Shown: positions 1 through 40,677 of the stretch, in pieces | Layout: every line of letters starts with the position of its first letter | Position numbering within the stretch: the stretch's first letter is position 1 | The notes under the pieces: model-generated | The model's input: only the letters and a program-made list of their open reading frames with translations | Databases searched by the model: none | What the model was told of the DNA's origin: nothing | IMG/VR virus record: IMGVR_UViG_3300025789_000079 | Coordinates: 1-40,677 of that record | Direction: 5' to 3' (one strand) | Length of the DNA stretch: 40,677 nt | Origin: a virus | Position numbers and translations under genes: made by a program

Positions 1-2
1 GA

Positions 3-551
3 GCAGAGGACGCTCTTGAAAAAGGCAATCATAAAAAGATTGATCAAATACATCAATATGCAACGACTACTACTCCTACAGGTAGAGCAAAGAAAGTTTC
101 CGAAGCTAAACCAAGTGCAGGTCTAAGCAAGGCTGAAAAGTCTGCTACAGTTAAAAAAGCTAAAGCAGGCAAAGATATCGGTAAGCCAGGCAAGAGTTTT
201 AAAGATGTTGCTAAGAAAGCTGGTGGCGGTGAGAAAGGTAAGAAAATTGCTGCAGCCGCTATGTGGAAGAACATCAAAGAAACTACTGCTTATATGGCAG
301 AGAAAAAAGCTGTTAAAGATTTGCCAGGCAATCAAGAAAAGATCGATGCTGATCATGATGGCAAGATTGAGAAATCAGACTTAGCTGCATTACGTTCTGG
401 TAAAAAAGCAAAAGAAACCGTAAAAGAATCTACAGATTTTACACGTATGCAAGAACAACTAGCTCGTTTAAATCGTGCTGAAAAACCAGCGTTAGTTGAA
501 AATCGTGAAGTTGATCAAATCCGTGCATTGACAAAGCGTCTATTGGGATAA
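3..551 (+). CDS. Lys/Ala-rich protein with EF-hand-like loop (5' end outside window)
   Basis: The reading frame is open from the left edge, so this is the C-terminal 182 residues of a longer protein. The visible part is rich in Lys, Ala and Gly and probably natively flexible for its first half. Around nt 346-381 it carries DADHDGKIEKSD, a good match to a 12-residue EF-hand or dockerin calcium loop: Asp at 1, 3 and 5, Gly at 6, Ile at 8, acidic at 12. The C-terminal 50 residues look helical. The next gene starts 4 nt after the stop, so the two are probably co-transcribed. I do not recognise a family. Position before two other likely structural genes suggests a virion role, but that is inference. 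Confidence 0.7.
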   Translation, partial: AEDALEKGNHKKIDQIHQYATTTTPTGRAKKVSEAKPSAGLSKAEKSATVKKAKAGKDIGKPGKSFKDVAKKAGGGEKGKKIAAAAMWKNIKETTAYMAEKKAVKDLPGNQEKIDADHDGKIEKSDLAALRSGKKAKETVKESTDFTRMQEQLARLNRAEKPALVENREVDQIRALTKRLLG

Positions 552-555
552 TCCG

Positions 556-1407
556 ATGGACATGAAGCGCATACTACAGGCTATGGATAGTGTTGCTACA
601 AAGCCTGTAGCTGGTGCTAATGACATGGCTAAGTTTTTATCTATTGTAGATAAAAATGCCACTGTGCAAAATTTGCACGAAGGTAAAGATCCACATAAAG
701 TTGCATTACCTGTACAAATGGCAATGCAACATTATCAAAAGCAAGAATCTGCTCCCGTTACGGAACGTAAACCAAGTTTACTTAATAAATTTTTTCACGA
801 AGTTGAACAAGAACAAGTAGAAGAAAGCACACGAAAACAGCAATTGATTAATCAGTACGCTGGTGTTATTGCTAAACGTGTATTAATGAAAGAAAATTTT
901 GATATACCAATGAGCACACACGGTGCAATTAAGGCACCTACTGTTGGTCCTGGTATGGGTAATTATGTAGTAGACGAAGCTCCAATTGCTATGGATTCTG
1001 AAGATCCAAATAATCCATTAATTCATAGTCACGAAAAAGCTAATCCAGCAACACTTAAAGATCGTATCATGCGCACTCGTGCTCAACTAAAAGAGCTTGC
1101 TGAATTAGCAGAGTCAAACGATTTACTTGCTTGGGAACAAATTTGTGCAAAAGCCAAGGGTGGTATGTTCATGGGGCTAGAACAAAATTTGGAACAAATT
1201 CGCCACGGTATTAGCGAACTTGCTAAAAAACGTAAGCAAGGCGGAGTTGCTAGTCGAGGAATAGATAAAAATATCGGTGAAGATGTGTTACCAGCACCTA
1301 AAACAATTAAGCCAAAAAAGAAAACTAGTGTGTGTCGTGCAGGACAAGTTCAAACAGGCATGCAAACTAAAAACGGTAAACTAGTGCCTAAATGCTCAGT
1401 AAAATAA
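556..1407 (+). CDS. Conserved-looking phage protein, possible virion component
   Basis: This 283-residue protein is not recognised. The N-terminal 120 residues are polar and helical. The middle, with TVGPGMGNYVVDEAP and NPLIHSH, looks like a folded loop-rich segment. A helical stretch follows around 160-235, and a short basic tail holds two cysteines (SVCRAGQ and VPKCSVK) that might pair or bind metal. There is no signal peptide or membrane segment. The ATG at 556 lies 4 nt after the previous stop, with a weak GGGAT as possible ribosome site. A late-type promoter motif for the next gene overlaps its 3' end. Function is unknown; the neighbourhood suggests a structural or head-associated role. 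Confidence 0.7.
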   Translation: MDMKRILQAMDSVATKPVAGANDMAKFLSIVDKNATVQNLHEGKDPHKVALPVQMAMQHYQKQESAPVTERKPSLLNKFFHEVEQEQVEESTRKQQLINQYAGVIAKRVLMKENFDIPMSTHGAIKAPTVGPGMGNYVVDEAPIAMDSEDPNNPLIHSHEKANPATLKDRIMRTRAQLKELAELAESNDLLAWEQICAKAKGGMFMGLEQNLEQIRHGISELAKKRKQGGVASRGIDKNIGEDVLPAPKTIKPKKKTSVCRAGQVQTGMQTKNGKLVPKCSVK

Positions 1408-1410
1408 ATA
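1403..1410 (+). promoter_or_regulatory. Possible T4-type late promoter (AATAAATA)
   Basis: AATAAATA lies 20 nt upstream of the ATG at 1431. T4-like phages use TATAAATA (NATAAATA in several relatives) as the whole late promoter, with no -35 element. Its place before a large probable virion gene fits. Single 8-mers of A/T are weak evidence in an AT-rich genome. Confidence 0.4.
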
Positions 1411-1430
1411 TATCAAGTCGGGGAAAAATA

Positions 1431-4151
1431 ATGAACTTAAGAGATTTAATGACAAGGTTGGATCACATTGCAGAAGAAAGCAAACCTCCTTCTGATACAG
1501 ATCTGCAACGTGCTGCATACGATAAATTTAAATCAGATGATGCTAAATCAGCTGCGATTGCCGATGTTAAAAAAATAGCAAATACACCAATGAATCAAAT
1601 TCCGCGTTTTGGAATAGCTATTAATCCAAAAACTGGACAAATTTTTTACGGAGACGATGGCGGTGAGATCGGTACTCCCCAACCTAAAGGATATCCATTT
1701 AAGTGGATGCAATCAGGCGGTCCTGGAGAAAGTCAAAAGGATGCAGCACGTATTCGTGCAGCCGGTTTACAAATTATTGACAAAGGAGGGTATGCCTATG
1801 TCGATCCTAAAGCATTGGTAGATATAGACAAACCAACTCCTGCTCCGGCCCCAGCGCCTGGACCAACTCCTGTTGCAAATGATGATGCTAAAAAATTAGA
1901 AGAACTAATTGCACAACTAGAAGCAACAATAAAAGGCGATATTGCGCCAATGCCAACTCCTGGACCAACTCCTGGACCAACTCCTGGACCAACTCCTAAA
2001 CCTAAAAATAAATCACTTAATTGGAAAGAACTTGCACTGGCAACAGGTGCTAGCGCAATCCCTGGTGCTGTAGTAGGAGGGTTACCGGGTGCTGCTGTTA
2101 CTGGTTTAGCCGGTGGAGGAACTGATTTGTATCATCAACTATACAGAGAAGGTACAGAATTTAATTCAGGTATTGCACAAAGCCTTGTTGAAAGTTTTGG
2201 CTATCAGTTAGATGAACTCGCAGATAATCCAAATCTTCCTGGATTTATGCGAACAAAATATAATGTTGCTGATCCATTGGATAAGCCGTTGACCGCTAGA
2301 GGTTCAGCTGGCGCAAATGTTGAAGCTGGCCGTGCTTCATATAAAGCACCAGAATTACCTGCTGCAGAAGTTCCGAAAGCAGAAGTTCCAAAAGCCGCTC
2401 CTAATTTTAGTGGCGGACAAATGCAAGGTAATGTGAGTAATGTAAAGTATGCAGCACCTGAGATGAAAGCTGCATCTACCGGAGTTGCAGATATAGCAAA
2501 AACAGCGCCAGCAGCAGCTGCCGAAGCACCAAAGATTGCCGCTGGTTTACAAAAAGCTGGCGTTCCTATTGCAAAGAGTGCTGAAGAAGCGGCTGCACAA
2601 GTGGCTGCTAAGGCAGGTGCAAAAGCTGGTGGTAAAATGTTAAGCAAATTAATTCCAGGTGTTGGATTAGTTGTTGGTACTGTAGATGCTATCAAACGTG
2701 CCCAAGAAGGTGATTGGACTGGCGCAGGAATTGCAGGTGTTAGTGCCGCATTAAGTCTAGTGCCTGGAGTAGGTGGTGCAGTATCAATGGGGTTAGATGC
2801 TGCTAATCTAGCACGTGATTATAAAGCTGGTAAATTTGGAGATGCTGCATCTCCGACAGGAACAACTGGCGGTGATGCAAAACTAATGCAATTACAAAAA
2901 ATAATTGGTGCAAAACCAGATGGTATGATGGGTCCAGAAACAAAACAAAAATTAGTAGCATGGCAACAATCGCAAGGTCTTACTCCGGACGGATTACCAG
3001 GCCCAGCAACATATGGCAAAGCTGGAATCAAAGAATCCCAGCAAACAGTTGCCGAAGGTATTCGTAGTTTACAAGAACGTTTACAATTAATTGAAACTAA
3101 AGCTGCAATTAGAGAAACACTAGAACAAAGATATTATCTAGACGAATACTATTATATGTATAATGGTATCGGTGAACAAGTAACAGACTTAACTACTATA
3201 TCAGTTATTAACGATGCTTATGAAAAAGGCGAAGTTGAAATTGTAGAAGGACTAGGAAGTGCATTGTGGAACATGGGTAAAGATGCTGTTAAAGGTGCTG
3301 GTAAATTTATAGGATCTACTGTTAAGGGTGGTGCAAGTCCAGCAGCTGCAGAACGACTAGCTAAGATGGGCGGATCCGGAGGCAAAGCATTATCTAGTGC
3401 TGAAAAAGCTGGGCTTAAGACCGGAGCTGCAATTGCTAAGAATCCAATTAAAGCTGGGTTAGGTGCTACAGCACTAGGTATCGGTGGTGCGGCAGCATTA
3501 AGCGGAGATGATACTCCAGAACCTACAACAACAGGTGGTGGCGGTGATAATAGTGGAATAGGATCTGCTGATACTGGTACAACAACAGGAGATACTCCTA
3601 CAACTACTCCAGATGCATCGGCTAGTAAAGTAACTCCAGAACAGCAAGCAATCATTGACAAGATTCGTGCATTAGAAAAAGCACACGATCCTAAAGATGT
3701 AGATCCAGCCTGGACCAAAGCTGTAGCGCACGGTGATCAAGTTATCGCCAAAGTTGATCATTCTAACAGTTCTAATCTAGATCCAAACAAAGGCGGTAAC
3801 GCTGCAACTACTATTCCTAGTGGTCCAGGAACCGCAGCAGGTCCAGTGTCAGATGCTGATAAAAAGAAAGCAGCTGAAGCAGCTGCAACTTCAGTTGCTG
3901 GAGAGAAAAAGGCTGCTGACAAATCTGGAACAGCATCAAGCCCTGCAGGAACTACTACAGATAATTCTGGTAAATTTAAAACATCTCCATCACCAGTTAC
4001 AGGCCCAGATGGTAAAGATTTATTTGGTAGTAAATTGATACCTAGTGGAACAACTATTGGAAAAGATGGTACATCTATGCCAAATACAAACGGTGTTAAA
4101 GAATCATACCATGATGAACTAGCTCGTTGGTTAAAGATTGCTCGAGGTTAA
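1431..4151 (+). CDS. Large Gly/Ala-rich probable virion protein with peptidoglycan-binding module
   Basis: I chose ATG 1431 because GGGGAA sits just upstream and a late-type promoter lies before it; an in-frame ATG at 1392 lies inside the previous gene. The product is 906 residues. It has a globular N-terminus (about 1-125), Pro/Thr-rich linkers with a PTPG repeat (about 174-190), and several Gly/Ala hydrophobic stretches (about 203-230, 403-453, 663-690) resembling glycine-zipper membrane segments. At about 484-530 is a peptidoglycan-binding type 1 module: KPDGMMGPETKQKL, then GLTPDGLPGPATYGK. The C-terminal 200 residues are low-complexity Thr/Pro/Gly/Ala. Peptidoglycan-binding modules in virions usually help cross the cell wall. 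A role as an injected or tail-associated protein is plausible inference. No lytic catalytic domain was recognised. Confidence 0.75.
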   Translation: MNLRDLMTRLDHIAEESKPPSDTDLQRAAYDKFKSDDAKSAAIADVKKIANTPMNQIPRFGIAINPKTGQIFYGDDGGEIGTPQPKGYPFKWMQSGGPGESQKDAARIRAAGLQIIDKGGYAYVDPKALVDIDKPTPAPAPAPGPTPVANDDAKKLEELIAQLEATIKGDIAPMPTPGPTPGPTPGPTPKPKNKSLNWKELALATGASAIPGAVVGGLPGAAVTGLAGGGTDLYHQLYREGTEFNSGIAQSLVESFGYQLDELADNPNLPGFMRTKYNVADPLDKPLTARGSAGANVEAGRASYKAPELPAAEVPKAEVPKAAPNFSGGQMQGNVSNVKYAAPEMKAASTGVADIAKTAPAAAAEAPKIAAGLQKAGVPIAKSAEEAAAQVAAKAGAKAGGKMLSKLIPGVGLVVGTVDAIKRAQEGDWTGAGIAGVSAALSLVPGVGGAVSMGLDAANLARDYKAGKFGDAASPTGTTGGDAKLMQLQKIIGAKPDGMMGPETKQKLVAWQQSQGLTPDGLPGPATYGKAGIKESQQTVAEGIRSLQERLQLIETKAAIRETLEQRYYLDEYYYMYNGIGEQVTDLTTISVINDAYEKGEVEIVEGLGSALWNMGKDAVKGAGKFIGSTVKGGASPAAAERLAKMGGSGGKALSSAEKAGLKTGAAIAKNPIKAGLGATALGIGGAAALSGDDTPEPTTTGGGGDNSGIGSADTGTTTGDTPTTTPDASASKVTPEQQAIIDKIRALEKAHDPKDVDPAWTKAVAHGDQVIAKVDHSNSSNLDPNKGGNAATTIPSGPGTAAGPVSDADKKKAAEAAATSVAGEKKAADKSGTASSPAGTTTDNSGKFKTSPSPVTGPDGKDLFGSKLIPSGTTIGKDGTSMPNTNGVKESYHDELARWLKIARG
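1953..2000 (+). repeat. 12-bp tandem repeat, four copies (PTPG linker)
   Basis: Four in-frame tandem copies of CCAACTCCTGGA, the last ending in AAA, encode a Pro-Thr-Pro-Gly linker. Copy number could change by slippage without breaking the frame. A related Pro-rich stretch lies just upstream at about 1831-1872. Confidence 0.9.
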
Positions 4152-4157
4152 TCAAGT

Positions 4158-4185
4158 AAAATGGCAGATTAATTTCTGCCATTTT
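4158..4185 (+). terminator. Intrinsic terminator after the large virion gene
   Basis: A perfect 10-bp inverted repeat, AAAATGGCAG / CTGCCATTTT, with an 8-nt loop starts 7 nt after the stop at 4151. The right arm ends in TTTT, giving the usual GC stem and U-tail. It separates the structural block from the replication block, whose promoter follows within 15 nt. As the left arm begins AAAA, it may also work on the other strand. Confidence 0.85.
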
Positions 4186-4197
4186 CACCTCTAAAGG

Positions 4198-4226
4198 TTG
4201 TGTTTACAAGATAATTAGTATATAAT
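4198..4226 (+). promoter_or_regulatory. Sigma-70 promoter before the dsbA-like gene
   Basis: TTGTGT (4198-4203), 17 bp, then TATAAT (4221-4226). The -10 is perfect and the -35 keeps TTG. It lies right after the terminator and 25 nt before the start codon, with a strong TAAGGAGATA ribosome site at 4239-4248. Confidence 0.75.
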
Positions 4227-4250
4227 AGGCAATATAGTTAAGGAGATAAT

Positions 4251-4508
4251 ATGTCAGGTCGTAGTTATGGTCCCGAAGAAAAGGCAAAATTAGAACGTTT
4301 GATTGCAGAAGGTTCAACTGTTCTGCGTGAAGTTGAAGATTTACAAGAAGGTTTAAAAGAAACAGTTAAGGCTGTAGCAGAAGAATTACAAGTAAAACCA
4401 AGTGTTATCAATCGTGCAATTAAAATTGCACATAAAGGCGATTGGCAGGCTTATAATGCAGATTGGGAAGAAATTGAAGCTATTTTAGATATTACAAAAC
4501 GTATCTAA
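4251..4508 (+). CDS. dsbA: DsbA-like double-stranded DNA-binding protein
   Basis: This 85-residue, highly charged, all-helical protein resembles T4 DsbA (89 residues), a small double-stranded DNA-binding protein reported to bind near late promoters and enhance late transcription. Shared features are the size, a central segment LKETVKAVAEELQVKPSVIN followed by RAIKIAHKGD, and an acidic helical C-terminus. The helix-turn-helix-like part lies at about 38-60. It has its own promoter and strong ribosome site and precedes the DNA polymerase gene. The match is from memory of the family pattern and the family is short and variable, so the call is moderate. Confidence 0.6.
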   Translation: MSGRSYGPEEKAKLERLIAEGSTVLREVEDLQEGLKETVKAVAEELQVKPSVINRAIKIAHKGDWQAYNADWEEIEAILDITKRI

Positions 4509-4557
4509 CTAAGTATACTAGGAAAGGTCGGCGGGCCATAAACCGCATGAAGGTGTT

Positions 4558-4575
4558 TGCAAGCCTCAAATTGCA
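4558..4575 (+). promoter_or_regulatory. Candidate translational operator hairpin of gene 43
   Basis: TGCAA (4558-4562) and TTGCA (4571-4575) form a 5-bp stem with an 8-nt loop, GCCTCAAA. The ribosome site GGAGAAG begins 2 nt later. In T4 and RB69, DNA polymerase represses its own mRNA by binding a hairpin with an 8-nt loop at this position. The architecture matches; the loop sequence differs from T4 (AAUAACUC). Confidence 0.5.
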
Positions 4576-4590
4576 TGGAGAAGAAAATTT

Positions 4591-7260
4591 ATGTCGTATG
4601 TAGACGCATGGTTTGACCGCGAGAATGATATCATTCGAGTTGTTGAACGTAACAAAAAAGGTGAACGTGAATTTCGAGACATTCCTGTCAAGCACACATT
4701 TTACGTCAAAGACCCTAAGGGCAAATTTCAATCAATCTACGGTGATACACTTACACGTATTGTTTGTAAAAATACAAAAGAACTACGCAAAGAACAAGCC
4801 ATTAATAGCGGCAAGACTTTATATGAGTCTGATATTAATCCAATCTTTGTAACACTAAGCGAACATTATCTTAACCAAGATCCTCCTAAATTACACACAG
4901 CGTTCTTTGATATTGAGGTAGACTTTGATCCGGAGCGTGGCTATGCTAGTCCAGACGATGCATTTATGCCAATCACTGCGATTGCTGTCTACTTACAATG
5001 GTTGGAAACTATGGTATGTTTAGCTATTCCGCCTAAAGGTCTTAAGATGGAAGAAGCTAAGGAAATGGTTAAGGACTTTCCCAATACTTATTTGTTCGAT
5101 AACGAAGCAGATTTATTAAGCATGTTCTTAGATCTTATACAAGATGCTGATGTTATTAGTGGTTGGAATAGCGAAGGATTTGACGTGCCTTATACTACTA
5201 ATCGTGTCATCAAGGCATTGAGTAAAGAAGATACTAGACGATTTTGTTTATTTGATCAATTACCTAAAAAACGCGAATACGAAAAATACGGTCGTACTAG
5301 TACAACTTACGATTATGTCGGTCGTGTACATTTAGATTATCTCGAATTATATCGCAAGTATACATACGAAGAACGACATAGTTATAGACTAGATGCTATT
5401 GCAGAATATGAATTGGGTCAACGTAAAACACAATACGAAGGTACACTTGATCAACTATACAATAATGATTTTAAAACATTTGTTGAATATAATATTAATG
5501 ACTGTAAACTTCTTGACGATTTAGATAAAAAATTAAAGTTCATGGATCTTGCTAACACACTAGCACATGAAAATACAGTATTGTTGCAAACTACAATGGG
5601 CGCTGTGGCCGTCACTGAACAAGCTATTATTAACGAAGCACACCGCAGAGGTTTTCAAGTTCCTAATCGTATTAAGAAAGACGACCGAGAAGAAAATACG
5701 GCTGCGGCTGGTGCGTATGTGGCAGTTCCTAAAGAAGGCATTGTAGACTGGGTTGGATCTTTAGATATTAACAGTCTGTATCCGTCAGCTATTCGTGCAT
5801 TAAATATGGGTCCAGAGACTATTATTGGACAATTACGACAAACAAAAACAGAAGAATTTATCGAATTACAAATGGCGAAAGGCAAGAGTTTTGCAGCATC
5901 TTGGGAAGGTGTCTTTGGTAGTTTAGAATATGAAGCTGTAATGAATCAAGAGATTGGAACTGATATAACTATCGATTGGGAAAATGGCGAAACTGATATC
6001 TTAAGTGCTGCAGAAGTTTATAGACTTATTTACGAAAGCAATCAGCCTTGGATGCTTTCAGCAAACGGTACTATTTTCACTTATGAAAAAGAAGGTATTA
6101 TTCCTGGGCTGTTAAAGCGTTGGTATGCAGAACGTAAGGAAATGCAGGCCAAATTAAAAGATGCAATTAAAGCTGGAAACAAAGTTGAAGAAGAATATTG
6201 GGACAAACGACAACTTGTTAAAAAGATTAATCTTAACAGTTTGTATGGTGCTATTCTTAATAGCGGGTGCAGATTCTTCGATAAACGTATTGGACAATCA
6301 ACTACACTTACAGGACGCCAGATCGTCCGACATATGGCAAGTAAAGTAAATGAAATCATTGCCGGTGAGTATGATCACAAAGGCAAAGCTGTCATCTACG
6401 GAGACACTGACTCGTGCTATTTTAGTGCATATAAAACACTTCAAAAAGACATCGATGCTGGGAAGATTCCATGGACAAAAGAAACAGTTGTTGCTTTATA
6501 CGACCAAATTGGTGAAGAAGTTAATACTACATTCCCACAATTTATGCTAGATCAATTTCATTGTCCAAAAACTCGAGGAGAAGTTATACGAGCAGGCAGA
6601 GAAATTGTAGGAAGTAAAGCATTGTTTATTACCAAGAAACGCTATGCAGTGCTTTATTATGATAAAGAAGGCAAACGTACAGATGTGGATGGTAAACCTG
6701 GTAAAATTAAGGCCATGGGCTTAGATCTTAAGCGTAGTGATACTCCAGAATTTATTCAAAACTTTTTAAGTGATGTTCTTGAAATGGTATTACTAGGCAA
6801 AGGTGAAAAAGAAGTGTTAGATATGATTAGTGAATTTAGAATTAAATTCAAAGGGAGACCTGGTTGGGAAAAAGGTTCACCTAAACGTGCTAACAATATC
6901 ACCGACTATCAAGCTAAAGAAGCCAAAGCAGGTAAAGCTAATATGCCCGGTCACGTTCGTGCTAGTATCAATTGGAATACTCTTAAACGAATGTATAACG
7001 ACAAATATTCTATGGGTATTACAGACGGTGCAAAAGTTATTGTTTGTAAACTCAAACCTAATCCGTTAGGTTTTACATCAGTTGCATATCCAGTGGATGA
7101 ACTGAGGTTACCACAGTGGTTCAAAGACTTAGCATTTGATCACGCTGAGATGGAACAAACTATTATCGATAATAAGTTAGATAACTTAATTGGTGTATTA
7201 AATTGGGACATCAATAGTACAGAAGAAAAAAATACATTTAACAGTTTATTTGAGTTTTAA
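4591..7260 (+). CDS. 43: DNA polymerase, family B (T4 gp43 type)
   Basis: The replicative DNA polymerase with 3'-5' proofreading; 889 residues against 898 in T4. Exonuclease motifs are intact: Exo I FFDIEVDFD (105-113), Exo II GWNSEGFDVPY (191-201), Exo III YNINDCKLL (300-308). Polymerase motifs are intact: A SLDINSLYPSA (390-400), B KKINLNSLYGAILNSG (544-559), C YGDTDS (603-608), and KKRY (682-685). The last residues, NSLFEF, resemble the short hydrophobic tail through which gp43 binds the gp45 clamp, encoded two genes downstream. The ATG at 4591 follows a good GGAGAAG site and a hairpin that may be an autoregulatory operator. Nothing suggests truncation or an intein. Confidence 0.97.
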   Translation: MSYVDAWFDRENDIIRVVERNKKGEREFRDIPVKHTFYVKDPKGKFQSIYGDTLTRIVCKNTKELRKEQAINSGKTLYESDINPIFVTLSEHYLNQDPPKLHTAFFDIEVDFDPERGYASPDDAFMPITAIAVYLQWLETMVCLAIPPKGLKMEEAKEMVKDFPNTYLFDNEADLLSMFLDLIQDADVISGWNSEGFDVPYTTNRVIKALSKEDTRRFCLFDQLPKKREYEKYGRTSTTYDYVGRVHLDYLELYRKYTYEERHSYRLDAIAEYELGQRKTQYEGTLDQLYNNDFKTFVEYNINDCKLLDDLDKKLKFMDLANTLAHENTVLLQTTMGAVAVTEQAIINEAHRRGFQVPNRIKKDDREENTAAAGAYVAVPKEGIVDWVGSLDINSLYPSAIRALNMGPETIIGQLRQTKTEEFIELQMAKGKSFAASWEGVFGSLEYEAVMNQEIGTDITIDWENGETDILSAAEVYRLIYESNQPWMLSANGTIFTYEKEGIIPGLLKRWYAERKEMQAKLKDAIKAGNKVEEEYWDKRQLVKKINLNSLYGAILNSGCRFFDKRIGQSTTLTGRQIVRHMASKVNEIIAGEYDHKGKAVIYGDTDSCYFSAYKTLQKDIDAGKIPWTKETVVALYDQIGEEVNTTFPQFMLDQFHCPKTRGEVIRAGREIVGSKALFITKKRYAVLYYDKEGKRTDVDGKPGKIKAMGLDLKRSDTPEFIQNFLSDVLEMVLLGKGEKEVLDMISEFRIKFKGRPGWEKGSPKRANNITDYQAKEAKAGKANMPGHVRASINWNTLKRMYNDKYSMGITDGAKVIVCKLKPNPLGFTSVAYPVDELRLPQWFKDLAFDHAEMEQTIIDNKLDNLIGVLNWDINSTEEKNTFNSLFEF

Positions 7261-7261
7261 T

Positions 7262-8038
7262 ATGAAAATTATAATTGCAGGATATGGATTTGTAGGCAAG
7301 GCTGTTGCTAATGCCATAGATAAAAATAACATAGTATATATTGTTGATCCAAAGATAAGCGAACAAACAGTAAAAGATTATCCGGATGCTGAAGGAGTAA
7401 TTATTTGTGTAGGAACACCGAGCACTGAAACAGGGGATTGCGATGTAAATCAAATATATCAAGTAATGGATACTGTTCCTGTGCATATACCGGTATTACT
7501 TAAATCAACAGTGCCGCCAAACTATCTAGAAAGATTACTTGTAAACTACCCCAATCATAGTATTGCCTATAGCCCAGAATTTTTACGTGCGGTTAGTGCC
7601 AACGAAGATTTTGCTAATCAGGAGTATATGATTTTAGGCGGAAGTAATCCCGGAAATATTTGGAGAGAATTATTCATTGTCTCGCTTAAAAACCTAAATA
7701 AGATCGAGCATTGTACACTAACAGAAGCAAGTATGGTCAAATATGCTACCAATTGTTTCCTAAGTGTCAAAGTAGCGTTCTTCAATCAGTTATATGACAT
7801 GTGCCAAATGAATGGCGCAGACTATAACAAGATTGTTGAATTATTACAATTAGACGAACGCATAGGTAACAGTCATATGCAAGTTCCCGGTCCAGACGGT
7901 AGTCGTGGTTTTGGTGGAGCATGTTTCCCTAAAGATACAAATGCATTTGTACACTATGCAGATAGTTTGCAGATTTCACATACACTTGTAGAATCGGCAA
8001 TAAAATATAATAAGAAAATTAGAAAAACATTGACATAG
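7262..8038 (+). CDS. Short UDP-glucose/GDP-mannose dehydrogenase-like protein
   Basis: A member of the nucleotide-sugar 6-dehydrogenase family, which oxidises UDP-sugars to uronic acids with NAD+. It shows the Rossmann motif GYGFVG (7-12), VGTPS (49-53), STVPP (81-85), SPEFLR (103-108), the central helix KYATNCFLSVKVAFFN (159-174) and the catalytic-cysteine loop GFGGACFPKD with Cys220. It is only 258 residues long, whereas bacterial enzymes have about 390-450: the C-terminal nucleotide-sugar-binding domain is missing. The ATG at 7262 is 1 nt after the gp43 stop, so it is likely coupled to gp43. It may act as a dimer lacking the cap, use a different substrate, or supply sugar for the glycosyltransferases here. 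Confidence 0.85.
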   Translation: MKIIIAGYGFVGKAVANAIDKNNIVYIVDPKISEQTVKDYPDAEGVIICVGTPSTETGDCDVNQIYQVMDTVPVHIPVLLKSTVPPNYLERLLVNYPNHSIAYSPEFLRAVSANEDFANQEYMILGGSNPGNIWRELFIVSLKNLNKIEHCTLTEASMVKYATNCFLSVKVAFFNQLYDMCQMNGADYNKIVELLQLDERIGNSHMQVPGPDGSRGFGGACFPKDTNAFVHYADSLQISHTLVESAIKYNKKIRKTLT

Positions 8039-8058
8039 TCACGCAGAACCTATATAAT
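8030..8058 (+). promoter_or_regulatory. Consensus sigma-70 promoter for the sliding clamp
   Basis: TTGACA (8030-8035), exactly 17 bp, TATAAT (8053-8058): both hexamers are perfect. It overlaps the end of the dehydrogenase gene. The expected start, about 7 nt past the -10, falls at or next to the in-frame ATG at 8065. Confidence 0.9.
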
Positions 8059-8076
8059 AAAAACATGGAGAATATT

Positions 8077-8808
8077 ATGAAAGACTTTTTACAAGACCTA
8101 GTAGCACATACACACAGTTTAGGATTTTTACCAATTGTAAAAATTACAGCTAATGAAAAAGGAGCGGTAATTGAATCAATGGCAGAAGATCGTAGTGTTA
8201 TTCTTAACGCTAAAACTAAAGAAACTGTAGACTCACTTGAAGGCACGTTTGGTATGCCTAACTTAAACAAGTTAGACATTCTGTTGAAATGCCCAGAGTA
8301 CAAAGAAAATTTCACAATTGATGTTGTAAAACAACAACGCAACGGTGAAGAAATTCCAACAGGATTACACTTTCAAAATGGTGCTGGTGATTTTGAAAAC
8401 GATTATCGTTTTATGAATCAAGATATTATTAACGAAAAACTTAAAACTGTTAAGTTTAAAGGCACTAGTTGGGATATTGAATTTAAGCCAGCTATGGCTA
8501 GTGTACAACGTTTTAAATTTCAATCAGCTTCGCACAGTGAAGAACCAACATTCCAAGTAACTACCAAAGACAATAATTTAATTTTTAGTTTTGGAGATGC
8601 GACTACACATGCTGGTAATTTTGTATTCCAGGCAGGAATCGATGGAAAATTAAAATCAACATGGTCTTGGCCAGTTACTGCTGTTCAGAGTATTTTGAAT
8701 TTGTCTGGCGATATTACTATGCGTATTGCAGATGCAGGTGCATTGAATATCACTGTTGATAGCGGTATTGCAGTGTACGAATATATTCTTCCAGCACAAA
8801 GCAAGTAA
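8077..8808 (+). CDS. 45: Sliding clamp, DNA polymerase processivity factor (T4 gp45 type)
   Basis: A 243-residue protein resembling gp45 of T4-like phages (228 in T4), the trimeric ring that tethers gp43 to DNA and, in T4, also activates late transcription. The internal sequence GMPNLNKLDILLKCPEY and the beta-rich pattern ending in GIAVYEYILPA are typical. I prefer ATG 8077 because GGAG at 8067-8070 is correctly spaced; an in-frame ATG at 8065 would add four residues and sits at the predicted transcription start. The gene has its own consensus promoter. The next gene's ATG overlaps its stop codon (TAATG). Clamp-loader genes gp44/62 are not in this window. Confidence 0.88.
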   Translation: MKDFLQDLVAHTHSLGFLPIVKITANEKGAVIESMAEDRSVILNAKTKETVDSLEGTFGMPNLNKLDILLKCPEYKENFTIDVVKQQRNGEEIPTGLHFQNGAGDFENDYRFMNQDIINEKLKTVKFKGTSWDIEFKPAMASVQRFKFQSASHSEEPTFQVTTKDNNLIFSFGDATTHAGNFVFQAGIDGKLKSTWSWPVTAVQSILNLSGDITMRIADAGALNITVDSGIAVYEYILPAQSK

Positions 8809-8987
8809 TGGTCGAACTCCATAAAAGAACTATCGTTAGAGCAATTACTTACAGGGTCATTGCTCTAATGATTACGGCGATATGGACCGGATTAAGTGAT
8901 GCAATATTAATTCATTTAATATTGACTGCAATCCATTACGGTCACGAACGTATATGGTTAAAGATTAAGTGGGGTAAAATTGAATAA
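8808..8987 (+). CDS. DUF2061-family small membrane protein
   Basis: This 59-residue reading frame starts at the ATG overlapping the clamp stop codon. It begins MVELHKRTIVRAITYRVIAL and has two hydrophobic segments, about 12-27 and 32-43. The pattern Arg-Ser/Thr-x-x-Lys/Arg-x-x-Thr-x-Arg near the N-terminus and IHYGHERIWLKIKWG at the end is that of the DUF2061 family of predicted membrane proteins, function unknown. A 10-bp inverted repeat lies inside it (8836-8868). Its last 8 nt overlap the TTG start of dpdA, so the two are probably translationally coupled. A membrane link to DNA modification is not established. Confidence 0.75.
   Translation: MVELHKRTIVRAITYRVIALMITAIWTGLSDAILIHLILTAIHYGHERIWLKIKWGKIE
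8836..8868 (+). repeat. 10-bp inverted repeat inside the DUF2061 gene
   Basis: TTAGAGCAAT (8836-8845) and ATTGCTCTAA (8859-8868) are perfect complements with a 13-nt loop; in RNA the stem extends by a G-U and a C-G pair. There is no U-run, so it is not a typical terminator. It lies about 110 nt before the dpdA start. Confidence 0.7.
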
Positions 8988-10683
8988 AAATTTAACAGCA
9001 ACACAAAACGATTACGCATATTTTTTGCCGGCTACTTCTGGATTCTATAGCACGTATATCGGTAAACAACGTTTTGGTAATTATGTAGATCCTGCTCGTA
9101 TCCCAGCTAGCTTTGGGCACATGGGTATTGAAGCTATGAACTATTTAGATCCTAACGCAGCTTTTTACTACGATCATTGCTTGTATTCGGCTGGTCATGC
9201 TAATTTAGATTTATCTAAACCAGATCCAAGCGAAGATATGTTCCGTAATAGAGATCGTAGTACTAGTTGGGTGTTAGGCGACTCTGGAGGTTTCCAAATT
9301 GGTAAAGGTGTATGGGAAGGTGAATGGAATGATCCTAACGGACCTGTAGTTGCACAACGAATGGCCGAAGCCATTGCGAAAGGTGTTGAGTTAGTTCCGC
9401 AATTACATCCAACAGGACATCCTAAGACAGATAAAAATGGTAATCCTAAGTATACTAAAATTGATCATGTTAAAATTTATCAAGCAAAACTAGATGCTGC
9501 ACAGAAAAAGCGTGAACAAGTACTAGCATGGATGGATGCTCTTATGGATTACGGTATGGTGCTTGATGTACCAGCATGGGTTGGACGAAGTCCAGTTGGT
9601 GCTAAAAATAGTGGTATTGCTAATTATCCACAAGCTGTTGCAGCTACCAAATACAACAACGAATATTTTATTAAGCATCGCACAGGTGCTTGTAAATTCC
9701 TAAATGTATTACAAGGTGAAAATCACGACCAGGCGGAAGATTGGTATCAACAAATGAAGGATTTTTGCGATCCTAAAAAATACGATAAACCGTTTAATGG
9801 TTGGGGTATGGGCGGACAAAACATGTGCGATGTCGACCTAGTACTACGTAGATTAGTGGCATTGAAATTTGATGGCCTTCTTGAAAAGGGTCATCAGGAT
9901 TGGATGCACTTCTTGGGCACCTCTAAATTAGAGTGGGCATTATTATTAACTGATATACAACGTGCTGTAAGGAAATACCATAATGAAAACTTTACCATCT
10001 CTTTTGATTGCGCCTCACCGTTCCTCGCAACAGCAAACGGACAAATCTATGTCCAAACAGAAATTAAAGACAGGGGCAAATGGCTCTATCGTATGCTCCC
10101 AAGTCTCGACAACAAAAAATATTCCAAGGATACTCGTCTCTTCAAAGATGTGGTAGTACAAGATAAACATTTTGACAGTTTCACAACTAGTCCATTAATG
10201 GACGGAGTTAAAGTTAATGAAATTTGCATATATGGCCCTAATGATCTAAATAAAATAGGCAAAGTAGGTAAGACATCATGGGATAGTTTTACCTATGCTA
10301 TTATGATGGGGCATAATGTTTGGTTACATTTGAATAGTGTACAAGAAGCTAATCGTCAATATGATGCAGGTCTTTGCCCAGCTATGTTAGTTGATGAAAA
10401 ATTTAATCGAGTTTATTTTAGAGATGTAGTAGATGACATTTTTAGTGCTCCTGATCGTGCATCTGCTATTGCTATCATCGACAAATATGATAAATTTTGG
10501 CAAGCTATTCCCGGAACACGTGGTGCCACAGGAAAGAAAACCGTTAATTCAAGTGGTAAGTTTTCCGAATTATTTGTAGTAGTAGGAGAAGATAGTGTAC
10601 AATCCGAAGAGCAAGAAGAATTTTCTGACGAAGTTTCCGATAAACTAGATGAATTAGAGGCTAGTATACATGACATTACCTGA
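8980..10683 (+). CDS. dpdA: DpdA, 7-deazaguanine DNA transglycosylase (TGT-like)
   Basis: A homologue of tRNA-guanine transglycosylase; phage DpdA enzymes exchange guanine in DNA for a 7-deazaguanine base, which protects DNA from restriction. TGT hallmarks: DSGGFQIGKG at 101-110, with Asp101 the expected general acid; FLNVLQGE (240-247) for IVQGG; GWGMGG (274-279) for YAIGG; and SFDCASPF (341-348) for FDCVxPTR, with Asp343 the expected nucleophile. The usual TGT zinc motif CxCxxC is not seen, as expected for a diverged DNA enzyme. At 567 residues it is longer than TGT; the last 40 residues are acidic. It starts at TTG behind GGGG and overlaps DUF2061 by 8 nt. FolE and QueE lie downstream, supporting a DNA rather than a tRNA role. 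Confidence 0.88.
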   Translation: MNKNLTATQNDYAYFLPATSGFYSTYIGKQRFGNYVDPARIPASFGHMGIEAMNYLDPNAAFYYDHCLYSAGHANLDLSKPDPSEDMFRNRDRSTSWVLGDSGGFQIGKGVWEGEWNDPNGPVVAQRMAEAIAKGVELVPQLHPTGHPKTDKNGNPKYTKIDHVKIYQAKLDAAQKKREQVLAWMDALMDYGMVLDVPAWVGRSPVGAKNSGIANYPQAVAATKYNNEYFIKHRTGACKFLNVLQGENHDQAEDWYQQMKDFCDPKKYDKPFNGWGMGGQNMCDVDLVLRRLVALKFDGLLEKGHQDWMHFLGTSKLEWALLLTDIQRAVRKYHNENFTISFDCASPFLATANGQIYVQTEIKDRGKWLYRMLPSLDNKKYSKDTRLFKDVVVQDKHFDSFTTSPLMDGVKVNEICIYGPNDLNKIGKVGKTSWDSFTYAIMMGHNVWLHLNSVQEANRQYDAGLCPAMLVDEKFNRVYFRDVVDDIFSAPDRASAIAIIDKYDKFWQAIPGTRGATGKKTVNSSGKFSELFVVVGEDSVQSEEQEEFSDEVSDKLDELEASIHDIT

Positions 10684-10930
10684 CGAAAGATTTCGATCTG
10701 TACTTCTTACGGAGGAATTTTTACAGGATTTAACTAATCCTCAAAAAACTCCACGTATACCAAAAGAAATACGTGAGCAAGCTCGTTGGTGCTTACGACA
10801 TTTCCCATCGTATCATACTATGAAGCAATTAGAGCATGCAGCTCCAGAAGTTGTTCAAGAACGTATGGAAGATGTACATCGTATGATCAAATACTGGGAA
10901 GAAGGAAAGGAATTTAACAATGAAAACTAG
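10670..10930 (+). CDS. Small BPSL0761-like protein
   Basis: This 86-residue protein opens LPDERFRSVLLTEEFLQDL and continues with TPRIPKEIREQARWCLRHFP. That pattern recalls the BPSL0761 family of small bacterial and phage proteins of unknown function. The rest is helical and charged, without membrane segments. It overlaps the dpdA 3' end by 14 nt and the next gene by 11 nt, so it belongs to the same operon; AGAGG lies 8 nt before its ATG. The close packing with dpdA suggests co-expression, but not a shared function by itself. Confidence 0.75.
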   Translation: MTLPDERFRSVLLTEEFLQDLTNPQKTPRIPKEIREQARWCLRHFPSYHTMKQLEHAAPEVVQERMEDVHRMIKYWEEGKEFNNEN

Positions 10931-11801
10931 TCTTGTTGTTGGCATGGGCATTGGACAATTATATGTAGATGTACTACATAATCTCGGGCACAGTGTTATT
11001 ACTGTTGATACAGACCCTAGCAAAAATGCAGATTTTCAAACTGTTGACTCTGCTATTGTAGCATGCCGTATGTTCGATACTGTACATATTTGCACACCTA
11101 ATTTTACACATTTTGAATTAGCAGCCAAACTAGCGCCCTATAGCAAAATTGTTTTTATCGAAAAACCCGGAGTTGCAAATAGTACTACATGGAAAAGACT
11201 GCTTGAAGCGTTTCCGCAAACACGATTTATGATGGTTAAAAACAATATGTGGCGGAGTAATATTGACGATTTAAAAAAATTAGCTACAAAATCAGCTAGT
11301 GTAGATCTATTATGGCTTAATAAGGATCGTGTTCCTAACCCTGGTACTTGGTTTACTACTAAAAAATATGCGTTTGGAGGAGTTAGTCGAGATTTAATGC
11401 CACATTTGTTAAGTTTATATATTGCATTAAATCCTGCATGGCGTAAAGACATACGCATTAGTAGCGGTACAAAGACAAATTGGAAACTAGAACAATTAAC
11501 TCAAACAGATTACGGTATTGTTAACCCTAACGGTACATATGATGTGGATGATGAATGTTATATGACATTTACTGACAAATGGAATTTATTAGCAAACTGG
11601 CGTACTAATGATTTTGATAGCAGAGTTATCATGTTTACTATGCCAGATGGTTCGTTAGAATCATTTGAACTAGGTTTATGTCCAGAAGACGCATATCAAG
11701 CTATGATTGCAGAAGCTGTTAATCGAATAGACGATTACGAGTTTTGGCTTAAACAAGTCGACATCGACACATGGATTCACGAACAAATAGAAAATTTATG
11801 A
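10920..11801 (+). CDS. Gfo/Idh/MocA-family oxidoreductase
   Basis: An NAD(P)-dependent oxidoreductase of the Gfo/Idh/MocA type, which usually oxidises or reduces sugars and inositols. Visible signs: N-terminal Rossmann motif VVGMGIGQ (6-13), acidic Asp30 ending beta-2, VHICTPNFTHFELA (55-68) and the EKPG signature (81-84), whose lysine is part of the catalytic set. The C-terminal half is compatible with the family's beta-sheet substrate domain, though at 293 residues it is short against the usual 330-390. The next gene overlaps by ATGA, forming a tight pair with the MDR dehydrogenase. Substrate is unknown; sugar or cyclitol oxidation is inference from the family. Confidence 0.8.
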   Translation: MKTSLVVGMGIGQLYVDVLHNLGHSVITVDTDPSKNADFQTVDSAIVACRMFDTVHICTPNFTHFELAAKLAPYSKIVFIEKPGVANSTTWKRLLEAFPQTRFMMVKNNMWRSNIDDLKKLATKSASVDLLWLNKDRVPNPGTWFTTKKYAFGGVSRDLMPHLLSLYIALNPAWRKDIRISSGTKTNWKLEQLTQTDYGIVNPNGTYDVDDECYMTFTDKWNLLANWRTNDFDSRVIMFTMPDGSLESFELGLCPEDAYQAMIAEAVNRIDDYEFWLKQVDIDTWIHEQIENL

Positions 11802-12700
11802 AAATAAAATGTTTACAAACAACAGGTCAAGGTTGGTTTGAAGAAGTTGAATACGATAAACCAGAGCCTGGGCAATATGAGATTGAAGTTAAAGCTCTAA
11901 TGACTGGCGTTTGTCGTAGTGATATTGACATGATGATGGGAGATTTTGGTCCTTTGCCCTTACACATGCAAGGTCACGAAGGGCTAGGTATAGTAACTAA
12001 AGTAGGAATAGGGGTTGCTAAAACTAATGTAGGTGATATTGTAGCAACACGCGGAGAACCTGCGTATGCCGATTATTATAATGTACGTATTGAAGAATTT
12101 GTAATAGTTCCAGAAGCTGAACCTAAATATATCTTAGAACCAGTTGCATGTGGGCTTAATCTTATTAATCAAGCTAAAGAACAATTATTAGACAGGCAAG
12201 GTCGTAGTGAAAATACACGTATGTTGATCATCGGCAGCGGATTCCTTGCATGGGTTGCTTATCATGCTATGCGACTAAATGGTTATATATTTCATGTAGA
12301 TGTGTTAGGACATAGCAATAAAGAACTATGGGGTAGTAGGTTACAATCTAGTACTATTGAAAATTATGATGTTGTTGTGGATCTTAGTGGAAATTATGAA
12401 TTAGGCACACAGATTAACCTAAATAACAATGCATTAATCATCGACGGTGTAGGTAAAGCTGTTAGTAAACAAGAAGCACAATCTCAACTTTGGAAAGCTG
12501 TTACTACTGTTAAACCTAGTCCTCGTAATCCAAAATTTATTGATTGTATGCAAATGGCCAAGTATTTTATTGAAAACGGTTACTTAGAAGTCGATAATTT
12601 CTGGACTAAAAGTTATGATCGAACCAATGAATGGGAACAAGCATTTGTAGACGGAGCTAATCGCCCAAATGGTTATAGCAGAGGGTATATTAAATGGTGA
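11798..12700 (+). CDS. Zinc-type MDR (alcohol/threonine dehydrogenase-like) oxidoreductase
   Basis: A medium-chain dehydrogenase/reductase. The N-terminal GroES-like domain carries the catalytic zinc ligands: Cys39 in GVCRSDID and His60-Glu61 in GHEGLG, with a further acidic residue near EPVACGL (114-120). The cofactor domain follows with LIIGSGFLAW at about 143. The structural-zinc lobe with four cysteines is absent, and the protein is short at 300 residues (typical 340-370). The ATG at 11798 overlaps the previous stop as ATGA; an earlier in-frame start lies inside the upstream gene and is less likely. With the Gfo/Idh/MocA enzyme it could carry out successive oxidations of one substrate, but the sequence does not name it. 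Confidence 0.82.
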   Translation: MKIKCLQTTGQGWFEEVEYDKPEPGQYEIEVKALMTGVCRSDIDMMMGDFGPLPLHMQGHEGLGIVTKVGIGVAKTNVGDIVATRGEPAYADYYNVRIEEFVIVPEAEPKYILEPVACGLNLINQAKEQLLDRQGRSENTRMLIIGSGFLAWVAYHAMRLNGYIFHVDVLGHSNKELWGSRLQSSTIENYDVVVDLSGNYELGTQINLNNNALIIDGVGKAVSKQEAQSQLWKAVTTVKPSPRNPKFIDCMQMAKYFIENGYLEVDNFWTKSYDRTNEWEQAFVDGANRPNGYSRGYIKW

Positions 12701-12703
12701 CCT

Positions 12704-14245
12704 ATGTCAAAAATTAATTCAGTTACTATAGTCGGTGGCGGGTCATCGGGATGGATGACAGCAGCTGCGTTTTCAAAAATATTTCCTCAGTTAAAAATTA
12801 CATTAGTAGAATCTAAAAATGTTTCTATCATGGGTGTAGGCGAGTCGTCACTAGCAACAATTAATCATTATTTAGAAATGCTTGATATAGAAGACGAAGA
12901 CTGGATGCCTCAGGCTAATGCTACTTACAAAACATCTATTAAATTTACAAATTTTTTAAGCGAATCATCATCTTATTACGATGTATTAAAACCAGAAGCA
13001 TCTTCAGTAGAAAACTTTAGCCCTGTAGATTTCTTTTTAGTATCAAAGATATATCCCGATATAGATATTACTGAATTTTCTAAATATTTCGACGATACCC
13101 ACGAAATGATTGTGCAGAATAAACTAACCGATCGTAACGATGTCCTTAATTGGAATTTCAAATACGATAAAGCCTATCATATGGATGCTTATAAATTTGG
13201 TTTAACATTAAAAGAAAAAGTAGCATTACCAAACGGAGTTATTCATTTAGAAGACGATGTAATAGAATGTCGTACAAATGGTATAGGAGAAATAGATTGT
13301 ATTATTACAAAAAATAATGGTACATTAAAGTCCGACTTATACATTGACTGCACTGGGTTTGAAGCTACTTTAATAGAAAAAACACTAGAAGTTCCTTTTG
13401 AAAGTTTTTCTAACAAATTAATAAATGATAGAGCTATAGCTACTAATATTCCGTATGTTGATAAAGAAACAGAATTAAACTCGTGGACAGATTGTACAAC
13501 ATTAAAAAATGGCTGGTTATGGAATATCCCAGTATGGGATAGAATTGGGGCTGGTTATGTTTTTTCTAGCAAATTTGTCGACGACGAAACAGCATTACAA
13601 GAATTCAAAGAAGGATTACGCATCACATATGGGGACCGAGCCGATAATATCGAACCAAGATTTATTAGTTTTAAACCCGGAGTAAGAAAAAAATCATGGT
13701 ATAAGAATGTGCTTGCTATAGGACTAACTTCTGGTTTTTTAGAACCATTAAGATCTACAGGTTTAATGGTAACTCATAACAACATTATGAGAGCAATATC
13801 TTTATTGTCAGTAAAAGATTGTTTTATCAATACTATAGACAAGGATATATTCAATAATCAATCGAAACAAGAATTATATAGCTGGAGAGATTTTGTTTCG
13901 GCACATTATGCATTTTCCAAAAGAAAAGATAGCGACTATTGGAAATATGTGACAGAAGAAATCGACTACTTAGAAGATTCTACCGAATTTAAAAATTTAT
14001 CAACTGATTTAGATTTACATTCAAATCAGCTTAGTTTTAATATTAGAATTTTATCTGGCATGGGATATAACCCGTTATCTGATCTAAAGATACAACAATT
14101 AAAAGATCGAAATCAAATCAATTATGAATTTTTAAAACATATTGTCCAAGAATGGAAAAAGAGAAAAACCATAATTGACAATTATACCAAAACACTTCCA
14201 TCTAATTTGGAATTTTTGAAAAAGAAAATTTATAAAAATCATTGA
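12704..14245 (+). CDS. Flavin-dependent (tryptophan-type) halogenase
   Basis: A member of the tryptophan halogenase family, FAD enzymes that use FADH2, O2 and halide to halogenate indole, pyrrole or phenol rings; a cyanophage member (VirX1) has been characterised as an iodinase. Motifs: FAD-binding GGGSSGW (11-17), GVGESS (44-49), the presumed catalytic Lys76 in ATYKTSIKF, the halogenase-specific WxWxIP motif as WLWNIP (271-276), and GFLEPLRSTG (344-353). The residue before the chloride-binding Ser is Arg350; the family has Glu there (PLESTG). No flavin reductase was recognised nearby, so reduced flavin would come from the host. It lies 3 nt after the MDR gene, in the same cassette. At 513 residues it has normal length. 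Confidence 0.88.
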   Translation: MSKINSVTIVGGGSSGWMTAAAFSKIFPQLKITLVESKNVSIMGVGESSLATINHYLEMLDIEDEDWMPQANATYKTSIKFTNFLSESSSYYDVLKPEASSVENFSPVDFFLVSKIYPDIDITEFSKYFDDTHEMIVQNKLTDRNDVLNWNFKYDKAYHMDAYKFGLTLKEKVALPNGVIHLEDDVIECRTNGIGEIDCIITKNNGTLKSDLYIDCTGFEATLIEKTLEVPFESFSNKLINDRAIATNIPYVDKETELNSWTDCTTLKNGWLWNIPVWDRIGAGYVFSSKFVDDETALQEFKEGLRITYGDRADNIEPRFISFKPGVRKKSWYKNVLAIGLTSGFLEPLRSTGLMVTHNNIMRAISLLSVKDCFINTIDKDIFNNQSKQELYSWRDFVSAHYAFSKRKDSDYWKYVTEEIDYLEDSTEFKNLSTDLDLHSNQLSFNIRILSGMGYNPLSDLKIQQLKDRNQINYEFLKHIVQEWKKRKTIIDNYTKTLPSNLEFLKKKIYKNH

Positions 14246-14270
14246 CTTTAACCATTTAACCCTATACAAT
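14242..14270 (+). promoter_or_regulatory. Sigma-70 promoter giving a probable leaderless mRNA
   Basis: TTGACT (14242-14247), 17 bp, TACAAT (14265-14270). The next ATG begins at 14277, 7 nt past the -10 end, exactly where transcription should start. No ribosome site can fit between them. Confidence 0.75.
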
Positions 14271-14276
14271 ATCATT

Positions 14277-14813
14277 ATGCTAGACACAAATAAAAGACAA
14301 GACATTACATTTTTTACAGGCTACGAAGTTGAGCATACCATTTGCCATGGTATGTTTACATTATTTGTAGTAGGTACTCCTCCGCTTGAAGATATTCTAC
14401 GTATTGCAAACGATAGCCAAGCAATGATTGACGAAACAAAACGTATTAAACATATATATTTTGGCACTAGTCAAAGTTTTAACCCTAAAAGCATTAGCGT
14501 GTCAGAATATAAACCTTGGGATATTGTTATTAACGGATGTTTAGAAGCAGGTTACTGGGTTACCTTAGATTTTGATGTTGCTCATGCTGAAGGAGTTCTT
14601 GAATCAGGTTATAATGAAAACCCAAAATTTGTAAGCATGATCAGTGTTAAATTGCCTTATATTAATCAATTCAACTACAATACAACAGTTAAATTAGATG
14701 ACAGAACTTGGGGCGCTACTAATCCCGGTGTATGGACACATCAGTTAAATGATTTATTAAAGATGGACAAGTACACGTATTGGGATCAATATACTCAAGA
14801 CAAAGAAGTATGA
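14277..14813 (+). CDS. Conserved-looking phage protein, likely translated leaderless
   Basis: This 178-residue soluble protein is not assigned. The N-terminal DITFFTGYEVEHTICHGMFT followed by LFVVG, then HIYFGTSQSF (about 59-68) and YWVTLDFDVAHAEG (about 92-105), suggest an alpha/beta fold with conserved His, Asp and Cys; I recall similar proteins in T4-like cyanophages without a known role. It has no membrane segment or signal peptide. The start codon coincides with the predicted transcription start, and no Shine-Dalgarno sequence precedes it. An 8-bp inverted repeat (14334-14354) lies within its first codons. Its stop overlaps the next gene as ATGA, tying it to the oxygenases. Confidence 0.75.
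   Translation: MLDTNKRQDITFFTGYEVEHTICHGMFTLFVVGTPPLEDILRIANDSQAMIDETKRIKHIYFGTSQSFNPKSISVSEYKPWDIVINGCLEAGYWVTLDFDVAHAEGVLESGYNENPKFVSMISVKLPYINQFNYNTTVKLDDRTWGATNPGVWTHQLNDLLKMDKYTYWDQYTQDKEV
14334..14354 (+). repeat. 8-bp inverted repeat near a gene start
   Basis: CATACCAT (14334-14341) and ATGGTATG (14347-14354) flank TTGCC. The hairpin lies about 57 nt into the mRNA predicted to be leaderless. It may be chance: 8-bp repeats are expected a few times in a window this size. Confidence 0.5.
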
Positions 14814-15460
14814 CCTCGCATTATATTTTACCTACTATTACTGTACTAGACGATTTCTTTGACGATCCACTGTGGGTTAAAAATTATGCACTAAGTTTAT
14901 CTTATGCCAAGGATACACAAAACCAGTGGCCCGGTGAAAGATCAGAATTATTAGATGTAATTAATAAAGATATGCTAGGTTATATTGTAAATAAATTTTT
15001 AAGTTTATATTACGATCATTCAAATACTAATATTGTTTGGCATGCTAATGGTAGTTTTCAAAAAACTAATAAACTATACAAAGACGGGTGGATTCATACT
15101 GATGCAGAGCTAATAACAGTTATTATTTTTTTAAATGATGATGCTGATCCTACATCAGGAACAACACTATACGAGAAAAAAACAGAAATTGCAGTAGCTA
15201 TGCATACCGATAAAAAGAAAGAATCATTCGATAATACCGACCTTATAGAAAGTATGGAAGAATTTAGGTTGGAGCATAATGCGCAGTTTAAAGAATCAAT
15301 AGTAATTAAAAATAAATTCAACAGGCTTATTGCATTTGACTCGCAAATGTTTCACGGTGCAAATAATTTTGATGCAACTGATGAAAGATTGACTTTAGTA
15401 ATTTTTATTGATAGACTCCAAGTTAATAATTATCCTATTCAACGTTTAAAAAAATTATGA
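14810..15460 (+). CDS. 2-oxoglutarate/Fe(II)-dependent oxygenase-like protein
   Basis: A 216-residue protein with the prolyl-4-hydroxylase-type double-stranded beta-helix pattern. The iron triad is HTD (His96, Asp98 in GWIHTDAE) and distal His182 in MFHGANNF; Arg193 in ERLTLVIFI is placed to bind 2-oxoglutarate. WPGERSELL (40-48) is a motif I recall from related phage proteins. I take ATG 14810 (ATGA overlap with the previous stop) over an earlier in-frame ATG at 14780. Such enzymes hydroxylate proteins, nucleobases or small molecules. A second oxygenase follows at once with a 4-nt overlap. Confidence 0.75.
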   Translation: MTSHYILPTITVLDDFFDDPLWVKNYALSLSYAKDTQNQWPGERSELLDVINKDMLGYIVNKFLSLYYDHSNTNIVWHANGSFQKTNKLYKDGWIHTDAELITVIIFLNDDADPTSGTTLYEKKTEIAVAMHTDKKKESFDNTDLIESMEEFRLEHNAQFKESIVIKNKFNRLIAFDSQMFHGANNFDATDERLTLVIFIDRLQVNNYPIQRLKKL

Positions 15461-16044
15461 GTTATCTTATTTTAGAAAATACTTACGAGGCAAGTACTTA
15501 TAAGAAATTTTATCAAATTCTTAAAGATAGCCCATTTAAATATTTTTGGAGAGATATTGTAGGTTCATATTATTGGAATCAAAGTAATCCAGATACCCAA
15601 TTAAATTCATTAATTGAAACTATGTGGGATCAATTTAGTAATAAATTTTCGTATGCCGGCAAACGTGGCAACACGTATATTAATGCACAAACATTTGGAC
15701 TAGAACCTGGTGCTCATTTTGATACCGAAACAGACGACGGTGTTACTGTAATAAATTTTATCACTGATACATGGAACATTACTTGGGGGGGTGAAACAAT
15801 ACTTTATAATTTTTATTATAATGATTTAGGCAATGACGAACATATTCCAAATCATTTTAATAAACCAATTACCATTGACACTGCAATTATACCAGCGTAT
15901 AATAAAACATTAATATTTCCAAGTAATCAATTACACATGGTTAAGCCGATGTCTCGATTTTATAACGGTATAAGATATACTCTTATGTATAAGATTACAG
16001 ATATCACATTTGAACAATTAAAAAAGAATTATAATGAACATTAA
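15457..16044 (+). CDS. 2-oxoglutarate/Fe(II)-dependent oxygenase
   Basis: A 195-residue member of the P4H-like oxygenases. Iron ligands are His87 and Asp89 in GAHFDTE and His160 in FPSNQLHMVKP; Arg173 in GIRYTLMYKI fits the 2-oxoglutarate carboxylate. WGGETILYN (110-118) is the common WxGGE-like strand. It overlaps the previous oxygenase by 4 nt (ATGA) and the next gene by 11 nt. The two oxygenases are clearly different in sequence, so this is not a recent duplication. The substrate is unknown; the position after a halogenase and two dehydrogenases suggests tailoring of one small molecule or base, which is inference. Confidence 0.82.
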   Translation: MSYLILENTYEASTYKKFYQILKDSPFKYFWRDIVGSYYWNQSNPDTQLNSLIETMWDQFSNKFSYAGKRGNTYINAQTFGLEPGAHFDTETDDGVTVINFITDTWNITWGGETILYNFYYNDLGNDEHIPNHFNKPITIDTAIIPAYNKTLIFPSNQLHMVKPMSRFYNGIRYTLMYKITDITFEQLKKNYNEH

Positions 16045-16423
16045 ACAAGATATTAGACCAAACAAAATGATCTGGGTTACTTTTCAAAAGGAAGGCATTC
16101 ACGCTTATCCAGCAGCCGCAACAGATCCTAACCTAGCAACAGGAGATGAATATGATGTATCGTTTTTGGCTACTCCTCATCGTCATATATTCCATTTTCG
16201 CGTTTGGCTTTCAGTTACCCACAACGACCGTGATGTCGAATTCATCCAGTTTAAACGCTGGTTGGAAAATTTATACAAAGACAGTATACTAAAACTAGAT
16301 TATAAAAGTTGCGAGATGATGTCAGATGATTTATATGACATGATTTCACAAAAGTATCCCAACCGCGAGGTTTGGATTGAGGTCTCCGAAGATGGAGAAA
16401 ATGGTTCATTTATTAAATATTAA
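16034..16423 (+). CDS. QueD-like T-fold protein (6-carboxytetrahydropterin synthase-related)
   Basis: The 129-residue product has the order of elements of the QueD/PTPS family: His23 in an N-terminal FQKEGIHAYP strand, His49 and His51 in PHRHIFHF (for HGH) as zinc ligands, a strand and helix DVEFIQFKRWLENL (for VxDFxxLK), a helix SCEMMSDDLYDMI (for PTxENLA), and VWIEVSEDGENG with Glu116/Glu119 (for the terminal Glu). The catalytic cysteine normally four residues before the first His of HGH is absent; that position is Leu45. QueD turns the FolE product into 6-carboxytetrahydropterin for QueE, and both those genes are in this window. It may be an active divergent QueD or a T-fold relative with another job. 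Confidence 0.5.
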   Translation: MNIKQDIRPNKMIWVTFQKEGIHAYPAAATDPNLATGDEYDVSFLATPHRHIFHFRVWLSVTHNDRDVEFIQFKRWLENLYKDSILKLDYKSCEMMSDDLYDMISQKYPNREVWIEVSEDGENGSFIKY

Positions 16424-16434
16424 GGAAAGCTATA

Positions 16435-16695
16435 ATGGCTACAAACTACAAGGACTTTAGTTATTTCGAAGCCCGCCCCGATATCGTTAAAATCTTTGAA
16501 GATCTCGAAGCATTTTTAGATTGGTGTAAGATGGAGGGGGCACCGTTCGATGAGGCTCATCTTTATAACAGAGAAAGCTGGCAATGGCGTAATTTTGATA
16601 AAACACGTCGCCCTAAAAAGCCTTACACAGGCGAACGTAAACCTTATTTAGGTAAAAATCCACGTTATAATAACAATGAACGTTTTTCTAATTGA
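16435..16695 (+). CDS. Small conserved-looking phage protein
   Basis: An 86-residue protein with an acidic helical N-terminal half (ARPDIVKIFEDLEAFLDWCK) followed by LYNRESWQWRNF and a basic Lys/Arg/Tyr/Pro tail (TRRPKKPYTGERKPYLGKN). I recall similar small proteins in T4-like cyanophages without known function. A purine-rich GGAAAG site precedes the ATG. The 3' end overlaps the glycosyltransferase gene by 20 nt. The basic tail could bind nucleic acid, but nothing proves it. Confidence 0.75.
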   Translation: MATNYKDFSYFEARPDIVKIFEDLEAFLDWCKMEGAPFDEAHLYNRESWQWRNFDKTRRPKKPYTGERKPYLGKNPRYNNNERFSN

Positions 16696-17767
16696 TCTAG
16701 AAGCGGTAGAAACTAGGTACACGGGTCAATGGAAGACTCATGTACCTAATCTCTTACGAAAGGCAGGACACAATGTTCAAATTCTATCTGGCCCTACGGA
16801 TATTCCTACAGCCACTACTCCTGGTGCTTTCCTTAATTTTGGTGGTACCAATATCTATAAGTCTAGTCAAGTGGAACAAATGGGGCGTTTATTTTGCTCC
16901 GGATCAGTTCAGCCTGGCGATCATTTCTTGTTTACTGATGCTTGGCATCCTGGTATCATAAACTTAAAATACATGAGCGAACTGCTGAACATTCCAGTAG
17001 TTACACACGGACTTTGGCATGCTGGCAGTTATGATCCTCAAGATTTTCTTGGACGTCTTGTTGGCAATAAGCCTTGGGTTAGACATGCTGAAAAAAGTTT
17101 CTTTGCGGCATTTGATCACAATTACTTTGCTACTCAATTCCATATTGACATGTTTCATCATAATTTATTAAATGATGGAATGGTTGAAAATCCATGGGAA
17201 GAAGAGGACAAGGCAGATATGCTAGAGTCTGGCAAATATGTACGCACAGGTTGGCCGATGGAGTATATGGAAGATACATTAACTGTATATAAGAACATGC
17301 CCAAGCGTGACCTAATTCTTTTTCCGCATCGTATTGCACCCGAGAAGCAAGTTGAGATTTTTCGAGACTTAGCTACACACTTACCGCAGTATGAATTTGT
17401 AGTGTGTCAGGATCAACAACTAACAAAAAATGAATATCATAACTTGTTAGGCGAAGCGAAGATGGTGTTTAGTGCTAACTTACAAGAAACACTAGGCATT
17501 AGTTGCTATGAAGGTGCAGTAGTTGATGCTATTCCTATGGTTCCGGATCGTTTAAGTTATACAGAAATGTATTACGACACATTTAAATATCCAAGTAAAT
17601 GGACTGAAAGTTTTGATGCTTATACTGTTTACAGGCCGGATTTGTGTCGCAAGATAATGGAACATATGGATAATTATGCAACAAGAATTCCTGTGATCCG
17701 AAAACAATCAAAGGACTTACATGACAACTTCTTCAGTGCCACAGAGTTACTCAATAACCTCAACTGA
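16676..17767 (+). CDS. GT-B fold glycosyltransferase
   Basis: A 363-residue protein with the two-domain layout of GT-B (GT4-like) glycosyltransferases. The N-terminal acceptor domain ends near residue 190. The donor domain has LILFPHRIAPEKQVEIF (213-229), the usual strand and Lys/Arg-containing helix for the sugar nucleotide, and ETLGISCYEGAVVDAIPMVP (271-290), matching the EGFGLxxxEAMACG-type motif with its conserved Glu. T4-like phages use GT-B enzymes to glucosylate DNA, so a DNA or modified-base acceptor is one option; tail protein or host surface glycan is another. The shortened sugar dehydrogenase upstream could supply a donor. It overlaps genes on both sides. Confidence 0.8.
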   Translation: MNVFLIDLEAVETRYTGQWKTHVPNLLRKAGHNVQILSGPTDIPTATTPGAFLNFGGTNIYKSSQVEQMGRLFCSGSVQPGDHFLFTDAWHPGIINLKYMSELLNIPVVTHGLWHAGSYDPQDFLGRLVGNKPWVRHAEKSFFAAFDHNYFATQFHIDMFHHNLLNDGMVENPWEEEDKADMLESGKYVRTGWPMEYMEDTLTVYKNMPKRDLILFPHRIAPEKQVEIFRDLATHLPQYEFVVCQDQQLTKNEYHNLLGEAKMVFSANLQETLGISCYEGAVVDAIPMVPDRLSYTEMYYDTFKYPSKWTESFDAYTVYRPDLCRKIMEHMDNYATRIPVIRKQSKDLHDNFFSATELLNNLN

Positions 17768-18137
17768 TACAATAACTATCGATACTAGCACATTTGCTAA
17801 TATATCAGTAGCAAGTGGCGGTATCAATAATGTAACAATAGGTACTTCTAGTTCTAATTATTACTATAATACAATAGCTGGTGGCGGGTATAATATCGGT
17901 TCAGGTCTTACCAGTAGCGGTACTATTAGCATTAGTTCGTTATCGACAGACGACATAAAAGCATATAGTTTTCAGTTACCTGAAGAATGGAAGGATCAAT
18001 TTCCTGATTGGAATAAAGTACAAAAGATGTGTGAAGAATATCCCGGATTAAAAATAGCATTTGAAAAATTTAAGACAACATATAAACTAGTGAAAGACCA
18101 CTATGATACTCCAGAAGATCAAAGACCAATTCCTTAA
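17721..18137 (+). CDS. Ser/Thr/Gly-rich stalk plus helical domain, unknown
   Basis: A 138-residue protein in two unlike parts. Residues 1-75 are Ser/Thr/Ile/Gly-rich with alternating pattern (NVTIGTSSSNYYYNTIAGGG), like a short beta-fibre or tail-fibre segment. Residues 80-138 are charged and helical (LPEEWKDQFPDWNKVQKMCE), ending in QRPIP. The ATG follows AAGGA at correct spacing and overlaps the glycosyltransferase by 47 nt. A similar two-part design recurs in the protein at 18575. A minor virion component is plausible; function is not known. Confidence 0.7.
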   Translation: MTTSSVPQSYSITSTDTITIDTSTFANISVASGGINNVTIGTSSSNYYYNTIAGGGYNIGSGLTSSGTISISSLSTDDIKAYSFQLPEEWKDQFPDWNKVQKMCEEYPGLKIAFEKFKTTYKLVKDHYDTPEDQRPIP

Positions 18138-18597
18138 TTGGCTTGAACGCCATGACCGTAAACGCATTATTATGGATCGTACAGAAAACGAGCCATACTT
18201 GGAACGTTACTATGTTCTTTTTAAAGAACGTGTAACATTTCCTTATAATGTATTTTTACACAAGTTCTTAAAGTCAGATCCAGATGACGTTCATGATCAT
18301 CCATGGAATTACTTTACTATTATTCTTGCTGGTGGCTACTATGAGTGGATCGCACAGTTTAACGAAGACGGTACAAAGAATTGCGAAGTAAGAGTGTGGC
18401 GTGGCCCAGGTAGTTTCCGTTTTGGTAACACACATACCTTCCATCGTATTGAATTAAAAGAAGGCGTTACTCCTTGGACATTGTTCTTTGTAGGCAAACG
18501 TCAACGTGAGTGGGGATTTATTGTTGAAAATAAATGGATCCACTTTGAAAAATATCTAAGTGATAGAAAGAATGGCCTACTTCCCAACCACAACTAA
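18103..18597 (+). CDS. Cupin-like beta-barrel protein
   Basis: The 164-residue protein has a cupin-like core: HDHPWNYFTIILAGGYYEW supplies His-x-His, and GPGSFRFGNTHTFHRIEL the second cupin-type motif with further His residues, followed by PWTLFFVGKR. The metal set would be three or four His. Cupins include dioxygenases, isomerases and sugar epimerases. The ATG at 18103 overlaps the previous gene by 35 nt; an alternative ATG at 18172 would remove 23 basic residues and the overlap, and neither has a strong ribosome site. The 3' end overlaps the next gene by 23 nt. Confidence 0.72.
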   Translation: MILQKIKDQFLNWLERHDRKRIIMDRTENEPYLERYYVLFKERVTFPYNVFLHKFLKSDPDDVHDHPWNYFTIILAGGYYEWIAQFNEDGTKNCEVRVWRGPGSFRFGNTHTFHRIELKEGVTPWTLFFVGKRQREWGFIVENKWIHFEKYLSDRKNGLLPNHN

Positions 18598-18928
18598 TAC
18601 GACCGCTATACCAAACGGTGCTTACCTAACATCAACTGGTACAAATACTGTTTGGACTACTGGTACAAGTGTTCCAAACAGTGAAGTAATGATAATTAAT
18701 CAAACCAATCCGCCTACCATAGAAGTTAAAGGTAACATGGTTATTAACGGAGTTGATTTAGAAGAACGGTTAAAGACAATCGAAACAGTATTGCAAATCC
18801 CTGAAAGAGATGTTAAACTAGAACATAAACATCCAAAGCTCAAAGAATTGTACGATCAGTACATAAATGCTTTGGGCAAATACAGAACATTTGAAGCAAT
18901 TAAAGGAGATGACGATGGAACTACATGA
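18575..18928 (+). CDS. Thr-rich stalk plus helical domain, unknown
   Basis: I place the start at ATG 18575 (MAYFPTTTNTT) with GAAAGA just upstream; the product is 117 residues. Residues 1-50 are Thr/Asn/Gly-rich beta-type (GAYLTSTGTNTVWTTGTSVP), followed by a short IEVKGNMVINGVDLEERL segment of a kind also found at the end of phage fibre domains, and then a helical, charged C-terminus. The layout resembles the protein at 17721, suggesting related roles, perhaps minor virion or tail-tip proteins. It lies among enzyme genes. No membrane segment is present. Confidence 0.7.
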   Translation, partial: AYFPTTTNTTAIPNGAYLTSTGTNTVWTTGTSVPNSEVMIINQTNPPTIEVKGNMVINGVDLEERLKTIETVLQIPERDVKLEHKHPKLKELYDQYINALGKYRTFEAIKGDDDGTT

Positions 18929-19145
18929 ATCAGTTAAAGATACTTATAAAGAAATGATTATCAAGGAACACGAAGGATTTCGTCTTGTGTTGAAAAAGCA
19001 CGAAGTACTTGCCCCAAAAGGGTTGTTTAGTATTAATTTAGAACAACAAACTCTAAAGGATGGTGAAATAACTGATACGGCTACGTATAATTATTTCATG
19101 ACTACAGAAGAATTACAGGCACTGGCGTACGGGTTAACTGCATGA
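18915..19145 (+). CDS. Small unknown protein
   Basis: A 76-residue soluble protein, start set at ATG 18915 because AGGAG at 18904-18908 is ideally spaced. The sequence (MELHESVKDTYKEMIIKEHE, then a beta region KGLFSINLEQQTLKDGE) has no motif I recognise. It overlaps the previous gene by 14 nt and the phosphoribosyltransferase by 4 nt (ATGA), so it is part of the same operon. Confidence 0.75.
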   Translation: MELHESVKDTYKEMIIKEHEGFRLVLKKHEVLAPKGLFSINLEQQTLKDGEITDTATYNYFMTTEELQALAYGLTA

Positions 19146-19636
19146 AGAAAGTATATTATACCTGGCAACAAGTCGAAGGAGCGGTATTGGATATTGCTCG
19201 CCAAATGTCAGCACACGATTGGAAGCCTGACTATATTGTGGGTATAACCCGTGGTGGACTTGTACCAGCTAATTTGCTTAGTCAATATACTGGCATTAAA
19301 ATGTCAAGCCTAGACGTTAGCCTTCGTGACGGTGGTGATTGCGTTAGTAATTGTAGCATGGCAGAGGATGCTTACGAAGGTACTAAGATATTAGTAGTAG
19401 ATGATATCAATGATCAAGGCTCTACAGTAGCCTGGATCAAAAAAGACTGGCAAGCGAGTTGCTTGCCCGGCAATACTAGTATATGGGATCATGTATGGGG
19501 CGACAATGTTCGATTTGCAGTATTGACTCATAACTTAGGCAGTGAATTTAAAGATCCAGACTATTATGTTTGGACTGTAGACAAAAGAGATGAAGATTGT
19601 TGGTTAGTTTATCCTTGGGAGAATTTTTGGTTATGA
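19142..19636 (+). CDS. Phosphoribosyltransferase (type I, XGPRT-like)
   Basis: A 164-residue type I phosphoribosyltransferase. The PRPP-binding signature is ILVVDDINDQGST (83-95), with two adjacent acidic residues then DQGST. An N-terminal strand IVGITRGGLVPANLLS (32-47) is the PP-loop region typical of xanthine-guanine and hypoxanthine enzymes (TRGGLVPA). Such enzymes join a purine base to PRPP to make a nucleotide. In a phage with a 7-deazaguanine pathway it could salvage purines or activate a modified base; the sequence alone cannot tell. It overlaps its neighbours by 4 nt on each side. Confidence 0.85.
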   Translation: MKKVYYTWQQVEGAVLDIARQMSAHDWKPDYIVGITRGGLVPANLLSQYTGIKMSSLDVSLRDGGDCVSNCSMAEDAYEGTKILVVDDINDQGSTVAWIKKDWQASCLPGNTSIWDHVWGDNVRFAVLTHNLGSEFKDPDYYVWTVDKRDEDCWLVYPWENFWL

Positions 19637-19827
19637 CTTCAGCATTAATAAAATTATTAATTGGCATTGCATTTATTATCATTGCTCTTGCTATTGGTCC
19701 AATTATCGGAATTTGGAGTTTGAATACCCTGTTCCCTCAGTATTTAAATATTCCGTTAACTTGGCAAACTTGGTTGGCCTTTAATATATTATTCGGTAGT
19801 AGTGTTGCAGGAAAATTTAGAAAATGA
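19633..19827 (+). CDS. Small two-pass membrane protein
   Basis: A 64-residue protein starting at ATG 19633, overlapping the previous stop (ATGA). Two hydrophobic segments are clear: about 4-29 (LIKLLIGIAFIIIALAIGPI onward) and about 43-58 (WQTWLAFNILFGSSVA). The tail is basic (GKFRK). Size and lack of a signal peptide suggest an inner-membrane protein. Holin- or superinfection-exclusion-like roles are possible but nothing specific supports them. Confidence 0.75.
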   Translation: MTSALIKLLIGIAFIIIALAIGPIIGIWSLNTLFPQYLNIPLTWQTWLAFNILFGSSVAGKFRK

Positions 19828-19982
19828 CATTATCTGTTAAAGAATTAGAAGAAAAAATTGCATCTGTTAATGAGGATTTAAAAAAAATTAACGATATCAA
19901 AGCAATAGATACTTTAAATTTTTACAAAGAATATTTAGAAGAGCAACTTGCAGAAGCCAAACGTAATGAAAGAAAACTTTAA
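19824..19982 (+). CDS. Small coiled-coil protein
   Basis: This 52-residue frame begins MTLSVKELEEKIASVNEDLK and ends LEEQLAEAKRNERKL. It is almost wholly helical with heptad spacing of Leu/Ile, so a coiled coil is likely. Its ATG overlaps the upstream stop as ATGA and its end overlaps the next gene by 17 nt. Coding is supported by the coupling overlaps and by codon choice like its neighbours. No function is assigned. Confidence 0.7.
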   Translation: MTLSVKELEEKIASVNEDLKKINDIKAIDTLNFYKEYLEEQLAEAKRNERKL

Positions 19983-20169
19983 AATTACAATACCATGGCA
20001 TAATCAAGATAATAATTGGTGGAATGACACCTGTGCTGATGTAGTAGAAGTGTTTGGTTTACCCGGAGAACGTTATACATATCATCCAAGATATGAAGAT
20101 ATGGCGTTTTATTTTAATTCTAAAAAGGATTATGAATTATGCAAGATTCTACTTTCAGACAGAATTTAG
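19966..20169 (+). CDS. Small unknown protein (Trp-rich N-terminus)
   Basis: A 67-residue protein starting at ATG 19966, inside the end of the coiled-coil gene; an in-frame TTG at 19948 is less likely. It contains ITIPWHNQDNNWWNDTCADV, then VFGLPGERYTYHP and a C-terminal helix KKDYELCKILLSDRI. It looks like a compact alpha/beta domain. It overlaps the next gene by 31 nt. No family is recognised. Confidence 0.7.
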   Translation: MKENFKITIPWHNQDNNWWNDTCADVVEVFGLPGERYTYHPRYEDMAFYFNSKKDYELCKILLSDRI

Positions 20170-20357
20170 ACTTTTATAGTGTATTACTACTAGGAATACT
20201 ACTAGTAGTATTTGCCGTTTACTACAATTATACACATCCACATGTGGTTGTTAAGTATGATTGTTCAATAGCAGAAATAAGTCCAGATTATCCTATACCA
20301 GTTAAAGAAGCTTGTCGCAAACTTCGAGCAGAAAATATCTTGAATAAACCTAAATAA
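20139..20357 (+). CDS. Small single-pass membrane protein
   Basis: A 72-residue protein with one hydrophobic segment (FYSVLLLGILLVVFAVYYNY, about 12-31), followed by a soluble part with two cysteines: VVVKYDCSIAEISPDYPIPV and KEACRKLRAENIL. The two Cys might form a disulphide in the periplasm if the topology is N-in. I recall similar proteins in aquatic phages, without function. The folE promoter overlaps its 3' end. Confidence 0.75.
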   Translation: MQDSTFRQNLDFYSVLLLGILLVVFAVYYNYTHPHVVVKYDCSIAEISPDYPIPVKEACRKLRAENILNKPK

Positions 20358-20368
20358 ACCTATATAAT
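20340..20368 (+). promoter_or_regulatory. Sigma-70 promoter of folE with a direct repeat in the spacer
   Basis: TTGAAT (20340-20345), 17 bp, TATAAT (20363-20368). The 10-bp sequence AATAAACCTA occurs twice in tandem at 20343-20352 and 20353-20362, filling the spacer up to the -10. A ribosome site AGGAG follows at 20378-20382. Confidence 0.8.
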
Positions 20369-20388
20369 ATAACAGATAGGAGAATCAA

Positions 20389-21159
20389 TTGACTACATTT
20401 ACAACAGAAGATTTAAAAAATGTGTTAGCTGGTGCTAACCAGCAAGACGATGACAATAAAGAATATAAAGAAGCATATCTTGGAGATCATCTTCGATTTA
20501 AAATGAAACGCGAAGGCAAACGCTTTTGGGCTGGCGATAATATCAGCGACTATGTTAGCGAAGAAGACAAAGCAAAACTAATTGAAGAAGCAACTGAGGC
20601 ATTTGAAACTGTATTAGATCGGTTGCTTATTGATCGAGAAACAGATCCAAACTCTAAAGGTACAGCAAAGCGTCTTGCTAAAATGTACTTTAATGAAATA
20701 ATGGCAGGAAGATATGACACAGCACCAGACGCAACAGCATTTCCAAATGATTCGGTGGATCGTTACGAAGGTATGTTGGTTGTTCGTAGTGAGCTCCGCA
20801 GTATGTGTAGCCATCATCACCAACCCGTTGTTGGTGTTGCTTATATTGGTATTATTGCGGCGCAGAAACTCATCGGACTTAGCAAGTATACCAGGATTGC
20901 ACAGTGGTGTGCCCGACGTGGAACTCTCCAGGAGGAACTTTGTAATGACATTGCCCGCGAGATTGGTAAAGCTACCGGAGCAACAGACTTAGGTGTTTAT
21001 ATTCAAATGACACATGGTTGCTGTGAGAATCGTGGTATTATGGCTAAGAGTAGTTTAACACAGACTACAGTATTAAAAGGTGCGTTTAAAGACGATATGG
21101 GTACAAAGAAAGAATTCTTTGACAATATCAAAATGCAACAAGAGTATGCTTCAAAATGA
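20389..21159 (+). CDS. folE: GTP cyclohydrolase I
   Basis: Converts GTP to dihydroneopterin triphosphate, the first step toward folate and 7-deazaguanines. The zinc site is visible: Cys140, His142 and His143 in RSMCSHHHQPV, and Cys211/Cys212 in MTHGCCENRG. GLSKYTRIAQWCARRGTLQE (163-182) is the family signature GLSKxxRxVxxxARRxQxQE. At 256 residues it is longer than E. coli FolE (222). Translation starts at TTG 20389, 6 nt after AGGAG. It has its own promoter. With QueE, DpdA and the QueD-like protein here, supply of a 7-deazaguanine is the likely purpose. Confidence 0.93.
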   Translation: MTTFTTEDLKNVLAGANQQDDDNKEYKEAYLGDHLRFKMKREGKRFWAGDNISDYVSEEDKAKLIEEATEAFETVLDRLLIDRETDPNSKGTAKRLAKMYFNEIMAGRYDTAPDATAFPNDSVDRYEGMLVVRSELRSMCSHHHQPVVGVAYIGIIAAQKLIGLSKYTRIAQWCARRGTLQEELCNDIAREIGKATGATDLGVYIQMTHGCCENRGIMAKSSLTQTTVLKGAFKDDMGTKKEFFDNIKMQQEYASK

Positions 21160-21347
21160 TTAAAAAAGTATTTGCAAGAATACTAAGTGAAGTGTTATAC
21201 TACTTAGGGCATTGGATTAGTTTTCCAATGCACTGGTTTGATTTAGGTTGGTTGTATCCAACCTATAATCGTTTAATGTGTTGGAGTTGTGATGTCCAAG
21301 ATTGGGCAGGAAATGACAAGCCGTGGAAATGGGAGGACAAAAAATAA
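21156..21347 (+). CDS. Small Trp/Tyr-rich phage protein
   Basis: A 63-residue protein overlapping folE by ATGA. It has an amphipathic N-terminal helix (IKKVFARILSEVLYYLGHWI), then FPMHWFDLGWLYPTYNRLMC and a C-terminal VQDWAGNDKPWKWE. Small proteins with this pattern (LYxLGHW ... YPxYNxLM ... PW) are common in tailed phages; the role is unknown. It may sit at the membrane surface. The next ATG overlaps its stop (TAATG). Confidence 0.75.
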   Translation: MIKKVFARILSEVLYYLGHWISFPMHWFDLGWLYPTYNRLMCWSCDVQDWAGNDKPWKWEDKK

Positions 21348-21577
21348 TGACTAACGCAAAACAATTAACCGACGAATTAATTTATCGTATGAAAACTACA
21401 GACCTAAATAAGTTTGAGATTAAACGTGAAGTTGGTCCCAATTGGTTGCCCAATGGTACTGTTCCTTTTAATATCAGTGCTAGTAAAGGTATTGCTACAT
21501 TTACAGTATGGGCCGAAAGTATACAAGATGCAGAAGATCAAGTAAGTCAATATTTAGAAAGAGACGAAGATGAGTAA
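21347..21577 (+). CDS. Small unknown protein
   Basis: A 76-residue acidic protein. The start at ATG 21347 follows GGGAGG and overlaps the previous stop. It shows FEIKREVGPNWLPNGTVPFN then SKGIATFTVWAESIQDAEDQ, an alternating-strand region followed by a helix, ending RDEDE. No family is recognised. It overlaps queE by 8 nt and is probably co-translated with it. Confidence 0.72.
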   Translation: MTNAKQLTDELIYRMKTTDLNKFEIKREVGPNWLPNGTVPFNISASKGIATFTVWAESIQDAEDQVSQYLERDEDE

Positions 21578-22421
21578 ATTAAAAATAGCAGAATTATTTT
21601 ATAGTATTCAAGGTGAAGGACGATACATGGGAGTACCGTCTGTTTTCTTGCGCACATTTGGTTGTAACTTTAAATGTGCAGGCTTTGGTATGCCTCGAGG
21701 CGAACTTAGTACCGAAGCCGACGATATTGCACAAGTGGCGTTCCACTTTAATAAGTACGAAGAACTACCTTTAGTTAGTACAGGATGTGACAGTTATGCT
21801 AGTTGGCATCCTAGCTTTAAAGATCTCAGTCCAATGCTTACCAGTGATGCTATTGTAAATCGTATTATGGAAATTCTTCCTTACAAAACATGGTTAGATG
21901 AGCATCTTGTAATTACAGGCGGTGAACCTTTGTTAGGTTGGCAGAAAGCCTATCCAGACTTGCTCGATCATACTGACATGCGTAATTTAAAAGAAATTAC
22001 ATTTGAAACTAATGGTACTCAAAATTTAACACAAGAATTTAAAGACTATCTAAGTGAATGGTCTATTAGAAATAATTATCCACGTGCTGTAACATTTAGT
22101 GTAAGTCCAAAATTAAGCTGTAGCGGAGAAAAACGTGAAGATGCTATTAAACCAGATGTTGTTTTAGAGTATCAAGAAGTAGGACCGACTTATTTAAAAT
22201 TTGTTATTGCCACAGAAGATGATGCATACGAAGCACTAGAAGTAATGGACATTTATCGTGCATTAGGATTTGAAGGTGCTGTTTATTTTATGCCAGTAGG
22301 CGGAGTAGAAAGTGTATATGCATTGAATAATCGACGTGTAGCAGAACTAGCTATGAAGGCAGGTTTACGTTATAGTGATAGACTACAAGTGCCATTATTT
22401 AAAAATGAGTGGGGTACTTAA
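21570..22421 (+). CDS. queE: 7-carboxy-7-deazaguanine synthase (radical SAM)
   Basis: QueE is a radical SAM enzyme that contracts 6-carboxytetrahydropterin to 7-carboxy-7-deazaguanine. The N-terminus IAELFYSIQGEGRYMGVPSV matches the QueE signature with QGEG, and VITGGEPLL (114-122) is the GGEP motif that binds SAM. The cluster motif is split: Cys32 and Cys36 in GCNFKCAGFG are followed by a third Cys73 in TGCDSYAS, which matches the usual CDTxYA, so 36 residues replace the normal two. Insertions here are known in some QueE proteins. At 283 residues it is longer than most (about 210-245), as the insertion explains. QueC is not found nearby. Confidence 0.9.
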   Translation: MSKLKIAELFYSIQGEGRYMGVPSVFLRTFGCNFKCAGFGMPRGELSTEADDIAQVAFHFNKYEELPLVSTGCDSYASWHPSFKDLSPMLTSDAIVNRIMEILPYKTWLDEHLVITGGEPLLGWQKAYPDLLDHTDMRNLKEITFETNGTQNLTQEFKDYLSEWSIRNNYPRAVTFSVSPKLSCSGEKREDAIKPDVVLEYQEVGPTYLKFVIATEDDAYEALEVMDIYRALGFEGAVYFMPVGGVESVYALNNRRVAELAMKAGLRYSDRLQVPLFKNEWGT

Positions 22422-22422
22422 T

Positions 22423-22566
22423 ATGTTCTTTATGTTTTGTTTTATAATTGGTTGGGTAATAATAATTTGTTTATTATTAAGATGGACTAAAAATATTAAT
22501 AGTTCTTGTACTGGCAATTGTAGACAAGGCAGAGATTGTAATTGTATGGAAAAGAAAAATGATTAA
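22423..22566 (+). CDS. Tiny membrane protein with Cys-rich tail
   Basis: A 47-residue protein starting at ATG 22423, one base after the queE stop and with GGGG upstream. One membrane segment (MFCFIIGWVIIICLLLRW) is followed by a short tail with four cysteines, SSCTGNCRQGRDCNC. The spacing C-x3-C-x5-C-x-C could bind a metal ion. Similar tails occur in other small phage proteins as I recall. It overlaps the next gene by 8 nt. Confidence 0.7.
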   Translation: MFFMFCFIIGWVIIICLLLRWTKNINSSCTGNCRQGRDCNCMEKKND

Positions 22567-22993
22567 AAATTTAATTAAAAAATGGTTCGGCATCGATCAA
22601 CTGGAAGAAAATTTAAAAACTCTTAAAGAAATGGAAGCTAAAGCAGTTGCTGCAACTGCCGAAGCTCAAGTTGCCGAACAAGAAGCAAAAATGGATCCAA
22701 AATCTCGTGCTACAGCCAGAGGAGAGCCGTATGTAGCTGTTTTGGATACACATGTAAACAAAGATAATATACGAAATGGCTTTTTTGAACTTGACTGGAA
22801 TGCGGAATTTATAGTACAATTGAAGCAAGCTGGATATGGATTTGATGGCGATCCTGATGAAGAGATTGTAGATCGCTGGTTTAGAGATTTGGCATCAAAT
22901 ATGCTAGCCGAGGCAGGACAAGATCCAGGTAGATCTAGTGCTGGTTTTATTAATGTGAGTAAACTAGGAAACGGTAAATCCGTCGTAGAATGA
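22559..22993 (+). CDS. Conserved-looking phage protein with coiled coil
   Basis: A 144-residue protein with a basic N-terminus (MIKNLIKKWFGIDQLEENLK), an Ala/Glu-rich coiled coil at about 15-50, and a C-terminal folded part with FFELDWNAEFIVQLKQAGYG and DEEIVDRWFRDLASNML. The domain order, amphipathic helix then coiled coil then globular part, suggests a small scaffold or membrane-associated protein. Its stop overlaps the rnh ATG (ATGA). I do not know its function. Confidence 0.75.
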   Translation: MIKNLIKKWFGIDQLEENLKTLKEMEAKAVAATAEAQVAEQEAKMDPKSRATARGEPYVAVLDTHVNKDNIRNGFFELDWNAEFIVQLKQAGYGFDGDPDEEIVDRWFRDLASNMLAEAGQDPGRSSAGFINVSKLGNGKSVVE

Positions 22994-23976
22994 CATATAT
23001 AATTGTTGATACCGCTAATACATTTTTTCGTGCTCGGCATGTAGTGCAAGGCTCTGCCGATATTAAACTTGGTATGGCGTTTCATATCACGCTTAACAGT
23101 ATTAAAAAGGCTTGGCAAGATTTCGGTGGCGGTCATGTAGTATTCTGTCTCGAAGGTCGAAGCTGGCGTAAGGACTATTACAAGCCTTACAAAGCTAATA
23201 GACAAGAAACTCGTGCGGCTATGACACAAAAAGAACAAGATGAAGATAAATTGTTCTGGGAAGCATTTGACGAATTTAAGAATTTTATTACAGAAAAGAC
23301 CAATGCTACTGTAATGCAACATCCTAATTTAGAAGCTGATGATTTGATTGCAGGTTGGATACAAGCTCATCCGTCTGCAAAACATGTTATTATCTCAACA
23401 GACGGAGATTTTGCACAATTAGTCAGTCCGAATGTAAGTCAATATAACGGTGTAGGAGACTTGCATATTACACACGAAGGTATCTTTGATGCAAAAGGTA
23501 AACCAGTTAAAGACAAAAAGACAGGCGAGCCAAAGCCAGCGCAAGACCCAGAATGGATGCTATTCGAAAAATGCATGCGTGGTGATACCAGTGATAATGT
23601 CTTCTCGGCGTATCCGGGTGTGCGTACTAAAGGTTCTAAAAACAAAGTTGGTCTTACAGAAGCGTTCGAAGATCGTAAAGCCAAAGGATTTGCGTGGAAC
23701 AATCTCATGCTTCAGAGATGGGTTGACCATAATGGAGTCGAACACAGAGTTTTAGAAGACTATCAGCGTAACGTGCAATTATGCGACTTAACAGCGCAAC
23801 CCGAAGATATTAAGGTTAAAATTAAAGAAACAATCGAAGCTAATGCTAAACCTAAAGATGTTAGCCAAGTTGGTATCCGTATGCTTAAATTCTGTAACGC
23901 ATGGGATATGAAGAAAATTGCTGAAAATATTCAGCAATACGCAGAGCCTTTTCAAGCAAAATATAAGGAAGAATAA
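22990..23976 (+). CDS. rnh: T4 RNase H-type 5'-3' exonuclease / flap nuclease
   Basis: A 328-residue member of the FEN-1/T4 RNase H family, which removes RNA primers from lagging-strand fragments. Metal-binding acidic residues are conserved: Asp7 in IIVDTANTFF; LEADDLIAGW (114-123); ISTDGDFAQL (135-144); and MRGDTSDNV (196-204). T4 RNase H has 305 residues, so the length is normal. With gp43 and gp45 upstream it belongs to the T4-type replication set. It overlaps the preceding gene by 4 nt. Confidence 0.92.
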   Translation: MTYIIVDTANTFFRARHVVQGSADIKLGMAFHITLNSIKKAWQDFGGGHVVFCLEGRSWRKDYYKPYKANRQETRAAMTQKEQDEDKLFWEAFDEFKNFITEKTNATVMQHPNLEADDLIAGWIQAHPSAKHVIISTDGDFAQLVSPNVSQYNGVGDLHITHEGIFDAKGKPVKDKKTGEPKPAQDPEWMLFEKCMRGDTSDNVFSAYPGVRTKGSKNKVGLTEAFEDRKAKGFAWNNLMLQRWVDHNGVEHRVLEDYQRNVQLCDLTAQPEDIKVKIKETIEANAKPKDVSQVGIRMLKFCNAWDMKKIAENIQQYAEPFQAKYKEE

Positions 23977-23977
23977 A

Positions 23978-24481
23978 ATGACACAGTGGACCGTTAGCAC
24001 ATATTATAAAAAATCTTGTCAAGAAGTCGAAACATACCATCAGCGTAACGGTGATGGAAAAGTTACTGTCACTAACGGTTTCCGTTATGGCGAATGGACC
24101 GTAGAAACTACAGACGATAATCCTCCCGAATTTGAATTTGTAGAAGTACCTGGCGGGGATGGTAAACGAGACAGTATTAATATGCTAGACTGCGAAGTCA
24201 ACAATATTGAAAGCGTTGATCTTGTCGAAATGTTCGACGGCGGATGCTGGTACAATGTAGAATTTGAAGGGCTGTCTGAAGAAGAGGAAGAAGAAATTCA
24301 AGAATTTCTTGATGATAACAGCCCATATGAATTGGAAGAACGTGAAGACGATCCGTGGAGTCAAGGCGATACGGAATGGTGGATCTGGGGTCCTATTGAA
24401 ATTAAAAACGAAGGCGGCGATACTGTCCGTATTATCTGCGCAGATGCTGACGGCAATGTTGTAGATTTCAAAGAAGAATGA
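23978..24481 (+). CDS. Very acidic conserved-looking phage protein
   Basis: A 167-residue protein starting at ATG 23978 behind AAGGAAG. It is rich in Glu and Asp, with a run of Glu at about 102-107 (LSEEEEEEIQEF), and is likely beta-rich before that: NGFRYGEWTVETTDD and GGCWYNVEFEGL. Near the end DTEWWIWGPIEIKNEGGD is a pattern I recall from other T4-like phages. The charge could mimic DNA, as in anti-restriction proteins, but this is only a suggestion. Confidence 0.75.
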   Translation: MTQWTVSTYYKKSCQEVETYHQRNGDGKVTVTNGFRYGEWTVETTDDNPPEFEFVEVPGGDGKRDSINMLDCEVNNIESVDLVEMFDGGCWYNVEFEGLSEEEEEEIQEFLDDNSPYELEEREDDPWSQGDTEWWIWGPIEIKNEGGDTVRIICADADGNVVDFKEE

Positions 24482-24483
24482 GA

Positions 24484-24491
24484 GATAAATA
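24484..24491 (+). promoter_or_regulatory. Probable late promoter (GATAAATA)
   Basis: GATAAATA lies just after the stop at 24481 and 52 nt before the next ATG. It is followed by CGTATATTA, a context repeated at the second GATAAATA at 25253. The T4-type late promoter is TATAAATA. Confidence 0.55.
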
Positions 24492-24542
24492 CGTATATTA
24501 CTCGGGTGCCGTCAGGGCCTTTGTAATACTAAGGAGAACAAA

Positions 24543-25022
24543 ATGACAGAAATACACGCCAAGCCTATAGTGGATGGTAAGTTTTGGATCGTAGAACAGG
24601 ACGGTACTAAGATTGCAACACTACACAAAAAAGAAAATAATAAATTCGTCTTAAGTAGCACTAACGGCGAAGTTATGTTTAACAAAAAACAAGACTTAAC
24701 TAAACAGTTTGGAGAAAGATTTTTCCTAACTAGTCCAAAAGTTAAAATTACACAAGCAGAGCCCAATGAATGTCACGGGTTTCCTACTAGTGTTACACCG
24801 TATAATACTATGTACGATGTAAGAAATAAATTACCATTGTTTACTAAAAGTCTGCAAAGTAAAAGTTTGTATTGTGCAGGATATTATACAATTCAATTTA
24901 ACAAAGGTTGGGTTAAAAGTTGGTGTCCTAAACTAATTACACTAGAACGCAATCCTTACAAAGGTCCGTTTAAAACAGAATTTGAAATGAAACAGGTACT
25001 AAGTAATGTCAAATCAGATTAA
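24543..25022 (+). CDS. Unknown phage protein
   Basis: A 159-residue protein with an ideal TAAGGAGAACAAA ribosome site. The N-terminal half is a beta-rich domain (KFWIVEQDGTKIATLHKKEN, KFVLSSTNGEV). The second half has GFPTSVTPYNTMYDVRNKLP and FNKGWVKSWCPKLITL. I recall comparable proteins in T4-like cyanophages, function unknown. A late-type promoter upstream points to late expression. It overlaps the next gene by 17 nt. Confidence 0.75.
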   Translation: MTEIHAKPIVDGKFWIVEQDGTKIATLHKKENNKFVLSSTNGEVMFNKKQDLTKQFGERFFLTSPKVKITQAEPNECHGFPTSVTPYNTMYDVRNKLPLFTKSLQSKSLYCAGYYTIQFNKGWVKSWCPKLITLERNPYKGPFKTEFEMKQVLSNVKSD

Positions 25023-25248
25023 TTTATCACCTATTACTCAATTTATTCAGCAGCTACGTGCTGCTGAATTAAGCCAAAGTAAAGAAGTTAAGATACCAAT
25101 ACAACAAGCACGACTACTTAGTCTAGCATTAAACGAAATTCAAGACAAGTTAGTACAAGATTATGAAAATTTGTATAATAGTCTTAAAACTAGTACAGAT
25201 AACGAAGTAGTTAGTGTTATGTTAGACGGTGGTGATTTTAAAAGCTAA
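25006..25248 (+). CDS. Small helical unknown protein
   Basis: An 80-residue, mostly helical protein (QFIQQLRAAELSQSKEVKIP, then QQARLLSLALNEIQDKLVQD). No motif is recognised. Its ATG lies inside the end of the previous gene. A perfect 10-bp inverted repeat (25045-25069) falls within codons 14-22. It probably shares the late-type promoter at 24484. Confidence 0.72.
   Translation: MSNQINLSPITQFIQQLRAAELSQSKEVKIPIQQARLLSLALNEIQDKLVQDYENLYNSLKTSTDNEVVSVMLDGGDFKS
25045..25069 (+). repeat. 10-bp inverted repeat inside a small gene
   Basis: ATTCAGCAGC (25045-25054) and GCTGCTGAAT (25060-25069) are perfect complements around TACGT. This is the tightest hairpin inside a coding region that I saw here. 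No U-run follows, so a standard terminator is unlikely. Confidence 0.8.
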
Positions 25249-25252
25249 ATTG

Positions 25253-25260
25253 GATAAATA
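25253..25260 (+). promoter_or_regulatory. Probable late promoter (GATAAATA)
   Basis: GATAAATA begins 5 nt after the stop at 25248 and 26 nt before the next ATG. It is followed by TATACGTATATTA, similar to the sequence after the GATAAATA at 24484, which strengthens both as functional sites. Confidence 0.6.
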
Positions 25261-25261
25261 T

Positions 25262-25288
25262 ATACGTATATTATTAGGATACGTATAT
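25262..25288 (+). repeat. ATACGTATAT repeats
   Basis: ATACGTATAT occurs at 25262-25271 and again at 25279-25288, 17 nt apart; the second copy contains the start codon of the next gene. A third copy is at 24489-24498 behind the other GATAAATA. The core TACGTA is self-complementary. Confidence 0.8.
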
Positions 25289-25571
25289 GAGCAGACCAAA
25301 GCCAAAGATATTACTTGAATACATAAACAAGAAAAATTACAAAGCTGAACAAATTCTCGAATCAGAAGCCATTTGGGCCGTATTCTATAAAAACGAGCCT
25401 TTCAACTTAAAGAGTTTTAACAGCCTTACGTCTTACCCTGGACCGAAGTATAAAAAAGTATCTTTTAGTAATCCCGGACATGCACATAATTTAGCTAAAA
25501 AATTAAATCTTACATTTGGTTGTGAAGATTTTCAAGTAATCAAGTTAACACAAGGTACTATTGTGAAATGA
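25287..25571 (+). CDS. Small unknown phage protein
   Basis: A 94-residue basic protein (KPKILLEYINKKNYKAEQIL, then AIWAVFYKNEPFNLKSFNSL, SNPGHAHNLAKKLNLTFGC). It resembles a small alpha/beta domain; I recall similar proteins in T4-like phages, role unknown. AGGA lies 7 nt before the ATG, within the ATACGTATAT repeat region. It overlaps the next gene as ATGA. Confidence 0.75.
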   Translation: MSRPKPKILLEYINKKNYKAEQILESEAIWAVFYKNEPFNLKSFNSLTSYPGPKYKKVSFSNPGHAHNLAKKLNLTFGCEDFQVIKLTQGTIVK

Positions 25572-25969
25572 CAAGTCGTAACACATTGACTAAAATATTT
25601 TTAGAGCAATGGGGGAAAAGTATAGACGATGCAAATGTACAACTATTTTCACGTAAATGGTGGAAAAGTACAAGAGTAGGTAAAGATAGTGCATTTAGAT
25701 TAACCGAAGAAGGTTATGAATTTTTGGTTAAAGAATTGGAATTAAAAGAATATGAAGTTCCATTTACCGAACCAATTGAATTAAGTCCGCAAACTATTAT
25801 CTTTTTGGAAAGATATGTGGATAGCCCATATTACTTAACCAATCATAGTATTACATTATTTTCTGAACGCAAGAGTTTTGAGCTAATGTTGTTTAGTGAC
25901 GATATACGTAAGTTTGGTTTGATAAAAGCTATGAATGAACGTGAAAAAGATTTAGCCAAAACATCCTAA
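25568..25969 (+). CDS. Unknown phage protein, possible winged-helix-like
   Basis: A 133-residue protein. The region KWWKSTRVGKDSAFRLTEEG then YEFLVKELELKEYEV has the look of a short helix-turn-helix or winged-helix segment (RLTEEGYEFL is common in such folds). The second half contains YVDSPYYLTNHSITLFSER and an acidic/basic helical tail. A DNA-binding role is a weak inference. It is the last gene before the promoter at 25985. Confidence 0.72.
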   Translation: MTSRNTLTKIFLEQWGKSIDDANVQLFSRKWWKSTRVGKDSAFRLTEEGYEFLVKELELKEYEVPFTEPIELSPQTIIFLERYVDSPYYLTNHSITLFSERKSFELMLFSDDIRKFGLIKAMNEREKDLAKTS

Positions 25970-25984
25970 AATATTAAAAAACAG

Positions 25985-26013
25985 TTGACTAAGAATGTCT
26001 ATGACATTATAAT
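25985..26013 (+). promoter_or_regulatory. Sigma-70 promoter of the MoxR gene with inverted repeat in spacer
   Basis: TTGACT (25985-25990), 17 bp, TATAAT (26008-26013). Inside the spacer AATGTC-TAT-GACATT (25994-26008) is a perfect inverted repeat reaching the first base of the -10, a possible operator. A leader of about 50 nt follows, with AGGAAG before the ATG. Confidence 0.85.
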
Positions 26014-26068
26014 ATACACATAGACAGCGTTATTCAACAACACTTTTTTAACTAAGATAGGAAGCAAA

Positions 26069-27157
26069 ATGGCAGAAATCGTCAGTCGCACCGTTGGTCC
26101 AAGCGGCGCTAAAAAATCCTTGCGTAAAGCATTTAAAAATCAACGTCCAATTTTTCTATGGGGTCCTCCAGGAATTGGTAAATCGGATATCATTAAACAA
26201 CTCGGTGATGAGCTTGATGCTCATGTAATCGATGTTCGTTTGAGCTTGTGGGAACCCACTGACATTAAAGGCATTCCATATTTTGATTCTAACGATGGAA
26301 CAATGCGTTGGGCTCCTCCTAGCGAATTGCCTAGTGCTGAATTGGCTAAACAACATAAAACTATTGTGTTGTTTTTAGACGAAATGAACTCTGCGGCTCC
26401 TAGCGTACAAGCTGCTGCTTATCAATTGATTTTGAATCGTCGTGTAGGTACTTATAAATTGCCAGATAATGTTGTGCTAGTTGCTGCTGGCAATCGTGAA
26501 ACAGATAAAGGTGTTACATTCCGTATGCCTGCTCCTTTGGCCAACCGTTTTGTACACTTAGAAATGCAAGTTAATTGGGATGACTATTTTGAATGGGCTG
26601 TTGAAAATAAGATCCATAAAGACGTAGTTGGATTTTTGAGCTTCAGTAAAAAGAGTCTGTATGATTTTGATCCAAAATCTAGCTCACGTGCGTTTGCCAC
26701 TCCACGCTCTTGGTCGTTTGTTTCCGAGTTGTTGCACGATGACGATACCGATGCTGAAACACTTACTGACTTAGTGAGTGGTTCTGTAGGAGAAGGTTTG
26801 GCAATTAGCTTTATGGCTCACCGTAAACATGCTAGCAAAATGCCTAATCCTACAGATATTTTGAATGGCAAAGTTAAGAAAATGGATTCTAAAGAAATTA
26901 GTGCTATGTACTCATTAACTGTGTCACTGTGTTACGAATTGAAAGATGCATGTGACAAGAAAGCTAAAAACTGGAACGAACAAGTTAACTGTTTCTTTGA
27001 GTTTATTATGAATAACTTTGAAACAGAATTGGTTATTATGGGTACTAAATTAGCATTGTCAACTTACAAGTTGCCATTAGATCCAGATGAAATCAAATGT
27101 TTTGACGAATTCCACTCCAAGTTTGGTAAGTACATTAGTCAAGCAACCGAAAAGTAA
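26069..27157 (+). CDS. MoxR-type AAA+ ATPase
   Basis: A 362-residue AAA+ ATPase of the MoxR kind, which usually works with a VWA-domain partner to remodel or insert cofactors into protein complexes. Walker A is GPPGIGKS (32-39), Walker B LFLDEMN (101-107), and sensor 1 Asn142 lies in VAAGNRETD. PAPLANRF (154-161) holds the likely arginine finger. The segment WEPTDIKGIPYF (61-72) is typical of the subgroup. The next gene encodes a metallopeptidase/VWA protein, the expected partner. It has its own strong promoter. I know of MoxR/VWA pairs in bacteria (RavA-ViaA, CoxDE); the role in this phage is unknown. Confidence 0.88.
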   Translation: MAEIVSRTVGPSGAKKSLRKAFKNQRPIFLWGPPGIGKSDIIKQLGDELDAHVIDVRLSLWEPTDIKGIPYFDSNDGTMRWAPPSELPSAELAKQHKTIVLFLDEMNSAAPSVQAAAYQLILNRRVGTYKLPDNVVLVAAGNRETDKGVTFRMPAPLANRFVHLEMQVNWDDYFEWAVENKIHKDVVGFLSFSKKSLYDFDPKSSSRAFATPRSWSFVSELLHDDDTDAETLTDLVSGSVGEGLAISFMAHRKHASKMPNPTDILNGKVKKMDSKEISAMYSLTVSLCYELKDACDKKAKNWNEQVNCFFEFIMNNFETELVIMGTKLALSTYKLPLDPDEIKCFDEFHSKFGKYISQATEK

Positions 27158-27173
27158 ATTGGTTTAGCATCAG

Positions 27174-27202
27174 TTGACACCTCCTTAGGGAGGTGTTATA
27201 CT
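27174..27202 (+). promoter_or_regulatory. Sigma-70 promoter of the VWA gene with palindromic spacer
   Basis: TTGACA (27174-27179), 17 bp, TATACT (27197-27202). The spacer is filled by a perfect 8-bp inverted repeat, ACACCTCC-TTAG-GGAGGTGT (27177-27196), which also takes in half of the -35. The same element would form a hairpin in mRNA reading through from the MoxR gene. Without a U-run it is a better operator candidate than terminator. Confidence 0.88.
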
Positions 27203-27231
27203 ATATACATAGTAAAAACTTAGGAGCAAAG

Positions 27232-28416
27232 ATGTCTAGTTTAGACCCAATCGTTGATAAAATTATTATAGCTCGAGTTAGCTTATTGCTTAAACATCCG
27301 TTTTTTGGCAATATGGCAACACGTTTAAAAATTCAAGAAGCAGACGATTGGTTGCCTACTGCAGCAACCGATGGTCGTACAATCTTTTTTAATCGTAAAT
27401 TTTTTGAACCGTTGACAGTTAAACAAGTCGAATTCGTGATTGCACATGAAATTCTACATAATGTGTTTGATCACATGGCTCGTCGCGAAAATCGCAATGC
27501 ACGTATTTTTAATATTGCTGCCGACTACTGTGTAAACGGACAATTAGTTCGTGATCGTATTGGCGATCACAACGTAGGTGATATTAAAATTTTCCATGAT
27601 CCTAAATACTATGGCATGGGTGCAGAAGAAGTATACGACAAAATCTTTGACGAAATGGATGAGGAAGAACTTAACCAATTAGGTCAATTATTGGATGAAC
27701 ATATTGACTGGGGTGAAAACGGTAAAGAAGGCCAGCCAAAATATACTAAAGATCAATTAAAAGAAATTCGTGATGAGATCCGCGAAGCTACAATGCAGGC
27801 TGCACAAGCCGCAGGTGCTGGTAACACACCTGCAAGTGTACAGCGTATGATTAAGGAATTGACAGAACCTAAAATGAATTGGCGTGAAATCCTGCGTCAA
27901 CAAATTCAAAGCACTATTAAAAACGATTATTCGTTTATGCGTCCTAATCGTAAAGGTTGGCACATGAGTGCGGTGCTACCCGGAACACAATTTCAAGAAA
28001 CAATTGATATCTGTGTAGCAATCGATATGTCAGGTTCGATCGGCGACGAACAGGCAAAAGATTTCTTAACAGAAATTAAAGGTATTATGCAAGAGTATAA
28101 AGACTTTAAAATTAAAGTATGGTGTTTTGATACTCGAGTTTATAACGAAGCAGACTTTGACGGATATAATATCGACGAATTTGATTACTACGAGCCAATG
28201 GGCGGTGGTGGAACTGAGTTCGATGCCAACTGGAATTACATGAAAGAAAATGATATTCAACCTAAAAAGTTTATCATGTTCACTGATGGGTATCCTTGGG
28301 GTAGTTGGGGTGATGAAAATTACTGCGATACAGTATTCATTATTCACGGTAATGATACCATTGTTCCTCCTTTTGGAGAATATGCGTATTATCAGTTTGC
28401 TAAGGAAACAGCATAA
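27232..28416 (+). CDS. Metallopeptidase-like plus VWA domain protein (DUF2201 type)
   Basis: A 394-residue protein with start at ATG 27232 behind TAGGAG. The N-terminal half is a predicted zinc metallopeptidase domain with HEILH (72-76) in FVIAHEILHNVFDHM and a likely third ligand in NIAADY (94-99). The C-terminal half is a VWA-like domain with the metal site DMSGS (265-269), GGGGTEFD further on, and FTDGYPW. This order is that of the DUF2201 family. Together with the MoxR ATPase just upstream it forms an ATPase/VWA pair with an added peptidase-like domain. The pair has separate promoters. Substrate and role in infection are not known. Confidence 0.85.
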   Translation: MSSLDPIVDKIIIARVSLLLKHPFFGNMATRLKIQEADDWLPTAATDGRTIFFNRKFFEPLTVKQVEFVIAHEILHNVFDHMARRENRNARIFNIAADYCVNGQLVRDRIGDHNVGDIKIFHDPKYYGMGAEEVYDKIFDEMDEEELNQLGQLLDEHIDWGENGKEGQPKYTKDQLKEIRDEIREATMQAAQAAGAGNTPASVQRMIKELTEPKMNWREILRQQIQSTIKNDYSFMRPNRKGWHMSAVLPGTQFQETIDICVAIDMSGSIGDEQAKDFLTEIKGIMQEYKDFKIKVWCFDTRVYNEADFDGYNIDEFDYYEPMGGGGTEFDANWNYMKENDIQPKKFIMFTDGYPWGSWGDENYCDTVFIIHGNDTIVPPFGEYAYYQFAKETA

Positions 28417-28703
28417 TGGCATTAAAAAATGGCAAACCTAATCCTTTAAATTATTATGATTTAAGAAGGGTTGAGTTTGCCTGTCCACATTTCAAATATA
28501 CTAGTATAGATAGATACAATCCTAGTTTAGTCAAATCTATAGACTCTTGGATCAAAAAGAATTTAAATAATAGGTATTATGTAGGACAAGGAATTACGCT
28601 AGATAATACCAATACAATTGTTTATAATACACGTATTGGCTTTGAAAGCGAAAAAGAATTAAGTTTTTTCACAATTGCCTGTCCTCTTTTACAGACGAGA
28701 TAA
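28416..28703 (+). CDS. Small unknown phage protein
   Basis: A 95-residue protein whose ATG overlaps the previous stop (TAATG). It contains YDLRRVEFACPHFKYTSIDR and SIDSWIKKNLNNRYYVGQGI, ending with FFTIACPLLQTR. It looks like a compact alpha/beta domain with conserved cysteines in two ACP triplets. No family is recognised; co-transcription with the VWA gene is likely. Confidence 0.75.
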   Translation: MALKNGKPNPLNYYDLRRVEFACPHFKYTSIDRYNPSLVKSIDSWIKKNLNNRYYVGQGITLDNTNTIVYNTRIGFESEKELSFFTIACPLLQTR

Positions 28704-28731
28704 CTAATTACGTACTCAATAAGGAGATATT

Positions 28732-29007
28732 ATGGCTGACGTACAAAATACAAACGACGGTGCTCCGTCAAACGACCTTACAATTAATGACCTAAATGCA
28801 ATGAAAGTCATTATTGATATTGCTAGTTCACGTGGTGCATTTAAACCAAATGAAATGGTAGCTGTAGGTCAAACATATACAAAATTAACAACATTTTTAG
28901 ATGCTGTATCAGCACAACAAGCAGCAGCAGAGAAGGCAAATGCTGCTCAACCTGCAACACAACAACCAGCAACTGACGCTCTTTCATCAGCTGTAGCAGG
29001 AGCTTAA
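28732..29007 (+). CDS. Small Ala/Gln-rich phage protein
   Basis: A 91-residue protein with an excellent AAGGAGATATT ribosome site. Residues 15-60 form a helical domain (LTINDLNAMKVIIDIASSRG, then FKPNEMVAVGQTYTKLTTFL), and the rest is Ala/Gln/Pro low complexity. I recall this domain type (two helices with FKxxEM) in other T4-like phages, with unknown function. The next gene starts 1 nt after the stop. Confidence 0.78.
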   Translation: MADVQNTNDGAPSNDLTINDLNAMKVIIDIASSRGAFKPNEMVAVGQTYTKLTTFLDAVSAQQAAAEKANAAQPATQQPATDALSSAVAGA

Positions 29008-29008
29008 T

Positions 29009-29608
29009 ATGGCTCAAGAACTTAAACACGTAGGGCGTGTCATTGCCACTAACAAAAAATGTATAGTGGCATATCGTACATTACCCGGTGATGCATATAA
29101 TTGCTTAATTGTTCCAACCGAGAATATGCCTGATATCTATCACGATGCTATTATTAATTTAGTAGAAAGTGGTGCTGGTCAGGACTCGTATGAGTTTGCC
29201 GAAGTATTAGATCGCACTCAATTTCCAGACGGTTCACGCATGTTGCCTTGGTTGCATGTCAATAACAGATTAATTAAAGCACCAACAAGCGCAATTGAAA
29301 TGACTCCGAGAGCCGGTGTAAGTATTCAATTATCTGAATTAAATCAAATTATTGCTGAACAACGCGGTGTTGCTGTAGACGAATTATCTATTAAACCGAC
29401 TACTGGAGAAACTAATACCGAAAAAGCAACAGCAACAGTTACAGAAGAAAAAGTTGCCGAAATACCTGCACCAATTTCATCAGTAGCATTAACTCCTGAA
29501 GCCCAAGCTAAAGAGTATCGTAGTCAAGCAGATAAACTAGCTAAACAAGCAGCTGAGATGCGTCGAAAAGCAGAGGAATTGGTTCCGACCAAGAAGAAAG
29601 TGCAGTGA
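29009..29608 (+). CDS. Unknown phage protein with helical Lys/Ala tail
   Basis: A 199-residue protein. The first 110 residues are a beta-rich domain (VGRVIATNKKCIVAYRTLPG, then YNCLIVPTENMPDIYHDAII). A linker rich in Thr, Glu and Ala follows, then a C-terminal helix (KEYRSQADKLAKQAAEMRRK) likely to form a coiled coil. GGAG lies at correct distance inside the previous gene. The next gene overlaps by 4 nt with a GTG start. I do not know its function. Confidence 0.75.
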   Translation: MAQELKHVGRVIATNKKCIVAYRTLPGDAYNCLIVPTENMPDIYHDAIINLVESGAGQDSYEFAEVLDRTQFPDGSRMLPWLHVNNRLIKAPTSAIEMTPRAGVSIQLSELNQIIAEQRGVAVDELSIKPTTGETNTEKATATVTEEKVAEIPAPISSVALTPEAQAKEYRSQADKLAKQAAEMRRKAEELVPTKKKVQ

Positions 29609-29925
29609 CAAAATCTGGGAAGATCCTTCCCAAAGATGTCGTAGCACATTGGCCAGAAGTATTCGAAGATGTTCAACTTAATGTTTTACCCATTAAGTAT
29701 CTTAGTACAGTTTTGATTAATTTTAAAGACGGCAAAACTTGGGAAATAAAAGTAACAGCAAAGGCAAAACGAGAAGGTTGGCCGGTGTTTGAAAGTAGCC
29801 TCAGCGAGTTATGTAAGAACTATGAAGATTCGATCGATAACGTAGATTTTAAATTGGATTCGGCTCGAGTACGAAAAGATATCGAAAGAACTACTCAACA
29901 ATTTTTAAAGAAAAAGAAGTTATAA
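29605..29925 (+). CDS. Small unknown phage protein
   Basis: A 106-residue protein starting at GTG 29605 (GTGA overlap with the previous stop). KDVVAHWPEVFEDVQLNVLP followed by LSTVLINFKDGKTWEIKV is a pattern I recall from T4-like cyanophages, role unknown. The C-terminus is basic (TTQQFLKKKKL). It lies directly before thyX, whose ATG follows the stop without a gap. Confidence 0.75.
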   Translation: MTKSGKILPKDVVAHWPEVFEDVQLNVLPIKYLSTVLINFKDGKTWEIKVTAKAKREGWPVFESSLSELCKNYEDSIDNVDFKLDSARVRKDIERTTQQFLKKKKL

Positions 29926-30606
29926 ATGAATGTTAAATTGCTTAGTTACAGCCAGCCAACTGAAGAATTTGCTAGCATGGGAATCTCGGATGCACAAGAA
30001 CTCATTGCCTACTGTGCAAGAGTCAGTAACCCGAGCAATCAGCTTAATACAGAAACCTCAGAAAAGCTCATTAGATATCTTATTAAGCACCAACACTGGA
30101 GTCCTCTCGAAATGGTGTCCGCCTGCATCGAGATTACTACTACAAGAGATATCGCAAGACAAATCCTTAGACATAGAAGCTTCAGTTTTCAAGAGTTCAG
30201 CCAACGTTATGCTGACCCAACAAAGGATCTCAACTTTGTACTTAGAGATGCTCGCAAGCAAGATACCAAAAATAGACAAAATAGCATAGAACTAGATCCT
30301 CATAATAATGATGAAGATCGGTTTTTAGCGTATCAATGGGAGCGTATGCAGGAGCTTGTTATTAAACAAAGTCGTGATGCATACGAATGGGCTATTAGTA
30401 AAGGAATAGCCAAAGAACAAGCACGTGCTGTATTACCAGAAGGACTTATTGAAAGTCGGTTATATATGAATGGTACGTTACGTAGTTGGATTCACTTTAT
30501 TGAATTACGTAGCTCAAATGGTACACAAAAAGAGCATCAGGAAGTTGCAATAGCTTGTGCTAAAGTTATTGCTAAAATCTTCCCGATGACTACAGATCTT
30601 ATTTAA
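29926..30606 (+). CDS. thyX: Flavin-dependent thymidylate synthase
   Basis: ThyX makes dTMP from dUMP using FAD, NADPH and methylene-tetrahydrofolate. The signature RHRx7S is present as RHRSFSFQEFS (82-92), followed by QRY (93-95). ARAVLPEGLIESRLYMNGTL (about 165-184) matches the C-terminal substrate region, including the Arg-Leu-Pro-like segment. At 226 residues it is of normal length. It needs folate, as does the FolE branch in part. It is the last plus-strand gene, and its stop overlaps that of the first minus-strand gene by 8 nt. Confidence 0.93.
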   Translation: MNVKLLSYSQPTEEFASMGISDAQELIAYCARVSNPSNQLNTETSEKLIRYLIKHQHWSPLEMVSACIEITTTRDIARQILRHRSFSFQEFSQRYADPTKDLNFVLRDARKQDTKNRQNSIELDPHNNDEDRFLAYQWERMQELVIKQSRDAYEWAISKGIAKEQARAVLPEGLIESRLYMNGTLRSWIHFIELRSSNGTQKEHQEVAIACAKVIAKIFPMTTDLI

Positions 30607-31312
30607 AAGTTTCTGGAGGGAACAATTCAGTGTGTGCATTAAATTGTTCCTCTAGCCAATCAAAATCATTAATTTTTGCAAGCGATACTGGATCATCTTT
30701 ATATGTTGTTCCGTACCATTCTCCTGCACTTGCACCACCTCTTGAATATTCTGCAAAGGGCGCCTGACTCCCATTAAATCTCCACACATCTAATCTATGC
30801 TGTGTTTCTTCGTCTAACTGACCGACGATAATTTTACTAGATAATTTAACACACTCTCTAAAACTACTACGCCACGTACTTAATGGATCAGTGTTAAATC
30901 GAGTTATATTACTAAGTTCATTTATAATTTTAAATCGAGGACTGATACTAGTGGTCATATCAGGATTAGAAATATTCATATTAATGGTTAAATTTTTGGG
31001 TAATAATTTAACTCCACCGTACCCATATTCTAATCCATTGATAGGATTTATGCTACGCCATACATGTACAATATCTTCTTCGCTTGGATCTAACTTAATA
31101 TTAAATTTAAAACTAGGTAATATTTCTGCATCTGCATCAACAACATAAAACATATTAGAGTTTGCCTTTTTAGCAGCTTCAATATGTGCATTATGTATTC
31201 CTTTAATATTTTGAATTCTATAAAATTTATTATAAGGATAGGCTTTTAATAGTTCAATATATCTATCAGTAGCGTGTGATTCATTATAACTTATAAATGC
31301 AATATCATACAT
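30599..31312 (-). CDS. Phage glycosyltransferase-like protein (GT-A type)
   Basis: A 237-residue protein of a kind I recall in T4-like cyanophages. It begins DIAFISYNESHATDRYIELL, then has GIHNAHIEAAKKANSNMFYV and VVDADAEI (57-64), a DxD-like metal site, and WRSINPINGLEYGYGGVKLL (90-109). This order resembles GT2/GT-A glycosyltransferases. It is a distant paralogue of the next gene on this strand, which has VDGDNII at the same place. The start ATG overlaps that gene's end by 8 nt. The neighbouring tail-fibre genes make modification of fibre or host glycan plausible. Confidence 0.65.
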   Translation of the reverse strand: MYDIAFISYNESHATDRYIELLKAYPYNKFYRIQNIKGIHNAHIEAAKKANSNMFYVVDADAEILPSFKFNIKLDPSEEDIVHVWRSINPINGLEYGYGGVKLLPKNLTINMNISNPDMTTSISPRFKIINELSNITRFNTDPLSTWRSSFRECVKLSSKIIVGQLDEETQHRLDVWRFNGSQAPFAEYSRGGASAGEWYGTTYKDDPVSLAKINDFDWLEEQFNAHTELFPPETFK

Positions 31313-32210
31313 TATATTTTTTCCTTACAATTCTAGGGCTATTGTTAAACACAGTTTTAAAAAAACTACTAGAGTCTTTGCATGGATCAAAAAGTTCCAA
31401 ACCACATTCATGTTTAAGTGTTTCTCCTAATCCAGATATTTCATGTCTTAACATGTCATCTGTAACTTTGCTGTATTTGTTCTCCCACTGGTCAGTTAAC
31501 CAATCAAAATCGCGCACATTGCTATAATCCCAATCAGTACAGTTGGTCAAATAAGCTCCTTCTCTGGCACCGTATATACTCCATAATCCATTTGTAACAT
31601 CTGCTCCAATATTACACCATACTAATAATCTATGGTAATTTTGCCACCAAACTTTTTTAAGGTCTTTTACTTTAGCGCCTTGATCCAATGACATCTTTAC
31701 ACCTTCTCTAAAGCCGGCACGCCATGCTTGGAATGGACTAGCGTTGGTAAAACTTTCACTATAATTTTCATTGAACTGATAGTATTTTTCATCAAAACAA
31801 AATTCAACAAGCCCCTTAGTATCATTAGGATCTGAATTTTCATGTGTACGCATGTTATTAACAAACTCAGGCGTCCACATTTTAAGGCCTCCATTACCGT
31901 ACATTAAATGATTAACATGAACTTTTCCGCACCAACTAAAAACATAATCTTTAGTCAAGCCAAGCTCATCTAAGTCAATTTCAACTTCTAAAAATGCAGG
32001 GTCGATAATATTATCGCCATCAACTGTAACAAAATATTCTGTTTCGCATTTTGCTGCACAGGCTTTATGTGCTGCATCTGAGCCTTTAACACCATGCACA
32101 CGTTTTGCCCATGGTACTTTACTTAATAGATCTGCATAATTTTTTTCGGCGTTAGGTTCATCATAACTGAGAAATATAATGTCCTGTTCAATTACCTTAA
32201 TTTTACTCAT
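31305..32210 (-). CDS. Phage glycosyltransferase-like protein (GT-A type)
   Basis: A 301-residue paralogue of the gene at 30599. It shows DIIFLSYDEPNAEKNYADLL (about 10-29), GVKGSDAAHKACAAKCETEY, VTVDGDNIIDPAF (DxD at about 63-65), and YGNGGLKMWTPEFVNN. It adds a C-terminal segment rich in Trp and charged residues (WWQNYHRLLVWCNIGADVTN). GGAG lies 5 nt before its ATG. Donor and acceptor are unknown. It overlaps both neighbours by 8 nt. Confidence 0.68.
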   Translation of the reverse strand: MSKIKVIEQDIIFLSYDEPNAEKNYADLLSKVPWAKRVHGVKGSDAAHKACAAKCETEYFVTVDGDNIIDPAFLEVEIDLDELGLTKDYVFSWCGKVHVNHLMYGNGGLKMWTPEFVNNMRTHENSDPNDTKGLVEFCFDEKYYQFNENYSESFTNASPFQAWRAGFREGVKMSLDQGAKVKDLKKVWWQNYHRLLVWCNIGADVTNGLWSIYGAREGAYLTNCTDWDYSNVRDFDWLTDQWENKYSKVTDDMLRHEISGLGETLKHECGLELFDPCKDSSSFFKTVFNNSPRIVRKKYNV

Positions 32211-32817
32211 GTATTCTCCAAATTTTTAATGCGTAATTAATACTAGCTAGATTAGTTGTAATAGCAATTTCATCTATATTTTTTTCCCATTTTGTTTCAA
32301 ATGGCACTATAATTTTATCGTAGGTAATTTTTTTTAAATCTATACTAAATGTTTTAATTAAAAAGTTAGGGTCTTTTCCCAATGTTAAAAACAATGTTAA
32401 ATCGGATATAGGCAATTTATTGTCATAATATTTTTGTCTAAATACATCCGATGCTACAAATATCCATCTATCATTAAACTCATCCCAATGAATATCTATA
32501 TCTGAGTCATGACAATCTTTATCAATCCATTTTAATAATCGATTTTTAAAATTATGTTCTTCTATAATACGTGTCGGTATAAGTCCAATCGACGGATTAC
32601 CTTTATCATCTATAATAGTTCCAACTCTAAAATCTGTAAATTGTTCTAATCCAGCAACTAATCTATGATGTTGTTCTAATGTAATTTCAATTGCAAGACT
32701 ATATGCATCATTTCGAAAATTATTTACAGAAAGTATAGTTCCATCATCATTATAGTGTACATAAAATTTATGTTCAGGAAAAGAATTATTTTGTATTTTT
32801 TTTTGACGTTTAGCCAC
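32203..32817 (-). CDS. Unknown phage protein
   Basis: A 204-residue protein starting at GTG 32817 (MAKRQKKIQNNSFPEHKFYV). The body is beta-rich: FYVHYNDDGTILSVNNFRND, RVGTIIDDKGNPSIGLIPTR, HWDEFNDRWIFVASDVFRQK. No catalytic motif is recognised. A run of nine A residues in its codons 5-8 could cause slippage. It lies between sugar-transferase-like genes with 8-nt overlaps on both sides. A fibre or hinge protein is possible. Confidence 0.65.
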   Translation of the reverse strand: MAKRQKKIQNNSFPEHKFYVHYNDDGTILSVNNFRNDAYSLAIEITLEQHHRLVAGLEQFTDFRVGTIIDDKGNPSIGLIPTRIIEEHNFKNRLLKWIDKDCHDSDIDIHWDEFNDRWIFVASDVFRQKYYDNKLPISDLTLFLTLGKDPNFLIKTFSIDLKKITYDKIIVPFETKWEKNIDEIAITTNLASINYALKIWRIHE

Positions 32818-33643
32818 GACTTAACTCCTGCAATTTATCAACTATGTAGTCAGATAAAAAATCTTTTTCTATATAGTGAAATATTTTGTGTTGACGAATA
32901 TTACCAACAGTAAGTATTCCATTGAAATTACTAAGGACATTCGATTGCCAGCTTTCTGTGGACACATTCCAATTTTGCAATGGTGTTTTCATATGCACAA
33001 ATTTCATTGGATTATTACTATCTAATACTTGTTCTTGAGCACACATTATTTCAATTGTTACAGCAACAGCTAAATCCATGCTGAGCCAATTTTGATAATT
33101 TTCAGAGGCAAATTTAGTCCAACACCATTCCCAATTTTTAACAACAAATTCTAATACTTTAAAGAATTCATAAGTGTATTGGCTTTTTTTAAAATAATAT
33201 AATGCACAATATGGACTGGTAAGATTATTGCTTATAAATGCTCGACGATGTATTGTATCAACTACAGTTTCCATTTTATAATTTTGAATACTATTACAAA
33301 ATTTAATATCATAATTGCTACAATAGTTCCACCAACTAGTAATGTCTTCTAACACTAGCATATCGGTATCTAGTACAATAGTTTCATCGTAGGGAGTTGC
33401 ATAATATACCTTCCAGCGATTTTCTGTTCTGTATTTAGATAAAGTTGTATCAGACCCGAACGGTATAGGAATAATTTTATCAAATGCATGTATATATTCT
33501 TTAGGAACATTGTCATCGGTAACTAATGAAACATTGGTTGTAATCCGCTGAGTTGATTTAATACTTAGTGCTAATGCATAGGCTTGACGTATATAATCTA
33601 CATCGTCAGTATTTTGTGCTAATAAAAGAAATCCTTTAGACAC
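32810..33643 (-). CDS. GT8-like glycosyltransferase
   Basis: I place the start at GTG 33643, which keeps the 8-nt overlap seen in this operon; an ATG at 33655 would add four residues. The product is 277 residues. It begins SKGFLLLAQNTDDVDYIRQA, followed by NVSLVTDDNVP, and YDETIVLDTDMLVLEDI (DxD in LDTDM), the metal site of GT-A family 8 type enzymes. YCALYYFKKSQYTYEFF follows. It is clearly related to the next gene on this strand. The substrate is not known. Confidence 0.68.
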   Translation of the reverse strand: MSKGFLLLAQNTDDVDYIRQAYALALSIKSTQRITTNVSLVTDDNVPKEYIHAFDKIIPIPFGSDTTLSKYRTENRWKVYYATPYDETIVLDTDMLVLEDITSWWNYCSNYDIKFCNSIQNYKMETVVDTIHRRAFISNNLTSPYCALYYFKKSQYTYEFFKVLEFVVKNWEWCWTKFASENYQNWLSMDLAVAVTIEIMCAQEQVLDSNNPMKFVHMKTPLQNWNVSTESWQSNVLSNFNGILTVGNIRQHKIFHYIEKDFLSDYIVDKLQELSRG

Positions 33644-34484
33644 CCGAACCCCCATCGATAAAACGACTTAAACTAAATTTGTTCATAACATGTACATCCA
33701 ATCCTTGTGTCTTAGCAACTATATATTCGCCTTGATAATCTTTTTTTTCTAATAAAAAATGCATAACATCATCTTGCATGTCAACAAGTATATCTTTATC
33801 TTTTGTATAGATCATACTTCCCGGTAGTTCTATAGCAAATTTTCCGTCTGTGTTGCCATTCATTATATGAATAGCTATACTGAAAGCAAAATCGTTTCGA
33901 TATAAAGAAGTATCTATATTGTATAACACTCTAAAATAATTCCAATTAGATTTAATATAAGCCACTATATCAAAAAAACTTTGCATTGATTGATTTTTTT
34001 CAAAGATAAATGCAGTTGCCCAATAAAACGGAATACTATAAGGATTTATTCTTTCAAATTCAGTAGTCGATCTCCAACTAGCTAGATCCATACTCGATGA
34101 GTAAATTTGTAAACCATAATCTAATTGAAATGCTGGTGCTAACACACTACTGTTTATGATATAATCACTATCTATGACCAATGTGCGATCATACGGTGTA
34201 AGATCATATGCTTGATTTCTAGCATAGTTCCTCCAATCAAGATCTTTAGAACTTAAAGAGCCGTCATTAAATCGCCTACGCTGTACTATAGGAGTATAGT
34301 CAACTTCAATTATTTGATCAAACGGATGTGTTGGATAATTACTTTCTAACCATGTACGACCATCTGTAACAATACTTACAGGTAAATTCAAATATTTTTG
34401 AGCTTGTTTGGCAGAAAACACTGCTAGTTTAATGTAGTCAACTTCTGAATTATTTTGAGCAAAAATTAAAATTCCAGAGCTCAT
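33636..34484 (-). CDS. GT8-like glycosyltransferase
   Basis: A 282-residue protein related to its neighbour at 32810. It opens SSGILIFAQNNSEVDYIKLA, then PVSIVTDGRTWLE, RRFNDGSLSSKDLDWRNYAR and YDRTLVIDSDYIINSSVL (DxD as DSD), as in GT-A enzymes of the GT8 sort. The C-terminal part has FAIELPGSMIYTKDKDI and ends DGGSGV. Its ATG overlaps the upstream stop (ATGA). Duplication of this gene pair within one operon suggests two linked sugar additions, which is inference. Confidence 0.68.
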   Translation of the reverse strand: MSSGILIFAQNNSEVDYIKLAVFSAKQAQKYLNLPVSIVTDGRTWLESNYPTHPFDQIIEVDYTPIVQRRRFNDGSLSSKDLDWRNYARNQAYDLTPYDRTLVIDSDYIINSSVLAPAFQLDYGLQIYSSSMDLASWRSTTEFERINPYSIPFYWATAFIFEKNQSMQSFFDIVAYIKSNWNYFRVLYNIDTSLYRNDFAFSIAIHIMNGNTDGKFAIELPGSMIYTKDKDILVDMQDDVMHFLLEKKDYQGEYIVAKTQGLDVHVMNKFSLSRFIDGGSGV

Positions 34485-34831
34485 AGATCAACAATATCTG
34501 CAATTTTTCGCTTAGTTTTAATTTCATTAAAACGTATAGCGTAAGTGTTAGTAGCTGAAACGTACACATCAACTATGTCTTTTAGAAAAACATTTAAATC
34601 TTCTATTAGCACAGGAAAATTATTACTGTCTACTAGGACAATATCTGTTGTATTTCCTAAATCGATTAATGTTTTAATAAAACTTATAAGATCAGTGCTA
34701 ATTTGAAATGTTGCACCATTAATATAATGTATCAATTGTTGATTATATTCTTCTAAAATTATGCGTTTTTGATTTGATAGTGTGGCCATGAAGTTAGCCA
34801 CACCAAATGCTTTTTCTATTCTTTCATCCAT
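34481..34831 (-). CDS. Small conserved-looking phage protein
   Basis: A 116-residue protein. ATG 34831 follows CGGAG with 6-nt spacing; a TTG further upstream would fall in the -10 box. The sequence MDERIEKAFGVANFMATLSN followed by QKRIILEEYNQQLIHYINGA is a pattern I recall from many T4-like phages of marine and fresh water, where it remains hypothetical. The second half has SFIKTLIDLGNTTDIVLVDS. It is helical, with no membrane segment. As first gene of this operon it carries the only sigma-70 promoter on this strand. Confidence 0.78.
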   Translation of the reverse strand: MDERIEKAFGVANFMATLSNQKRIILEEYNQQLIHYINGATFQISTDLISFIKTLIDLGNTTDIVLVDSNNFPVLIEDLNVFLKDIVDVYVSATNTYAIRFNEIKTKRKIADIVDL

Positions 34832-34851
34832 AACAAACTCCGTAGTGTACA

Positions 34852-34880
34852 ATAATACAGTACAGTAGTTAGCTTGTCAA
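34852..34880 (-). promoter_or_regulatory. Sigma-70 promoter, minus strand
   Basis: Read on the minus strand: TTGACA (34880-34875), 17 bp, TATTAT (34857-34852). Transcription should start near 34845, leaving a short leader with CGGAG before ATG 34831. It drives the glycosyltransferase-like operon toward 30599. Confidence 0.85.
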
Positions 34881-34904
34881 TGATTTAGGTTATATAGAAC
34901 CTGA

Positions 34905-35861
34905 TTATCCTATTGTAGGATTAGCACTATTAATTGAAGGAGGAGTTACAGACACATATGATCCAGATGCATAATATCCTTTGACAAGGCTAGTCAAAGT
35001 ACCTTCTACATTCCAATCAGTGGAATAAGGATTTCCAGAATGGGCTGTTGATAGATCTTGAAATTGTATACTAAATGTCAATACCGCACCAGTACCATCG
35101 ACATAAGCATAAATGTCATATTGGTTTGGCGTATATGTCGAACTACTTGTAACTTTTCTATAGATATTTTGACTGCTAGTAGTTAATTGATAATATCCTA
35201 CATTAGACAAAATTGTCTGGCCGGTTCCGTTTCCACTATTGGTAGTACTATTGTAGCCAAACGTAGTAGTTCCCATGTTACTTAATAACATGTTCCAGTC
35301 ACTATTTTTTGTATAGCTGCCGTCTGCAGTGCCGTATCCTGGATATCCTGGATAATTTATTAAACTAGCTTGGAATGTGATATATCCGCCGGCATTAAAA
35401 TAGTATCTAGCATGATTTGCATCAGAGAATGTCATTACAACTGTATGAGTAATTGTTCCATTCCATGCTGTAGTTCTAGTACCAGTCGAAAATGTAACTG
35501 CCGATGCTTGTGGACTTGGCGGAATTGCCAATTTATTAGATGTGCAGGCATTACTAAGAGCCAGATATAATGCATAATCGCTAGCTGTAACTTTATTTGA
35601 TCTAGTAGGAACAGATGGTATTGTCAAAGACCCTGGAGATCCTTGATGTGTATATGCGTTAATTAAATCTTGTCGTAAATTACTCCATTGAGTAGTAGTA
35701 ATCGTAGGATTTCCAATAATTTGTGAACTGTTAAGAGCAGGTGTTGTTGAGCTAGTTAACCCATACCCAGATGTGCCAGAACCAACACCTAGCACAGATG
35801 CGATTGCTGATTGAATAATATTATAATCAGTTGCATAAATTTTTGATCCCTGACTTGCCAT
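34905..35861 (-). CDS. Tail-fibre or tail-associated protein
   Basis: A 318-residue Ser/Thr/Tyr/Gly-rich protein. The N-terminal SQGSKIYATDYNIIQSAIAS and WSNLRQDLINAYTHQGSP form a helical head; I recall it in aquatic T4-like phages, where DUF-type tail proteins start this way. The rest is beta-rich (TVVMTFSDANHARYYFNAGG, YITFQASLINYPGYPGYG), with composition like other fibre proteins. It has AAGG before the ATG. It sits directly downstream of the fibre gene at 35900 with a 38-nt gap. A structural role is likely; exact place in the tail is not known. Confidence 0.7.
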   Translation of the reverse strand: MASQGSKIYATDYNIIQSAIASVLGVGSGTSGYGLTSSTTPALNSSQIIGNPTITTTQWSNLRQDLINAYTHQGSPGSLTIPSVPTRSNKVTASDYALYLALSNACTSNKLAIPPSPQASAVTFSTGTRTTAWNGTITHTVVMTFSDANHARYYFNAGGYITFQASLINYPGYPGYGTADGSYTKNSDWNMLLSNMGTTTFGYNSTTNSGNGTGQTILSNVGYYQLTTSSQNIYRKVTSSSTYTPNQYDIYAYVDGTGAVLTFSIQFQDLSTAHSGNPYSTDWNVEGTLTSLVKGYYASGSYVSVTPPSINSANPTIG

Positions 35862-35899
35862 CTTTTAACCTTTTAAACTTTATTGAACTTTATTTAGTT

Positions 35900-37402
35900 T
35901 TACAAAATTACACATTCTACTAAAGTGATATCTGTACTTGTGCAATCTGCAAGAGCTACAGCAAAGCAAATTGGCTGATTATCGTCAGGACTAAACATGA
36001 CATTTATACTAGCTGCCAAGCCGTCGCCATATGGAGCCATCGTATCTCCTTTTGAGCATCCGCCAATTACTTTAACTGGAACGCGGCCTTTTAACGCAAC
36101 ATACACGCCATTTTTTAAACTTTCATTCATTTTAAAAGCAGGGTTAGTACTAATTGCACCAATTGCTTTATCACCATATGTAGCTGTACAAATTTCTGCA
36201 GGACCGCCTATTTTTACAACAGTACCTTCATCTAAAGTTGTGTTTGGAGGAGGAAGATATTTTTCTGCTAAATCGGCATAATTGGCACTTGTTGCTGTTC
36301 CATAGAATGTATTAGCATATATATTTTGATTGCTATCTCTAGCAACAATACTAGTTGCTGAACTTGCTGTAGTTGCACTTACAAACTGTCCGCCTAAATT
36401 TAAATAATTTGCATTTGTAGCAGTACCTACAAAATTAGTAGCATAAACATTATTCCATACCAAGCTAGAACTTCCTAAATTACTAGTTAAAGTTGCACCT
36501 GGAAGTACATCGGTACCCTTTAACGTCATTGGAGTTTTTGTAATCGATGATACAGATGTTTGGAAAATAATTGTATCATTATAAATGTTTTGAATAGTTG
36601 GATAGCTAGTATTCGAATTATTAAATACCTGTAATTTAACTGGACTACCTACTGTATATCCTACATCAGCAAAATTTACAGTTTGTGAAAATGTTGCATT
36701 ACCAGCTTGTAAAAAATTAGAAGCAGGTATACCACCTAAACGATCTGAGTTTGTTGCTGTGCCCCAAAATCTGTAGTTAACATTATTTTCTGTAACACCG
36801 TTATCGGCATTTTTTGTATAAGCTAGTGTAACACCTTGTTGAATCTTATCAAATCCTGTAATAGCATTAACCGAAGGGTCTAATGTAAATGCTCCATCTG
36901 AACTAATAATAAAAACTACATTTCCATTATTAACAGCTTGTATAACAGCGTGGTTTGCTCCGTTTTCTAAATCTTTAACACTGATAGATTGCATCTGTGT
37001 TAAACCTTGGCCAGCAACACCCTGTGGTCCAATTAGTTGGAATGTTGACCCAGTATACGCAAACAACTGATTAGTTGCTGTATCAAACCAGAAATCGCCT
37101 TGAGTTAATCCGCTCGGCTGTACTGATCCTACTTCGGCACCGCCGGTTGTTCTAAATTTACTGCCATCCCAGAATTTTAATTTACTATTTCCACTATCAA
37201 ACCAAATTTGACCTTTTAGCGGGTTAGGCGGTTGTGTTGTATTTGCAAAATTTTCTAGTAGCCATACAAAATTATCGTTTTGTGACTGTCCGTATCCAGC
37301 ATAATTCTTACCAATTAAGGTAAGATCCGTAGACGTATCAACAGTACCGTCTGCAACTGTAGTTAATAGTGTACCATTGTAGTGATTAATCGTATATGAC
37401 AT
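35900..37402 (-). CDS. Tail fibre protein with Peptidase G2-like C-terminal domain
   Basis: A 500-residue probable fibre protein. Its first 80 residues (TDLTLIGKNYAGYGQSQNDN, then FVWLLENFANTTQPPNPLKG) are shared with the next upstream gene product and include repeated QIWFDS-type units. The middle has the beta-repeat NAT-, GTAT- pattern of fibres (YRFWGTATNSDRLGG, VWNNVYATNFVGTATNANYL). The C-terminal 120 residues (YADLAEKYLPPPNTTLDEGT, then VALKGRVPVKVIGGCSKGD) look like the chaperone/autoproteolytic peptidase G2-type end found in some phage fibres. A late-type promoter lies upstream. Confidence 0.78.
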   Translation of the reverse strand: MSYTINHYNGTLLTTVADGTVDTSTDLTLIGKNYAGYGQSQNDNFVWLLENFANTTQPPNPLKGQIWFDSGNSKLKFWDGSKFRTTGGAEVGSVQPSGLTQGDFWFDTATNQLFAYTGSTFQLIGPQGVAGQGLTQMQSISVKDLENGANHAVIQAVNNGNVVFIISSDGAFTLDPSVNAITGFDKIQQGVTLAYTKNADNGVTENNVNYRFWGTATNSDRLGGIPASNFLQAGNATFSQTVNFADVGYTVGSPVKLQVFNNSNTSYPTIQNIYNDTIIFQTSVSSITKTPMTLKGTDVLPGATLTSNLGSSSLVWNNVYATNFVGTATNANYLNLGGQFVSATTASSATSIVARDSNQNIYANTFYGTATSANYADLAEKYLPPPNTTLDEGTVVKIGGPAEICTATYGDKAIGAISTNPAFKMNESLKNGVYVALKGRVPVKVIGGCSKGDTMAPYGDGLAASINVMFSPDDNQPICFAVALADCTSTDITLVECVIL

Positions 37403-37424
37403 CTCGCTCGTTCCTTATTCCTAG

Positions 37425-37432
37425 TATTTATG
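37425..37432 (-). promoter_or_regulatory. Probable late promoter (CATAAATA, minus strand)
   Basis: On the minus strand CATAAATA lies 22 nt upstream of the ATG at 37402, with AAGGAACGAG between them as ribosome site. It fits the T4-type late element before a fibre gene. Confidence 0.55.
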
Positions 37433-37442
37433 CTATTTTAAC

Positions 37443-39341
37443 TTATAAATTAGTTTGATAAGTCCATACTCCGCTTATTAATTGGTATTGTTTTATAGTA
37501 CTATCGCTGCATTGGACTCTAAGATAGGTGTTATTTTGATGCTCCAATACTGGAAATATCTTATTCAACAAGTTTGCAGCGATTTGAGCTGTGGTTAACC
37601 CTGTAGTTACTAGGCTTAGACCTAGATTTATACTAGAAACTGCCGTATCTACATAAGTTTTGTTGGCGCCATCGGTGTCGCCTGTAGGAGTTGCAACATG
37701 AGTAATTCGACTGCTACTGACATCTACTGTTCCGGTTCCTTTTGGCAATAGATATATTGTTCCACTTCCTGAAGATGAATTTACATAAGAAATTGTACTG
37801 TTTGCAGTATTTAAATATGCTGCTTGTAATGAAGTCAATGCACCAATACTAGTTAAACCTGGAGCTGATGTTATTACAGATCCTAAAGAAGTACTGCTTA
37901 ATACACTGGTTCCATTAATGTAATAACCTACACTAGCATTAGAACTGCATAGATTAATAAAATCTGATATGTTCCAATATCCTGAATTTGTCGAAGTACT
38001 AGAACTAGCTGTTGATAACCAATCAATAAACTTGTTAGTTGTACCTAAAAGTGTAATACCCCCACCGCTGGCTGTTGTATCAGTAGGCACTGATGTTGTA
38101 CCTAAATTAATATTTTTATCAGCTATATTAACTGTTGTACTGTTTATAGTATCAGTACTACCTTGTACGGTTAAATTGCCTCGTATAATTGTATTACCAT
38201 TTACATCTAATGTGGCGCCGGGACTAGATGTGTTAATTCCTAAATATTGATTTTGTGCATTTATGAACAAACTCGGAACTAACGAACCGTTACTATCTAA
38301 ATTAATGCTAAAATTTAAATTTGAAGTATTGGAATTAATTTGAAAAATATTACTAGATGAATTAATGTTAAAAGCAATATTAGATCCAGTACCTAAAATT
38401 AAAGGATTATTATTTTGTATATTAATTTGTCCGGAAGTTGTAGAATTTTCTACAGATGATAAAAAATTGGATGCTGTTTTTAAACTGCCATCGGACGCTA
38501 CTAGAGATTGTGCTTGAGAAACTACTGTATCGAACACTATCCCAGGATAACTACCCACGTTAAATCCTATGTTTATTTTACTACTGCTAGCTGTTATAGT
38601 CGTGGATAAAACTGTTGCAGAATTGCTTACTGTATAAGTACCTGTACTACCAGTAAGGCCTGTAAGTTGACCTGTAATAATTGTACCCGGAGTCACTCCA
38701 ATACCTGAAATGGTTTGTCCGACATTTAAACTTCCGCTTGCAATAGCTGTTACAGTTAGTACATTTAAAGTTTGACTAGCCGTAAATTGAGCTGAACTAG
38801 TGAATCCCGGAATAGACGATGCTGGAGTAAAAGTATCCTTACTAAAAATACCAATAACAGTTCTTGCTACATATAAAACAACTACTGTATGGTTAACTCC
38901 AGCTGTGTCTATAATACTTTCAACATTAAATCCACTAACTCCTTGTTGACTAGTATACAACGGGCCTGCCAATATAGTATCTAGTCCATCATTGAAGTAA
39001 AGCTGTCCTGTAGAATTGTTTATCCAAAGATCGCCAGACCCGATACTACTAGGCACTGTTGATGATACTATGGTTCCACTAGTTGTAGTAAAACTACTAC
39101 CATTGTATACCTTGAGTATATTTTCACTAGTGTCGTACCATAATTGTCCAATTATAGGATAATTTGGTTGGCTCGTATTTGCAAAATTTTCTAAAATACG
39201 AACAAAGTTATCATTTAAAAAAGCTCCATAGTTAGTGGAATTTTTTCCAATTAATGTAAGATCTGTTGATGTCTGATCGATTGATCCGTCATTAACCGTT
39301 GTTAAAGTAGTTCCATCAGTAAGTGTAATAGTATAACTCAT
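37443..39341 (-). CDS. Large tail fibre protein
   Basis: A 632-residue probable fibre protein. The N-terminal part (TDLTLIGKNSTNYGAFLNDN, then FVRILENFANTSQPNYPIIG) is paralogous to that of the 35900 product, with GQLWYDTSENILKVYNG repeats. A Ser/Thr/Ile/Gly-rich region follows (about 190-260). Around 365-410 is the fibre repeat GINTSSPGATLDVNGN, then IIRGNLTVQGSTDTINSTTV. Near the end TGDTDGANKTYVDTAVSS is a fibre-end motif. Its ATG overlaps the previous stop as TAATG. Shared N-termini suggest both attach to the same tail site. Confidence 0.78.
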   Translation of the reverse strand: MSYTITLTDGTTLTTVNDGSIDQTSTDLTLIGKNSTNYGAFLNDNFVRILENFANTSQPNYPIIGQLWYDTSENILKVYNGSSFTTTSGTIVSSTVPSSIGSGDLWINNSTGQLYFNDGLDTILAGPLYTSQQGVSGFNVESIIDTAGVNHTVVVLYVARTVIGIFSKDTFTPASSIPGFTSSAQFTASQTLNVLTVTAIASGSLNVGQTISGIGVTPGTIITGQLTGLTGSTGTYTVSNSATVLSTTITASSSKINIGFNVGSYPGIVFDTVVSQAQSLVASDGSLKTASNFLSSVENSTTSGQINIQNNNPLILGTGSNIAFNINSSSNIFQINSNTSNLNFSINLDSNGSLVPSLFINAQNQYLGINTSSPGATLDVNGNTIIRGNLTVQGSTDTINSTTVNIADKNINLGTTSVPTDTTASGGGITLLGTTNKFIDWLSTASSSTSTNSGYWNISDFINLCSSNASVGYYINGTSVLSSTSLGSVITSAPGLTSIGALTSLQAAYLNTANSTISYVNSSSGSGTIYLLPKGTGTVDVSSSRITHVATPTGDTDGANKTYVDTAVSSINLGLSLVTTGLTTAQIAANLLNKIFPVLEHQNNTYLRVQCSDSTIKQYQLISGVWTYQTNL

Positions 39342-40677
39342 TATATGTTACCAGTAAAAATTATGTAATTTATAGTTTGATAAGGATTCATTACATTAAT
39401 AGCTACCCCAGTAGCCCCAGTGACTGGTCCACTATTTGGAAATCCTGATCCTGTACTACCTTCAGAGATTCCATAACCGTCAATGGCTTGTCCATCAATA
39501 GCGCTTCCTGGAGGACTAACTACATAATATTGTGTTCCTTGAGCACTTTGCAAATTATGTGTATGAGCTGGCAAATTTTGAGACAACAGCACCACTGAAC
39601 CTGTGGCAGAAGTATTACCGCCTCCTATTATATCAGCCGATACATCATTCACACGATGTGCCGCTGTACTAGGATTGCCATTTAAATCTTGTGTTGTACT
39701 TACTAAAGCTCCGCTGCTTGTAGGAACTGTTAGGTTATTATTCATATTATCTGCTCCTAGAGGGAATCTCCCTCTTAGATCAGGCAATCCAAATGTGCCA
39801 ACACCTTGCAAAGATCCTACTGGTTTATATGAATAACCAATAACATTAAACAATTCAGTATAAGTGCCAATTAATATTTCAGATCCATCACATAACAAAT
39901 ATCCAGTTGGAACATTTATTCCAGCAAAAGGAAATATTGCGCCAACTGGTACTACCGCAATATGGTTAGTAAATACTTGTTTTGTCATGCTTACTAGACC
40001 TGAACCTGATTGATATACCAATAATTGATCGGATGATGTGGAATCAGTTGCAGATGGTTTGAGCGTAATAAAATTTGAACTAATGCTAGTAGTAAAAATA
40101 GCTGTTCCAGTACTAGATTGTCCATTGAAACTAACAGCATTACTAGTGACATCTCCTGTAATACTGAATACTGTGGGACTTGTCAACGATGCAGCCGACC
40201 CGCTTGCACTACCTTCTAAAATACCTGTGAATGTTCCTGAAAAATTTCCTGAAAAATTAGTTCCATATATATTTCTAAAAGGTCGAGTACTTGTTCCGAT
40301 ATCATACAATCCATTAGTGACTAAAGGTATTCCTAATGTTGAAGATTCAGTACTGTCTAAGGAATAGTTTGGTAATATTACCGCAGCAGCACTAGGATTA
40401 AAATTTTCATCTAAATAATTTAAAAAATATTGTCCATAACTTGTTACATCATCAGCAAACACTGATTTTTTGCCTACTGCCAGGCCTCCTTGAGTAACAA
40501 TACTTCCAGTAGCTGTTGTAAAAAGAGTGCCTGAGGTATACGAAGCATCGGTTGTTCCATTAACATTAATACCAGTTAATGCAGTAATTGTACCAGAAAC
40601 ATCTAATTCAGATTGAGGAGATACATTGTTTGTACCAATTCCTACCCGACCCCGTGGATCTAAAAATGCTATTGTGT
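39341..40677 (-). CDS. Tail fibre/collar-domain protein (5' end outside window)
   Basis: The frame is open to the right edge, so only the C-terminal part (about 445 residues) is visible. It contains DPRGRVGIGTNNVSPQSELD, a fibre repeat of the GIGTxxPxxxLdV type, near the edge. Toward the C-terminus is the phage tail collar domain: VPVGAIFPFAGINVPTGYLL, CDGSEILIGTYTELF, FGLPDLRGRFPLGADNMNN. These are the marks of short-tail-fibre and collar-type proteins, as in T4 gp12. The last residues (GSTGSGFPNSGPVTGATGVA) are Gly/Ser rich. It is the first of the visible fibre genes on this strand. Confidence 0.85.
   Translation of the reverse strand, partial: TIAFLDPRGRVGIGTNNVSPQSELDVSGTITALTGINVNGTTDASYTSGTLFTTATGSIVTQGGLAVGKKSVFADDVTSYGQYFLNYLDENFNPSAAAVILPNYSLDSTESSTLGIPLVTNGLYDIGTSTRPFRNIYGTNFSGNFSGTFTGILEGSASGSAASLTSPTVFSITGDVTSNAVSFNGQSSTGTAIFTTSISSNFITLKPSATDSTSSDQLLVYQSGSGLVSMTKQVFTNHIAVVPVGAIFPFAGINVPTGYLLCDGSEILIGTYTELFNVIGYSYKPVGSLQGVGTFGLPDLRGRFPLGADNMNNNLTVPTSSGALVSTTQDLNGNPSTAAHRVNDVSADIIGGGNTSATGSVVLLSQNLPAHTHNLQSAQGTQYYVVSPPGSAIDGQAIDGYGISEGSTGSGFPNSGPVTGATGVAINVMNPYQTINYIIFTGNI

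Follow-up and report, generated by a model that had tools for sequence, protein, structure and literature searches.

We show that the boundary between two co-directional genes of a large, uncultured, T4-like phage, encoding a MoxR-type AAA+ ATPase and a DUF2201-type metallopeptidase-VWA protein, is under two sequence constraints, i.e. a conserved sigma-70 promoter and a covarying hairpin. The novel part is the RNA hairpin fitted exactly into the 17-base promoter gap between the ATPase gene and the VWA gene; the protein pair itself is already known and not new here. The source is IMG/VR record IMGVR_UViG_3300025789_000079, positions 1-40,677, and this 40.7-kb virus fragment, analysed over its whole length, is referred to as the window. 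The best explanation, which we hold with moderate confidence, is a remodelling machine built from a MoxR ring and an adaptor, encoded in two transcription units and separated by a dual-use boundary of 29 nt. The features of the locus are:

25985..26013, + strand: ATPase promoter, sigma-70-type, TTGACT-17-TATAAT, 11/12, unstructured spacer (conserved in relatives)
26069..27157, + strand: MoxR-type AAA+ ATPase, 362 aa, phrog_1297, relative of N4 gp24 (Pfam domains, PHROG, motifs)
27174..27202, + strand: VWA-gene promoter, TTGACA-17-TATACT, 11/12, hairpin as spacer (profile, covariation)
27177..27196, + strand: inverted repeat ACACCTCC-TTAG-GGAGGTGT, 8-bp stem, 4-nt loop
27232..28416, + strand: DUF2201 protein, 394 aa, phrog_1314, relative of N4 gp25 (Pfam domains, motifs, AlphaFold model)
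28416..28703, + strand: 95-aa protein, clade-specific, start overlapping the stop of the VWA gene (synteny; weak ferredoxin-like model)
28732..29007, + strand: 91-aa protein, phrog_13789, syntenic in the clade
29009..29608, + strand: 199-aa protein, phrog_15894, syntenic in the clade
29605..29925, + strand: 106-aa protein, syntenic in the clade
29926..30606, + strand: ThyX thymidylate synthase

Two promoters and the hairpin in the spacer of the second

The raw count of promoter-like sites in the window is not above chance (85 versus 83.7 expected from shuffles), and promoters were therefore judged by conservation, the relatives used being metagenomic (environmental) loci. The sequence-only reading had placed a near-perfect sigma-70 promoter before each of the two genes, and both hold up: each matches the consensus at 11/12 positions, and at least 11/12 matches are retained by the ATPase promoter in 64/65 relatives (mean 11.4; 8.5 in shuffled upstream regions) and by the VWA-gene promoter in 75/77 (mean 11.5; 8.2 in shuffled upstream regions). 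Judged by the conservation of -35, -10 and the 17-bp spacing in a fixed place, both promoters are genuine. The accompanying statement that most genes of the window lack such promoters is fair, genes 25568, 28416, 28732 and ThyX having means of 7.9-8.7 matches in relatives, although sites at 8030 and 15875 reach 12/12 each and those at 34880 and 20254 (both on the minus strand) 11/12 each. The two 12/12 matches, 8030-8058 and 15875-15903, have no spacer hairpin, and the latter lies inside an ORF. In the ATPase promoter, TTGAC and TA-A-T are invariant in 57 relatives and the spacer carries 0.1-0.8 bits per position; as this spacer drifts freely, promoters here do not in general carry a palindrome.

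The VWA-gene promoter contains a perfect inverted repeat that the sequence-only reading had not reported. The element of 29 nt (27174-27202) reads TTG-ACACCTCC-TTAG-GGAGGTGT-TATACT, with the outer three stem pairs formed by the ACA of the -35 hexamer and the TGT preceding the -10 hexamer. The hairpin stem, spanning the 17-bp spacer and this ACA, is present in 79/80 relatives, being perfect in 76 and having 7/8 pairs in three. In the profile of 77 relatives, -35 and -10 reach 2.00 bits nearly everywhere and the flanks drift; TTG never varies, TATA[AC]T hardly does, and at three pairs of the inner stem both partners change in concert. Among 35 distinct sequences, 99.3% of the stem cells are paired compared to 80.9% in shuffles and 47 cells are compensatory compared to 18.4, with 0/500 shuffles reaching either figure, and the covariation signal is lost when the stem partner is slid out of register. 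The inner half-site varies (CCTCC, GGACC, CCACC, CCGCC) with its symmetry kept.

The loop is UNCG in 65/79 relatives, i.e. positions 1, 3 and 4 are conserved and position 2 is free, and UUAG in the window itself. Most relatives show the C-G-closed, intergenic stem with UNCG loop by which phage UNCG hairpins are recognised; the window departs from it in its loop. Scanning the collection with fixed promoter ends yielded perfect inner stems in 73 of the 121 matches listed for TNCG, in 4 of 125 for GNAA and in 0 of 123 for ANCA. UUCG loops stabilise RNA and TTCG is not specially stabilising in DNA (PMC2864571), for which reason the hairpin, judging from its loop, most likely acts at the RNA level. 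As an intrinsic terminator it would be unusual: at 27177-27202 the hairpin is present and a U-tract is absent, because TATAAT directly abuts the hairpin, and the terminator scan does not list the site, so that classical intrinsic termination may be weak. The Rfam covariance models gave no match to the element, and we found no description of a hairpin within a promoter spacer in the open-licence literature.

The space between -35 and -10 is the classic position of an operator. The inverted repeat might accordingly be read as DNA, with a dimeric phage or host repressor binding the spacer palindrome and shutting the promoter, and the perfect dyad placed exactly between both hexamers in 76/80 relatives would suit this. 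We regard an operator as quite unlikely: a sequence-specific repressor would conserve bases, whereas the half-site bases vary with symmetry kept, the centre is UNCG instead of being free, and the TNCG element is found once in a 383-kb relative.

The promoter hairpins of N4 serve its virion RNA polymerase. Modelled on these, the element could be a DNA cruciform or extruded hairpin modulating the promoter, a reading to which the palindrome abutting -10 and the use of hairpin promoters by N4-type phages (PMC4496689) lend some precedent. It appears improbable, the window promoter being of sigma-70 consensus, unlike the N4 virion RNA polymerase promoters, and the loop bias fitting RNA, as TTCG has no special stability in DNA. 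Least probable is that the hairpin alone matters as an mRNA end or processing signal with TTGACA and TATAAT as its by-product, since, although hairpins with CUUCGG often separate the genes of phages and are known in T4 (PMC8948821, citing Tuerk 1988), the TTG outside the stem and the -10 hexamer are (nearly) invariant in 77 relatives with drifting flanks, the T4 CUUCGG hairpins have no promoter flanks (best 9/12) and five distant relatives keep the promoter separate from the hairpin.

We infer that the hairpin terminates the ATPase message or protects its 3' end, because distant relatives hold a separate terminator at this junction, in five cases with a promoter after it.

Probable origin of the junction and related elements at other junctions

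Most of the more distant relatives in which the two genes are still adjacent have an intrinsic terminator at the junction. In L160, L104, L200, L108 and Phosso, this terminator is followed by a separate promoter of 10-12/12 matches. Atu_ph07, RaK2 and Aeromonas 2L372X have a junction terminator, carrying a UUCG loop in 2L372X, without a recognised consensus promoter; the T-rich tails of the terminator-like hairpins of distant relatives were judged by eye. At the junctions of N4, Ruegeria V21 and Vibrio D520 we detected no clear terminator and no consensus promoter. The separate terminators, five of them with a separate promoter, suggest that the clade of the window has apparently merged an upstream 3' hairpin with the downstream promoter into 29 nt, differing in this from the separate terminator of Atu_ph07. 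In one relative (L023), a 192-aa gene (6999-7577) separates the VWA gene from the hairpin promoter, the element staying behind the ATPase gene.

Intercistronic CUUCGG/UNCG hairpins of T4 resemble those of the window's clade in being stable hairpins between co-directional genes. T4 has about 20 CUUCGG hairpins, many with U-tracts and none in a promoter spacer, whereas the hairpin of the window fills a sigma-70 spacer, which 0/74 T4 CUUCGG contexts do (best 9/12). UNCG hairpins as a general trait of these phages were considered and rejected: apart from pattern-selected sites, only 18 stems of at least 7 bp with such loops were found in 1.87 Mb, several of them being variants of the same hairpin-promoter element. 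The window has no UNCG hairpin save one inside an ORF, and the TNCG hairpin promoter is absent from 13 isolate genomes including PA5oct, RaK2, N4 and Atu_ph07.

Beyond the clade, the pattern scans give lower bounds, for sites selected by the promoter and loop pattern itself. The TNCG sites listed are for the most part ATPase/VWA junctions. At least about 20 perfect ones lie elsewhere, for instance at nrdA|nrdB and in front of gp44 or a gp32-like gene; in many cases the preceding stop codon is 2-8 nt away and the next start codon 25-60 nt. At the nrdA|nrdB junctions (L189, L119, L111, L086, L201-L262), many relatives within one phage group retain the promoter, and a subset of them has a perfect hairpin, variable in its loop, as the spacer. 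The hairpin is thus facultative at nrdB. Hairpin-in-spacer promoters also precede the gp44 clamp loader (L120, L090, L181, L164), a gp32-like protein (L152, L139, L113, L148) and an MGTRS protein (L200, L103, L104); as 2/79 gp44 junctions have the element, it is sporadic there.

We tentatively propose that these sites might represent a distinct class of phage regulatory elements, in which an RNA hairpin, usually UNCG-capped, is nested in the -35/-10 spacer of a consensus sigma-70 promoter, the element ending or protecting the upstream message and starting the downstream one within 29 bp and having merged from terminator and promoter here and separately at nrdA|nrdB and before gp44. If the hairpin works in this way, the boundary would be a very compact one, used at both the DNA and the RNA level. 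It would then illustrate how compaction of a genome can fuse a terminator with a promoter; tools annotating the two separately would break, and the element could serve as a 29-bp insulator part.

The ATPase and the metallopeptidase-VWA protein

Both proteins are what the sequence-only reading had called them, a MoxR ATPase and a DUF2201-type protein with a HEILH motif and a DMSGS metal site. The product of 26069-27157 is, by domains and motifs, a complete MoxR-type AAA+ ATPase: it exceeds the Pfam cut-offs for AAA (3.7e-8), AAA_5 and AAA_3/MoxR and contains Walker A (GPPGIGKS), Walker B (LFLDEM), the GN of sensor 1 and the arginines R160 and R213. Alignment shows Walker A/B, sensor 1 and the key arginines being kept across divergent phages; the APECc02 outgroup sequence, picked by annotation, failed to align as an ATPase.

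The VWA gene encodes an N-terminal HExxH metallopeptidase-like domain (DUF2201_N, PF13203: 2.5e-40, 139.3 bits versus a cut-off of 23.2) followed by a C-terminal VWA domain with intact MIDAS (PF09967: 1.9e-12, 47.8 bits versus 26.4). HEILH (residues 72-76) and DMSGS (265-269) are invariant in 125-126 close environmental relatives. Residue by residue, H72, E73, H76 and the five MIDAS residues D265, S267, S269, T328 and D352 do not vary in 124-126 of these, and all of them but E73 are also invariant in 17 divergent phages. Likewise invariant, D98 and N102 are candidates for the third zinc ligand. In the AlphaFold model (mean pLDDT 72.8; 27 sequences), the N-terminal domain resembles the minimal metallopeptidase selecase (4qhi, rank 41), which is also a weak sequence match, and the C-terminal domain matches the VWA fold. 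Translation is assigned to the conserved ATG 27232, giving 394 aa, which is preceded by an AGGAG-type ribosome site and where the tblastn alignments of relatives begin. A longer reading from the earliest in-frame start, GTG 27193, was rejected, as this start falls within the promoter. We also rejected the label 'HNH endonuclease' of PHROG 1314 and RefSeq in favour of the DUF2201 domains, Pfam and NCBIfam giving no match to an HNH nuclease domain in this protein. Members of phrog_1314 such as N4 gp25 (L361:1165-2307) are widely named 'HNH endonuclease' without domain support, and correcting this widespread mislabelling of the pair as nuclease makes its function testable in the laboratory phage N4.

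Out of 50,697 phage records, 808 contain a homologue of the ATPase and 778 one of the VWA protein, with near-identical host breakdowns. Among the uncharacterised two-gene machines of large phages, the pair is one of the most frequent. The order ATPase-then-VWA on the same strand occurs in T4-like jumbo phages, N4-like phages, Vequintavirinae, cyanophages, an Aeromonas phage and phage G; in isolates the genes are co-oriented and mostly adjacent, other genes intervening in PA5oct and phage G. Both genes are thus co-conserved with catalytic and MIDAS residues retained in homologues, the point on which the sequence-only reading had made its proposal depend. The pair is a core feature of N4-like phages, gp24 and gp25 being core genes of these and middle transcripts in N4 (PMC4193335, PMC7650795). 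N4 resembles the window in having homologous, adjacent and co-oriented genes and differs from it by having neither the small genes of the clade nor a terminator or consensus promoter at the junction.

Iyer et al. 2021 (PMC7824862) described a MoxR/metallopeptidase-vWA pair in group 2.2 jumbo phages, naming the Atu_ph07 proteins ASV44729.1/ASV44728.2, and proposed a virion-assembly chaperone. This pair has the same two families, order and domain fusion as that of the window, and Atu_ph07 itself is among the tblastn matches to the latter. The proteins differ in nothing essential except that ASV44728.2 (L364:6208-7497) has HQxxH replacing HExxH, the sole divergent exception seen, and may be a non-catalytic version. 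Peptidase activity is therefore not obligatory, and its chemistry is, from this substitution, probably dispensable in some phages.

In 80 environmental loci, synteny extends all the way from 24543 to ThyX as far as the contigs reach. The suggestion that the small genes behind the pair are its partners with conserved gene order stands in part. They are syntenic in the clade, and a homologue of the 199-aa gene immediately follows the pair in RaK2-like jumbo phages and related ones, in Phosso being about 15 kb away; on the other side, the 95-aa protein matches nothing in any isolate and the N4-like pairs examined come without the small genes. The predicted structure of the 95-aa protein is of low confidence and weakly ferredoxin-like, with no significant fold match. 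One locus has a 182-aa gene (L077:9199-9747) inserted between the VWA gene and the homologue of the 95-aa gene.

Proposed remodelling machine and its client

NorQ/NorD, RavA/ViaA and related bacterial MoxR-VWA chaperones share with the pair of the window an AAA+ ATPase and a MIDAS-bearing VWA partner, the DUF2201 protein differing from NorD/ViaA-type partners by its extra N-terminal metallopeptidase-like domain. For NorQ/NorD, MIDAS and Walker B are required for client maturation. By analogy we infer a model in which the MoxR AAA+ ring and the metallopeptidase-VWA adaptor would together use ATP to remodel or mature a complex encoded by the phage. Docked on the ring through its VWA domain, the adaptor would hold an acidic patch of the client with the MIDAS metal. 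Its N-terminal HExxH domain would bind the client and in most phages may clip it, and ATP hydrolysis would pull on the client until it is active or assembled. ATPase and VWA gene would be separate transcription units with a boundary using one 29-nt element twice: as DNA, it would be the consensus sigma-70 promoter of the metallopeptidase-VWA gene; as RNA, in transcripts from the ATPase promoter, its spacer would fold into a UNCG-type hairpin ending or protecting the ATPase message. The promoter would restart transcription at the VWA gene, which may allow the two subunits to differ in amount.

A virion or replication-stage phage complex is the most likely client. The pair is positioned in a replication and nucleotide-metabolism block, the co-directional block on the + strand around it containing genes for DNA polymerase, GTP cyclohydrolase, QueE, an exonuclease family protein and ThyX. 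Genes for thymidylate synthase or dCTP/dCMP deaminase lie at most about ten genes downstream of the pair in RaK2, S-TIM66, N4, RHph_X3_15, Vibrio 2.275.O and Ruegeria V21, just as ThyX follows the pair in the window. The ATPase homologue of PA5oct is annotated with an ESI-MS/MS note, which could mean presence in the virion. Against a virion client, the pair of the window is outside the tail-fibre block, which occupies the other strand beyond about 35.9 kb. A role in virion assembly is possible and is put forward with reserve, a replication or nucleotide enzyme needing maturation is somewhat doubtful as client, and a client of yet another kind is rather unlikely.

The sequence-only reading had also considered host RNA polymerase or a defence complex as target. 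Such a host-takeover or counter-defence machine, and with it a host or defence client, is in our view unlikely. The sigma-70 promoters of its own and the location in the replication block would fit, and MoxR-VWA modules are also found in bacterial conflict systems (PMC7159879), but a very broad, core-gene distribution, as in N4-like phages, is expected more of a gene with a phage-intrinsic client than of one taking part in an arms race. The PADLOC models gave weak AAA matches (DolB, IetA) to the ATPase, nothing beyond generic AAA similarity, and no match to the VWA protein.

The DNA polymerase of the window is nearest to those of the jumbo phages Phosso and Atu_ph07. Additional genes of the window include a UDP-glucose-dehydrogenase-family gene (7250-8038) and a tryptophan-halogenase-like gene (12704-14245). 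The GTP cyclohydrolase gene (20389-21159) and the QueE-like gene (21570-22421) suggest 7-deazaguanine DNA modification.
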